Assembly (NCBI RefSeq): GCF_004210375.1
Contig: NC_134830.1
Coordinates: 44,273,094 to 44,337,093 of the forward strand
Direction: 5' to 3'
DNA length: 64,000 nucleotides
From: Tachypleus tridentatus
Lineage: Eukaryota > Arthropoda > Merostomata > Xiphosura > Limulidae
Shown: in pieces, positions 1 through 64,000 of the stretch
How positions within the stretch are numbered: the stretch's first letter is position 1
Layout: every line of letters starts with the position of its first letter
Notes under the pieces: generated by a model
What the model was told of the DNA's origin: nothing
Seen by the model: only the letters and a program-made list of their open reading frames with translations
Database searches by the model: none
Translations under genes and position numbers: made by a program

Positions 1-1006
1 TTCTACATCAATAATTGATTATCTCGAGCGCATTTTGTAACGCTGTATCAGCAAACCATTAATCATATCAAACAAGAGAAGATAGAATCAATAGCTGAGA
101 CGATGTATTAGCTAAAGTTGCTGACGTTGTACATAACAGTTTCTCAGTTCCGATACTTTAATCACGCTTACCGTCTTCTATCCTACCCTTTATTTGGTTA
201 CACACATACGTATATAGGGTTTCCCACGGAGGACGCTTGGGGTTACGTATCTAACATGTTCAGTTAGTTATTTCAACAAAGGACTACTTTGAACCAACCA
301 GTAATCTCTTGTCAGACACATCTGAATATAGAATTGTTCATTCGAAAACCGTACTATAAAAGCTGAGCTCAAAGAACTCTCCAACCGAAGCCTTATACAC
401 TAATATGTCTTCCAATCTGATATATTACTATAACCTGTATTCTGGTAATGAGCACATTTTTAATTGTTTCAACTAAAAGTTGATCGTTTTCGGAACATTA
501 ACATTTGATCCACACTTTTCTCGTATAAATTTATAAGCTTTTGATATTTTATCTCTTTGAACATTCTCATTTAATTAACTAGTTTTGCTCAAAATAATTA
601 CCGCACTTATTTCTTATTCAGTATTTTATTTATTCTGTTTCAGTATTGTAACTTCGGGTTGTTTTCTTCTACATAAAACGAGGGATTAAAGATATTCTAA
701 AAATGAAAGTAAACAGACATCGTTTTATGAACCAATTAAAATTACAATCTTTTCTAAGAACAAAAGTTAAGAATGGTTTTAAATAAAATAAAACTGTTAG
801 TCAACTGCTGGTCTTTCCTAAGCAGTCTTTTACTCATACTGTCCTAATAGCTGTTTGTGTTTTTTAGGATGGCTATTCAATTTTGTATAAACACATACTT
901 CAATACGTCTAGTTTCATACATGAACTTAACGAACAACATATGCGATATTTGAGACAAAAAAATAAAATGTTTGAATTATCTGTTTTTAAACCTATCTTC
1001 TGTTGT
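1..1006. other. AT-rich sequence, no gene seen
   Basis: Stops are dense in all frames. I see no repeat unit, splice-flanked open frame or SINE here. Confidence 0.6.
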
Positions 1007-1132
1007 GCCCCCTAGTGGCACAGCGGATTGTCAGCGGACATATACTGTTAAAAAGCGGGTCTTGATACCCGTGGTGAGGAGGGCACACATAGCCCTTTGG
1101 ATAAGCTATGCTTAACAACAAGCAACAAATCC
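1007..1132 (+). repeat. SINE family B, diverged full-length copy
   Basis: The copy opens with CCCCTAGTGGCACAGCGG, the tRNA-like A-box end of the family. It runs through a B-box-like segment ending GATACCCGTGG, then the module ACACATAGCCC...TAAGCTATGCTTAAC and an AAC-rich tail. Confidence 0.75.
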
Positions 1133-1624
1133 TGTTGTTTTCACTTGCAAAGATGAATACTATATTATAGTTAACTTCATACAGTTCCGTAATAAACTAA
1201 CGAACAGTGGTTCCATCAAACACCCACAAGTCAATATTTTGTCTAAACCTGTTTTGAAAGAAAATTTCTAACCCTCGTTATGAACCTATAGCTTCAGTAA
1301 AACTTCTCTATAGATTAAATAATCACAAACTACAACTTACTCGCTAAGATGTTCAGCTTCTTACATATGTCTTGGAACACACTTTCACTTAATAATTTAC
1401 ACCCACGTCATTATTTTGTGTTGAAACTAAACGTTTGATGATATATTACTTTTATATTGCTTTCACCTTTTGACACCACTTTCTTATTATATAATTTAAC
1501 AACTCTTTTTTGCTGAGTTCTCGAGTTTAAGCCTAGTTATTTATGCTTCATGTAACCAATTGTGAGCGATATTACGTTTGTTTTCAACGTTAAGTTTGTT
1601 TGTTTGTTTGTTTTTGGAATTTCA
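1133..1624. other. AT-rich spacer
   Basis: I see no open frame or repeat beyond a short GTTT run near 1594. Confidence 0.5.
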
Positions 1625-1748
1625 AGCTCAAGAGTTGGTGGTGGGTGGTGATAACTAACTGCCTTCCCTCTAGTCTTACACTGCTAAATTAGGGTCTGCT
1701 AGCGCAGATAGCCCTCTTGTAGCTTTGCGCGAAATTGAAAACAAACCA
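1625..1748 (+). repeat. SINE family A, 3' half
   Basis: This 5'-truncated copy keeps the conserved 3' half: the GGTGGGTGGTGAT segment, CTAGTCTTACACTGCTAAATTAGGG, and CTAGCGCAGATAGCCCT...TAGCTTTGCGCGAAATT. Confidence 0.85.
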
Positions 1749-1978
1749 AATGTTATTTCTATTTAATTAACGCCACTAACGTGAACAGAAATTTCTCAAT
1801 CTTTACATTTTTAAAATTTAAAAGTAAAATGTTTTTCTCAAGAAAACTGAATCGACTTGCAAATGGTTTTCTCTCCAAAAATAATATTCTCAATTTATTA
1901 TTACTTAAGAATTTTTACGAATGTGTATTTAAAATCACATATATCTGAAGTAATATGTGTCCTCAAAGCGTGCATGTA

Positions 1979-2193
1979 GGGCCGGCCTGGCCAGGTAGGT
2001 TAAGGCGTTCGACTCGTAATATGAAGGTCGCGAATCCCCGTCGAAACAAACATGCTCGCCCTTTGAGCCGTGGGGACGTTATAATGTGACGGTCAATCCC
2101 ACTATTCGTTGGTGAAAGAGTTAATGGTGGGTGATGGCTAGAGCAAATAGCCCAAGCGTAGCTTTGCGCGAAATTCAAAAAACAAACAAACAA
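1979..2193 (+). repeat. SINE family A, internally deleted copy
   Basis: The tRNA-like head (GGCCTGGCCAGGTAGGTTAAGGCG, CGACTCGTAAT) is followed by the conserved middle (ATGCTCGCCC, AATCCCACTATTCGTTGGT) and a shortened 3' module. It ends GAAATTC plus an A/AAAC tail. The 79-codon open frame on the other strand is only the reverse of this repeat. Confidence 0.9.
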
Positions 2194-3416
2194 GGTGTAC
2201 ATTTAAGTTGATTGATTGAAGATGTTTCTTATTGCGTTTTAAATTTCTGTATAATAAACAACTCCAGCGTTAGGTGTCTTTTTTAAGAGTAACCTTACCT
2301 CTTACAGTTATTGATTGTTAATGAACCGACTAGCAGTTTCCTGCAGCTTAGTAATGAATCAAACTGATTGAGCCACAGTGTTACATGTTAGGTACTGAAT
2401 ATTCAGTTGAACAGACGAATCCTGTGGTATTAGATGAGGCACATCATCTCCATCTACTGGCCCCAAAAATAAATTTTATATATGCCAGTCATGTTGCTGA
2501 TGCACTTTGAAGACAAAAAAAATCGATCACACACCAACTAAACTTTTCTTTTAATTTTGTAACCAAAAACAAAACAACGTATGATAGATACAGGATTATT
2601 TATTGGCTGACATTTTATAATGTTATACATTAACTTCTCATAAGAGATTATATCCTTGAAAGAGATCTTCGCTCTTCTGAGGACAGTAGAGGTACCAGAC
2701 TGAAGGATCGTTAACACGATTAAGCCTCACACTTGTCACTTATCTTAATTTTCTGTTCACATGAAATTACTAGCAGAAACTTAGTGTCATCTCACATTGC
2801 TGTGGAAGAGTGACATAATAGCTAGGTTTACAGGTACGTGCCGTCCTGGCCCCTTACATTCTATAGATAATAAACTTCAGAAAGTCTGGAGAAATTAATT
2901 TGATATTTCGAAATTCTCTCAGTTAAACGTAATAAACGATATTCATTTTAAATGGAACTAATCATTTCTAACTTAATCATTTACTGATTAAATTATCTTA
3001 TAGTCCTTGTACGCATCAAAAGGAACGATACGTGTCAAACATAACAATGACTTGTTCGATTAACCATTGCGTTGTACCGGTTTGTGTGTTTATAAATGAT
3101 ACTCTTACAAATTGTTTACTTCAGATTTGATGTATGCCGGTCTTCAGACGAAGTAGTTCTTTACTGTTTTCTATCATTGTTTTCTGGCTTGTATGGTATC
3201 CCATGGGATATTTTACCTTGCAAAACATTTCTCATGCACACTAATGTTTATAGTGATCGGGGTTTTTACCTTTTATTGTATCTGTGTAATACTAAACATG
3301 ATATTTAAAAGTAAAATTGAACTTTATGATTTTGTTTTATTAAGTATTTTCATTCTCGAACTTCCTACTCGAGTTCATAATTTGTCAATTCCAATATCTT
3401 ACAATTTAAATATATT
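2194..3416. other. AT-rich sequence, no supported gene
   Basis: Two overlapping open frames of 70-95 codons lie at 3096-3480 on the plus strand. They have AT-driven composition and the second runs into a transposon end, so I do not call them genes. Confidence 0.5.
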
Positions 3417-4856
3417 CACTGCTAGCCAAAATCTTAAGGTCAATAAACATAAAGAAAAAATATGCATTTTGCGTTGTTAGACTCAACAATTTATTTGAGA
3501 AGAGCTTCGAAAGATGAAAATAAGAAAAGGGAAAATAAAAAATAAAAACTTATTTAGCATTTAATAGGGAAAATGTGAACACTATGAAATTAGCCTAAAT
3601 ACTAGCTGGTCAAAAGTTTAAGACCATACCAAAAAAAAAAGTCCTAAACAGGGTAGAAAATGTCTAATAAGAGGTCTCAGTAGTGACTTGCACTGTCGTC
3701 ATTGCGAATAACTTCAAAAATTCGCTTTGGCATGGCCGATATAAGCGTTTGCAGAAGGCTGGCTGGAATGTTATTCCAAGTGGTGAAGATGGCTTCACGT
3801 AGATCATGCACCGTTTGAAATTGACGTCCATTCTATAGACTTCTCTTGTCATCCACCCACAAACATTTTCGACGGGGTTCAGTTCGAGAAAACATGCTGG
3901 ATGATCCAAAAGAATCACGTTATTCGCCATGAAAAAGTCCTTTGTCCTGCGGGCATTGTGGATTGCAGCGTTGTCCTGCTGAAAGATCCAGTCATTTCCA
4001 CACAAGCGAGGGTCTTCAGACAATAAGGATGTTCTCTCCAACATGCCAATGTAGCCAGCCGCTGGTTGACGCCCCTGTATAACCTGAAGCTCCATTGTTC
4101 CGTAGAAGAAAAAAGCACCCCCAGATCATGATGGAACATCCTTCACTGTGTCGTGTAGACAATGTCTCCGGTGTGATATCAAAGATTAACCGAACTGTTT
4201 CGTGGTGTAGAAGGAGGCGTTGTCTTTGAAGGCGTTTATGGTTTTTAAAGCCTTTCTATCGTAGATGCCTTATTGTTCTTGAGCTGAGTTTTGCGTTCGT
4301 AAGGGCCTTAATTTGGTTCGACGAACACCTGGTGTCTTGCCGGAGAACCCATCGAATCCTCCTGCAAAACGCCAGCGAAATTTTCTTGGGCCGACCATTT
4401 AAAGTTCTTGTTCCGTATCCCTTAGGGTCTTTTAAGAAATTTGCAACAGCAGTTTTACTGTGCCCAATCTCACCAGCAATGGCACGTTGAGAGAGACCTT
4501 GCTTTTGCAGCTCGACAATTCTGCCACCTTCAAAGTCAGTCAACATTTTAGCCTTTGCCATGTTTTTACCCAACGTAACACAGGAGATGTTGACCACGCT
4601 AATGCTTGAACACAAATGACTAAATTTCTTTACGTGTTTACCGATTAACGCTTAGTTTCAGTATGGTTGTAAACTTTTGTCCAGTTAGTATTTAGGCTAA
4701 TTTCTTAGTGTTCACATTTTCCATATTAAATGCAAAAAAAAAAGTGTTTTTTTTTTCATCTTTCAAAGCTCTACTCAAATAAGTGGTTGAGTTTAACAAC
4801 GCAAAATGCATATTTTTTCTTTATGTTCATTGGCCTTAAGATTTTGGCTAGCAGTG
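3417..4856 (-). mobile_element. Tc1-like transposon, copy 1 (DD34E type, long IR/DR ends)
   Basis: The element is about 1440 bp and its transposase reads on the minus strand. Its ends match over about 200 bp as inverted repeats (3417-3629 and 4661-4856). A motif of type CACTGCTAGCCAAAATCTTA at the outer tip recurs in altered form (CTGGTCAAAAGTTTAAGACC) at the inner edge of each arm, which is the IR/DR plan known from Sleeping Beauty-type elements. It is flanked by TT on the left and TA on the right; TA is the usual target. Compared with the second copy at 14550, an internal piece before position 4190 is missing, including the segment with the first catalytic Asp. Confidence 0.93.
3664..4615 (-). 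pseudogene. Tc1-like transposase, broken
   Basis: The N-terminal part (4256-4615) has an ATG at 4561 region, MAKAKMLTDFEGGRIVELQK, followed by a paired helix-turn-helix region (GLSQRAIAGEIGHSKTAVANFL) and a basic GRPKK linker typical of Tc1 DNA-binding domains. The C-terminal part (3664-4095) holds WIFQQDNAAIHNAR and LELNPVENV. The Asp of QQDN and the Glu of NPVEN are separated by 34 residues, so it is DD34E. Between them the frame changes and the segment with the first Asp is lost, so no active enzyme can be made. Confidence 0.9.
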
Positions 4857-4858
4857 TA

Positions 4859-5027
4859 TATTCAGATGTGCGGGTGTAATTTATTTCATTCATAAAGCAT
4901 AACGAATTAGGATCTCTTACATTACGTCTATGAATCCTCCTTTCTACTAGTTTAATTAAATATTATACATCTGTAGTACTTTGTATCCATTCCGTTCAAA
5001 CGGTAATATACACATAGTACTTTAACG
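4859..5027. repeat. 165-bp segment shared with the right flank of Tc1 copy 2
   Basis: This piece (GGGTGTAATTTATT..., GGATCTCTTACATTACGTC, CCATTCCGTTCAAACGGTAA) recurs at about 15971-16164, directly to the right of the second Tc1-like copy. The left flanks of the two elements do not match. Confidence 0.85.
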
Positions 5028-5092
5028 TCTAACAACGCAAAATGCATATTTTTTCTTTATGTTTATTGGCCTTAATATTTTGGCCAGTAGTG
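5028..5092 (+). mobile_element. Solo right end of the Tc1-like element
   Basis: About 65 bp match the outermost part of the right inverted repeat (AACAACGCAAAATGCATATT to TTGGCCAGTAGTG). No transposase follows. It lies beyond the shared 165-bp segment. Confidence 0.85.
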
Positions 5093-5122
5093 TGTCTCAC
5101 ACACATTAGGGCTATGTAAATA

Positions 5123-5145
5123 TAATATATATATATATATATATA
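5123..5145. repeat. (TA)n microsatellite
   Basis: A run of alternating T and A. Confidence 0.9.
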
Positions 5146-7168
5146 GTATTTTATTTAACTACAGTTAGATGTTTTCTCTTTTACATACACGTTCGTGTGT
5201 AACAAAATATAAATGTATCGTAAAGCGAAAATATTAAAAGCCTTTTTTTTGTTATTTTTGTCTCTATCTGTGATTTCAAAAACAGTGTCTAAATTTAATA
5301 CGGTTATAAATATATAAATATTTTGAACACCATCTAAAATTAAACGTTAAATCTCACAAACACAGTTTCAAATTATAATGTTTTCGTAATTTTCTAATAC
5401 AGATGAAGAGTGCATAGTACACATGGAAATCTTTGTAAGCGAAAATAGATAATACACGCTTATTAGAACCTCGACGTCAAAAAAACTGATGTGTTGTATT
5501 CTATGTTTTTCGAGACCAGCGGCTGAGTCGTAAGTCTCTGGGACTTATGAAGCTATAAAATCAGTTTCAATACTTGTGCTGCGCTTATTAAGTACAAAGC
5601 TGTACTTAATAACCGATCTTTGTTTAAGTAAACTCGTTTATGTTACTTAACATTTCCTAAACGTAGCTTTCAAATAAAAATTAAGGCATTTCTTTACGAA
5701 TTTTTAACAACAACGTCCTTAATGTTATTGATAATTACATTTTATTTATAAATAATAAAAACTATTTAAGCATAGCTTTTAAATCATAAAAGTATACAGA
5801 TATATATAGATTCACAAAAAAATAGAGGAAAACAAATGTCTTACTTTTTTCAGGTGTTAAGTTCAGCACGGCGTGTCTGTAAAAACGGTTAGATAAAACA
5901 AAAATATGGCAACATCACTTATTTCTACCTGGTGGCGAAACGAATTTCTATCAAGGGAAATGGTTTCTTGTACTTAAACAGATTGCTTTCACTTTACTCT
6001 CATAACTAAATTTCTCTTGAGACGCTTAGAACACAAAACTAATGTTGCAAATTCTGTCGGACTAAAGGCATTTTATCACACTTGTAGCTCGGAAAACACG
6101 ACCATTCCACTGCACGAATAATAAATTAATTTAATGCGGAAAGCAAGAAATGGCGATAACTAATTTGAAAATTTTTGTCATAAATCTCTATCTAGCGTAA
6201 GAACAGAAACACATTAAACGATTAGCAACCATTCGAAAATTACTTTATAAAAGACAAGGGTTCCCCATGTTATATGCTTTATAGAATTTCACTCTAAAGA
6301 AGAATTTTCATTAGCGTCATGTAAGTTTTATTTTAATATTAGTTTCACTGCATTATCACAAAACATTTTTTATAAATTCGATTTTTAATATGTGTAAAAT
6401 ATATTGAGAGAAGGGTTTAGTACGTTATATTAAAGCGATTCAGTTTTAAATGGCTCTGGCTTGATGCTGTCACGTCCAAAGCACATTAATGGTCTCTGTA
6501 GGCTGTCTATAGTTTATCTAGTGTATGAGGATGAAGATTTCTCATCGTCTGTTTCATAGGCGACTTTACTCGTATTTTATCTTCAAAATAGCATAAATAC
6601 TCATTTCATCTCCAGCTGATTTAGGTATGCATTGTCGAATGCGTAATCTAATTGGAAGCATTATCTTTGAGAACCTATATCATATTATACTTGTTTTCAC
6701 ACAGAGAACCTTCTTGATTGTGATACTTATTATTATCTGGTGCACGTAGTCGGTTCTTCCCATTGAATTTTGTGTTCCTATATTTTTACCTGTTATTAAG
6801 CATCACTATTTTTTACCACAACTAAGTTATGCTCTCTTGCAGTTATTTTTTTAAATAAAACTAGCGCTCCAAGTTGATCCATACTCCTTTATTTTCCAGT
6901 ATCTCTAAATACAAAGAATATCCCGTTTTCATGTTCCGAATGCGTGCGTGTTTGTATCGTATTGTGTTACATATCCTTCTCAAAAGGTGCCAATGTTTTG
7001 GGTGAAATTACACTGCTACGCAACACTAAATAGTATCAAAATTTAGTTCTCATACATGCCGTTCTCCTGCAACTTTATATCAACTTGCTGATTTGCATAA
7101 AAAATCGTTTTAATATGACTTAGAGAAACCTATAATAATATGATGAATACAAGAGAATGCATAAAAAT
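5146..7168. other. AT-rich sequence, no gene seen
   Basis: No open frame of note is present. It contains the diverged SINE B copy listed separately. A pyrimidine tract ending TTTTTTCAG (to about 5873) is followed by only 8-13 open codons, too little to call an exon. Confidence 0.5.
5516..5613 (+). repeat. SINE family B, strongly diverged
   Basis: The order matches family B: CAGCGGCTGAGTCGTAAGTC, then a GGACTTAT..GCTATAAAATCAG segment, then a B-box-like TTTCAATACTTGTG. The tail is degenerate. Confidence 0.6.
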
Positions 7169-7195
7169 ATCTATGTAATTTGTAAACACTCTCTG

Positions 7196-7467
7196 TTTGT
7201 TTGTTTTCTTGAATTTGGCGCAAAGCTACTCGATGGCTATCTTCGCTAGTCGTCCCTAATTTAGCAGTGTAAGACTATAGAGAAGGCAGCTAGTCATCAC
7301 CACCCACCGCCAACTCTTGGGCTACTCTTTTACCAACGAATAGTGGGATTAACCGCAATATTATAACACCGCCATGGCGGAAAGGGCAAGCATGTTTGGT
7401 GCGACGAGGATTCTAACCCGCGACCCTCACGAGCCGAACGCTTTAACCCACCTGTCAATGCCGGGCC
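7196..7467 (-). repeat. SINE family A, full-length with 27-bp target duplication
   Basis: Read on the minus strand, the copy runs from a GGCCCGGCATTGACAGGTGGG head with B box to a GCGCCAAATTC tail with GTTT repeats. The 27 bases before it (7169-7195) and after it (7468-7494) are the same except for one position, a clear target-site duplication. Confidence 0.95.
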
Positions 7468-7494
7468 ATCTATATAATTTGTAAACACTCTCTG

Positions 7495-8740
7495 AAAGTG
7501 AAATTAATATTTTGAATAAAGGTTCGATACTGCTTATACTGCTTAATTTATTTTTAATAGAAACACACATATACACATAAAGTGAATATATTTGCAAATA
7601 GGCAACGTTTTTCAATCGTTTATGCGAAACAAACCGAAATGAAAAAATCTAAATATGTAGGTAATAGAAAGAATTATTTTGATTTTAGCTAAACTTCATG
7701 TTCTGAATGTTATGTTTTCAATAAACGCATGATTCATTTTCCCAAGAGTTTCATCTTACAGATTTCTATTTCAGGTGTATCGATTTCAACTCTATTCTTC
7801 AGTGGTAGAAGGTACCACGTGAAAACATAAACAGAAGGATCTGAGAAGTCGTAAAACACTCAAGGAAAAAACACTAAACGACATCTGGCGTGTTGGTATG
7901 ACTTAGAAATATTTTTAAAAAATTACATATATAAGACTATATATAAAGAAAGCATTGTTTATTGTCAACTCCATTTATGAAAATCTCATTTTATTTACCG
8001 ATAGATGATGCATTCAACTTATATTATTATGCAGAGAATGTGAGAAAACTGCAAACAAACAAATGAACGTATAAGATTTTTAAACAGTCTGAAAAGATAA
8101 CAAATACTTATTAATTTCAGAATAATTTACAATGTTGTTTATATGTTTAACTCAATTCTTAAGAAGTATATTGTGTCTCGCTAAAATTGAGGAAACGACA
8201 CCCTCTGTAGTAATAACTTACGGTTTCATATTTTTGACATTTCTTAGCCCACGAGTACTGAATTATAGAATGTCTTATTTATTTTATTTTCATGAATGTT
8301 TTGTCATTAAAGAAAATTGGGAAACTTATTATCATAATTCAGTTTATTTCATTCTTCTGTTACAACAACCAACATAATCTATCAAAATATACAATATGTT
8401 CTCTATAGTTGCAGTTTGAAACGAAAGACTTTCTGATAGAACCATGAAAATACAAGCTTTCACTAGCTATTATAATTGAACCGAATGTGAAATTAAGCTT
8501 GTTCTGTGCTTTAAACTGCAAAGTTGGAGACTCACGAACGCCTACAGGACAATAAGAGCAATGTAACATTATGGTACTACATTAAAAGTATTTGTAATAT
8601 TTAACTTCAATTGCTTCAAATACAGGCTTCGAGAAACTAAGACGTTAAATATTATAATCAAACTGGTCTGATTCATTCGGATATTACAAAAATGGACTGG
8701 TCAGTAAAGGGTAAAATAAATAAGATGTAACTGTCACATG
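7495..8740. other. AT-rich sequence, no supported gene
   Basis: A pyrimidine tract and CAG at about 7760-7775 precede 14 open codons. An 81-codon open frame at 8132-8377 has no recognisable domain. I see no support for either as a gene. Confidence 0.45.
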
Positions 8741-9014
8741 TTTGCTTGTTTTGAATTTCGCGCAAAGCTACTCGAGGGCTATCTGCGCTAGCCGTTCCTA
8801 ATTTAGCAGTGTAAGACTAGAGGAAAGGGAGGTAGTCATCAGCACCCACCGCCAACTCTTGGGCTACTCTTTTACCAACGAATAGTGGGATTGACCGTAA
8901 CATTATAACGCCCCCACGGTTGAAAGGGCGAGCATTTTGGTGCGGCCGGGATTCGAACCCGCGACCCTCGGATTACGAGTCGAACGCCTTAACACGCTTG
9001 GCCATGCCGGGCCT
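8741..9014 (-). repeat. SINE family A, full-length
   Basis: All modules are present on the minus strand: head GGCCCGGCATGGCCAAGCGT, B box GGGTTCGAATCCCGGCCG, middle and 3' module. Flanking ACTGTCACATG and ACTGACACATG look like an 11-bp target duplication with one change. Confidence 0.95.
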
Positions 9015-9339
9015 ACTGACACATGAATAGTGACTGTGACGACATAAAAGTGGCGCGTTAAACATGACCAACGTGTTAATTTCACTACATGTTTTCTTTT
9101 AACAGTCGCCCTACTACCCAGTGCCCGTTATTTTAAGATAATTTCTAATTTTTATCAACTTAGCAGATTCCACATTATAGTTACATGCTTACACGGGAAA
9201 GTTTCGACTGGCAGTTCATTGATTCCCGTATGGTGTATAGAAATAGATCTTTTAAAAAAAATCAAATGTTTAAAATATTTTCTTTAAGAGCAAATTACGG
9301 ATAAAAACTAGCTTTACTTAACGTTGTTCGCCATGTAAC

Positions 9340-9373
<34 letters not shown>

Positions 9374-9504
9374 CACTACATGAAGATAACGTGCTATAAT
9401 AATATACAGACATGACTATGTACAAAACGTCTATTTCTTGTTCATCTTTCAGAAGGCACGCCATAGGCCTGTTCGTACGTGGTTGTTAATGTAGGTATTC
9501 TAAG
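9015..9504. other. AT-rich spacer with (AC)n(AT)n microsatellite
   Basis: A compound microsatellite lies at about 9342-9375. If the exon candidate at 9518-9618 is real, part of this region would be its 3' untranslated end. Confidence 0.5.
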
Positions 9505-9510
9505 GGTCAT

Positions 9511-9618
9511 TTTAATCCAAGAGCTCCTCCACTTGTAAGCAAGCTGACCTCAGCAGCGTCATTTGAACTACCCCCATTTTCACTGACTCGGACACTTCTA
9601 CTTCACAAATCTCAGGCT
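9511..9618 (-). CDS. Candidate 3'-terminal coding exon, gene unknown
   Basis: On the minus strand a pyrimidine-rich tract ending TTTTCTTTCAG is followed at once by 34 open codons starting PEICEVEVSESVKMGVV and ending LQVEELLD, then TAA. The segment is clearly richer in G+C than its surroundings and its residue mix looks coding. I do not recognise the protein. No matching upstream exon was found within the window, and introns in such genomes are often longer than the spacing here. It could still be a chance open stretch. Confidence 0.4.
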
Positions 9619-9795
9619 GAAAGAAAATTTGATAAAATAAATTTAAGAAAGCGTAAAAGTAGAAAATATTTTACTAGTGTTTCCATAGAAACACTTCAAG
9701 GCATTTTCTCCTAAATCATACATTTAGATATCAAATAACTGATACTATGCATCATAATGTGGAGTCAGTCTTATATGAAGTAACCTTGACATAGG

Positions 9796-9935
9796 ATATG
9801 GTTGTTTATGTTTGTTTGTAAGTTAAGCACAAAGCAACACAATGGGGATTGTCGTCTGCCCACTACGGGTATCAAAACCCGGTTTATAGCGGTGGAAGCC
9901 TGCAGACATACCGCTATGCCATTGGGGGGCCCAGT
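9796..9935 (-). repeat. SINE family B, full-length
   Basis: On the minus strand it reads CCCCCCAATGGCATAGCGGT, then a B-box segment GGGTTTTGATACCCGTAGTG, then the GCAGACGACAATCCCC module and a GTGCTTAAC-type tail with AAAC repeats. Confidence 0.9.
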
Positions 9936-10386
9936 ATAGTTGTATAACTCAAACCGACGATGCAGAAAGCAAGAAAAATTAAATAACTGTAATATACACT
10001 GTACGTTATTGTAACATTTAAAATAATATAATAATTAATATGACACAGTAACTATTCTACTACAAAGTTTTTGAAGAATGAAAAGTATTTAAAAACTTGA
10101 TTCCAAATAAACAGGAGATAAATATTTTATTTTTGCTGTAAAAATGTAAAACATTAAGCTCTTAATGACCAAACAAATGTGTTACATTAATAATGAATTC
10201 CCTAATAATATTTTACATTAAAAATTAATTCTAACAAAAAATGCTACTTTTCTTTAATGTTTTCGAGTTTTGCTTCAGCAAACAAGATATAAATTGTTAT
10301 ATCTCATTTCATAATAAACACTATACTTTACAGTTCTCCGCTGGGACAGCAATAAGTTAATGGTTTCACAAAGCTAAAATTATGGG
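9936..10386. other. AT-rich spacer
   Basis: Low-complexity AT-rich DNA with no feature I can support. Confidence 0.5.
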
Positions 10387-10449
10387 TTCCATTCTCCTCG
10401 GTAGACACAGCAGATAGTTCAATATGGCTTTGATATAAGAAATAAAAGG
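10387..10449 (+). repeat. SINE family C, 3' part
   Basis: Matches the family from the B box (GGTTCCATTCTCCTCGGTAG) through CAGCAGATAGTTCAATATGGC to the TTGATATAAGAAA tail. Confidence 0.7.
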
Positions 10450-10476
10450 TTGCATACGCTAGTCTTTACGACTCAC

Positions 10477-10584
10477 TCCCCCTATCGGGTATGTCTGAGG
10501 GCTGATCTGTTAAAACCGTGTTTCGATACTCTTGGTGGGAAGGAAACAGATAACCCTTTGTGTGACTTTGTGCTCAACAACTGT
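10477..10584 (+). repeat. SINE family B
   Basis: CTCCCCCTATCGGGTATGTCTG is followed by GTGTTTCGATACTCTTGGTGG, the AACAGATAACCC module and TTTGTGCTCAACAAC. Confidence 0.75.
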
Positions 10585-10689
10585 TTTACAATCTATGTGA
10601 TTGCTCAATATTACTGAGACAACCTACAAGTTTGTGAGGCGGTTTGGAAGAAAAATTATTTGTCAAAACAATCATAAGTACAGCAGAGC

Positions 10690-10815
10690 AAATTTGTTTG
10701 TGGGCTTACTGTTAAACAGAGAAATTCGTAAGGGGCTATCTTGTTTACTCACCTCGGGTATCGAAACTCGATTTTAGCATTATAAGTTATCAGGATTACT
10801 CATGAGCCAGCGGGT
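10690..10815 (-). repeat. SINE family B, diverged
   Basis: Read on the minus strand, B-box-like GAGTTTCGATACCCGAGGTG is followed by a degenerate CCCCTTACGAATTTC module and a GTTT-rich end. Confidence 0.6.
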
Positions 10816-11006
10816 GGGTATTTGGGATGTAATAGATTAATGACTTTACTTCCCTATAAAATAGTCGATTTAACATTTTCTCAAGACAAGTAAGAACTGT
10901 GATATCAAAATAGTTACCTTCAAAATATTAAGTCTCTTTTTTTCTCTCAATCAGATTAATGTTTCTTAGGAAATGTTCAAGTAAAGCGCCTTCAGAGAAA
11001 TAAGTG

Positions 11007-11278
11007 TTTGTTTGTTTTGAATTTCGCGAAAAGCTACTCGAGGGCTATCTGCGCTAGCCGTCTCTAATTTAGCACTGTAAGACTAGAGGGAAGGCAGCTA
11101 GTCATCACCACCCACCGCCAACTCTTGGGCTACTCTTTTACAAACGAATAGTGGGATTGACAGTTACATTATACCTCCCACGGCTGGGAGGGCGAGTATG
11201 TTTAGCGCGACGCGGGCGCGAACCCGCGACCCTCGGATTACGAGTCGCACGCCTTACGCGCTTGGCCATGCCAGGCCT
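11007..11278 (-). repeat. SINE family A, full-length
   Basis: All modules are present. The head reads GGCCTGGCATGGCCAAGCGCG on the minus strand, with GGGTTCGCGCCCGCGTCGCG at the B box. This is a GC-rich sub-type shared with the copies at 22001 and 41832. Confidence 0.95.
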
Positions 11279-11481
11279 AAACGGAAAGACAAGAATGAAG
11301 GTAAAGTGTTTAAAAACATTTCGTTAGAGAGTATAGTTGTTACCGCGAAACCAGATTCTTTAACTAGTAGATTCTAAAAGGAAGTCGAAATTAGGGGATA
11401 TTTTTCTACTGTTACTTTCTTAACTGTTGTTTTTTTTAAGCTTTGTACTGTTAGTTTCGGTTTGCGTTTCAGTGAAATCTT

Positions 11482-11536
11482 CTGAAGAAGCTGTAAAGCG
11501 AAACGTTGTTTAGTTAAACAAAATTCAACATTTTTG
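11482..11536 (+). other. Hammerhead-like core motif (possible Penelope-type terminus)
   Basis: CTGAAGA and GAAAC are separated by a short GC-closing loop. An almost perfect hairpin, TTGTTTA-GT-TAAACAA, follows. This is the order core, stem II, GAAA, stem III of a minimal hammerhead ribozyme. The stem II closing pair is imperfect and stem I is weak. Penelope-like elements are known to carry such motifs. No reverse transcriptase lies next to it. Confidence 0.3.
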
Positions 11537-11842
11537 AGTTAAAATGTCGTTTATATCTAGTAATAACATGTCTCTTATACTTCAGTATGCTCTACAGAAA
11601 TTAAATAGAAGAATGTATCTAGTAGCCAAAATTACCCATTTTTAACACTTGGGTCACGTTTTATGACCGAATAATAGGATTTACAATCAATCACTTTTAT
11701 AACTCGTTCACAGTTCCAAAGTGGGAAACACAATTTCCTTCCAACAATAATGTTACGCTATGGCGGATCCGCAAATTTCGTCGTATTATACTTGTGCTAG
11801 CAGATTAAAAAGTTACTTCTGAAAAATAATATTGTATTTGTG

Positions 11843-12003
11843 TGTGTATGTGTTTTTTTTACAGCAAAGCCGTATCGGGCGATCTGATGAGTGTTGTATT
11901 TATGTTAGTTGAATAAAACGTCACCTTCATCAACTATATGATGGGCTATCTGTGCTTTGCCCACCAGGGATATCGAAGCCATTAGCGATTCTCAGGTTTT
12001 ATG
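11843..12003 (-). repeat. SINE fragments, families C and B, side by side
   Basis: 11843-11900 is the reverse of the family C tail (GTGTGTGT...TTACAGCAAAGCC). 11938-12003 is the reverse of family B (GGGCTATCTGTGCTTTGCCC, then GATATCGAAGCC). Confidence 0.6.
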
Positions 12004-12143
12004 CATTAGTACTTACATTAATAGTTTCTTTTCTATTAACTGCGAATTAGAAAAAACAAAACAAACAAATTTAAAATACAAGAACAATTGATAATCATAC
12101 AAATAAAATTTAACAAAAATCTTCGAATTTCAACTGTTGTTTA

Positions 12144-12367
12144 GAAATTACACTACAATCAGGAAAGAAACCCTTTATAAGAAGATCTAGGTTGGGTTTG
12201 AAATTACACTACAATGAGGAAAGAAACCCTTTATAAGAAGATCTAGGTTGGGTTTGAAATTACACTACAATGAGGAAAGAAACCCTTTATAAGAAGATCT
12301 AGGTTGGGTTTGAAATTACACTACAATGAGGAAAGAAACCCTTTATAAGAAGATCTAGGTTGGGGTG
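12144..12367. repeat. 56-bp tandem repeat, four copies
   Basis: The unit begins GAAATTACACTACAATGAGG and ends GATCTAGGTTGGGTTT. Four copies are almost identical (one base differs in copy 1), so the expansion is recent. The unit codes for nothing obvious. Confidence 0.97.
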
Positions 12368-12436
12368 ATTATTTCGTCTAAAGCCAAAATGTTTACATTT
12401 TTTTTCTAACAAGAATTTATTTTTCGAGTATCATCA

Positions 12437-12676
12437 GTCTGTCCAGCGCAGATAGTCTACCTGCACTAGCCGTCCTTAATTTTGAAGTGGTAGACTATAG
12501 GAAAGGCAGCTAGTCAATACCATCTACCGTCACCTTTTTAGCTATTCTTTGCCAAAGGTCGTCGGATTGACTGTAAACCTCACGGTTCAAATGGCAAACA
12601 TGTTTGACACCGTGTTTCGTTCAATGGTGACGCAGGCTATAAGTCGAGCTGCCTAACCACTAGTCCATGTCACACC
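12437..12676 (-). repeat. SINE family A, strongly diverged
   Basis: Module order is preserved on the minus strand: a degenerate tRNA head, CATGTTTG-type middle, GGATTGACTGTAA, GGCAGCTAGTCAATACCA, and CTATAGGAAAGGCAGC. Confidence 0.75.
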
Positions 12677-12757
12677 TTTTCTTAATGAGTCAATTATTTG
12701 ATACAATATAGAAAAATAAATATTTATATATTTTGATTTTTGTTTTCTGTAAATTAA

Positions 12758-13004
12758 TTGGTTGTTTCGCACTTTCGCACAAAGCATAACAAGGAATAAC
12801 TGTCCCCAGTTTCGAACTGAAATAAAGCAGTTAGTCAGCTTTTCTGACCGTCAATTCTTGAGCTACTTAAATCGAATAGTGAGATTTGATCGTCACTCTT
12901 ATAACGCGCTCTCGGCTTCAAAGTCCGAGGGCGATTCTTTGCATGTGTATGGCAAGGTGATATCGTGTCCATAGTCTGCAACGCTAATTGTTAGGCCTCC
13001 CCAA
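12758..13004 (-). repeat. SINE family A, old degenerate copy
   Basis: Weak but ordered similarity: TTTCGCACAAAGC, AGCAGTTAGTCAG, TCAATTCTTGAGCTACT, CGAATAGTGAGATTTGATCG. A 70-codon open frame here is a by-product. Confidence 0.6.
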
Positions 13005-14547
13005 AATGGTGAATTTAAAATGCCTTTTAGTTTATAATTCGCTTTATCTTAGTTCAAAGAAAGAAAAATGGGTAAACAAATTGGATGTTTGTTTTATTAA
13101 TATTACTACCCAAACTACTTACAGTAGTTAATCAGTATAATTTCCATCATAATAAAGCTACAACGTGTAGAATTTATTATTCAACGTTCAGATACTTCTC
13201 TACACCATTAAATAAGTTATATTAGATATATCTACGAAAATCTCGTTTTTTGATTTTGTTTTTATTGTTAATTGTACACACAACTCAACGTTGTGAAATT
13301 TTTCTCGTCAGTTGTTAAAAAGAAAATAAACACTTAGATTGTAAACAGATGATAGAAGGACTGTTAAACTGAGCATCGTATTTCCTGTTGTAACAGTTTT
13401 TTGATGTTACACAGTATTTATATACACAAAAACTGCAAAAACGTTTCGCTGTGATACAATAAGTCTGACACTTATTTTCACTTTTTATATCAGAAAACTT
13501 GTTTCTCCTTCAATTTAATCGATATTTGTAGAGGATCTTAAGTGCAGTTACTCTGAAAGAAAACCTTTAATACACAAGCAAACCGTACAAAAACATTGTA
13601 AAATTCATAAAATAGTCAGAGGGCGTTAAAGACTTTTATGTTTCTTTGTCTTATATATTGTCACTTAGTTTAAATATACATTTCAATTTCTAGATCTATT
13701 TTTTTATATAGCAGTGTAAATTTATAAAGTATGTTATAATTAAACTTTGAACTCTCTTTAAACGCTCTCATGCACCAGTTCACATTCTGTCGAGTGCAAT
13801 AAACACTCATCAACTGATATATCATTAGTAAAGATTTAGTGTATGAATTTTCTTATTAATTGTCAAGTTACAAGGAACGTTCTGTAAAGTTCTGATTAAC
13901 TGAAAATAGTGAACGAACAGAAACGTGCATTTTAATGGATCTCATGACAATATAATGGAAGAAATGTAGCAACTTTCAAAGTGCTAATTTTTAAGAGCTT
14001 AATAAAAACAATTTTAGAATTTTTCTCTCTCATCTTTCGCCGATCGTTCTGTTTGGAATTTTACGAGAAATGGTTCAAAGTACTTGTGACAGATAGAGAG
14101 AAAAGATAAAAGTCTGACAAAATTATAATATTTTGGAAGTTTGGAAATCGCACAGTTGTTTTTCATTTCCTTAAACGTTTTTCTTCATGTCCCGAATTTC
14201 AAGTATCTGATTTTAACGGAAACAGTAATTTCGATCTTGCAAGTTATACTTCCAAGTGAACGAAGTCCGGTGTGCAAAATACTGTTTGGAAAACTGGAAG
14301 ATAACGTTTTATAGCAAAAAAAGTTGACACTAAAACTATATGTCACCAACTGAAACTCGAGTGTGCAACATGAAAAAAATAACGGGAGTTTTTAAATATT
14401 AGACTGGTTTAGAATCTAGACTGTAAAAGCTATGTTGATTAAAAGTACAAGGTTTTACAATTAACACATCTATCTTATAATAACCTTCTACATTAGTTCT
14501 ATTTTTCTTAGGCTGGTAATTGTAATATCCGCATACTTATATATATA
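13005..14547. other. AT-rich sequence, no gene seen
   Basis: No open frame above 60 codons except one that runs into the transposon end at 14550. No repeats recognised. Confidence 0.5.
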
Positions 14548-14549
14548 TA

Positions 14550-15968
14550 CACTACTGGTCAAAATCTTAAAGCCAATGAACATAAAGAAAAAATATGCAT
14601 TTTGCGTAGTTAGACTCAACCACTTATTTGAGTAGAACTTCGAAAGATGAAAATAAGAAAGGGGAAAATAAAATAAAAAACTTTTTAGCATTTAATAGGG
14701 AAAATGTAAAGACTATGAAATTAGCCTAAATACTAGTTGGTCAAAAGTTTAAGACCATAGGCTGGCTGGAATGTTATTTTAAGTGGTAAAGATGGCTTTA
14801 CGGAGATCGTGCACTGTTTGGGATTGACGTCCATTGCCATCCACCCACAAACATTTTCGACGGGGTTCAGTTCAAGCGAACACGCTGGATGGTCCAAAAG
14901 AATCACACTATTCGCCATGAACAAGTCCTTTGTCTTGCGGGCATTGTGGATTGCAGCGTTGTCCTGCTGAAAGATCCAGTCATTTCAACACAAGCGAGGG
15001 CCTTCAGTCAATAATGATGCTCTCTCCAACATGCCAATGTAGCCAGCTACTGTTTGACGTCCCTGTATAACCTGAAGCTCCATTGTTCATTGAAAAGAGA
15101 AAGCTCCCCAGATCATGATGGAACCTCCTCCATTGTGTCATGTAGAAAATGTCTCCGGTGGGATACCCTTATCGTACCAGTAAAGTTGGAAGCCATCTGG
15201 ACCATCCAGGTTAATTTTTTTTCATCAGAGAACAAAAACCTTTGTCCACTTTTCTTCGTCCCATGTTTGGTGTTTCTCAGCAAAGTTTAATCGAGCTGTT
15301 TCGTGGTGTGGAAGGAGACGTGGCCTTTAAAAACGTTTACGGTTTTCTAAAGCCTTTCTCCCGTAGATGCCGTTTTATTGTTCTTGAGCTGAATTCTGCG
15401 TCCGTAAGGGCCTTAATCTGATTCGACGATCACCTGGTGTCTTGCCGGACAACTCGTCGAATCCTCCTGCTCAACGCCAGCGAAATTTTCTTGGACCGAC
15501 CACTTGAAATTTTCGTTCGGTATCCCTTAGAGTCTTTTAAAACATTTGCAACAGCAGTTTTACTACGCCCAATCCACCAGCGATGGCACATTGAGAGAGA
15601 CCTTGTTTTGCAGCTCGACAATTCTACCAAGTTCAAACTCTGTCAACATTTTAGCCTTTGCCATGTTTTTTACCCAATGTAACACAGAAGACGTCAGTGG
15701 GAGATGTTGACAACGCTAATGCTTGAACACAAATGACTAAATTTCGTTACGTTTTTACCGATTAACGCTTCTTTTCAGTATGATCTTAAACTTTTAACCG
15801 GCTAGTATTTAGGCTAATTTCTTAGTGTTCACATTTTCCCTACTAAATGCAAAAAAAAGTGTTTTTTTCATCTTTCAAAGCTCTACTCAAATAAGTGGTT
15901 GAGTTCAACAACGCAAAATGCATATTTTTTCTTTATGTTCATTGGCCTTAAGATTTTGGCCAACAGTG
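14550..15968 (-). mobile_element. Tc1-like transposon, copy 2
   Basis: The element is about 1419 bp, bounded by CACTACTGGTCAAAATCTTA at the left and its inverse at the right, with TA on both sides. It belongs to the same family as 3417-4856. Relative to that copy it lacks about 130 bp just inside the left arm (transposase C-terminus) but keeps the central segment that copy 1 has lost. Confidence 0.95.
14757..15664 (-). pseudogene. Tc1-like transposase, frameshifted
   Basis: The start ATG lies at 15664 and the DNA-binding part is interrupted by a one-base loss near 15612. The centre (about 15110-15300) reads FAEKHQTWDEEKWTKV, then a stop, then DEKK, placing the first catalytic Asp. Further on come MIWGAF and the QQDN region. 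LELNPVENV is intact at about 14860-14900. Several stops and shifts make it inactive. Confidence 0.85.
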
Positions 15969-15970
15969 TA

Positions 15971-16164
15971 TGTACATATGTGAGGGTGTAATTTATTTAA
16001 TTCATGAAGCATAAGGAATTAGGATCTCTTACATTACGTCTATGAATCCTCCTTTCTACTAGTTTATTTAAATATTATATTTAATTACCTTTAATTAAAT
16101 ATTATACAACTGTAGTACTTTGTGTCCATTCCGTTCAAACGGTAACATACACATAGTACTTTAA
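15971..16164. repeat. Copy of the segment beside Tc1 copy 1
   Basis: It matches 4859-5020, with an extra TTTAATTACCTTTAATTAAA-like insertion of about 25 bp near 16080. Confidence 0.85.
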
Positions 16165-16214
16165 ATAATTCCATTGTAATTTTCTGTTAATTATGTTTTC
16201 CCACACCAGCAGTA

Positions 16215-16320
16215 CAGAAGTATATCTGACGACTAACAATGCTAGCGATAAGGTTTCGATACCCGTGGTGAGTAAAGCACAAATAGCTCATTGCGTAGCT
16301 TTATTAACTTTAAACGAACA
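16215..16320 (+). repeat. SINE family B, diverged
   Basis: GTTTCGATACCCGTGGTGAG is followed by GCACAAATAGCTCATTGCGT and AGCTTTATTAAC. Confidence 0.7.
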
Positions 16321-16715
16321 TACAAAACCAATCTTCGTGTCGAATAAGTATTTCTACACACATTTCTGAAACTAACTTATCTTGACTTTTTGTTGCATCC
16401 TGAACAATGAGATCGAGTGTTTAATATTAATGCCATTTATATACAGTATTGTTGTATCACACTCTAAAACTTATAATAATCTCAACAATAGAAAAAAAAT
16501 GGACACATCACTGTAAACCCTGATTTCATTTATCCAGTATTTTGCAACTTACTTTATTACTTGGGTTCGTGTGAGACAACTAAATCTTTGCATTTTACGT
16601 ATGACCTGTATAAGACCACTTAAGATCTCTTTAAACTTAGTGTATTAGTTTAATGAATAAATATAAATTAGAACACTCCAACGCTAAGACTATTGATGTG
16701 AATGACATGATATTA
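16321..16715. other. AT-rich spacer
   Basis: No feature seen. Confidence 0.5.
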
Positions 16716-16822
16716 TCTGTTTGTCTGTTTAGTTTTGTTTTTGAATCTCGCACAAAGCTACACGAGGGCTATCTGCGCTAGCAGTCCCTAATTTAGCAGT
16801 GTAAGACTAGAGAGAAGACATG
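16716..16822 (-). repeat. SINE family A, 3' part
   Basis: The tail, the GCGCAGATAGCCCTCGTG module and CTTACACTGCTAAATTAGGG are present. It stops within CTCTAGTC and passes into tandem-like sequence. Confidence 0.85.
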
Positions 16823-16824
16823 AT

Positions 16825-17500
16825 GTCATGCAGAGCACTTCAAAACTTAGCACGTTAGTGTATCTGATAAAATATCATTTAGTTCTCTTCAAAGTTTAAC
16901 ATATTAATGTGAGCGACGTGTTAATTCTTAAGGCACTTCAACTTAGTATGTTAATGTTACTGGTATTATTTCATTTAGTACACTTTAAAGTTTAACATAT
17001 TAATGGCAGGTATGATATTATAAAGATTACTTTAAAGCTTAGCATGTTAGATTGAACGGTGTATTGTCAGATAATGCAGTGGATCTCAACTTGAGGGACG
17101 CAGGAAGGTGTAGGAGCTATTTCAAATACACAATACTGTTCAGGTACTCAGTATTCAGAGATTCAATGAATGAAGAAAGACCTCAGTAGTCTGTGGAGCT
17201 GAAATCGTTTAGCTTATCAAGACTGCTTTAATAACTTAAAACTTACTTCAAACCTTAGCCTATCAACGACTGGCGTAATACCATAAAGGTTACTTCAGTC
17301 ACACTCTATTAACGACTGGTATATTAACTTAAAGGTGACTTAAAACCTCAGCCTATCAATGACTAGTGTAATATCATAAATGTCACTTCAAAACCTAGCC
17401 TATCAACGACTAGCATAATACCGTAAAGTTTACTTCAAACTCTATCAACGGCTGGTATAATACCATTAAAGTTACTTCATAGCTCAGCCTATTATTATTG
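16825..17500. repeat. Degenerate tandem repeat region, about 60-bp units
   Basis: From 16825 to 17060 a unit with CACTTCAAAACTTAGCACGTTAGTGT recurs about four times. From about 17205 to 17500 a related unit, CCTATCAACGACTAGTGTAATACC plus ATAAAGGTTACTTCAAA, recurs six times. Both carry a TACTTCAAA...TTAGC segment, suggesting one old array. Confidence 0.8.
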
Positions 17501-18580
17501 TGCTATGTCCTAAATCAGCTTTACCACAATAGGCGATGATGTAATACTCTTCGTCCTATTTTTCATTTTAGTTGATAATGTAGTCAGACTATTGAACTAC
17601 ATTATTGTTAAATAGTTTTGTCACTCAGTATATCTGATTATACTTTAGTCTGAATGTGAACCACCATTTTAACAACATAAGAATAAGTAGTGGTAATGTA
17701 TAATAAAATATGCTAAATAACAAAATGAATGAAGATACCACTTACAGATTATTATAAAACTAATAATAACTTCTGATGATTAAAGCACTCTACCTACGTA
17801 GATGTGTGTGTGTTTTCTTATAACAAAGCTACATCGGGATATCTGCTGAGTCCACTGAGGGAAATCGAACCAGAAATATCAATACATATAGAGTGGCTCA
17901 GAAATAGAGTTACATTTGCATTTGTTGAATCTATTGAATTGCGGTTATCTAGAGGCGCATTCGAAATGTCTCTTCGGTCACCAGATTGTACCACAAAGAC
18001 TTTTTTTTTTTTTCTGGGTAGTACTCAAGTGCAAGAAAACCGCGAGGAATGTTGACGAAATGAAAGGATTTACACGAGAATTTACATAATTTAATGGAAA
18101 AATAGACAGACGTATGTCGGAAACTACAGGATTGTAGCAGACTCCAGGATAACGTGAATAGTGACGGATTTAAGCTTGAACACTTGCGGGATTAACTTTC
18201 CCATAATTCCATGTCATGTGTAAAGTGTCGTTAAATACATTATCAATTTTCAGTTGCATATTTAATTATGGGCAACCCTGTACATGTATATATATATAAT
18301 TATCACAAAAGAGTTCTTTATTAAATTTGAGTTCAGGTAACATGTAAAATCAATTAATTAATTAAGGATATGGAGTTTGGTGGTTACACCCTAAACGTAT
18401 TCACTCATACTGGTCTTCACTGTTCACAGTTATGGAGAGATAGTTAGTTGAAGATCCTGAAGTAGAAATAAAACCACCCTAAAATAAGTAAAGAAAAAGT
18501 AGATACATTAAAAATTACTAATCAACAATATGGATCGGTATCGGATGTTTGAACTCATGTCCAAGTAAATCGTAGTAAAA
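17501..18580. other. AT-rich sequence with a SINE fragment
   Basis: An 83-codon open frame at 17804-18055 begins in SINE C sequence and has no recognisable domain. Poly-T at about 18000. No gene supported. Confidence 0.5.
17800..17876 (-). repeat. SINE family C, 3' part
   Basis: Reverse of TATAAGAAAACACACACAC, then CAAAGCTACATCGGG and a GGACTCAGCAGATATCCC-like module with a B box remnant. Confidence 0.75.
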
Positions 18581-18581
18581 G

Positions 18582-19340
18582 TTAGCCTTGGTCTATAAAG
18601 GTCAGTTTACAGTCAAAGATAAGCCCCAAGAACTTTGCCTCAGGGACCACGGGAAGCACAACTTTCAACGACACGGAGATCAGGATCAGTATTAATATCC
18701 CGGTGCATACAAACAGTTTTAGCGAGAAAAAAGTTAAACCGTTTGCTGCGCCCCAATTCGGTAAATGATTGAGGGCAGGCAGTAGCTGTCGTGTGATAAA
18801 CCTCATGTTCGACGACTGACACAAAATGTGGAAGTTGTGAGCATAGGGCATGTTTGCAACAGTAGGAGGAAGTTGTACAATGATGGCATTAATCTTTATA
18901 CTGAAAAGTGTGACACTCAAGACACACCCCTGATTCCAAGTTCCTGTAGAAAAGAACGGGAAAGTGTCGAACCCACATGAACTTAGAATCGCCTGTCCAT
19001 TCAAACATCTTTAATAAAAATGGGCAAATGGCCACACAATCAATATGAGTGGAAGTCTCGCAAAATACCATACCTTCTCAAGGTTAAAGAATACTGACAC
19101 AATATGTTGCCACTTGGGAAAGGTTTCTCTGATCAGCGTTTCAAGTCAAATCAGGTTGTTCACAGTGAAGTGCTATTGTTGGAACCCACACTGGGTGAGC
19201 GAGAAGAGTTTGTTTGATTCAAGGAACCAAACAAGACGAGCACTAACCATCTTCTCTAAGGTTTAACAGAGTCAGTTTGATAAAGCAATTGGACAGTAGT
19301 TTGAGGGAATCTTAGAATCATTCCCAGGCTTAGAGAAAGG
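18582..19340 (-). pseudogene. Reverse transcriptase part of ORF2
   Basis: Motifs appear in order: PSNYCPIAL near 19295, LEKMVSARLVWFLES, QCGFQQ, a VVSVFFDLEKA-like block (here VSVFFNLEKV), a G-V-QG-VLSVTLF-IKIN block near 18920, then PYAHN where active enzymes have a YVDD-type box, and AKFLGLIFDCKLTF near 18600. The catalytic Asp-Asp pair is replaced by His-Asn. Breaks: stops and frame changes between 19004 and 19300. Confidence 0.88.
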
Positions 19341-19345
19341 TAGGA

Positions 19346-19543
19346 AAATAGTCTGGCGCCATCATACTCATACAACCTGACATTTCTGTAGTAAGAAAAA
19401 TATCCAAAGATGACTGTATCGGGAGGTTTTAGAATTATTTCTTGTAACAAAAGACACACAGGAAGACAAGAATCAATCACTGCCTTGATATCATCTAAAT
19501 TAGAACAGAGACCTTGTCAGTTCCACTGTATCAATGTGACCAT
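19346..19543 (-). pseudogene. N-terminal AP-endonuclease fragment of ORF2
   Basis: The frame opens with an ATG at 19543, giving MVTLIQWN, then a stop where Cys or Trp would stand. DDIKAVIDSCLPVCLLLQE follows, the LQE(T) block of LINE endonucleases, then a PPDTV-F--FS-YRN stretch. It is then cut and joined directly to the RT region, so most of the endonuclease is missing. Confidence 0.8.
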
Positions 19544-19683
19544 TTTTATCTACTTGGAGGGGAATTAGACAGAGAGCTCTTTTATTTTCGACCACGTCTC
19601 TTCTCTTCTCTCCATGGATCCTGCCCTGGATCGAGTGAACAGAAGAAGATTTCAGCGACTAAGGGTGTGAATGAATAATTCAT

Positions 19684-20830
19684 TTACATAGATCTGTATG
19701 TAATTGTTCTGCATCTCGAGGCCGAAGAAGAAGATGGACCCGAGAAAACACTCGAACCTGGAACCAGAGGAAGTGAATACGGGAATCTGCTGGAAGGAAT
19801 GGTGAGGACAGAGATGGGTGTTGACTCATCAACTTTCTTACCCATTGAGGCCAAGAGACTTTTCACATGATTTGAAAACGACTCTTTTGGAGGCACAGAG
19901 ACATCTGTCTGCATTTCCACTGTAGCAGTACAATGGAGTGAACATCATACATCTGAGATGGAGTGATGGACAGTAACTTTCGAGCCTAGGGGAAAGAAAT
20001 GCCGTGAGTCGTTTTCAAACGCTGTAGCTCTTTCTCCTCCGCCCACCTAGGACATGAACGAAAGTAAGATGGGTGAGAGCTACTAAAATTAACACAATGA
20101 GGGTCAATTTCACACTCGAAGACTTCTTGGTCCTTGCCACCGCAACGAGAACACGTCAAGGAACCACGACATGATGTGTTTGAGTGACCAAATCTTGACA
20201 TTGGAAACATCTGAGAGGGTTCGGAATATATGGCCATACTTTGCAGTTTAGATAACTTGCCTTGATGGTAGCAGATGGGAATAGTGATGTAAACATCAAA
20301 ATTAGGATATTAGTCGGTATCATAATTCCATCTTTGCGAGTAGAGGCATGCCTCACTGCAGCAACACGTTAAGTGGAGAAATCAGCAAGAATCTCTAACT
20401 CGGGGATGTTCTTCAAATCCCTCTCAACAATAACACTAAGTGACGAGTTCAAAATGGCATGGGAAGTAACCTCAATGGGTATATCCCCAGTGGTCTTCGA
20501 ATGCAAGAGGAGTTCACTGTGTTTAGTAGTGGTTGTCTCCACCAAGATCTCACATGAATGTAGCTTTGTGACTGACTTAGGAGAGCCAGCAAGCTTCTAT
20601 AGTTCCTTCTGAATTACAAAAGGGAGAGATTTGCCCTAAAGATTTGTCTGATAAAGAATGTAATATCAGAAAATGAGGTACAGATGTTGAAGAAGTTGAA
20701 GATTGGTGTTCAGAATCTTCAAGATGTGGTTGTTTACCAATGGTCTGTTGTTTCACTACTTTATTTAGATTTTGATTAGCAGGATTCATAATAAAGAAAA
20801 AATGCTTCGATACCCCTGACCCCAACCACC
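19684..20830 (-). pseudogene. Gag-like ORF1 with CCHC knuckles
   Basis: NPLRCFQCQ and a following FGHSNTSCRG block form a CX2CX4HX4C-type knuckle. A second, CSRCGGKDQEVFEC, and a third-like region with HPSYFRSCPRW follow, then EEKELQRLKTTHGISFPEA. This is characteristic of Jockey gag. At least two frame changes (near 20200 and 19980) break it. Confidence 0.88.
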
Positions 20831-21400
20831 ATGGAACACTACGAGAGGATGTACTACATTGCCAAACAAGGACATTGCATCAACACCAGGATTTCGTGAG
20901 CACTATACCTAAACACAAACAATGTCCACAAACCCATTGAGGACGTCCAACACTGGTACTCAATTGTCCCTAGCCCAAGTGGATTTGTCGATTTACCCTG
21001 GGGGGCCACCCCAAGGCCTCCCGTCTACAGGAATTCAAAGCCAAAGTGGTGTGTTAGGATTGGACCTTTCAACTAGCAGGATCCTCTCCTCCCATTTACA
21101 GGTCGCCACCCACGTCAAACTCGTGGGTGGATGTTCAGGTCCCAGAGGAGGTAAACTAAAACTACAGAATCTTCCCTGGGAGGTCCCCTCACCACGAAGA
21201 GGAATCCACACAGAGAGGCCCAACTTTTATACCGAAATTAAACCTTCAAGAAAATATAGAAAATGACGAATGTCAAATTGCTTCTGGGAAATATATAATT
21301 CTTACCACCCCTAAAATTGAGAGAGCCACCTACTACTAAAACAACGTCTTTGCTTCCAGAGCTCGTTCGAAACTTACATCATCCTCGTTCTTTCCATTAT

Positions 21401-22000
21401 AAAATATTTAAAACAATGAGAAGTCTAAAATAAATAGTTAAAACACCACAATAATCAGAATCATATTTAATTACAGACGTTTGTGAATTGCTTTTAATTA
21501 CACCATGAGTGTTAATACCTCAAAATGTTAATTCATGATATCCTTTAAAAAACATTGATTAACAAGCATTTTTTGTACATGACCAAAAATGTAATCGGTT
21601 ACAATATGATTGATCGTAATTAGTGTAGTATACAAATATTTTGTTATAATAATAATTAGTTGTTTGTATATCCTGAAAATGAACGTGCACTTCATTTTAA
21701 TGCTTGTAAATATTTTATTAGACATTTTTTACAACAACTCATTAAAAGCTTAAAGTTTTTGAAAAAGATCTAACATTAGGTAATAAAAGAACATTATAAT
21801 TTTATGTAGTGTTTATATTAATCATGTTAAAGTTTGTCCTAACTATACTAAAGCAGAAAAACGTGGACGATATACAATGTTAATTTATTAAATTTATATC
21901 TTTTATCGAATATAGGCCATACTTAATAATGGCTTAACATATATTAGGCTTAAGACATGGACTTGTACATTTCGGTGTCCGCGATTAGAATACTTTTGAG
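21401..22000. other. AT-rich spacer
   Basis: No feature seen. Confidence 0.5.
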
Positions 22001-22278
22001 GGGCCTGGCATGGCCAAGCGCGTAAGGCGTGCGACTCGTAATCCGAGGGTCACGGGTTCGCGCCCGCGTCGCGCTAATCATACTCGCCCTCCCAGCCGTG
22101 GGAGGTATAATGTGACGGTCAATCCCACTATTCGTTGGTAAAAGAATAGCCCAAGAGTTGGCGGTGGGTGGTGATGACTAGCTGCCTTCCCTCTAGTCTT
22201 ACATTGCTAAATTAGGGACGGCTAGCACAGATAGCCCTCGAGTAGCTTTGTGCGAAATTCCAAAACAAACAAACAAAC
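22001..22278 (+). repeat. SINE family A, full-length with target duplication
   Basis: Complete copy of the GC-rich sub-type (GGGTTCGCGCCCGCGTCGCG at the B box). GAATACTTTTG occurs just before and just after, an 11-bp target duplication. Confidence 0.97.
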
Positions 22279-23218
22279 GAATACTTTTGTTTTATATTAG
22301 TAATATTGCATTTAAAGTATTGTTGCAACAAAAATACTAATTTTACTGCATGTTTTACTGATCTGTTGGTGCTTAATAATATTATTAAGGAAAATCAAAA
22401 TAAAGAAAAATTTAAATACAAGTATAAACACAGTATCTTTAAAATAATAATAATAATCAAATAAAAACGTTATGCATCTGAAACTAATTTCATTAATGAG
22501 AACATGGAGAAGTTGATATTATTATTTATTTTTTATGATAACTGAAAAAGGACAAGTTCGTAATCTGTGGTTCCAGACTCGAGAATTTTAAGGTTTTAGT
22601 AGTATGTGATGGTTGTTATTTTTTGCCATGCGACTGGATGCAAGACTCAGATGGGTTGGTTAGTTTATATCAACTGTTAGCTGAAACTCCCATATGCTCG
22701 TGTGCACGTACTTGAAGGTTACGTAGTTTTACTAATATAAATAGCTTTACAGCTACCACAAGAGTACTTATATGCAATCCACGAGGCATAGAAATGGTGA
22801 GAGCTGTTCATTTTACATGTTGACTTAAATACTAAACATAACTTAGTTTGTGGATAACATATTTTGATTATTTTTGCAATTTAAGTTTAAAACATGAAGG
22901 AGTGATAAGAAGTGTATGCCTTGTTTTATAGACTCTTTGTCGTTAAACATGTTATTATAAGAAAGTGTAATAAATTAAGAAAATGGTCTTTATTTTGTAA
23001 TAGGTTACACATCTTGAAAGTGTCTTAGTGACGATAAAAGTATTCAGAACAAATATTATACGTTGAATATAAAAGACTTCGAATAGTATCTGGTATGAAA
23101 TTGTAGAAACATGTTTATAAGACAGTAGATGTTTTCTCACGATAAAGAGATGAGATAAAGGTATTGTTTATTTTATTTACTTGGACCTATAACAAAGTTA
23201 TTTCCTTTCATCTCTCAG
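22279..23218. other. AT-rich sequence
   Basis: No gene recognised. A pyrimidine tract ending TCATCTCTCAG at 23218 introduces the candidate exon listed next. Confidence 0.5.
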
Positions 23219-23500
23219 GTAAAGTTTATTTCTACATGTCTTCAGTTGAGGTATTTTAAAAACTTCCTGACGAGTGAAAGAGTAGAAATACGTCATCAAC
23301 GTACCTTCTATATAATACTGGTTTGCAATATTAGCGTCAATTATCCAGCCGTTGACGTTCGTAATAAAATAGAAAAATATTTGCAAGTGTCGGAGCTAGA
23401 GGTGTTAACACCAGCTAAATCACAATGCTGCAAAATACTTCTGATGTTAAAGTTCATCAAGTATAAAAAAAGAAAAAAGACAACTGTATGTATTGTGTAA
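23219..23500 (+). CDS. Candidate terminal exon, unknown protein
   Basis: Behind a good acceptor (TTTCATCTCTCAG) lie 93 open codons, from VKFISTCLQLRYFKNFL to KKRKKTTVCIV, then TAA. It has no ATG near the front, fitting an internal start after splicing. No domain recognised; the C-terminus is lysine-rich. No partner exon was identified. AT-rich DNA can give such a frame by chance, so confidence is low. Confidence 0.22.
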   Translation, partial: VKFISTCLQLRYFKNFLTSERVEIRHQRTFYIILVCNISVNYPAVDVRNKIEKYLQVSELEVLTPAKSQCCKILLMLKFIKYKKRKKTTVCIV

Positions 23501-24386
23501 AGCGAATCACTAGTAGCGGAATAGGTAGCTACATCCTGTTCAGTTTTACATCATGCAAAGTGACAATTACAGAATATGTAAAATGAACCATTCTTTAATA
23601 AAACATTTTAATAAATTTTAAATTGTGTTGCAATGAAAAGAAAGGTCACATTACGTGAGCTTTATATGTGACACTTTGTTCGAGTAGGAAGGGATTTTTT
23701 TTTTCACGTGCATCAAACTCTCGCATCCTGAGTGTACTTAACTGAATTCCTAACGAATGTTACTAAAAAGTTCGGAGTTACTCACTCATTAAATATTACT
23801 AATTGTCTTTTTTAATCACTGAGAATCAAACGTAAGTACTGATTTTCTTTTCATTTCTGTTCCACTGAAAATCCTTGCTAATTAAAGCTTTAAAGGAATT
23901 GGATTTTTAAATATATTGGATATTTATATATATTAGTTATTGTTCAAATTAATTTACTTATCAACTGTTTTGTAATATCCTATATAAATATTACAAAATT
24001 TATTTGCTTTGCAAAACATTATGCTATCCCATCTCTATGGGCTCAGCAGGAAAGCCTGGGGAAATACAATACTAAAATTGAGTGGTACATTTACGGGCTT
24101 ACAACACTAAAATCCGAGACTAGAGGACAAATAGCTATTAGCTTTGCGATAATAAATCGATAAATAAAATCAAATATGAGGTGAAGAAACATGAAACATT
24201 CAGTAAAGGATTCGATTATATCATACTATGAAACATTTTGAAATATACTGTAGGAAAGTGTAACATTTTACTTATGGTAGGATAATGTTATCGATTGTAA
24301 AATAAATCCAGTCACTTCCCTTATTTCACTGACAATCATTTATGTAATCTAGAATACAAACACAAGTCAGTCAGTGTATATTATAT
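23501..24386. other. AT-rich sequence with a weak SINE-like fragment
   Basis: A stretch at about 24085-24155 (GGGCTTACAACACTAAAATCCGAG, then ACAAATAGCTATTAGCTTTGCG) resembles a decayed SINE B/C copy. Otherwise nothing seen. Confidence 0.45.
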
Positions 24387-24800
24387 ACAGGGTGTCCGAA
24401 AATGAATATACCAAAGACAAAATAATATAACTTAATTTTTATTTGAGATAACAAAAGTGAACACAAAGACAAATAGAGGGTTGTAAGTTTTAATAAGTAA
24501 TTGAATTCTACGTGTTTTCAATCATTCACTGTAATTAATCTGATTCTGTGTTCAATTTCTGAGAAAACATTTTCTGACATAGATGTTTCTTTATTATTTC
24601 AAAAAGCCCCAGAGATGAAAATCTAAGTGGGTTAAATCTGACGAATGAGAGAACTATTTTACATGTCTTCCCATACCAATCCAAGGTTCTGGAAAAGTTT
24701 GGCTTAAAAATACTTTAACAATTCAATGAAAGTGGAGTTGTGCTCCATCCTGTTAGAAGATAGCTCTTGGTAACAAGTCAGAAGTTTCTCGGAGCTGTAT
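24387..24800 (-). mobile_element. Mariner-like transposon remnant
   Basis: The left edge reads ACAGGGTGTCCGAAAATG, a terminus type common in mariner-like elements. On the minus strand from about 24760 to 24560, broken frames give QDGAQLHFH, FPEPWIGMG and SDLTHLDFHLWGFLK. These are the QDGA-PH, FP-RWIGR and SPDLTPLDFFLWG blocks of this transposase superfamily. Several stops break it. The right end was not found. Confidence 0.82.
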
Positions 24801-24811
24801 AATAAAGTACT

Positions 24812-24858
24812 CTTGTTGTATGTGTAGGTATGAATTGTTGTATGTGTAGGTATGAATT
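24812..24858. repeat. 23-bp direct duplication
   Basis: TTGTTGTATGTGTAGGTATG plus AAT is present twice in succession. Confidence 0.9.
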
Positions 24859-25117
24859 GCCATTCACAGTTCGTTCGTCAAAAATCTAAGAATAAAACAA
24901 AACTTCTTACAGCAAAACAAAATTTACAACCTTGTCACTTGTATTTATATTCAAGTTATGTTATTATCTCATATAACAATAAAGTTATTCAACTTTACGT
25001 TTGGTGTATTCATTTGCTGACAGCCTGTATACAGTGTTTTCACGTAACCTCATTTGCAGATTGTAAAGTGCGCTAAAATATTCAAGAACAATGGCTAGAC
25101 TTCAAAGCAAATACTTG

Positions 25118-25330
25118 AATATTCCACTTCTGTTAAATGTCAGTCATTAGCAAAATGTGGAACCGCTTCCAAACAAACAAAAGAAATATTTAGATGTTCC
25201 ATTTTTGTTCTCTGTCAATCATTAGTAACATGTGGAACCGCTTCCAAACAAACAAAAGAAATATTTAGATGTTCCATTTTTGTTCTCTGTCAATCATTAG
25301 TAACATGTGGAACCGCTTCCAAACAAAATA
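25118..25330. repeat. 75-bp tandem repeat, about 2.8 copies
   Basis: The unit contains GTCAATCATTAGTAACATGTGG, AACCGCTTCCAAACAAAC and AAATATTTAGATGTTCC. Copies 2 and 3 are nearly identical; copy 1 is diverged and copy 3 is partial. Confidence 0.93.
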
Positions 25331-25942
25331 TAGATTTGTTCTGACGTCTGCAATAGATAGAACATTATTCAGAATACGCACAGGTGACTACTGCCTGTCA
25401 ATATTATTAATCATTAGATACCTGCCATGAAAGTAAAACATATGTTTGCACCCGCAATCAGATACCATGTTAGTTCAGTGATATTAGAACCAGACTTCAA
25501 AAAGATGCTTGTACGACAACTTTCCAGTAAGAGTGCATTTTCACTCACAACAAAATACAGAGTAGTTTTTCAGAGTTAGCAAACATCCAGTATACAAACT
25601 AACTAACTACACGTGAACCAATACATATATATATAATATTATTGGAGATAATCCATGTCCCTTCCTATGTGCCAAATGAAGCGAGTATTCTAACTTAATG
25701 AAAACCTGAATCGATATCCAACGCTACTTTCTTTTATAGTGATTGAAATATGGTATGAGTAGGCATAAGAAGTAATGGAAGTAACCAACTGTACATCCAG
25801 CGGAATAGTATTTTTATTGATACACAGTACAAGAACTTATAACTGCTAACGCTGGTATGCGCTCCTGTGATTAGTCTTGACTTCAACCTAATGAATTATA
25901 GCTCCAAAGTAATGAACTTGTCGAGACAAAAGTGACATACCT
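25331..25942. other. Unassigned sequence
   Basis: No clear gene. Minus-strand frames near 25440-25570 are broken and unrecognised. Confidence 0.4.
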
Positions 25943-26132
25943 GCACGCTTGTTAAAGACGTTGAGAGATGTGTCACATCTTGTCAAGTGACCCTGTAGAT
26001 CTCTGTCTCAGACAGCCAGTTCTTCAACGAGACTGACCATTAATTCCTCTACCAGATCTGCGCTATGTTTTATTCTAACTGGTACTTTATTTGATATAAG
26101 ACGACAAAGAGCATCTTTTGGTTAACACATTG
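25943..26132 (-). pseudogene. Possible coding exon or relic with in-frame TGA
   Basis: On the minus strand a single frame gives KDALCRLISNKVPVRIKHSA, DLVEELMVSLVEELAV, a TGA, then DRDLQGHLTRCDTSLNVFNK and RA. It ends exactly at GCAG|GTATGT, a strong splice donor. The charged/hydrophobic pattern looks protein-like on both sides of the TGA, which could be a decayed CGA. I do not recognise the family. It may be an exon of a pseudogene or a fragment of an unlisted transposon protein. Confidence 0.3.
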
Positions 26133-26477
26133 TTTTTAAAAACTTCTCCTAAACGTTCACAGCATCTCTTTTTCTTACAAATAAAGTTTTAACAAGCAGA
26201 GAAAGACAACAACTATTTAAAAGTAACACTTACTGTAAACGTAAATGCAGAAATAAAATATTCCTTTGATCAGACAAGTATGAAATTTCCTTGTGATATC
26301 CATCTGCTTTAAAAACAGATATCTCAAAGCCAAACTTTTACCCTTTTATACCACCAAATCATGGCAAATGGCGTGTTTCAAACACTTTTTCTAGTGGTTT
26401 AGTAAATTTTATTTGATTTGTAACATAAAAACCATTAAAAGCTACGTCTTTACAAGTATTGTAGTAATAAAATATTT
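26133..26477. other. AT-rich spacer
   Basis: No feature seen. Confidence 0.5.
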
Positions 26478-26736
26478 CTTTGTTTGTTTGGAATTTCGCG
26501 CAAAGCTACTCAAAGATTATCTACGCTAGCCGTCCCTAATTTATCAGTGTACCAGTAGAGGGAAAGCAGGTGGTCATCACCACCCACCATTAACTCTTTT
26601 ACCAACGAATAGTGGGATTGATCGTCATATTATAACGTCCCAACGGCTCAAAGGGCGAGCATGTTTGTTTCGACGGGGATTCGCGACCCTCATATTACGA
26701 GTCGAACGCCTTAACCCACCTGGCCATGCCGGGCCA
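26478..26736 (-). repeat. SINE family A, near full-length
   Basis: Head GGCCCGGCATGGCCAGGTGG on the minus strand, with a shortened B-box side, then middle and 3' module with GTTT tail. Confidence 0.93.
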
Positions 26737-27059
26737 ATAAACTATTTAAAGCAAAACGAAAATTACAATTAAAGACTCTAAATTAGTAAGCTATATACTA
26801 ACAATTTATATATTAACAACCATTATGATAAACCCGTCTTACGCATAAATCCTAACAACGCTGCATAAAGTGAGTTACTATTATTTCCTTTGGTTCTTTA
26901 TTGTTATATGAACACCCCTAAAACCATCGCTTCACACGTATAGCTCTTCTACATACACAGAATATTGTTTGAGTAGTTCTGTAGTAAAATATACCAATTA
27001 TCCAGTTGACACTGTCGAGCGTGTCGTACTCGTTAGCGTGCCTGGAATGTATATTGAAA

Positions 27060-27280
27060 AGGTGTCGTGCTTCGCGTCCCGTTGCCATGAAAACCCTCCC
27101 TGCACGTTGAAGTCGTGTGTACACTGTTTGAGTGGTAATCGAATCTCATTTTTCGATCTGGAAAGTGTTGGCGGTGGGTGATTTTCACTGGATAATTTTT
27201 GTTTCTAGTCTACTAGTTCAAAATCAGAGACAGTTTTGCACAGATAGCCTTTATGTAACCTTTGAGAGAAAAATAGTCTG
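27060..27280 (+). repeat. SINE family A, decayed copy
   Basis: GTTGGCGGTGGGTGAT and CAGATAGCCTTTATGTAACCTTTGAG keep the 3' half order. The 5' half is only weakly alignable. The two overlapping 68-70 codon frames at 26918-27181 are not supported as genes. Confidence 0.55.
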
Positions 27281-27495
27281 AACTGACTAAACCTACTAAG
27301 TTGCATTAGGCCTGAAACTTATATCACAAAGGTCACTCGAGACAAGTTATATCTCTTCCGTTGAAAGACTTCGTTTTGAATAATTTTAAATATTTTGAAG
27401 TAATACATTAAATAATAACATAAATAATCCTATTTTTGTCACATTATTTTTATCGCCTTAGCATATAATAATAATTTTAAGAATTTTTTTCTAGT

Positions 27496-27606
27496 TACTT
27501 CTACGGATTTACAACGCTAAAGTCAGGGGTTCGATTTCCATCGGTGTGCTCAGCAGATAGCCCGATGTGGCTTTGCTCTAAGAAAACACAGAAACACACA
27601 CACTCT
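27496..27606 (+). repeat. SINE family C, near full-length
   Basis: CTACGGATTTACAACGCTAA, B box GGGGTTCGATTTCC, GCTCAGCAGATAGCCCGATG, TGGCTTTGC and an ACACAC tail. Confidence 0.9.
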
Positions 27607-27749
27607 AGCTACTTCTTATTCCTTTAACTTACAATAGAAAAAAATTACTAAAATGAACGTGCATTTTTATCATTCAGAAACTGTAATGTGAAAAGTTACG
27701 ATCATATTATTGGCAAAATTAATTCATTAACCATTATAATAAATTTATA

Positions 27750-28489
27750 AGCCTGGTGTAACCTAGTGGTTACGGAACTCTACTCACAATCTGCGGGTCC
27801 CAAGTTTGAATCTCATTCACAACCAAACATGCTTATTCTTTCAACCTTATGATGGCAATTACCGTATTTTCCGCCTAATAAGCCGAATTTCTGGCCCTAA
27901 ATTTTGGACCTGATTTTTGGGGGTCGGCTTATTGGCCGATCACTCCTTTCGGAAATTTCTTTTCTTAGGAAATGTTTTTCTTTTGAAAATTACCATAGGC
28001 GGTAATTTTGTCCCATCAGCAAAGCACGTTAAGACTACAGTGAAACGTTGTTTCTGGAATTTCATTGGTTACCTAATTACAGTGAGTGGAGCCAATAACG
28101 AATGACATATTGATTCCATCTCTGTCTCAATACGACACGTTCTGCTTTACTACAGAACGCCAATGATCACACACAACATGCATGCTGACACTGAAACGAG
28201 ACTAAGAAATCATTTTGAAGAAACTTGTCACTTCTTAAAAATGGCTTCGGCTTATTGGGCAGTAATAAGCAAAAACCCTCATTTTCAGAGCTGAAAATTG
28301 GCCTCGGCTTATTAACCGGAAAATACGGTATGTAACGGTCAATCCCACTATTGTTTGATAAAAGAGTAGTCCAAGAATTGGTGGAAGGTGATGTTGACTA
28401 GCTGTCTTCTCTTTAGTCTATCTCTCCAAAATTAAGACAGCTAGCGCAGATAACCCTCGTGTAGCTTTGCGCAATATTCAAAAGATACA
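27750..28489 (+). repeat. SINE family A split by a MITE
   Basis: The head and middle (27750-27859, with CCTAGTGGTTACGG and AAACATGCTTATTCTTTCA) continue at 28331 with TGTAACGGTCAATCCCACTA, the rest of the middle and the 3' module. The break is at the family's TTATAATGT site, which supplies the TA target. Confidence 0.92.
27862..28328. mobile_element. MITE with CCGTATTTTCCG ends, inserted in a SINE
   Basis: The 467-bp element starts CCGTATTTTCCGCCTAATAA and ends with the inverse form TTAACCGGAAAATACGG, flanked by TA on both sides. The decamer AATAAGCCGA or its inverse occurs twice near each end. It has no transposase frame; a 62-codon frame at 27917 is not convincing. TA duplication suggests mobilisation by a Tc1/mariner/pogo-group enzyme. 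Confidence 0.93.
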
Positions 28490-28591
28490 ACTGTATTAAA
28501 TTCATATGTTTACACATAAAACGAATACAGAAGTTGAGTAAATTATGTTTAAGCGATTTTTGAACATCATCAAGTCGTTACAATCCATATG

Positions 28592-28715
28592 CCCCCTGCT
28601 AGTACAGCGGTAAGTCTACGGATTTACAACGCTAAAATTAGAGGTTCGATTCCCCTCGGTAGGCTCAGCAAATAGTCCGATATGGCTTTGCTATAAGAAA
28701 ACACACACACACACA
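28592..28715 (+). repeat. SINE family C, full-length
   Basis: CCCCCTGCTAGTACAGCGGT, CTACGGATTTACAACGCTAA, AGAGGTTCGATTCCCCTCGG, GGCTCAGCAAATAGTCCGAT, GGCTTTGCTATAAGAAAAC and an (AC)n tail. This is the best copy of the family in the window. Confidence 0.95.
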
Positions 28716-29719
28716 GTTCAAATTTTCATAACTGGGCATACTCTGTCTGATGACTGCGCATCCTGACAATTGCTCTGTAGCCTAGTTATATTGCAAAGGG
28801 CTTCGTTGTAAGTCTGTCATATTTGAAACATACACCCTCCTCCGTGCTTGTTTTTCGTAAGTCATATAGTGTACGAGAATAATGGCGTTCTGGCGATTGT
28901 TTCAACAGTGTGAGAGCCCAAAAAAAGAAGAAAAAAACATAGACGAAATGAAACAGCAAAACCCCTTGTTTCATTCTCTAAGTGTTTGATATATGTTGTG
29001 CAAACAGTTTGTGTACACGTGATTTGTGTCCCATTTCCTTCAGACGGAAATACTTCTGTATAAAGTTGTGTACTATTACCACTAGTCCGCGTGTTCGTGT
29101 ATTCTCATCTTCTGATAAACGTTCATAGCACTTTGTTTTCCACAGATGGAGTACGACTCGTTACAAGTCTCATTCTGTGTGGTCCTGTATCCCAAACTGA
29201 TATACATACCTTTCTTTTTCAATGCAATTAGTATAAGGGATATCGCCATCTTGGAAATTCTAAATCCACGACTTGAACATGTATTTTTAATGCGAGTGAA
29301 TGAAACACCAAGGAATTGAAAATGTAGTTCTGATACATCCCGTCCAAACATAGCTATGCCATCTATAATTATCACATGACTTGCTTATTTGCAAGGTCGT
29401 TTTCATACAACCTTCTAATGATTCAACATAACGTAGTTTACCCTATATATTTGCAACATCCACTAAATACAACAAAACGTTTTGATTGGAAAGATTTCAC
29501 TATCTAAATATAAAAACTCGAATTTTACAACAGTCGATAACTTAAGTAGAAATTTAGTACCCTAACATAAAAGAAATCAGTTATGCTATCGTCCAAATAA
29601 CCAATACGTTAAAAATTGAAATGTGTAATTTACGAGAATACAACGAAATACTTTAGTTAATGAAAGCTCGTCATTCATTAAATACAACCGTATTTGTTAC
29701 TATTTTCACATTATAGAAT
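28716..29719. other. Unassigned sequence
   Basis: G+C is slightly raised at 28740-29380. A 97-codon minus-strand frame (29082-29375) has no recognisable motif and I do not call it. Confidence 0.45.
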
Positions 29720-29850
29720 ATTTTTGTGTTTGTTTTTTGTAAGTATAAAGCTGTAAAGTAGGCTAGCTATGGTGTACGCACTAAAAGGTTCGAACTCCGA
29801 ACCTCAGTATTGAAAACTCCCAACACTACTGCTGAGCCACATACTGGTGA
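29720..29850 (-). repeat. SINE family B, diverged
   Basis: Minus-strand order: ACTGGCTCAGCAG-like front, GAGTTCGAACCTTTTAGTGC, then a degenerate module and AAAC-rich tail. Confidence 0.6.
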
Positions 29851-30231
29851 AAATGTAATATGTGACGAGAAATATGCCATTGTATTTTCAAAATTTCTCT
29901 ATTCACTACACAAAATATTTAAATTAGTGTTACTAAAACATAACATTTATTTTATTTTTCTATAGTTTCAACGTTTCGTCTTATAATAGAAGGCGCTGTT
30001 TCTCAAATATCTTAGTATGCGTTTTGTTTCTTTTAGCAACAATGCGCTTAACTTTTGTTTCAATTATAATTCAGTTTAAATTCAACTACAATATCAACAT
30101 GAAATTTATCGTAGCTATACTACGTGATAAATCACAGGTAAAAATTCATTTATGCTGACATAACACTTAATATGCAAAGCACGCCATTACCCCAAAGACT
30201 TAATTATTTTTCTAGATACTTCGTTTCATTG
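29851..30231. other. AT-rich spacer
   Basis: No feature seen. Confidence 0.5.
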
Positions 30232-30496
30232 GTTTTAATTTCGCGCAAAGCTACACGAGAGCTATCTGCGCTAGCCGTCCCGCATTTTGCAGTGTAAGGC
30301 TAGATGGAAGGTAGCTAGTCATCACTACCCACCGCTAACTCTTGGGCTACTCTTTAATCAGTGAATTGTGGAGTGACCGTAACATTATAACTCCCCCACG
30401 GCTGAAAGGGCGAGCATATTTGATGAGACGGGGATTCGAACCCGCGACCCTCAGAATGCGAGTCAAACGCCCTAACCACCTGTCTATGCCAGGTCT
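30232..30496 (-). repeat. SINE family A, full-length
   Basis: Complete module order on the minus strand, from CCTGGCATAGACAGGTGGTT to the GCGCGAAATT tail. Confidence 0.93.
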
Positions 30497-31684
30497 AAGT
30501 TTATTTCACTCAGATCAAATATAACGAATTATGCTCATGATGAATATAGCTGTGGTCCAAAGTTTCTTAGGTTTTTATCATCTGGTTAACAAACTTGTGT
30601 TGAGCAACTAGTAATTTAATATCAGTTAAACACAGCTGTTTTCCGAACACGTTAAAGTTTAACATTAAACTCATTATATAAGCTAATTTCTCACTTTCAA
30701 TTTTTATTTTGTAAAATGCAATATTAGACAAGTTATTAATTCGAAATGCAGAAAACACGTGCCTTGAAACAGGTACCAATGGTATTACATTCTTTTACAA
30801 TTTACGTCACCCGATTACAAAAGGTAATTCGAGTTCTTTACTTCGTTAACACGCATATGTATAAATATACGGCATTTAAATTATATATAGTGTAAAGGCA
30901 CTCACTTTATTATTTCATTACGTGTCATTTTTTTCTTTTAGGTTTCACGTGCATCGATTATTGTTGTTAAATTGAATTCGATAATCCCGTGAAACAAGAG
31001 TTAACAATTATGAACGTGTACCTTACGTTGATTTAGTCATGAGGTCCCATCTAATGTACTTCCTACAAACAGTCACAAGGTACGTGGATATGCAACTAAT
31101 TAAAACATGTTTAACAAACTAGTGACACGGTAAGCAGTTTTGCTATGCGTGTATGAATGCATTTTTTCTGTTGTTTTTTTTTCGATCACTAATGCATACG
31201 TTTATGTCGCTAAACGAAGGACATACATTTAAAGCACAACTTGAAACATGGTAATTATTGTGAATATTAAATTCACTATGGACTGAGTGTTACATAAAGT
31301 GTTCTTCAGAGCAAAACTAAGAAAAAACATTTATATATACATATATAAATTCAGTGACAGAGAAGTATGAACTTAAAATTTAACAGCGTGTCGATGTTAA
31401 AACATGGCAACCTGGGCATATTTAAAAAAAAAACTTTATTGTAATCCATTCAAATAAACATTTATTTCCTGTTAATTGTTCTCCCAAACCATGACAGTTT
31501 TATTGTATACACTAATATGTGAATTTACATTGTAAATACTACTTCCACGATTCATATGAACTAGTGTAACGAAAGAGCTAATGATGAGATAAGCAAATTG
31601 AGAACGTATGTAATAGTAGTCTAGAGAGATGCTAAAATACGGAGAAAATTAAAAGATGGAGAAACGATAAAATTGAAATAGGTA
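30497..31684. other. AT-rich sequence
   Basis: No gene recognised. A 70-codon minus-strand frame at 30567-30779 is unsupported. Confidence 0.5.
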
Positions 31685-32091
31685 CTCTGATAGGTGGGCT
31701 GATGTATAAATAACTATCTGATAGCTGTGCTGATGTATAGATAACTATCTGATAGCTGGGCTGATGTATAAATAGCTATATGATAGCTGGGCTGATGCAT
31801 AAATAACTATCCGTTAGCTTGGCTGATGCATAAATAACTATCCGATAGCTTGGCTGTTGTATAAATAACTATCTGATAGCTGGGCTGATGTATAAATAAC
31901 TATCTAATAACTGGGCTGATGTATAAATAACTATCTAATAACTGGGCTGATGTATAAACAACTATCTAATAACTGGGCTGATGTATAAATAACTATCTAA
32001 TAACTGGGTTGATGTAAATAACTATCTAATAACTGGGTTGATGTATAAATAACTATCTAATAACTGGGCTGATGTATAAATAACTATCTAG
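31685..32091. repeat. 31-bp minisatellite, about 13 copies
   Basis: The unit is of the form CTGGGCTGATGTATAAATAA plus CTATCTAATAA. Early copies have GATAGCT and later ones AATAACT at the junction, so two sub-types expanded in turn. Confidence 0.96.
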
Positions 32092-32805
32092 ACAAAAAAA
32101 ATGTTGAAATAAATTGACTGGCGAACATCTAGATGTGAAACTCGTAAAATACCACAGCCATTACTTACTTGTAATACGAAATTTGAGGTTTTCTTCTTAC
32201 ATTCTTTAGTGTCAACTTCTGAAGATTGCACCTTCAGTGTTAGTGAATAACGAACGCCTTCTTTCTCCTATAAAAAAGAAAAGAATGTATGTAAGGCATG
32301 ATGAAGAATACTAAATCTTCCCTAAGTGTTCTTACTCGAGATTCTGCCTGTCCATATCTTCACAAGACGTTTTATTATTTTGTTGAAAGAAGTTCGACCG
32401 AAACTAATAGACGTTGGTTATCTCATTCTATTCTGTTGCGCATAGCGCACGCTCGGGTCTCGCAGCATTTTGTTGTTGTTGTTCTTTTTGTCCAAGAACG
32501 TATTAATATCGTTTGTATAATAGGATTTCTCTGCTCATAATACTCGTATGAATACAGGTCTACAAAACTGCATCATAAAGGAAGGGAGAGAATAGTGGCA
32601 GGAGGGAACAAACATAGAGGATAAAGGAAGACCTTGGTGATGGAAAATTTGATCTTTAAAACCTGGAACCAGTAGATAGGATTACTGATTAATATTGTTT
32701 TGGACAAACATGGTTGTCAAAGAAATAAAGAAAAACTACTCTTTCCATACGTCATTATTCTGTACGTTGAATATTCGAATGATGAATTTCATTGGTGAGG
32801 TAATA
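32092..32805. other. Unassigned sequence
   Basis: An 80-codon frame at 32298-32540 has no recognisable motif. Confidence 0.45.
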
Positions 32806-34388
32806 CGATAAAACCTGTCTAAGGCGGAATCGCAAGGGACCGAGTGAAATTTCCGGCTTAAACAGGTTTTTTTCGGCTTATATATATTATTATATATAAA
32901 TTTTGAGTGGAACGTTATACTTGCTTCACTCAAGAGAAGTAAGACGTTTGTGAATAAATTTATACTGTTTATGCTATATTTATTGGAATAAGAACAAAAA
33001 TAGACATTCAAAATATACATAAGTACACAAAATCTTAATCAAATTTATTTGAAGACAGTGTTCAATTTCAACTGTTTCGTTTTTTTTAATGGACTTTCTC
33101 ATGAAGTTAAAATAGAACGCCAATTCTGCGGTCTTTTTATGAAGTTCATTTTCCCCCTTCGTCTTTGCATACAATTTGATAGCGTTAATATAACTTAACA
33201 CTTGCGATGAAGTAGGAATTTCTATTTCCTCACTGTCTTTTCCATTTTGTTCATCTTCTGAATTTCTCACACTGTTACCATTTTGCGATTCTATTATAGA
33301 TTTTAAATAAATTTGATAACTTCGTTTAAACATTCTTGTCAACGTTCACAAAACTTTCCGTGTTCACAGAATCATCTGCATCAGTCTTCTAAATCAAAGT
33401 TTGAATTTCACTTGAATCATCATAACAAACAACTTCTCCACAATCTTCGTCATTATCAGGAATAAATCCACAGTTTCGAAAACACTTTATTATGCATTCA
33501 TCTTTTATGCATTTGATTGAATGACATAAAAATACAATTGCATCTGACCAGTCAATTTTCATGGTCACTTCAGATGCTCTCTTACAGTCGTCCATGTTTG
33601 CAATAATATACTGAAGCATCAATTTTCTGTATTTCAATTTTATACACTGTATAATTCCATTATTTAGTGGCTGTAGAACTGATGTTGTACATGGAGGTAG
33701 AAAGACTAAACAGACATTTGAAAGTTGAACTTTTGGGTGACAAGTTGCATTATCTAGGAAAAGTAGAATATTCCTATTTTCTTGTTCCATTTTTCTGTTT
33801 AATTTGTTCAAAAATTCCTCGAATATAGCACTTGTCATCCACCATTATTATTCGCTTTCCATTCCACAGGAACTTGATTCTTCCTCAAATCTTTGAAACA
33901 GCGCGGATTTTCACTTTTACCTGTTACCCATGGCAACGTTTCCCTAAATTTTAAAATTAGGGAAGATAGGAATTCATTTTTTCGTGAGAATTATTTAAAG
34001 AGTAAAATTTTGCACTTAAAAGACAAATATATTTTTACAAATCACGAATCTAATTTAACTGCAAAAATAAGTATTGCAGAAAAAAGAACTAAATATATTT
34101 AACCAATACTTACTGTAACAAAATGTCCGAGAATTTATTAATATTTAAACAAATTATTAAAAAAACAACAATTTATTAATATTTAAAGAAATTATTAATT
34201 AAATAAGAAATTAATATTTTATCAAAACATTTTTTCCGCCTTACTCAGGTTCTAATCCTACTTGTTGATAGATGAGGTAAGTGAAAGAGAGTTGCGCAGG
34301 TTCCGCAATATATGCTGCAAAATTTTAATATTTCCGACTTGTACAGGTTTCCGCCCGATGTAATTTCTGGCTTAGACAGGTTTTACTG
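32806..34388 (-). mobile_element. Pogo/Tigger-type transposon, internally deleted
   Basis: Ends CGATAAAACCTGTCTAAGGC (left) and the inverse of CAGTAAAACCTGTCTAAGCC (right), both flanked by TA. Each end has further AGGTTTCCG/CGGAAACCTG-like motifs inside (for example around 34250, 34300 and 34345 on the right). The transposase on the minus strand keeps only its C-terminal half. About 400 bp near 33950-34230 is AT-rich and does not encode the DNA-binding part. Confidence 0.93.
32980..33945 (-). pseudogene. Tigger-like transposase (DDE_1) C-terminal half
   Basis: The frame begins abruptly with WVTGKSENPRCFKDLRKNQV, then PVEWKANNNG, a frame change near 33838, and WMTSAIFEEFLNKLN. RNILLFLDNATCHP carries the second catalytic Asp. 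LPPCTTSVLQPLNNGII follows, where the third Asp is replaced by Asn (29 residues later, a DD29D spacing). A further C-terminal segment at 32980-33342 is acidic and lysine-rich. The N-terminal HTH domains and the first Asp are absent. Broken and catalytically dead. Confidence 0.9.
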
Positions 34389-34484
34389 TAGTATTTTATA
34401 CGAATCGGCTGTCATCATGTCTCAATATGTTGTACAGCATAGCTCAATAATATTGGTTTAATCAGTAATATAATCGGAAGCCTA

Positions 34485-34762
34485 CTTTTGTTTGTTTGTT
34501 TTGAATTTCGCTCAAAGCTACGCAAGGATTATCTGCACTAACCGTCCCTAATTTAGCAATGTAAAGCTAGAGGGAAAGCATCTAGTCATTACCACCTACC
34601 GCCAATTCTTGAGCTACTCTATTACCAACGAATAATGGAATTGACCGTCACATTATAAATCCCCACGGCTGAATGTGCGAGCATGTTTGGTGCAACAGGG
34701 ATTCGAACCTGCGACTCTTGAATTAAGACTCGAGTGCCTTAACCACCTGGCCATGCCGAGCC
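34485..34762 (-). repeat. SINE family A, full-length
   Basis: Complete copy on the minus strand. ACTTTTG lies on both sides, a probable short target duplication. Confidence 0.93.
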
Positions 34763-34979
34763 ACTTTTGTTGTTTGTTTCTTTTAGGCTCTTATATTCCT
34801 CAGAAGCACATATGTGCTAAAATACAAAACTTATTTGATTTGCATATCTTCTGTTGACGGATTCTAAACACTTATGATGCAAATACAAAAGCAAAGTATA
34901 CAAAACGTAAGTTTTTGGTACTGATCACATGATAAAACCACACTTAGACACCTACATTAACTTCTTGAATGGCTACAAA

Positions 34980-35078
34980 GATTTGTTTGTTTGGAATTAA
35001 GCACAAAGCTACATAGTGTATCGAAACCCAAATTTTAGCGGTGTGAGCCCGCAGACATGCCGCTGTGCCACTTGGGAT
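34980..35078 (-). repeat. SINE family B, internally deleted
   Basis: CCCAAGTGGCACAGCGGCAT, GCGGGCTCACACCGCTAAAA, GGGTTTCGATAC, then directly the tail TAGCTTTGTGCTTAATTCC. The module between is lost. Confidence 0.88.
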
Positions 35079-36536
35079 CGGCTACAGAGAACATTATAAG
35101 TATACTTCTCCTGTAGTTTCTAGCCGGTTACTTGTTAGAATTGCACTATATATATTGCACTATATATTGCACTATAATAAAACATTGTACATCGTTTCGC
35201 TATAATCAAATATTTCATTAGGTAAACAATTTACATGCTGTAAAAGTTATTTTGAGGGGGAAAAGATAAAAAAGTCATAGTTTTATAACAATTGTCCAAT
35301 AGGTAAAAATTAAAACATTAAGCTGCAACATAAGTTTTCATTTAGTAAAATGTCTTGGAATAAGTCAGCCATATTTAAATTCTTTCAACACATTTTTAAT
35401 ATTGTTACTGTTGTGTAGACATCAAAATGGTTGTAATGACTTGTGTTAACAGGTAAATAAATGAAGTATTTGATATGTTTCCTAACACATTTAACTAGTA
35501 AGTACAGAGAAAACTTTCAAGTTATTGTATAAAGTCAGCAAAAAGAGGCGACCAACAGAGGCGAGACTTTAATGTGTTGACGGTAATTCGAGAACGGGAG
35601 AAAAACTAGATTCGTAACGTTAGACACGACATCAGCGCTTCGGGTTCAGGAATGTAATGTTATAAAGATGAAGATTAGTAATTCGACAGGAAGTACACGC
35701 AAGATATAAATTACAAGAAACGAGTAATATATATTATTACAGAAAAAAAAAAAAAACATTAACAGCTGAGAAGACGTAGAATTTTCATGGCATAAAGTTG
35801 ATATGCGAAAGAAGATCGTTATAAGAAAAAGTTCCGGCCTCGGTATATGTTAAATGTATAACTGTTGTAATAACCTCGAAACTTTGCACTTTTGTTAAGA
35901 AATTATTTCGACATGTACGTTCTTTCATTTCGATAGAATCTTACTACCATTACTTGTGTTGCTTGAAAACATCAGTGATGTTTTTTTTTCTTCTAAAATC
36001 CTCTTATAATTAGGTTAATTCTTTTAAGTAATGCATTAAACTTTTTACGAAACAAGTACGGATTCATTTTCACTAATTGTATTCTTACGTCGACTACAAA
36101 AATGAATTCCTTAAAACGTTACTTTCAAGAAACGTTCAGAACTTATTTTGGTTAATGGGTACAAATTATTCACTTTTCATTCGAATAGAAGCGTTGTATT
36201 ATGCTTATTATAATAGGAATACAAGGAAGATAAAAATGGATTTCTTGAACGAAGGCATGCGTAGTTAAGCCTGAACTCCTACGTTCCTTTTAACCTGACA
36301 TAAAACATATATTTCATGCATATAATCGCACATCAGATCGTTTTATTGAATTTCTAAAATGATTGAAGCACTTTATATCCGTCTAAAATAAGAAAATGAA
36401 TTTATAGAGTTTGCTGTTAGTTTAAAATAGCATTATACTTTCAATTTAATTTCTTGTTTTAAAGAGATATCAATCTTTATTTATAGATATCTTTGATATC
36501 CATATTTACTTTCTTTAAGGAAATTTATCTTTTTAC
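35079..36536. other. AT-rich sequence, no gene seen
   Basis: Low-complexity repeats (TATATTGCAC, three times near 35150) and a poly-A run at about 35743. Nothing else supported. Confidence 0.5.
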
Positions 36537-37112
36537 TTTAGAACGTTTCGTGTGTTGCTACTCAATCACACTTCATTTCCTTATTTGTAACGTTTCCTGT
36601 GTTGCTACATGATCAGACTTCTTTTTTTTTATTTGGAACGTTTCGTGTGTTGCGACTCGATTAGATTACACTCCGTTACTTGGAACGTTTCGTTTGTTGT
36701 TATTCGATCACACTTCATTTCCTTATTTGGAACGTTTCGTCAGTTGTTAGTCGATCCCACTTCATTTCCTTATTTGGAACGTTTCGTGTGTTGTTATTCG
36801 ATCACACTTCATTTCCTTATTTGGAACGTTTCGTGAGTTGTTAGTCGATCCCACTTCATTTCCTTATTTGGAACGTTTCGTAAGTTGTTAGTCGATCCCA
36901 CTTCATTTCCTTATTTGGAACGTTTCGTGAGTTGTTAGTCGATCCCACTTCATTTCCTTATTTGGAACGTTTCGTAAGTTGTTAGTCGATCACACTTCAT
37001 TTCCTTATTTGGAACGTTTCGTGAGTTGTTAGTCGATCACACTTCATTTCCTTATTTGGAACGTTTCGTGAGTTGTTAGTCGATCACACTTCATTTCCTT
37101 GTTTCGGACGTT
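36537..37112. repeat. 47-bp minisatellite, about 12 copies
   Basis: Unit of the form ATTTCCTTATTTGGAACGTT plus TCGTGAGTTGTTAGTCGATCACACTTC. The last seven or so copies are nearly identical; outer copies have diverged. A 75-codon frame at 36609 is a product of the array. Confidence 0.96.
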
Positions 37113-37349
37113 TTGCGTGTTGTTATTCGGTCAGATTTTATCCCTTTGTGTCTAAAAGCTGATATTTACATGTTAAAAATAATAAGATAATAAACTGAAT
37201 ATTCCAACAAACTTGCGTAAAAAATGAACAGTTGTCATTCATATAAGTCAAAGGTTCAGTACAAAACAGCTATAAGCCTTGTAAAGCATACCAGTATACA
37301 CAAAAGTTTTAATAACGTTTAGATAGTAAAGTTCTCTGTTTATCATGAA

Positions 37350-37450
37350 GTTACATGATGTGCTATTTGTGTTGTACCTTCAACGTGTATTGAAACCCGG
37401 TTTTTAGCATTTTAAATCTTCAGAATTACTGCTGAACCATTGGAATGATG
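37350..37450 (-). repeat. SINE family B, diverged
   Basis: GTTCAGCAGTAATTCTGAAG, GCTAAAAACCGGGTTTCAAT and a degenerate 3' part on the minus strand. Confidence 0.7.
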
Positions 37451-37551
37451 GCATAAATAATATAATATTGGAACAAGAGGCGTAAATACAATACGCTGCA
37501 TAAAATAGCAACTAGTTGAAAAGTTACGCTATCGCATGGGCTAGACACATG

Positions 37552-37742
37552 ATAGTAATTATTTAATTGCTATCATAGTTCGTAGCCTATAGTTATTTTA
37601 TTGCTATCACGGTTCATAGCCCCAAATTATATTATTGTTATCATGGTTCATAGCCCACAATTATTTTTTGCTATCATGGTTCCTAGCCCCTATTATTTTT
37701 ATTGTTATCACGGTTCGTAGCCCACAGTTATTGTACTGCTTC
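37552..37742. repeat. 36-40 bp degenerate tandem repeat, about five copies
   Basis: Unit around TTATTGCTATCACGGTTCAT plus AGCCCACAGTTATTT. Confidence 0.9.
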
Positions 37743-37815
37743 AGGTTAAGTAGTTAGCACAGAGGGTCACCTACACAAATTGTACTGTTTTCAAAACAAG
37801 ACCAAAAACTCGAGT

Positions 37816-37842
37816 GCTTTCGAATAGTTGACTATTCTTCAG
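37816..37842 (-). other. Hammerhead-like motif beside a Penelope-like relic
   Basis: On the minus strand CTGAAGA and CGAAAGC enclose the perfect hairpin GAATAGT-CA-ACTATTC. Such CTGA-GA...CGAAA motifs occur at the ends of Penelope-like elements. The first base pair of stem II does not fit a standard hammerhead, so ribozyme activity is doubtful. It lies about 250 bp upstream of the RT fragment but on the other strand. Confidence 0.35.
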
Positions 37843-38084
37843 AAGAATAAATAATAAAGGGTTATGTTTAATGAGTGTGATGAATTATATAGGCTCGGAT
37901 GTCGATGTCACTTGAACCGGATGATCCATGTGAATTGGCCTTAAGAACTAGCCAATCATAACCTAGAGTTGTTTGTGTCAGGTTTAGTTTTGTGTAAAGT
38001 GCATAATGGTTATAAGAATAGCTAACTAACTTATATAAAGATAAAATCAAAATAAACAGCAGAAATAGAAACATTACAGTTCCT

Positions 38085-38370
38085 TTTACCTAAACACCAA
38101 GTTCCAGGTCGATTTTCCACGTCACCAAAAATACACAAACCCATCAATTCTGGACATCCTATTTTTCCTAATTGCGGTAAGCCTACTGAAAACTGATCTG
38201 TTTATGTTGGTCACCACACCAAAGATATTCCCCCGACGTTTAACGTAGTACATTAAAGACAGAATACATTTTCTAAACATAATCTCTGACATTAACAGCA
38301 ACAGATAACTTTCTCCAAACACTATTCTGTGTACTATGGATGTTTCTTCTCTATACACAAGCATTCCCAA
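38085..38370 (+). pseudogene. Penelope-like reverse transcriptase fragment
   Basis: Three plus-strand frames together give the Penelope RT order: a PKIHKP-like block (here KNTQTHQ or PRHQKYTNPSI across a frame change) at about 38130, GHP-FPNCGKPTE, a YVGHHTKDIPP block, then YIKD-IHFLNIISDINSN and finally CTMDVSSLYTSIP, the Asp-bearing RT motif A. The relic stops at 38370 where a SINE B begins, so the catalytic D-D motif is not present. Frame changes near 38130, 38200 and 38290. Confidence 0.8.
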
Positions 38371-38371
38371 A

Positions 38372-38500
38372 AGGTTTGTTTAAAGTTAAGCATAAAGCTA
38401 AACAGGGGCTATCGATTCTCTGCCCACGATGGGTATTCAAACCCAGTTTCTAGCATTGTAAGTCTGCAGACATACAGCTATACCACTGGAGAAGGGCTAT
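38372..38500 (-). repeat. SINE family B inserted in the Penelope-like relic
   Basis: CTCCAGTGGTATAGCTGTAT, TGCAGACTTACAATGCTAGA, AACTGGGTTTGAATACCCAT, GGGCAGAGAATCGATAGCCC and TAGCTTTATGCTTAAC on the minus strand. Confidence 0.9.
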
Positions 38501-38949
38501 TTTAAAAGGTTTTAATTTATAAATGTTTAGAGATCGGACAAAAAACGATTCCTTTTAAAGTTTTACTATATTAATGTGTACCTTGTGTTCCCTTAAGAGC
38601 CCGATGTTAAATATTCGGAAGTATTCAATGAATAACCTCTTGTGTTTAGTATCTGTATTTCACGGTTGTTATTTCTTTTTTTTAATATCATAAAATATTT
38701 TCTTATTACTATACTTTCAAATGATAGAAAAATTATTTTGAACAAATTATTTAAAAAAACACACAAATGGCAATATTTTGTAAATATGCTTTTATATAAT
38801 AAACTTAAGAAATCGCTACATTGTCACATTAAGACTAATGCACTACGTTATAACTATTTATAAAATGAAGACTTATCAAAAATCTATCAAATCAGGTAGA
38901 AAACAAAATGCAACAAATAATGCCTAATCCGAGCTACTATTAAGCAGAT
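38501..38949. other. AT-rich spacer
   Basis: A 73-codon frame at 38642 is AT-driven and unsupported. Confidence 0.5.
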
Positions 38950-39126
38950 TGGTGGCGTAACTGTAGTCGCACCAAACATGCTCGCTCATTCAGCCGTGGG
39001 GTGCGTTATAATGTTACGGTCAATCTCACTATTCGTTGGTAAAAGAGTAGCCCAAGAGTTGGTGGAAGCGGTGATGACTAGCTGCCTTCCCTCTAGTCAT
39101 GCAACGCTAAATTAGGGATGGCTATG
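38950..39126 (+). repeat. SINE family A, 5'-truncated
   Basis: Begins at GTCGCACCAAACATGCTCGC, continues through the middle, and is cut within the 3' module at GGGATGGCTA. Confidence 0.88.
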
Positions 39127-39695
39127 GACTGTAATTCAGCATTCAATTATGTTTGCTATTTTTATGATTGGACTATCTTTTAAACAAAGTATATTCAGTA
39201 ATATATTACATATTATTTCTGTAATCTTTAATCATGTCATCAGAAATTTAAATTATTTAACTTATTTCAGTTATCTGTACGATTTTCAAACGTATTCGTG
39301 ATCAAGTTAAAGCAAAACATGAATCACGTAAGCGCAATATTAATCAATTAAGATGACAAACATTAATTTAAAAAAGCAAGAAATTCTGTCCTTCAAAATA
39401 TCTAAAATAAAACATCTTTGGGAACAAGAAACTCGAAAAGAAGTAATACAACAGAAGAAAAAAAGTATTTCGAATTCACAGAATAAGAACTCAGAAAAAT
39501 ATTAAGACACTGTACGACAGAAACTAACGGGAATTTTAAGAAGAATCATAATGGCAAAAAAAAAATCAGAAACAGGTGGTATTATCAAAAAAAAACTGAA
39601 AATATAACAGGAACCGGTAAAAACCAATCATTAGATAATCTTATTATACATAAATGTTAAACGCAGTACGGTCAAAAGGACACATAATACAAACA
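39127..39695. other. AT-rich spacer
   Basis: No feature seen; A-rich runs. Confidence 0.5.
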
Positions 39696-39707
39696 ATTCA
39701 TTTGATT

Positions 39708-39889
39708 GTTTTTTTTTGGAATTTCGCACAAAGCTACTCGAGGGCTATCTGTGCTAGCCGTCCCTAATTTAGCAGTGTAAGTCTAGAGGGAAGGCAGCTA
39801 GTCATCACCACCCACCGCCAACTCTTGGGCTACTCTTTTACTAACGAATAGTGGGATTGACCATCACATTATACGCCCCCACGGCTGGG
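39708..39889 (-). repeat. SINE family A, 5'-truncated with target duplication
   Basis: The tail, 3' module and middle are present; the tRNA-like head is missing. ATTCATTTGATT occurs at 39696-39707 and again at 39890-39901. The duplication shows the copy was already truncated when it inserted. Confidence 0.97.
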
Positions 39890-40147
39890 ATTCATTTGAT
39901 TCCCACAAAGAAAAATAAAGCCACGCACCGTGAGCGAACAAAAAAAATCACGTGATCTTAACAAAAATATCCTGAGAAATATATGCGAAACGAAAACAAA
40001 ATTTCTCCAGAAACTTAATGAATATTTCGAAAATCAGATAATCAAACCTAAACTAAAACGTTCTGGAGAAACAAAGTCAGGGTAATCAAGTTTATTTCGA
40101 ATAAATTACAACAAACTAACTTGCAAAAAATTACTATAATAATAATC

Positions 40148-40265
40148 AGCATATCAGTGGCATGACGGTATGTCTATAGACTTACAACACTAAAAACCGG
40201 GTTTCGATACTCGTGATTGGCAGAACACAGATATCCCATTGTTTAGCTTAACATCAAGCAAACAA
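40148..40265 (+). repeat. SINE family B, full-length
   Basis: AGTGGCATGACGGTATGTC, ACTTACAACACTAAAAACCG, GGTTTCGATACTCGTGATTG, ACACAGATATCCCATTGTTT, AGCTTAACATCAAGCAAACA. Confidence 0.92.
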
Positions 40266-41417
40266 AGTAATTTACGCTTCGCAAGCAGCGGTTTCGTTTG
40301 AGTACAATAGTTCTATCGTCTAATGTTAGTTTAGATGATTAAATTATTTGTTTATCTTTTATTTTCCTATATTCCTTCCGGTGTGCTTTTCCTTAACAAC
40401 CACGTTATTTACGATAGCAATAAGATTAATTAATTAATTAACTATACCATTAAGAGGTAAACGGGATTCCTGATGAGGTTGATATGTTTCTATATCAGCG
40501 ACAAGCTAATTGTTGTAAATATTAGACACAATCAAGATTCACAAATTTTGTTCTTACTAATTCTGACACTAAAACTAGTTTGATATTACAAGTTCCTTAG
40601 ATGTAAAGAATATTTAATGAACTTGAACTGAAACCCAAGAATATCTTTATTTTGGAGAAAAACGAATTAACTTTAGATTAAATTCCTGAGGAAATAATAT
40701 TCCCAAATATTTATAATTAAGACAATATAAGAAGACATAGGGTAATTTTAAAAGTATTGATAATTCATAAATAAGCTTTGTAAGTAGGCATTTGCATACA
40801 TTAAAATTATGTCTTTCTCTCATTTAATTCAAAACGAGATAGGAATGGCTTGTAAAGCACTACGAAATAATTTTATTCTGAAATAACTGAAACACTCGAC
40901 GTTGGTTAGTGTCGTTTCTGGGAAAGGAATTATGGGCTTCTTAAGACGGGCACAAAGACACGTGTTGTTCATCTTTTGCAAACAAAGTTTCCTAGTTTCG
41001 TTAGATAAGCTGTAAGTAACTTTTCGAAAGCAATTTTTGAGGTTTATAAAATCACAGTCTCATATAAACAAAAGTATTCTATACCCAACTCCATAATTTT
41101 ATGTTTTTGAAACTTTCTTGTTCTCGACCTAGGTGGCGTTTTATTGGTCCGAGTCTACAATGTTTTTCAGCTATTCTTTATAAAATGGAGTAAAATAAAT
41201 TTTTTCTAACTCGTATTGAAGCAATTTATTTTTCGTTTTAATTTTTTTGCTAAAACATTCACCGATCATTAAATGAAAATATAACACATTCTTAATAATA
41301 GGAACGTAGTATGACGTGGTAACTAAAAAAAAACAAAACAAGGGACAACGCAACGCTCAAGGTTAACCATATTTTGTAAGCAATTCCATAATAATATCTT
41401 AAGTTAGTTATAATTTG
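40266..41417. other. AT-rich sequence
   Basis: No gene recognised. Confidence 0.5.
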
Positions 41418-41645
41418 GTTTTGGCATGACCTGGTGGTTAAGGGGCTCGATTCGCGCTCTGCGGATTTGAATTCATGTTACTGAACTTCCTCGCCCTTAC
41501 ACCCATGGGATCGATATAATGTGACGATCAATCCTACTATTCGTTGGTAAAAGAGAAGCCCAAATGTTGGTGATGGATAGTCTTGACTAACTACCTTCCC
41601 TCTTGTCTATTCCCACTAAATTAGGGACGGTGGGGTAAATAAGTT
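41418..41645 (+). repeat. SINE family A, diverged
   Basis: TTTTGGCATGACCTGGTGGT head, then GATATAATGTGACGATCAAT, CTACTATTCGTTGGTAAAAG and TACCTTCCCTC. The 3' module is lost after AAATTAGGGACGG. Confidence 0.85.
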
Positions 41646-41831
41646 TTCTCTAAAACTTTGGGTTAAATTAAAAATGCACCAAACTAGTCATAGTTTCTCA
41701 TATTCAGTTGTGGCAAATCTGTTAAAAGCGAGATGTAACATGAAACAAAACGTAAGATTCCAAATAAATGTAATTCTTATACCTCCAATCATCAACGTTA
41801 CATTAGCTATATCTCGATGAAGTCTGTAATG

Positions 41832-42116
41832 GGGGTCCGGCATGGCCTAGCGCGTTAAGGCGTGCACTTCGTAATCTGAGGGTCGCGGGTTCGCGCCCGA
41901 GTCGCGCCAAAACATGCTCACCCTCCCAGCCGTGGGGGCGTTATAATGTGACGGTCAATCCCACTATTCGTTGGTAAAAGAGTAGCCCAAGAGTTGGCGG
42001 TGGGTGGTGATGACTAGCTGCCTTCCCTCTAGTCTTACACTGCAAAATTAGGAACGGCTAGCACAGATAGCCCTCGAGTAGCTTTGTGCGAAATTCCAAA
42101 AAACAAACAAACAAAC
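41832..42116 (+). repeat. SINE family A, full-length with target duplication
   Basis: Complete copy of the GC-rich sub-type. AAGTCTGTAATG lies directly before (41820-41831) and after it (42117-42128), a perfect 12-bp target duplication. The tail is CCAAA followed by AAAC repeats. Confidence 0.98.
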
Positions 42117-42157
42117 AAGTCTGTAATGAATGTTAAAATAACGTTGAATGATAAATT

Positions 42158-42376
42158 CCTTTGGAATCCCCGTCACACCAAACATGCTCACCCTTTCAGC
42201 TGTGAGAGCATTATAATGTTACAGTCAATCCCACTATTCGTTGGTAAAAGAATAGCCCAAGAGTTGGCAGTGGGTGGTAATGACTAGCTGCCTTCCCTCT
42301 AATCTTACACTGCAAAATTAGGGACAGCTAGCGCAGGTCGCTCTCGTGTCGCTTTACGCGAAATTCCAAAAAGATA
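42158..42376 (+). repeat. SINE family A, headless copy
   Basis: Starts at GGAATCCCCGTCACACCAAA and runs to GCGAAATTCCAAAAAG. Only about 40 bp separate it from the complete copy upstream. Confidence 0.93.
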
Positions 42377-42990
42377 CAATGCTTTGGAATCAACGTATTT
42401 TATCACAAGTTTCTCTGTTGTTTGAATGTTGCTTCTTAACATAGTGTTTTAAAAAAAAGTGTTATCGTTTAGAAAATAACTATTTTTACATCATAATTTA
42501 GATCATCAGTTTATTACAATCACTCGAATTTTTAACTTTAAGTGAATGAGGCATTTTTGGTTACAAAAAACAGCAATTCTTTAGTGAAGTTTACATAAGA
42601 TTATTTGATATGTATAATCTGAACAGCATCATATGTGACTCAAGGGCTAAACGGGGCAGTTCAGATTCAAACCCCAAAGTACAATAAATATAGTCAATTT
42701 CGAGCTGTTAACTAGAGGAACGCAAAACAATCAGTAATACACGCCACAAGGGACATGTCCATCGGATTGGCGCGAGCGAATACGGTAGACTCCCTATGGT
42801 GGAACTTTCTCAACAACCCCTCATCTGAGATACAATTTTTTTTAAGATTTTAAAGCTCTGTACATTGTGATTCCTTAATGGATCAGATGTAAATCTAAAG
42901 ATTTTGTAACGCTAAAAACATAATATCATATTCTGTAGTCTAAAATATGTAAAGAAGTATATACATTTCATAGTGAATTTACATATCCTG
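42377..42990. other. AT-rich spacer
   Basis: No feature seen apart from a more GC-rich stretch at 42640-42830 without an open frame. Confidence 0.45.
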
Positions 42991-42994
42991 CTAA

Positions 42995-43180
42995 TGTAAT
43001 GAGTCGCATTACGAGGGTCACGGGTTCTATGCTCTGTCCCACCAAACATGTTCGCTCTTTCAGCAGTGGAGGACGTTGTAATGTGACGGGTAATTCCACT
43101 ATTTGTTGGTAAAAGAGTAGCCCAAATTTTGGCAGTATGTGGTGATAATTAACTTCCTTCCCTAATATAACTACTAACTC
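42995..43180 (+). repeat. SINE family A, diverged partial copy
   Basis: GAGTCGCATTACGAGGGTCA, CACCAAACATGTTCGCTCTT and GTTGGTAAAAGAGTAGCCCA; the 3' end is lost. Confidence 0.85.
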
Positions 43181-43257
43181 TTCGACGATATTCATGACTA
43201 ACTAAATGCTGCCAAACGTTTTCTAGTAATTGACATTTAAAGCTTTATAATTTGTAT

Positions 43258-43370
43258 GACTCCCCTAATGGCACCGTGGTAAGTCTGTAAACATATATTG
43301 CCAGTGGTGGACAGAGCACAGAACTCCCTTTGTATAGCTTTGTGCTTAACAACAACAACAAATTTGTTCG
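43258..43370 (+). repeat. SINE family B
   Basis: CTCCCCTAATGGCACCGTGG, a shortened B-box region, then GTGGACAGAGCACAGAACTC and TAGCTTTGTGCTTAACAAC. Confidence 0.85.
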
Positions 43371-43426
43371 AAATATTCATGTTGTTACTTAAAAGAAAGA
43401 TTTATTTTATAGCATTAATTATGAAT

Positions 43427-43660
43427 AGTTTGTTTGTTTTTGAATTTCGCCCAAAACTACTCGAGGGCTATCTGCGCTAGCCGTCCCTAATTTAGCAGTG
43501 TAAGACTTGAGGGAATGCAGGTAATCATCACCACCTTCCCCCAACTCTTGGGCTACTCTTTTACCAACGCATAGTGGGATTGACCGTCACATTATAGTTG
43601 TTTGGTGCGACCGCGACCCTCAGAATTCGAACGCCTTAACACGTTTCGCCATGCCGGACC
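43427..43660 (-). repeat. SINE family A, with internal loss
   Basis: 3' module, middle and part of the head on the minus strand. About 40 bp around ATGCTCGCCC is missing. Confidence 0.9.
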
Positions 43661-45279
43661 CACTATGAAGAGAGAAGTTCTAGTGGCTAAATTATTTCAG
43701 AAACTAATTTTTTTAATAACACGAAAGGAAATGTCATTAAAGTACCAAACACTATAATATTAATTAATTATTGAATAATTCATAAGAAACTTTAAAATAC
43801 TTGAATTTTAAAAGTACGTTGCAATGTTCGTTTATTTCTTTCCTTTAAAAGAAACTGAAAATCATTTTAAAACAGTTAAACCGATTACCTTTTTTTTTAA
43901 GGCAGTTTTCAAACACATAGCTGAACAATCGCTATCTTGGACTTCAACAAAATAAATTAAGTTATGGAACCGGTCATTGAAGGAAACTCAAACCAAACAA
44001 TGTAGTAAAATTTTTCAAAAAGTTAAAATGTTCATGGAAAAGAAGCAAGCTTATGGTTGGTTGTGTGCTTTCTTTGTCTAGACCGGTGTTGATTTGCTGT
44101 AGATTTGTCGTATAATTAGGGATAAGTTTGATTTCAAGACTGTCTGGCAAACAGTCGTAAATTACAAATATACTTTTAACTCGGTGAACCGTTATACTTT
44201 ATAAAAAGGAGGTACGTTGGAACTAAAACACTGAGAGTGAGAAAAATAAACGTATTTTTATTTGATTAAATTACGCATGCATTGTGAGCAAAGTGCCACA
44301 ACATAGTGATATATATATATATACATACACGTGTGTGTGTGTTGTGTACGTAAGAAATGTAATATTCAAATATCTAAAATAACTGAGTTTCTGTTAAAGA
44401 CATCATTAAAATTTGAGATTCTTCTTAGGTTCACAGTTTTATTAAATTAAGAAAGGAACAAATTAAATTTGATTTTGTGTATTTATCTCATTACGAAGAA
44501 TTATCACGTAATGCACAATATACACACACACACATATATATATATAAACTTGTCTCCCACTCCTAACTTATTAGGTCGAATTTAATTATACTTCATGCTA
44601 AGCATGACTGTGTTTCGTATCCAGCCGTTTATGTCTCAGATATTTCAATGATCGATTATCTACAAAATGTATTATATTATACGATCCCTAGATGATATGC
44701 ATCATACGACACAATGATGTGGTTCGCACGATACGGGCTTTGCAATGTTCTAAACACTACTAGAACATAACAAATGCCACACTTTGTTGGTACGCATCAT
44801 ATGACACGATAATTTGGTCCACGATACGGGCTTTGTGAAGTTCTAAATGCTACTAGTACCTAACAAGTGCCACACTTTGTATATCCTAGGGCAACATATT
44901 CACACACTAGATTAGCTATTTCACTGTCGTGAGGATGAAGTTGAGCCAATTTAGTTCCCACGTACGCTATTGCTAAATTTTACTAATGCTATGTGTGTGT
45001 GTCTTAAGATAAAATTTATTAAATAACTCAAAAGCGCTGGTTTTCAAAAATAAAATAATTTTTATGTTTTTTTTTTCACATTTATTCGAAGCTTGCTGTT
45101 GCATCTGACCATATTGCTACGCGTTTCACATCTTTTATGTGTAAAAATATTTTAATCTGTGTAATGCATTGCATTTATGACGTCGTGTTCATATGAAAAT
45201 ATTACATGGTATATAGAAATTTTTCGTTGTTTGGGGTAGGGAGCTTTAAGCTGTTAGTGTTTGTGCTACTTAGAATCCG
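43661..45279. other. AT-rich sequence with short duplications
   Basis: Contains TA/TG microsatellites (about 44309-44345 and 44521-44548) and the duplication listed at 44695. No gene recognised. Confidence 0.5.
44695..44882. repeat. Direct duplication of about 95 bp
   Basis: GCATCATACGACACAATGAT, CACGATACGGGCTTTG and CAAATGCCACACTTTGT occur twice in order with about 85% similarity by eye. Confidence 0.85.
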
Positions 45280-45355
45280 TGTTTTGATTACAGTGGAGGG
45301 CAGAGCACAGATAGCCCATTGTGTATATTTGTGCTTAAATTACAAAAACAACAAC
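45280..45355 (+). repeat. SINE family B, 3' part
   Basis: GTTTTGATTACAGTGGAGGG, CAGAGCACAGATAGCCCATT and TTTGTGCTTAAATTAC. Confidence 0.85.
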
Positions 45356-45591
45356 ATAATATTTGATTTATCATTGGACTGCGTAATTCAAGATATTTTT
45401 AATAATTATAAATTATTACCATTTCTTTATCATTCAAAATTGACAACTGTTAAAAACATATGCTCAGCTCTAGGATATGTTGTTGCCTGAGAATATTCGG
45501 TTCTGAAATATATTACAACAACAAAAGAGATAAACGTTTAATATGATCGATAAAAATTATAAATGAACCCAGATATATTGTACTGTCAATT

Positions 45592-45963
45592 ATGTTCACG
45601 TTGCACATGTCGTGCTGGCAACATACATTTTTATTTTGCACATTTGACACCTTATGCCCCCCTCGGAAAGAAAATGTTTATTTTGTCTTCAAATTTGATC
45701 ATCTGTTTGCTGTTCCCTTCGACATCGGTTATTATTTCGACTACCCCTTGCAAGGGACGGAAGTGTACATAAGTACAGTTATTTTAGCAGCGGGTTATAT
45801 TGGTATATCTGGGGCCTTATTTGGAAGGTACAACATGAACGAAATTCAAGAAAAATGGTCATTGTTCACAGCATGTCCGTGTAAAACTGTTTGTTCATTG
45901 CCCATGAACTCAATATGGATGTCAGAAAAACATCTGAGAATGTTATCATTGACTAAATTGTAA
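45592..45963 (+). CDS. Unrecognised 123-codon open frame
   Basis: An ATG-started frame with fairly even composition for this window (Cys-rich start, then a hydrophobic stretch TVILAAGYIGISGALF at about residues 62-77). No family recognised and no splice partners seen. It could be a relic of a transposon protein or a chance frame. Confidence 0.2.
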   Translation: MFTLHMSCWQHTFLFCTFDTLCPPRKENVYFVFKFDHLFAVPFDIGYYFDYPLQGTEVYISTVILAAGYIGISGALFGRYNMNEIQEKWSLFTACPCKTVCSLPMNSIWMSEKHLRMLSLTKL

Positions 45964-46113
45964 GATTTGACTTCTTGATTCTAGCCTAAGGTCAGGAAGA
46001 CTTGCTTCATGTCCGAACTTGACCAAAGAGTAGTGTAAGACTGAATTATGAATTATTTTTTGTCGAGATCGACAAAATAGGTAAATACGGAAGTGAATCA
46101 AGATTTTTTTCCT

Positions 46114-46180
46114 TGCATGTCCAGATAGTTAGGGCGCTAGACTAGCAATCTGAGGGTTCCAGGTTCAGGTCAGATCGAAA
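46114..46180 (+). repeat. tRNA-like SINE head, solitary
   Basis: TGCATGTCCAGATAGTTAGG, GACTAGCAATCTGAGGGTTC and CAGGTTCAGGTC resemble the family A head. The body is not recognisable. Confidence 0.5.
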
Positions 46181-46298
46181 GGTAAGATTCGATTGTCATA
46201 CCTATTACTTTTCAAGGACTTTAAAGTGTGGGGGCGATTTTTATCAATGGAAAGCGACCCATGAACCCTCAGATTTATAGCAAACCAAAAACTGGCCA

Positions 46299-46548
46299 GT
46301 TTATTTTGCATTTTGCACAAAACTATGCGAGAGCTCTCTGCGCAAGCCATCTACAATTTAGCAGCGAAAGACTAGTGAGGAGGCAGCTGGTCAGAGCTAC
46401 CCACCGCTAACTCTTGGGCTATTCTTTTATTATCGAATACTCAGAATGATTGTTACATTATAACGTCCTCACGGGTGAAAGGGCGAACATGTTCATTGAC
46501 GAGATTCAAACTCGAAGCCTGCAGTTAGTGCCCTAACCATCTGACCAA
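46299..46548 (-). repeat. SINE family A, diverged full-length
   Basis: Whole module order is preserved on the minus strand with many changes, for example CGCAGAGAGCTCTCGCATAG in the 3' module. Confidence 0.88.
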
Positions 46549-46561
46549 TAACTTTTGTGTA

Positions 46562-46670
46562 TGCTTGTGTACATGAGTGTTTCTTATAGCAAAGTCACAT
46601 CGGCTGTGTCCACCTAGGGGAATCAACTCCTTGATTTAGCGTTGTAAATCCAAAGATTTACAGCTGCCCC
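46562..46670 (-). repeat. SINE family C
   Basis: GGGGCAGCTGTAAATCTTTG, GGATTTACAACGCTAAATCA, GGAGTTGATTCCCCTAGGTG and TTGCTATAAGAAACACTC on the minus strand. Confidence 0.88.
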
Positions 46671-46887
46671 TCAGGTCATCATGTAACAGCTGTATTGCTC
46701 TAGAAAAATATTATTTTCGTTTCTTTTTAATTTCTTATTCCACTATACATTGATTTTCATAAATATGATACCTTGTTTTCTTGGGCAGTATTCTCTCTTT
46801 CTTCTGCCTAAGTATATATTGGACGAAGGCCTAACTAATGTATTATCAAATTAGAAATATTGGTATTTTGAAGTGAAGTACTTGTTA
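46671..46887. other. Spacer
   Basis: No feature seen. Confidence 0.5.
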
Positions 46888-47142
46888 TTACGTCGGCTAG
46901 ATGGTTAAGGCACTCGACTCTTAATCTGAGGGTCGTGGGTTCGAATCTCCGTCACACCAAATATGCTCACCCTTTCAGCTGCGGGGGCGTTATGATGCGA
47001 CGGTCAATCCCACTATTCATTGGTAAAAAACTAGCCCAAGAGTTGATGGCGGATGGTGATGCCTTCCCACTGCTAGATGAGGGACAGTTAGCGCTCATAG
47101 CCCTCCTACCCTCATGTAACTTTGCTCGAAATTAAAAAAGGA
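46888..47142 (+). repeat. SINE family A, near full-length
   Basis: TCGGCTAGATGGTTAAGGCA head, GGGTTCGAATCTCCGTCACA B box, middle, and shortened 3' module. Confidence 0.92.
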
Positions 47143-47328
47143 CAGACATGTTACATTTTATATATTTATTGTTGCTGTTCTTGAAGAAAATAAAAATATA
47201 AAAAATATTATATTTCTTGTCTAATCAAATTTTAGTAAATCCGAGTTTTGAGTTGTTCTTGTTTAATATACTCAGTAATTAAAGTAAAAACGCTGAGTTA
47301 AATTTCATATTTTCAGTACTTGTAGACC

Positions 47329-47360
47329 ATTGTTTAGCTTGACGTCTAACAACAGCCAAA
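47329..47360 (+). repeat. SINE family B tail fragment
   Basis: CATTGTTTAGCTTGACGTCT followed by AACAACAGCC. Confidence 0.5.
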
Positions 47361-47368
47361 AAAAACTG

Positions 47369-47495
47369 TCCCTCACTAGTATAGCGGTATGTCTACGGAA
47401 TCGCAACGCTAAAATCTGGGGTTCGATTCCCCCCGATAGGCTTAGCAAACAGCCCGATGTGGCTTTGCTACGAAAAAACATGCACACACTCCTTA
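47369..47495 (+). repeat. SINE family C, full-length
   Basis: TCCCTCACTAGTATAGCGGT, GGGGTTCGATTCCCCCCGAT, CAGCCCGATGTGGCTTTGCT and an (AC) tail. Confidence 0.93.
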
Positions 47496-47759
47496 AACAC
47501 TGTACGTATCTATATACCCGTGACAAATCTGTACGTGAAATATCTGAATTTCATGTAATAAACACTAATACAATTCTAAAAAATCGAGTACAAATTATGG
47601 CGATTTTCTCTTAGGCATATCAAAGAAAAATAAATCAAAATACACAAATGTCATTAGAAAATAGTAAGGTCTGCTTGCTGGTTTTAGTTTCACACATGTT
47701 AAAATTAGTTTTATTATTTTTTATCACAGAAAAAAGACAAATAAATGAAAGTTCTCATG

Positions 47760-47868
47760 TAGATCAGCGTTAATTTACGGATTTACAACGCTAAAATCAG
47801 TTGTTCAATTTCTCGCCATCAAAACAGCAGATAGCCCAGTGGGAGCTTTGTTCTAACCAGACAAGCAA
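47760..47868 (+). repeat. SINE family C, diverged
   Basis: TACGGATTTACAACGCTAAA, TTGTTCAATTTCTCGCC, CAGCAGATAGCCCAGTGGGA. Confidence 0.8.
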
Positions 47869-48066
47869 AATAAAAACAAACTTATACTATTATACTTCAT
47901 ATAAACAACAGTATCAAGATACAAATGACCGATTTTAATGATGCAAATATATTACAACAGACATAACTAACAAAATATTTTATTTTATTTTTGCTCTGAG
48001 TGAAATGTCAACTTAGTTCACGCAGATACGCAGCTAAAGCAATTGCCGTACTTACATACTGACAGT

Positions 48067-48325
48067 CTGATTTGGTTCTGAATTTCGCGCAAAGCTACAA
48101 GAGGGCCTATCTGTGCTAGCCGTTTCTAAGTTAGTAGTGTAAAACTAGATATAAGGCACCACCCACCACCAACTGTTCGGTTAGTTTTACCAATTAATAG
48201 TGGGATTGACCGTAAATTATAACGCCCCCACGGCTGAAAGGACGAGCGAATTTGGTGTGACGGAGAATCAAACCCGCAACCCTCGGATTACGACTCGAGC
48301 GCCCTATACATCTGTACGGTCGGTC
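48067..48325 (-). repeat. SINE family A, full-length
   Basis: Complete order on the minus strand; B box GGGTTTGATTCTCCG. The head is degenerate. Confidence 0.9.
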
Positions 48326-49000
48326 GGTATGCGACCCGGCATGGTACAATACAACAATAAAGTCGTTGTATCCAGCTATGTTCCCTAGAAATCGGGAACA
48401 TAATATATATATATATGTGTGTGTGTAAACAAATTTAAGAAATATATTAATTTCAGCTCTGGATGTGTAAGATAACGTCAGAAAGTATTTCGAAAATTAC
48501 GTTCAGAAGACAATTTCTCAGCTAAAGCTGTGGAGAGAAAAATATATATAAAATATCTTTAAGAAAGTACCAACGCTCTAGTATGTTTATTAGAGAATAG
48601 CAAGAGAAAAGAAAAATACCATTACAATAGAAAATTTGTTACGCCAAGATTAGAGACAATCACGATTCTAAACTTGATACGTCCAGCTACGTTCGCTGAA
48701 GAAAATAGGTCAAGATAAATCTAGTTCTGCTGACAAGGAAATGCCTTTCTGGAAAGCTTTGAAAGATATGTATTTATATAAATGACAACTAGAGAAATAT
48801 TACTGACATATTTAATTCTAATGAAAAAAACATACATCGATTTTCAATACCATAAATAGTTGACTCAATGGAGAGGAATGACCTCATTTCCGGTAAACCT
48901 ACAAAAAATCTACAATCATTCGCAAGCAGCCTGTAACTTACGTTAAACAAAACGCCAAGTGACATTTTGATCACAAGCTCTCTTAGAGTAATAATCAGTG
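48326..49000. other. AT-rich spacer
   Basis: TA/TG microsatellite at about 48401-48426. No gene seen. Confidence 0.5.
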
Positions 49001-49252
49001 TTCCTGGCATGGCCACGTGGTTATGGCATTCACTCACAATCTGAGCGTTGAGGGTACGAATCCCCGTCACACCAAACATGTTAACCCTTTCAGCCATGGA
49101 GACGTTATAATTAACGGTCGTTGCTAACTGAGTAGCCCAAGAATTGGCGATGGGTGTTGATGACTATCTGCTTTCCCTCTAGTCTTACAGTGCTAAACTA
49201 GGGATGACTAGCACAGATAGCCCTCGTGTATCTGTGCGTGAAATTCAAACAA
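49001..49252 (+). repeat. SINE family A, full-length
   Basis: CCTGGCATGGCCACGTGGTT head to GTGCGTGAAATTCAAAC tail. The 102-codon minus-strand frame at 48789-49097 overlaps it and is not supported. Confidence 0.92.
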
Positions 49253-49494
49253 TTATCGTTTTTATCATGCTTAACAAAATGTTCTTTATTAGTATAATCG
49301 AAGAACATTTTAATGTATTGATTCATATTTTACCTGATAAGTGAGTTTTCCCTTTATTCTCAAGCTATAAGTGTTAACAGCTGCCACAATACTCACGATA
49401 GTCAACTGCAACCAATGTATTTACTGGGAAGAGAGGTTTTACTGGAGTAATTTATAAAGGTTTTTCAAATATTTATTATGCCTGCAGAAATAAA

Positions 49495-49778
49495 ACTGGC
49501 CCGGTATGGCCAGGTGGGTTGAGATGTTCGACTTGTAATCTGAGGGTCGAGGTTCGAATCTCCGTGGCACCAAACATGCTCGCCCTTTCAGCCGTGGTGG
49601 CGGTATAATGTTACGGTCAATCCCACTATTCGTTGGTAAAAGAGTAGCCCAAGAGTTGGCGGTGGGTGATGATGACTAGCTGCCTTCCCTCTGGTCTTAC
49701 ACTGCAAAATTATGGACGGCTAGCGCAAGTCGTCCTTGTGTAGCTTTGCGCGAAATTCAAAAAAAACAAACAAACAGA
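49495..49778 (+). repeat. SINE family A, full-length
   Basis: GGCCCGGTATGGCCAGGTGG head, GAGGTTCGAATCTCCGTGGC B box and complete body, with A-rich/AAAC tail. Confidence 0.95.
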
Positions 49779-49916
49779 AATGAAACTATACGATTAGATA
49801 TATGACTCTGTACAGCAAAACACTTTTCAAATAGTGTCGTTACAAAATAATATTTTGAAATATCATCCAAAATGTATGCTCACGATTAAAACAATATTTT
49901 TATATATCGACGATCT

Positions 49917-50181
49917 GTTTTGTTTGTTTTTGAATTTCGCGCAAAGCTACTCAAAGGCTATCTGTCTTTAATATAGTAATGCAAGACGAGGGAAGGTCGC
50001 TAGTCATCACAACCCATCGCCAACTCTTGAGCTACTCTTTTACCAACGAATAGTGGGATTAACCGTTACATTATAACACCCCACGGCTGAGAGAACGAGC
50101 ATGTTTTGTGCCACGGGGATTCGAACCCGCGACCCTCGGATTACGAGTCGAGCGTCTTAACCACCTGGCCATGCCGAGCCC
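49917..50181 (-). repeat. SINE family A, full-length
   Basis: Minus-strand copy with head GGCTCGGCATGGCCAGGTGG and B box GGGTTCGAATCCCCGTGGC. It lies tail-to-tail with the previous copy at about 140 bp. Confidence 0.94.
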
Positions 50182-50321
50182 TAAATTAACGATGATTGAA
50201 AATGGTTCTATTATCAAACAATATTTTGAAATTCCATAGATGCGACTAAAATGATATTTTTTTAAACAGAAACATGGTTTGAAAATAATTTTATCATTTT
50301 AAACAAGGTATTCTAAACCAT

Positions 50322-50635
50322 TTTACTATTTTACTGGGATCTGCGTTACTCATAATATACATCTCAATATCGTACTTTTTTTACTGGGATCTGCACTAAT
50401 CATGATATACATTTTAATATCGTAGTTTATTTTACTGGGATATGCACTAATCATGATATACATTTCATTATAGTACTTTATTTTACTGGGATCTGTACTA
50501 ATCATGAAATACGTTCCAGTGTCGTACTTTATTTTACTGGGATCTGCACTAATCATGATAATGATTTCAATATCGTACCTTATTTTACTGAGATCTGCAC
50601 TAATCATTATATACATTTCAATATCGTACTTCACT
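50322..50635. repeat. 51-bp tandem repeat, six copies
   Basis: Unit TTTTACTGGGATCTGCACTA plus ATCATGATATACATTTCAATATCGTACTTTA. Because 51 is a multiple of three, the minus strand shows a 94-codon frame with a 17-residue repeat (KYDIEMYIMISADPSKI); this is a by-product. Confidence 0.96.
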
Positions 50636-50664
50636 ATTGATGAAAACTGTGTACGTGTGTAGAC

Positions 50665-50760
50665 TAATCCATGGATCTACAACACTTGAAATAAAGTGTC
50701 CAGTTCCCGTCGGTGAACACAGCAGACAGCATTACGTGGCTTTGTTATAAGAAGAAAAAA
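50665..50760 (+). repeat. SINE family C, diverged
   Basis: CATGGATCTACAACACTTGA, GTCCAGTTCCCGTCGGTGAA, CAGCAGACAGCATTACGTGG, TTTGTTATAAGAAG. Confidence 0.8.
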
Positions 50761-52596
50761 ATACACGTACATGTGTGAGTGTGTAATCGTTGAATCACAG
50801 ATTTCCCTGTTGCACTCGCATATTCATTTCTTTCTAGTTTACTGAAATGGTAATAATGTATTACAATGGTAACTGAGTACATTTAAAGTAGTTGGTAACC
50901 ATTCAATAGCTTGCTCAAGCAGTTTCAACCAAGTTTATTGCTTAATGCACTTGACTCTGACGCATATGTTGGTGTGTATGTTCTTGTCAGTAGGACAACA
51001 GAGTTGACACCAAGTTAGTGAAAGTGGTAAAGAAGACATTAACTAGATCAGTATAAAGATTGAAAAGCTGGCCAGAATAGCTTAATCATATTTAACAGGA
51101 TCCAAGTGAAATGTGATAATTGAAATTTACTGTCACTCGTAGATTCAACCAATCAGAGACGTTTAGATTATCTCTTGCTGAAATATTGTGATAAATCAAC
51201 AGATAATGATTTGTTTGTGTGTTTTACCGCCAAACCACACGTGGACCATCTGCATTTTGTTTACCACGATAAATCAAGCCCAGAATTTTAGCGTTCTAAA
51301 TACTTAAGCTTACCTCAAACAAACAAAAAATAAAAACATTGCAAGAAAGATTTCCAGACAAATAAATATGATAGTGAAGGACTTACTATGAGACAGTTAG
51401 TTATATTCGAAAACGACTTCAATGGGTAATAAAGAAACCTTTGCAAGTTTACCAACAAATTCACAAATTTTCGACGAAGTTTTGTCATTGTCAAGTACCT
51501 TATTATATGAGAACAGTTGCCTTATATACTTAATATGTAGTTACTAAACAACGAATATATATATATATAATTTTCAAAGTTAATATTTAGCAGTTATTTA
51601 CCTTTTACTGATCTGCATGGTGATACGATAAAACTGACTCTTTTTATCAGTTTATTACGGCATCAGTGTGGTTAAGTCACAATACAGCAGTAAGTTTGAC
51701 TTTAAAATTTTTCCAAAGACTTTTGATCGTCCTGCCGAAATTTTAATCTCCCACGAAAACAGGACGTCTAAGAAATCCGTTAGTGCATAACTAATTAAAC
51801 GAGATTAGGTAAAATCAATACTCAAAAGAGTGAATCTTAAGCTACACAAAACCAAGAAAACACGGGCAAAAGAACTAATCAGACCGATAAGATAATGGGG
51901 TCTGGGCCAACTTCATCCAGCGTCGATACGTCTGTAGAGGACTCGAATCATCTGTCTATGATATAAGCGTGAATTCTCTTATGAGTGTAGAAGAAAAAAA
52001 CCGAATTGTTGAGAATATTTTAAAATACAACATTTAACGGAAATGCCGAGACATGGAAACTTTTAACTTCCATAATTTCTATACTAAGCAATCTTAAATT
52101 TCTCTTAGATGTAAAAGATAAAATTTCAAATTCAGAGTCCAGTGTCCTTTGAGGCTTCAGCATTCGACAGTCTGTTTTTCAGAATGTTCTTGTTCTTCTT
52201 AATGTTTAATAATACAAATGATTTGTTGTTGTTATATTGATTTGTTAAAAGCTTTGTTGTTGTTTTAAACTTGTCGGAACCAAAATGTGCAAGTTTAAGG
52301 GTATGTTAAATCTCCCGAGAATTTGTTTTGGGAGATCCATTAATACCCTTTGAAGATTTCTGTGCCAGTAAGATAAGTTACATCTTTTAACCTGCATACA
52401 GTATTGGTATTTTACGATATTTTGTTATGTGACGATAAACTGGGTTGAATGCTTTCCTAAATGTCTTATATTTTCAAAGACAATAATTATCATTCCTAGT
52501 GCGTTGTCACTACGTTACGCTGTGACATTAACTTGAGCCATAAGAACAGTATAGTCTTTTAATTTGCGACTAGGGAACGACTTTCACTAACGTAAT
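50761..52596. other. AT-rich sequence with a weak SINE copy
   Basis: 51210-51325 is a decayed minus-strand SINE B/C copy with GTTTGTGTGTTTTACCGCCA. A short plus-strand frame at 51895-51976, MGSGPTSSSVDTSVEDSNHL, has a fair start context but no splice support. Confidence 0.4.
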
Positions 52597-52822
52597 TAAA
52601 GCTGTTTATTTGTTTTAGACATGAGCGCAAAGCTATCCAAGGACTAGTCGCTCTGTCAGTTCTCAAATACTACAAGGAAGGCATTAGTAAACATAATCTA
52701 CCGCCAACTATTTACTGCTCTGTTCGAAAGGTGGGACCTGACCATAACGATCTTGAAACAACAGGTCGTGAATTGTGAATCCATGTACTCACACTTAGCC
52801 ACTAGGCTACACGCAGGTAACA
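52597..52822 (-). repeat. SINE family A, old degenerate copy
   Basis: GAGCGCAAAGCTATCCAAGG, AAGGCATTAGTAAACATAAT and CTACCGCCAACTATT keep the order on the minus strand. Confidence 0.7.
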
Positions 52823-52879
52823 GTTGAAATACACATTTAGCTCGATTTGGTTGAGTTACTGTTAGGCGTATAGCTTCAC

Positions 52880-52970
52880 AGGGACGTACCTGTGCTCTGC
52901 TCGCCATGAATATGGAAACCCGGTTTTTAGCATTGTAAGCCTGAGACTTACTGCCATCTGAGTAAAAGAC
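52880..52970 (-). repeat. SINE family B, 5' part
   Basis: GCTTACAATGCTAAAAACCG, GGGTTTCCATATTCATGGCG and GAGCAGAGCACAGGTACGTC on the minus strand. Confidence 0.8.
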
Positions 52971-53296
52971 ATAAAAAGTATTTAACCTGTAATCACTTAA
53001 TGAAAATAAAGTTTGTAAGTTTCGTCTTCTTACCAGCGGGATTAGTTATCGCTTCTTTAATACAGAGGTTGTGAACATCAGCATGTTAATATACGTAGTT
53101 TTCTTGTACCTCAATTAGAAAAAATCTTCTAAGTTCTAACAGTAAACCTAATTCATAAAAATCGCAAAAACGTTTACTTGGAATATTTATAACCATATCA
53201 CGTCGAAAAAGTAAAGAGTTTAACTGTAATAAATTCGATGTAGTTATTAATCAGGAAGCTGGAAACTTTTCAGTGATGTACGAATAGGATTAGAAA

Positions 53297-53459
53297 TAAC
53301 ACTATGTAACAAAATATATACCTTTACTTGTTCCTGAGCAGAAAGTGTTATTTCCAATTGTTTATGCTTAAATTAAATAGAAAATACCTATTTTTCTCTT
53401 CAAACTTTGCTTTTGTGACCTGGGTAATGAAATTTTTCAAATTTACCCATTTTCCAGAA
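53297..53459 (+). repeat. Left terminal inverted repeat
   Basis: Matches the inverse of 54691-54840 with about three quarters of positions alike by eye and a gap of about 8 bp. Shared blocks: TAACACTATGTAACA, TTGTTCCTG, GTGTTATTTC, AAACTTTGCTTTTGTGACCT and TAATGAAATTT. Confidence 0.93.
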
Positions 53460-53494
53460 AATTCCAGGTAGAATCAGTGCTGAGTGACTGATAG

Positions 53495-53594
53495 AGAATT
53501 TTCTCTAACTTACAAGAATTTTCAAGAACTTTTTAGAATGATGTAGAACTTACGAGAGTTTTCAAGAATATTTTAGAATTTTCTAGAACTTTCC
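53495..53594 (+). promoter_or_regulatory. Heat-shock-element array, 20 in-register pentamers
   Basis: From 53495 the sequence splits into twenty consecutive 5-bp units that alternate between nGAAn and nTTCn. Thirteen match exactly, six differ at one of the three fixed bases and one differs at two. The clearest blocks are AGAATTTTCAAGAAC (53515-53529) and AGAATTTTCTAGAACTTTCC (53575-53594). Heat-shock factor binds three or more such units, so the array offers several full sites. Part of it is a 40-bp duplication (53507-53546 against 53547-53586). Confidence 0.85.
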
Positions 53595-53601
53595 ATAGTA
53601 A

Positions 53602-53639
53602 TATACATATACAGAGGTTCACCACTCACCACTTCAGTT
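53602..53639 (+). promoter_or_regulatory. TATA-like box and arthropod initiator
   Basis: TATACATATACA (53602-53613) is followed by TTCAGTT at 53633-53639. The A of TCAGT at 53636 lies 28 bases after the second TATACA, the usual spacing for an arthropod TATA plus TCAGT initiator. The HSE array ends 8 bp before the TATA region, the layout of insect heat-shock promoters. Confidence 0.7.
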
Positions 53640-53683
53640 TAGCTGCCTAAGTGAACACATAGACCTATCTGATTTTGTTAGAG

Positions 53684-54519
53684 ATAGCATCAAGAAGCTG
53701 CAAGCATTCTCCAGATGCATTCTGCTATGTATGTACCCAATTTATCAAAACAAGAGAGAAAAAGTACTCTGTGACAACATGTGCTAAAATGTGTGAAGTC
53801 TACAAGGCATATTTCAGCATGCCTGTCGGAAATCAAGACAAACCCTGGGCATTTCATTTTACCTGTGAGTACTACAAAAAAAAAAAACTTTAGAAGGTAA
53901 GACAGACACTTTTTGCTTGCTTGAATAGTAAGATTTTATATTATACAAATTTTAGACATTTTAAAATTTCAATATCTTTTAATTTATTTTTCTTAATTTC
54001 CAATAGTATAGAAAAATATCACATATAAAATATTTTGCACAAACCTCTTACACATTAGTTGTTGATGAAATAAATGTATTCTTCATAATAACAATTTTAT
54101 TTTGCTCTTTTGCAGGATGGTACAGAGGGGAAAAGAGAACCATGAAGTTCGCTATTCCAAGAATTTGGTGTGAACCTACTTACCACTCAAGCAATTGCTG
54201 CTTCTGCATGGTGGATCCTTCCAAACATCGGGCTGGCAACAATGCATTTGTTATCATGTATGCAGATCTTCCATCATCCATCGCCCCAGAGCAACACTGC
54301 CCTGAGCTCCCTGTACCCACTCCGCCAGAGAGAAAGCATCCATCCTCAGAAGAGAGCAGCGAATCAGAAGAGGAGGTAGACGTTGAAGATCCAGATTACC
54401 ATTTCAGTGATGCAGCTGGTGAGAGAAACCCATACCACCCCAACCAAAGAGACCTCAATGACTTGATCAGAGATCTTGGTCTAACAAAGTCGAATGCCGA
54501 GACTACATGTGTGGGCTGA
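53684..54519 (+). pseudogene. Cys-rich arthropod multi-copy protein, N-terminal part, broken
   Basis: Exon 1 (53684-53896) would start with Ala-Ser-Arg after an ATA where an ATG is expected. It gives FCYVC, CAKMCEVYKAYF and WAFHFTCEY. A run of 12 A at 53876-53887 then puts the frame out; the frame KTLEG that leads into the splice site needs a different run length. The intron 53897-54115 (219 bp) begins GTAAGA and ends TTGCAG. Exon 2 gives WYRGEKRTMKFAIPRIWCEP, CCFCMVDP, a Pro-rich then Ser/Glu-rich acidic linker, and LNDLIRDLGLTKSNAE before a stop at 54517. Paired Cys and His suggest zinc binding. Homologues I remember are several times longer, continuing past LTKSNAE; here that is deleted. 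Function of the family is unknown to me. Confidence 0.85.
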
Positions 54520-54575
54520 TACGTGAATCTGATTTACATTACAGTCGCAAATCTCGAAAAACAACTCACTTCTAA
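54502..54575 (+). pseudogene. Orphan C-terminal tail of the same protein, other frame
   Basis: YMCGLIRESDLHYSRKSRKT followed by THF and TAA is read in a frame different from exon 2 across the same bases. From memory it resembles the basic C-terminal end of the long arthropod homologues. The junction GCCGAGACTAC, where GCCGA could belong to either side, looks like a microhomology deletion joint. Confidence 0.65.
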
Positions 54576-54690
54576 ACATTTTTGTTCGTTTTTGTATAAC
54601 TTTAATATAAATACATGTAAATCTTGATTCAGGTGTTGTTTTATTCAGACCTTATGTAAATGAAAACGTGCAAATTTGCCCGTTTATACA

Positions 54691-54840
54691 TAGAAAATAG
54701 GTTAAATTCTAAATTTCATTATCGAGGTCACAAAAGCAAAGTTTAAATGGAATAATGGCCATTTTCTGTACTTTTACAACGTAAGCAATTAAGAAATAAC
54801 ACATACTATCCAGGAACAAAATTTGTGTTACATAGTGTTA
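54691..54840 (-). repeat. Right terminal inverted repeat
   Basis: Inverse partner of 53297-53459, ending GTTACATAGTGTTA. Confidence 0.93.
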
Positions 54841-55780
54841 AGTTTTATACTCATTGCCTAATAAATGGTGAAGCTTACATTATGACGACTATTTTAACCA
54901 TGAACTTTCATTTACTTAGGCCTGAGAAGATATTGCTTGAAACATAAAAGTTTCTCTTTTTCCTTTTTCAAGAAAAGCCATCTAGAAAAAATGTTGGTCG
55001 ATACACGTCGCGGTTATCGTGCAAGAGGAAATTTAATGTCGTCATTTTCACCGTACTTTATTGAATTCCACGACATTTGTTGTGAAATACTGCAATTTTC
55101 AATTCCTTCATATTATATATGAAGTCTAAAAATTAACGTACGTTGGCGTAATTAAAATATGAGCATTCCCTATCTTGATGTATGTAGCATATACAGAATA
55201 TTTTGGGTGAAATTAAAACGCATGTGTTTATTATTAAAGGATTCTTGCGTATTACAAACAAAATACAGTGAATTTACAAAACTGTATGTTAATGTATTAC
55301 AATTAATTATGCAGCTTTATTTATATTAAAATGTTGTTGAAGCTGGTATTGTTCCACAGTGTTTTTATTATCTGGTGTTTCATCAGCCAGAATGAGATGT
55401 GTTTATGTTGATGCAATTAAATATACAGTTTACTTAAGTCCATTAAGGCTATTAACATACTATTAAGTGTGCACGTGACAGAGACGATTTGTAAGTATAA
55501 TTTCCTGATAATCTACAATGAAGAAACAAGTTTATAGAACGGACTTTACAAGAAATAAAAATAAAAGTATAAAATTTATGTGCATACCTTTTGCAAGTGC
55601 TGTTCAAACGTGACTCTTGAATTTGTTTTACGTATTTATTACGTTCTTCAAAAGTATTAAATCTACGACAGCACATGAAACAAACAACTAGTGTTTATAT
55701 GTTCTATAAGTATGAGTCTATAATGTTCTCCGCCAACGCCGAGAGAATGTTTCCCTTTATAGCCGAGATTAACCCATTGG
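54841..55780. other. AT-rich sequence
   Basis: Frames of 61-74 codons here are not supported by any motif. Confidence 0.5.
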
Positions 55781-56052
55781 GAGGCCCGGCATGGCCAAGC
55801 GTGTTAAGGCGTTCGACTCGTAATCCGAGTGTCGCGGGTTCGAATCCTGGTCGCACCAAACATGCTCGCCCTTTCAGCCGTGGGGGCGTTATAATGTTTC
55901 GATTAATCCCACTATTCGTTGGTAAAAGAGTAGCCCAAGAGTTGGCGGTGAGTGGTGATGACTAGCTGTTTTACACTGCTAAATTAAGGACGGCTGGAGC
56001 AGATAGCTCTCGAGTAGCTTTGCGCGAAATTCAAAACAAAACAAACAAACCC
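55781..56052 (+). repeat. SINE family A, full-length
   Basis: GGCCCGGCATGGCCAAGCGT head, GGGTTCGAATCCTGGTCGCA B box, middle, slightly shortened 3' part and an AAAC tail. Confidence 0.96.
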
Positions 56053-56058
56053 ATCGGG

Positions 56059-56200
56059 TAGTGAGCCGTTGAAGTGTTATAAATATGACAGTCAAATGCA
56101 ACTATTCAGTCAGGCAATAGTAATTCAAGATTTGTCGGTGGGCGTTGTTAACAAGCTGCCTGTCCCTAATTTCTCAGCTGAAAGCTTGGGAAAAAACATC
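56059..56200 (+). repeat. SINE family A, old headless copy
   Basis: TATAAATATGACAGTCAAAT, GCAACTATTCAGTCAGGCAA, CGGTGGGCGTTGTTAACAAG, CTGCCTGTCCC. Confidence 0.7.
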
Positions 56201-56299
56201 CTCTAATGATCGGGTATAGTGTTATCTTTCTAATAATTTAGTGTGCACTTTTTAACGCTGTGATACTTTATAATATTGGTAGCTGTAAGTAATACACTT

Positions 56300-56402
56300 G
56301 TGCTGGTCCGCGGTAAGACAGTAGAAAGTAATTATAACGCTAAATCCGGGATTCTATTCCTCCTCCAGTAGAAACAACAGATAATCCAAGGGCTTTCTTT
56401 GT
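56300..56402 (+). repeat. SINE family C, diverged
   Basis: GTCCGCGGTAAGACAG, TAACGCTAAATCCGGGATTC, TATTCCTCCTCCAGTAG, CAGATAATCCAAGGGC. Confidence 0.75.
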
Positions 56403-56439
56403 CACAGTTAAAGAACATGTTTAATGAATCACTCAATAT

Positions 56440-56548
56440 TTTAATTATAGCTGCACAATGGGTTATCTGTACTCTGGCCACCATGGGTATCGAAATCTCA
56501 GATCTAGGGTTGTACATTCGCAGACATACCACTGCCCAAATGGGTGGG
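56440..56548 (-). repeat. SINE family B, diverged
   Basis: CATTTGGGCAGTGGTATGTC, GCGAATGTACAACCCTAGAT, GAGATTTCGATACCCATGGT, GAGTACAGATAACCCATTGT. Confidence 0.85.
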
Positions 56549-56885
56549 TGGGAGAATTATTTTGGAAGAAAAAATATTAAATATTATCTCATCATCAGTG
56601 ATTTTATTCTATTGCTAATATATTTATTATTCACGTTAAGCAAAATTAACTAGATTGGTTGAAGTAGAAAAAAGTCGTTTTCTTTCCATTGCACACAGTA
56701 ATTAACATTAACTTCGCTCAGAGAAACCTACTGACTGAGGCCAAAACTATAAAAACAAATTAACCCGGTAGTGAGCATATTTAATTAAATATAATATACT
56801 TACGTTATATAACATATTAGTTTTTTTGCTGAAACGGTAAAAAAAACATACAATCAAATCCAAAAGAAATTAACCAAAATATATA
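56549..56885. other. AT-rich spacer
   Basis: No feature seen. Confidence 0.5.
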
Positions 56886-57292
56886 ATAATCACCTCTCTG
56901 TGTGTAACAATATAATAATTACTTCTCTGTGTGTAACAATGTAATGATTACTTCTCTGTGTGTAACAATGTAATGATTACCTCTCTTTGTGTAACAATAT
57001 AATGATTATCTCTCTGTGTGTAATAATATAATAATTACCTCTCTGTGTGTAACAATATAATAATTACCTCTCTGTGTGTAGCAATATAATAATTACTTCT
57101 CTGTGTGTAACAATGTAATGATTACTTCTCTGCATGTAACAATGTAATGATTACCTCTCTTTGTGTAACAATATAATGATTATCTCTCTGTGTAACAATA
57201 TAATAATTACCTCTCTGTGTGTAACAATATAATAATTACCTCTCTGTGTGTAACAATATAATAATTACCTCTCTGTGTGTAACAATTTCGTA
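56886..57292. repeat. 29-bp minisatellite, about 14 copies
   Basis: Unit TAACAATATAATAATTACCT plus CTCTGTGTG. A multi-unit block (two ATAATAATTA types, then ATGTAATGATTA, then ATAATGATTATC) appears twice, so it has a higher-order period as well. Confidence 0.96.
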
Positions 57293-57829
57293 TTATTAAT
57301 CCTCTGACGAATTTTTCCATCAATAAAAAAACAGAAAGAACTGTTATTGTTACACTATAGTTCGATAGGGGGTGGAAAAGTTTATTTCTATAGGCTCACT
57401 CAAAATGGAATAAACAAATAATTTGGCACGTCACGTCAAAGACAGCTCCAATCTGTGCGATTGACACTGTGTCCGTTAGCCTATTTTTATGAGCAGCCAG
57501 ATACTTACCGACTATAGAAGAACCATAACCAAATCATATTTGGCAACAGCTGTTGGGGACATCTGAAAGATGTAACTTTTATCCTGTCATCGATACTTAT
57601 ATCTAAAGCTATGATTCTATATATATAGTGGACTGATAACTTTGGCCTCAAACCTTTCTTTCTTTCTTGTCTATTTGACTTTACTAATCCATATGTGAAC
57701 ACACCTTTGGATAAAGGTGTATAGGCAATAAATCCTCATCTGCACTCAGCATATGTATGTATGGTGTTAGTCAATATGATCAAGTTCGGTTACGCCCTTG
57801 CATCACGTGATTCGTATACCATAATCTAT
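57293..57829. other. Unassigned sequence with a weak exon candidate
   Basis: On the minus strand 57508-57559 lies between a good acceptor (ACATCTTTCAG) and a good donor (GTAAGT) and is open in one phase for 17 codons, CPQQLLPNMIWLWFFYS. No family recognised; too short to call. Confidence 0.25.
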
Positions 57830-58110
57830 TGGTTTGTTTGTTTTGATTTTCACGCAAAACTACACGAGGGCTATCTGCGCTGGCCGTCCCTAATTTAGCA
57901 GTGTCAGACTAGAGAGAAGGCAGCTAGTCGTCACTACCCACCGCCAACTCTTGGGCTACTCTTTTACCCACGAATAGTTGGATTGACCGTAACATTATAA
58001 CGCCCCCGCGGCTGAAAGGGCGAGTATGTTTTGGTGTGATGGGTATTCGAACTCGCGACCCTCGAATTACGAATCGAGTGCCTTAATCACCTGGCCACGC
58101 TGGGCCTATA
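57830..58110 (-). repeat. SINE family A, full-length
   Basis: Minus-strand head GGCCCAGCGTGGCCAGGTGA to the GCGTGAAAATC tail. ATAATCTATTG before and ATAACCTATTG after suggest an 11-bp target duplication with one change. Confidence 0.95.
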
Positions 58111-58224
58111 ACCTATTGAGCAATATCTTCTCTTCTTGACCGTTTTATCAAAGTGTTATAATTAAACAGACATCAAGGAACTTTGACGGGAAGACACAGT
58201 ACTTCGATTTATTGAAGGCTGTTT

Positions 58225-58325
58225 TTTTTTTCACAACAAAACCACACTGGGCTATCTGCTGTGTCCACCATGAGGAATCGAACTCTGGATTTTGTCGTTA
58301 TAACTTACAATTATCCCATGGGTGA
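58225..58325 (-). repeat. SINE family C, diverged
   Basis: CCAGAGTTCGATTCCTCATG, GGTGGACACAGCAGATAGCC and AGTGTGGTTTTGTTGTG on the minus strand. Confidence 0.85.
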
Positions 58326-58572
58326 GTGAAAAAACAATTTAGTTTAAATAGGATAATTCATTTCTCCTGAGTTACAAGACATAAACCGATTTATTCACCT
58401 TTGGCTTTTATCATATCATTTCCAGTATAATTATTTAGAGCTAACATAATTGAAAAAAAAAAAAGAATCAGATTATTTCGCATGAAATAAAATATAAATT
58501 ATTGTTGTAAATACCTTTAATACAAAGAGTACCATAAGTTAAAAACTAATATGAAGCTCACCCGTTTTATAT
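58326..58572. other. AT-rich spacer
   Basis: No feature seen. Confidence 0.5.
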
Positions 58573-58672
58573 TGTACTTCACTACAACTCTAGAATCAGG
58601 GGTTCGACTCCTCTCGATGGACACAACAGATAGTCCAATGTGGCTTTGCTATAGAATACACATACATACATT
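58573..58672 (+). repeat. SINE family C, 5'-truncated
   Basis: TACAACTCTAGAATCAGGGG, TTCGACTCCTCTCGATGG, ACAGATAGTCCAATGTGGC, TTTGCTATAGAATACAC. Confidence 0.88.
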
Positions 58673-58845
58673 ACATATTTTAAGTATTATTGTAATCATG
58701 ATGTGCCCTTTTTTGATTCTTTTAAGGTAATATGTTTTTATCCTTCATATCTTCTATTTCTGACTGGTCGAAACTCCTTTCGAACTTATTTACGTGATTG
58801 ATTGCTTTTAAGCTCTGTGTATAAGTTAGTGTATGAATAATATGT

Positions 58846-59117
58846 TGGCCCGACATGGCCAGGTGGGTTAAGCCGCTGGCCTCATAATCCGAGGGTCGCG
58901 GGTTCGAATCACCGTCGCACCAAATATGCTCGTCCTTTCAGCCATGGGGACTTTATAATGTGACGGTCAATCCCACTATGCGTTGGTAAAAAAATAGCCC
59001 AAGAGTTGGCAGTGGGTGGTGATGACTAGTTGCCTTCCCTCTAGTCGTACACTGCAAAATTAGAGACGACTACCGCACATAGCCCTCGTGTAGCTTTGCG
59101 CGAAATTCGAACAAAAT
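58846..59117 (+). repeat. SINE family A, full-length, Met-like anticodon loop
   Basis: GGCCCGACATGGCCAGGTGG head and GGGTTCGAATCACCGTCGCA B box. The loop position reads CTCATAA (CAT in the anticodon place) where most copies read CTCGTAA (CGT). Confidence 0.95.
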
Positions 59118-59715
59118 AAAACATAATAATGTCTTTTAATTAATGTGTGTATGTTGTTCTAATGTCCAATTACACTGTCATAGTTGTTCATAATTATAGG
59201 TATTTCCTACGCCAGATCGTTGGTTACGTTCTTTTTGCTAAAAGAAAAATTGTGTCAACTTTAATAATATAGTATTGAGCAAAAAACTTATAATTCTTCA
59301 TTATAATTTCATGTATTTTAAGTACAATTGTTTTGTCCAAACGTAATATAACAAAGCAAGTCTTTTCGCAAGAGACAAAGCTCAAAATGTTATCGAAAAT
59401 ATCCCATCTGATAAAAAATAGTGTAATAGTTACAGAATTTTCAAGGATCCTAGGTTCTTCTTTTAACGATCTTTAAATCAAGTCATAATACATTGCACGC
59501 TATATTGGAGCATTAACCTTATACCTTCTCTGAGAGTTAATGAAGGCTTATGGATTTTTGCGATATATGGGCGTAATTAAATCATGCATTCGTGCACGAA
59601 TACTTCCTAATTGCTCTCCTAGGAAAGGTCCTTTCCTATGAAGTCTGTTTCTGCACCCCTTCAAAGAAAAACAACAAACAACTATGATACGTACGAGAAA
59701 GCTTCCTAAATCATC
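59118..59715. other. AT-rich spacer
   Basis: No gene seen. Confidence 0.5.
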
Positions 59716-59922
59716 ACTTCTACACCAAGTGTGTCACTATATTCAACATATTAAAACACTTCTACGCCAAGTGTGTTACTATACTCAACATATTAAAACA
59801 CTTCTACACCAAGTGTGTTACTATACTCAACATATTAAAACACTTCTACACCAAGTGTGTTACTATACTCAACATATTAAAACACTTCTACACCAAGTGT
59901 GTTACTCAACATATTAAAACAC
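59716..59922. repeat. 42-bp tandem repeat, five copies
   Basis: Unit ACTTCTACACCAAGTGTGTT plus ACTATACTCAACATATTAAAAC, nearly perfect. 42 is a multiple of three, which gives a 77-codon frame of 14-residue repeats (HQVCYYTQHIKTLL) from 59684; I regard it as a by-product. Confidence 0.97.
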
Positions 59923-61561
59923 TGTCAACACGTCAAATAAAATTTTCTCCTTTTCTAGAAATATTTTAAAGCTAAAGTTCAAGAACCCGAGATCTTCGTC
60001 GTATTCGTTTCTGAACTATTGATTTTCTATTAGGATAGTAATTAACTGCCAGTGCAGTTTATAACGTTCTTTCTTCTACTGTTTTATCGATTGCACATCA
60101 AGTTCTTCGTGTGGTTAAAGACTAATAGATTAAGTCGACTATAAAGTTTTTCTCGTTCTACTCTTACTTAAGGAAAATAAAACTAGAAACTAGTATTTAT
60201 ATGACAGAATCTTATACAATTTCTTATTTTCGCTTCGTTCAGAAAAAAATATTTATAGGTTACTTTAACAGATAATGAATGATATATTCTTCCTTAGGTC
60301 GTTAGGCTAAAGGTAATGATTGTGACATTAAATGAAACAGTTTCATCGTCCTAGCTCTTAGGCTTGCTGATGTCATTATGGCTTATCCCCTTCTACCCCC
60401 TTTCCCTTCCCCATTACCCTTACGGTGACAGCCGGGGATGGCAGGCAGCATTGCACGAGCTGTTTGCATTTCCTGTTTGAAAACTTCGCTTGCTCGCAGA
60501 ATGGTTCGTTAACTTTACCCAAACGGGCTTTTTTTTTCTTTCCCAAGAAACAATTACTCCGAAATATTGCGTTCCAATACACACATACTTCAAATGAATG
60601 CGAGTACTGATATAAATTTATACGTATTATTTGCATTTTACTTTGTATAATTCTGCCAAAATACGATAAAAAGTTCACTATATTTGAAAGCAAGTACTCA
60701 AGTAAAATCGATTTTATCATACTTAGCTACTTAGAATCATCTAGCATGTGATGGTGACATGGAGGTAATCGTTTTAATACCTTGCAATAAGTTTTTGTAT
60801 ATTTTTACTAAACTCTTTATACGAAAATTTATTTAACAAAGAGAACTTTGACACATTTTGAGCCCCCATAATTTACGAAGACAATAACTATGTTCAATAA
60901 AATACATAATGATGTGCATTACTTTTTAATTTACGTTTAAATGCGGATACAATAGATCTTTTAATGTACACCTCAGACAAGAAATGTCATACTGTTGAAT
61001 ACAGTCAGGTTGTTGCTCTTCTATAACTAGAACTGAATATATCTTTATTCTGGTGCATTCAGGAACATTTCGTTAACATTTTTCTTGCAGGTAATCTATA
61101 TGTAGCTATCATAGTTCTAAGCAGAATGTAGATTGTTCTGAACATGATTGAATGATCAATCTAAGGTCCAAATTACGCATCACAGTGGCCAATTAAAACG
61201 TATTTTTTTTCGCGTGGTTAAACTTGTGCATCACTTCTCGCATGGAATGTGAATCACATCTAAGAGAAAGAGACACACAGAGTAGTAGGAACGATCTTTG
61301 ACGTATGTAAGCTCGTATTGTGGGATACTGCACTGGAATCTTCGTCCGACTATAAATCTGGAATAATGAGAATCATGTATATGCCTTTTCACGTACATTC
61401 TTTTTATGTTCAATTTAAACAGCCAAGAATCACTGCGTTACTTTACTGATAAACCAACAAGCTTATAAGAAAGAAAGAAAAAAACGTGTAAAAAACAGAT
61501 ATTTCTCTTTTTAAATATAAACACTATGGAACACGAGTAGTTATGAATAAAACAAGAAATT
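59923..61561. other. AT-rich sequence with one GC-rich patch
   Basis: 60375-60520 is unusually rich in C on the plus strand (CCCCTTCTACCCCCTTTCCC). A 114-codon minus-strand frame (60376-60720) covers it but has no motif I know. It might be an untranslated exon or promoter patch; not called. Confidence 0.35.
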
Positions 61562-62135
61562 GAAAACGTATTGGTCTGCCTTTGGCTTCAACAACTGCTT
61601 CAATGCGTCCATTTACTAATTTCTGGTGGAAAGGTTATGGTATTGTGCTTCACTCTTAAAGCATTAGTAAGCTCCACTAATAAATTAGGCCACCTTGGCA
61701 TTACCCTAAATATTAGTTCCAGAGTATCCCAAAAATGTTCTATCTGGTTGAGACTGGAGCTCTGTGCTGACCACAGCAATGTTCCGATGTTATTCTCTTT
61801 AAACCACGCGTTCACAATCATTGCTTTGTGGCACGAAGTGTTATCATGTTGGAAAGTGCTAGAGCCGGTAACATAAAATTACTACAATGTAGGACACACA
61901 CAGAATTATTTAGAACAGAAATTTAGAGCTCAGCATTCATGGGTCCATTACTGTAATCAGTTTATACCAAGAGGCACCCCCAGACTGTGATACCGCCCCT
62001 CCAAACTTCACCGTTGGGACAAAACACTGAGGTAATAAGCGTTCTCCAGGCATCACTCATACCCAAAGAGTGGAAGAACGTGTAACGAGACTCGTTGCTT
62101 CACAGAACCGATTTCCATTACTCCACTGTCCAAGT
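61562..62135 (-). pseudogene. Tc1-type transposase relic (second lineage)
   Basis: Minus-strand blocks in order: WKSVL-stop-SNESRYTFFHS at about 62105-62050 (the first catalytic Asp of the usual SDES is Asn), PNGEVWRGGITVWGC, then after a gap AWFKENNIGTLLWSAQSS and LNQIEHFWDTLE near 61730 (Glu of the IEH box kept), and a C-terminal EISKWTH...EAKGRP-like end at 61570. It is a different sub-family from the IR/DR elements at 3417 and 14550. No inverted ends were recognised. Confidence 0.88.
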
Positions 62136-62313
62136 GTGCCTTACTCCATGCCAATGGAGGTGTGTATTTGTGAATACCCGTCTTATCTTAGCATGGAATA
62201 TTGTAATATTCAGTTATTTGATTTACTAAGCGATCATGTAAGAAGTATAGATCCGGATGTATATTTTCATATAAAGTACCTCTCACAATTGTGTCGAAGT
62301 GCATATAAATAAG

Positions 62314-62631
62314 TTAAATAAATACAACTCCTTCATCTCACGTGTTCAACAATGTAGTGTAAACCAATATGCAGACTGAATCAATAAATACAACTCCTTT
62401 ATTTCATATATTCAACCCAAGTGTTGACTCAAACCATGAGGACAACTCGTTCATTTCCTGTATTTAACAATCCATTTGTAAACCAATGTGCTAACTCAAA
62501 CAATAAATACAAGTCGATCATCTCCTGTATTGAACAATCCAGTGGTAAACCAATGCGCTGACTCAAACAATAAATATAACTCGTTCATCACCAATATTCA
62601 ACAGTCCAGTGGTAAACCAATGTGATGACTC
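62314..62631. repeat. About 64-bp tandem repeat, five copies
   Basis: Unit elements: AATAAATACAACTCCTTCAT, CTCCTGTATTCAACAATCCA, GTGGTAAACCAATGTGCTGA, CTCAAAC. Copies have diverged and vary in length. Confidence 0.92.
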
Positions 62632-63101
62632 CAGCGTTTTGAACTTTTTGTGATACATCAACTTAAACGAGCCGTTAGCAACTTGCGGAAAATCTAGTTT
62701 CCTCCTCTAAAGCGGGATATTGGACTTCAAACTATATCCTATGAAATTCTTTAAATCGATAGGGAAGAAATTTGTAACGTGTGATTGGTAGATGAAGAGA
62801 CACTCGAGCAAGAGATTACATTTCACTCACAGGTTCACTAACTTGATTCACGACTGCAATTTATTCTGATATGGGTGGCTAAAGTTGAAGCAGGATCCAT
62901 GATGTATTATAATCGTTAAAGCTACTTGCATAAAATGGACAAAGTGCAGAGCACTCGAAAAGAGCTAAAATTGGTTCAGAAATATAACTTGATTTTTGCA
63001 ACGCTACTGCCTGTTTCTAACTTATGTAAGAGTGTTAGGATAAACCAAGTCAGGTCTATCTAATTGTCTTTATTATACTATTTAAAAGTGTTCTATTTTC
63101 A
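62632..63101. other. Spacer
   Basis: No feature seen. Confidence 0.5.
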
Positions 63102-63352
63102 CTGCCCCGGCATGACCAAGCGTGTTAAGGTTTGAATCCCCGTCGCACCAACATGCTCGCCATTTCAGCCGAGGGGGCGTTATAATGTGACTGTCAATCC
63201 CACTATTCGTTTGTAAAAGAGTAGCCCAAGAGTTGGCGGTGGGTGGTGATGACTAGCTGCCTTCCTTCTAGTCTTACACTGCTAAATTAGGGACGGCTAG
63301 CGCAGATAGCCTTCGAGTAGCTTTGCGCGAAGTTCAAAACAAACAAACAACT
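63102..63352 (+). repeat. SINE family A, shortened head
   Basis: CCCCGGCATGACCAAGCGTG then a deletion to GAATCCCCGTCGCACC, complete middle and 3' module. CTATTTTCA flanks it on both sides. Confidence 0.95.
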
Positions 63353-63946
63353 CTATTTTCAGTAAGTTTTATCTATTTTAACTAATAATCTAGAGTTAAC
63401 TAATAAACGCGTGGTTTTAGTTTAGGGTTTTAGTTACTACAATTGTGAATTATTCTGCAAACAATAAAAATGCTTAATAAAATTACACAGTACATTACAT
63501 TACAATTAAAGGCATTTAGTATATATTTACTACAGCCAACGAAGCTTCTATGATATTTGTAAATTCATCTAATTGACTGGATTTTTGTTTTAGAACTCTC
63601 GGTGTTTTCTAGCTAAATTTGACATATGTTCTAATCGCAAACATCAAAATAATTTATTATTAAAAACTATGCATATTTTTTTTACATACTTAACCGTTAG
63701 TATGGAAGCTAGAATGAGAATTTCTCTAGTTTAATGGAGGTAAACGTAGGACTAAAAATACGTTAAAAACAACTAATAGCCGTAATCACCATAATTCTGA
63801 GAAATGTAGTTATAAAATTTTAAAACTAAAATTAATGTCAATATTTTAACCAATGTGTTCAATGCAAAAGCAGTGACGAACATTTATTCAAAGGAATGTT
63901 CTTTGCTATACATCGCTGTCTTTATTCAACGCTTACGGCTTTCAAA
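63353..63946. other. AT-rich spacer
   Basis: No feature seen. Confidence 0.5.
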
Positions 63947-64000
63947 TGGCCCGGCACGGCCAGGTGGGTTAAGGCGTTCGACTCGTAATCCGAGGGTCGC
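63947..64000 (+). repeat. SINE family A head, cut by the window edge
   Basis: GGCCCGGCACGGCCAGGTGG, then GTTAAGGCGTTCGACTCGTA, up to GAGGGTCGC. Confidence 0.95.

Follow-up and report, generated by a model that had tools for sequence, protein, structure and literature searches.

A heat-shock-element array in the promoter of a decayed Merrow-like Chapaev3 transposon of the horseshoe crab Tachypleus tridentatus

Results

A stretch of 64,000 nucleotides of the T. tridentatus genome (contig NC_134830.1; hereafter the window) contains an element of 1,538 bp at positions 53300-54837. By identity and anatomy this is very probably a dead, internally deleted and non-autonomous copy of a Merrow-like Chapaev3 cut-and-paste transposon. 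Its promoter carries an array of heat-shock elements (HSEs), which looks new for a Chapaev3 element. On the best reading of the sequences, the element belongs to a cut-and-paste transposon, now decayed, that would have been driven by heat-shock factor (HSF).

All coordinates are those of the window and refer to the forward strand unless stated otherwise. The ends of the element, 5′-CACTATGTAAC...GTTACATAGTG-3′, were fixed by comparison of 31 paired copies (see below). The terminal inverted repeats (TIRs) were located at 53300-53454 (blastn of the left against the right end and inverted-repeat search) and, on the minus strand, at 54693-54837 (blastn). They are approximately 150 bp long and 72% identical over 158 blastn columns, while the repeat search returned three ungapped stretches (80, 29 and 27 nt) with an identity of 76-81%. 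Sequence and copy comparison place the target-site triplets at 53297-53299 (TAA, with an A before it) and 54838-54840 (TTA); they differ in one base, so the pair is not identical. An earlier note on this DNA had proposed a TIR-bounded mobile unit at 53297-54840, which is exactly the element plus both triplets, and our analysis confirms such a unit.

The enclosed gene, described in that note as Cys-rich, is the N-terminal part of a transposase. Exon 1 (53684-53896; residues 1-70) has a first codon other than ATG, and a run of 12 A shifts the frame near its end. It is followed by an intron of 219 bp with GT...AG borders (53897-54115) and by a remnant of exon 2 (54116-54522), which encodes residues ~70-198 and then continues out of frame up to a stop. 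A C-terminal remnant (54501-54575; residues 539-562) follows in a different frame; the internal deletion before it joins residue ~198 to residue 539 and removes ~340 codons including the catalytic core. The read-through product is 76% identical to P0002, a protein of 562 aa from Myxocyprinus, with 96% of the query aligned. In a tblastn search with P0002, many other copies also break around residues 60-70. The deletion junction near 54501 is common to the window copy, L018 and L024 (3/31 paired copies). The one spliced gene that had been predicted was thus found with two exons and a GT-AG intron, but it is not intact: the frame is shifted, the ATG is missing and the C-terminal half has largely been lost by deletion. 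The protein had been thought to be a transposase or an accessory protein; it is the former, here mainly its N-terminal part, and not the latter. If transcribed, the window copy could at most give N-terminal fragments, for which a repressor role is possible.

When searching the genome (2.17 Gb, 205 contigs) with the left TIR, at least 40 copies were found. This number is a lower bound, because 40 of 1,784 first-look candidates were scored and all 40 match. The sample consists of the window copy and 39 other loci with flanks; the shorter loci L001-L008 were removed as duplicates. The left flanks of L022/L023 and L027/L028 are 99.7% and 99.3% identical over 300 bp, respectively, so the sample holds at most 38 independent insertions. 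These two pairs represent segmental duplications or uncollapsed haplotypes of the assembly. A script paired the two ends in 31 of the 40 loci (unpaired: L010, L013, L015, L023, L028, L032, L045, L046 and L047), and in all 31 this pair of ends encloses pieces of the transposase gene (tblastn, P0002). The unit owes its many copies to being a DNA transposon, which agrees with the role that had been assigned to the TIRs.

Identical TAA or TTA triplets directly outside CAC/GTG were observed in 23/31 paired copies, with an A before the triplet in 28/31 and a T after it in 26/31. The window copy is among the eight that lack identical triplets, as are L018, L021 and L034, whose ends were doubtfully placed by fuzzy matching. 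Across the family, the CAC...GTG termini with TIRs and the TWA target-site duplication (TSD) flanked by A and T correspond to Chapaev3. Empty and filled sites were compared at one paralogous site (L044 versus L039), which is only ~76% alike and does not fix the TSD to the base.

The earlier note had also suggested looking for genes of 500 codons or more between the ends. Five paired copies do span at least 527 of the 562 residues (2.38-2.53 kb), but all of them contain stops or frame changes; the other paired copies have internal deletions or insertions. At least 96 matches were obtained when the genome was searched at the protein level (77 of 26,583 candidates scored). All 55 scored Merrow-like matches spanning at least 276 residues carry one or more stops (hand count), and, apart from these and the second family described below, the remaining 20 matches are short pieces, 16 of which are exon 1. 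Six Merrow-like copies were chosen from the protein matches, so that their selection was not by ends. Both TIRs were present in five of the six (blastn), while in L057 the right TIR is accompanied by no more than a short motif of the left end. The left TIRs of the 31 paired copies diverge by 0.018-0.077 (mean 0.037) from the column consensus. As these copies were selected because they resemble the query, this figure may understate the age.

Other repeats were also seen in the window. A very abundant short interspersed repeat, perhaps a SINE, of which ~190 bp are covered, has 30 matching stretches (for instance 63159-63347, 8748-8929, 41921-42110, 22086-22272 and 55868-56044). The same repeat occurs in many fetched loci, including the left flanks of the L029 and L044 copies. 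Fragments that by eye resemble Tc1-type and pogo/Tigger-type transposases and a reverse transcriptase lie on the minus strand at 3664-4651, 33389-33844 and 18582-19010. A search against Rfam gave no match in the window.

On the basis of these sequences we assign the element family to Chapaev3 (CMC / Transib-RAG group), where a protein tree puts it nearest to the Merrow family. A first parse of the insertion sites, ATW/ACAC...GTGT/WAT, suggested a duplication of 1 or 2 bp. Shifting the end by one base gives the TWA TSD and CAC/GTG ends, and with this parse an undescribed superfamily was dropped. PIF/Harbinger elements, which have a 3-bp TWA target duplication, were weighed as well; they share this duplication with the family but not its CAC ends. 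Pfam listed no Harbinger-type DDE at E-values up to 10 for five family proteins, in a scan whose filters drop most weak matches, and this candidate was set aside. The fold predicted for residues ~175-555 of a full-length relative has a RAG1-like core of the RAG1/Transib type; Chapaev3 is thus related to the enzyme that rearranges antibody genes. RAG1 and Transib head the fold lists, from which the absence of a family does not by itself rule that family out. In contrast to this likeness in fold, sequence identity to RAG1 and Transib is only 9-16%, and their ends and TSD differ from those of the Chapaev3 element. The C(2)C, LH and H(4)H motifs are present in the relatives of the transposase (72 full-length proteins). 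This region is deleted in the window copy, and 9/31 genome copies span all three candidate catalytic positions.

The best protein matches are from fish and frogs, closely followed by mantis shrimp and lampreys, so the gene is not restricted to arthropods as had been supposed. Among the best matches listed, the relatives are named 'uncharacterized' or 'hypothetical' in their sources, with the exception of one BTB fusion model, and no Pfam family scored above its cut-off among the transposase proteins scanned. A virus or prokaryote origin was considered and set aside: none of 87 pattern matches in viral contigs and none of 27 in the genome contig collection was confirmed as a relative. In three gene models the transposase is fused to a host protein, namely peroxisomal biogenesis factor 7 (P0235, Acipenser), a BTB protein (P0046, Penaeus) and Ig-type domains (P0216, Serrasalmus); either exonised insertions or errors of annotation may explain such models.

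The HSE array occupies 100 bp (53495-53594) of the interval that separates exon 1 from the left TIR, and consists of alternating AGAAn and TTTCn-like units in a 5-bp register. Alternating inverted nGAAn units in this register are the arrangement bound by HSF. A three-unit HSE, TTCnnGAAnnTTC, lies on the inner border of the left TIR (53452-53464) and was found in 27/40 copies. Downstream of the array, a core promoter was recognised by eye at 53602-53639, with TATACATATA and, ~34 bp further on, TCAGTT, which we take to be a TATA-like motif and an arthropod-type initiator. The array is thus close to the predicted transcription start. A strict TATA-to-TCAGT pattern is present in 19/40 copies; the window copy, with its imperfect TATA-like run, is not one of them.

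The 12-unit phased score of the window copy is 31/36, whereas 60 dinucleotide shuffles gave a mean of 17.7 and a maximum of 21, and 342 background chunks of 500 bp a maximum of 23. The architecture of a heat-shock-type promoter, which the earlier note had recognised, is therefore present. Scores of at least 26 were obtained in 36/40 copies chosen by their left end (all except L009, L016, L023 and L036), and the array is present in 35/38 when the duplicate loci L023 and L028 are left out. Among the copies chosen by protein, 4/6 score at least 30, with L054 at 21 and L057 at 20. Most of the array-less copies (4/40 and 2/6, respectively) look deleted in this region, and L023 consists of N from that point. 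At the right ends no array was found in any of the 31 paired copies (scores 17-21). The length of the array differs among copies without a clear 10-bp step, and it was set aside as a sign of preserved phase.

The same genome harbours a second Chapaev3 family, represented by 21 of the protein matches at 49-52% identity. It has a single exon, and 8/21 matches contain no stop. The ends CACTGGTTTACA...TGTAAACCAGTG were found in three loci with both flanks, two of which have TTA on both sides. Four loci of this family were fetched. L048, L050 and L051 (contigs C9, C5 and C6) hold upstream DNA, while L049 was left out as a promoter control, its stretch stopping at the coding match and containing no promoter. 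No array was found over 1,000 bp upstream in any of the three (scores 18, 19 and 19), which indicates that a Chapaev3 element does not need the array.

Discussion

From the paired ends, the TWA duplications, the enclosed gene, the predicted fold of a relative, the deletion and the array with its distribution, we propose the following life cycle. In full-length copies HSF would bind the array, and transcription would start under HSF from the TATA-like/initiator region, as the array alone suggests. The spliced mRNA would encode a transposase of ~562 aa, which would pair the TIRs, cut at CAC/GTG and insert into A-TWA-T sites. Deleted copies such as that of the window would have been moved in trans with enzyme from other copies. 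Transposition is proposed because of the family and the fold, heat activation because the promoter carries the HSE array. For the HSF step taken on its own, we think it probable that HSF drove the promoter of full-length copies, and the element may once have been heat-activated.

The array could also be a product of neutral slippage or a transposase-binding site, that is, a simple tandem repeat resembling HSEs or a set of subterminal transposase-binding repeats. TRF does report a 10/20/40-bp tandem repeat here, the array adjoins the left TIR on its inner side, and its variable length is as a repeat would have it. However, the array is confined to the left end, its GAA and TTC units keep a strict alternation at 5-bp spacing immediately upstream of the TATA-like/initiator region, and the related family with partly uninterrupted frames lacks it in 3/3 loci. 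We therefore consider a mere repeat or binding site somewhat unlikely. That same absence from the second family means that the array is not general to the Chapaev3 group, and it favours an origin in which the transposon, once inside this genome, captured its promoter from a heat-shock gene of the horseshoe crab; we regard that origin as unlikely. The missing Pfam assignment and the uninformative protein names would fit an undescribed superfamily, or an accessory protein. This reading is refuted by the published Chapaev3/Merrow group, which the family matches in the length of its protein, its ends, its TSD rule, its motifs and its hosts, together with the RAG1/Transib fold, and we give it hardly any credence.

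Under the preferred reading, an HSF-driven Chapaev3 transposon, a RAG/Transib-type transposase has the HSE array in its promoter. Whether stress activates transposons is a long-standing debate, and to our knowledge few DNA transposons are clearly driven by HSF. Most of the Merrow-like copies examined carry the array and the sister family of the same genome lacks it, which offers a clean natural comparison. Tentatively, and with less than even confidence, we suggest that a RAG-related cut-and-paste transposon put its transposase under HSF control and so spread ready-made HSE arrays through the horseshoe-crab genome, and that surviving arrays could now place host genes under heat control. If so, host heat control would be possible though all scored long coding copies of the Merrow-like family are broken. 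With the horseshoe crab, a further host is added to a group of transposons for which horizontal transfer is already known.

Merrow itself (Chapaev3-1_PM in Repbase) was published within the Chapaev3 group by Zhang et al. 2014 (PMC4079192), so that the family is not undescribed, as the earlier note had suggested it might be. It already stands under a named superfamily, an outcome that the note had given as a refutation of its reading. According to the main text and Table 1 of that paper, Merrow is ~2.45 kb long with CAC/GTG ends and a TWA TSD between A and T, and encodes a transposase of 562 aa in two exons (78+484). The horseshoe-crab family resembles it in its 562-aa-type two-exon transposase, its length of 2.38-2.53 kb, its ends, TSD and motifs, but its intron was put after codon 69-70, and across the copies it lies near residues 66-70. 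Merrow hosts there include lamprey, sturgeon and dragonfly, and membership is defined by at least 80% nucleotide identity. Our family likewise has relatives in lamprey and sturgeon; its own host lies outside those of Table 1, as do mantis shrimp, octopus, tunicate and glass sponge, in which we found further relatives (P0012, P0281, P0217 and P0140). Kapitonov and Koonin (PMC4411706) place Chapaev3 in the Transib superfamily; they report the Chapa zinc finger for Chapaev3 and a truncated form of it for TransibSU. A RAG1/Transib fold is expected from this grouping, and the prediction obtained here agrees with it.

A term search found neither 'heat' nor 'promoter' in the main text of PMC4079192, and neither that text nor our literature searches, of partial coverage, yielded an HSE-bearing Chapaev. 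In the portions covered, the HSEs named in PMC12810828 sit in LTRs and not in its CMC elements, and searches that included transposase protein motifs, PMC6327564 and PMC8896005 returned nothing on this family. The closest precedent comes from C. elegans, where, according to PMC6927752, 14 HSEs lie upstream of the transposase gene of the heat-induced Helitron1_CE, and Helitrons with HSEs are induced by HSF-1. HSF-driven DNA transposons are therefore known in kind, and the Chapaev3 element resembles these Helitrons as a DNA transposon with many HSEs in its transposase promoter. The Helitrons, however, are rolling-circle elements with a Rep-Helicase whose function was tested (PMC6927752), whereas the Chapaev3 element is of the DDE cut-and-paste type and is described here from sequence alone.
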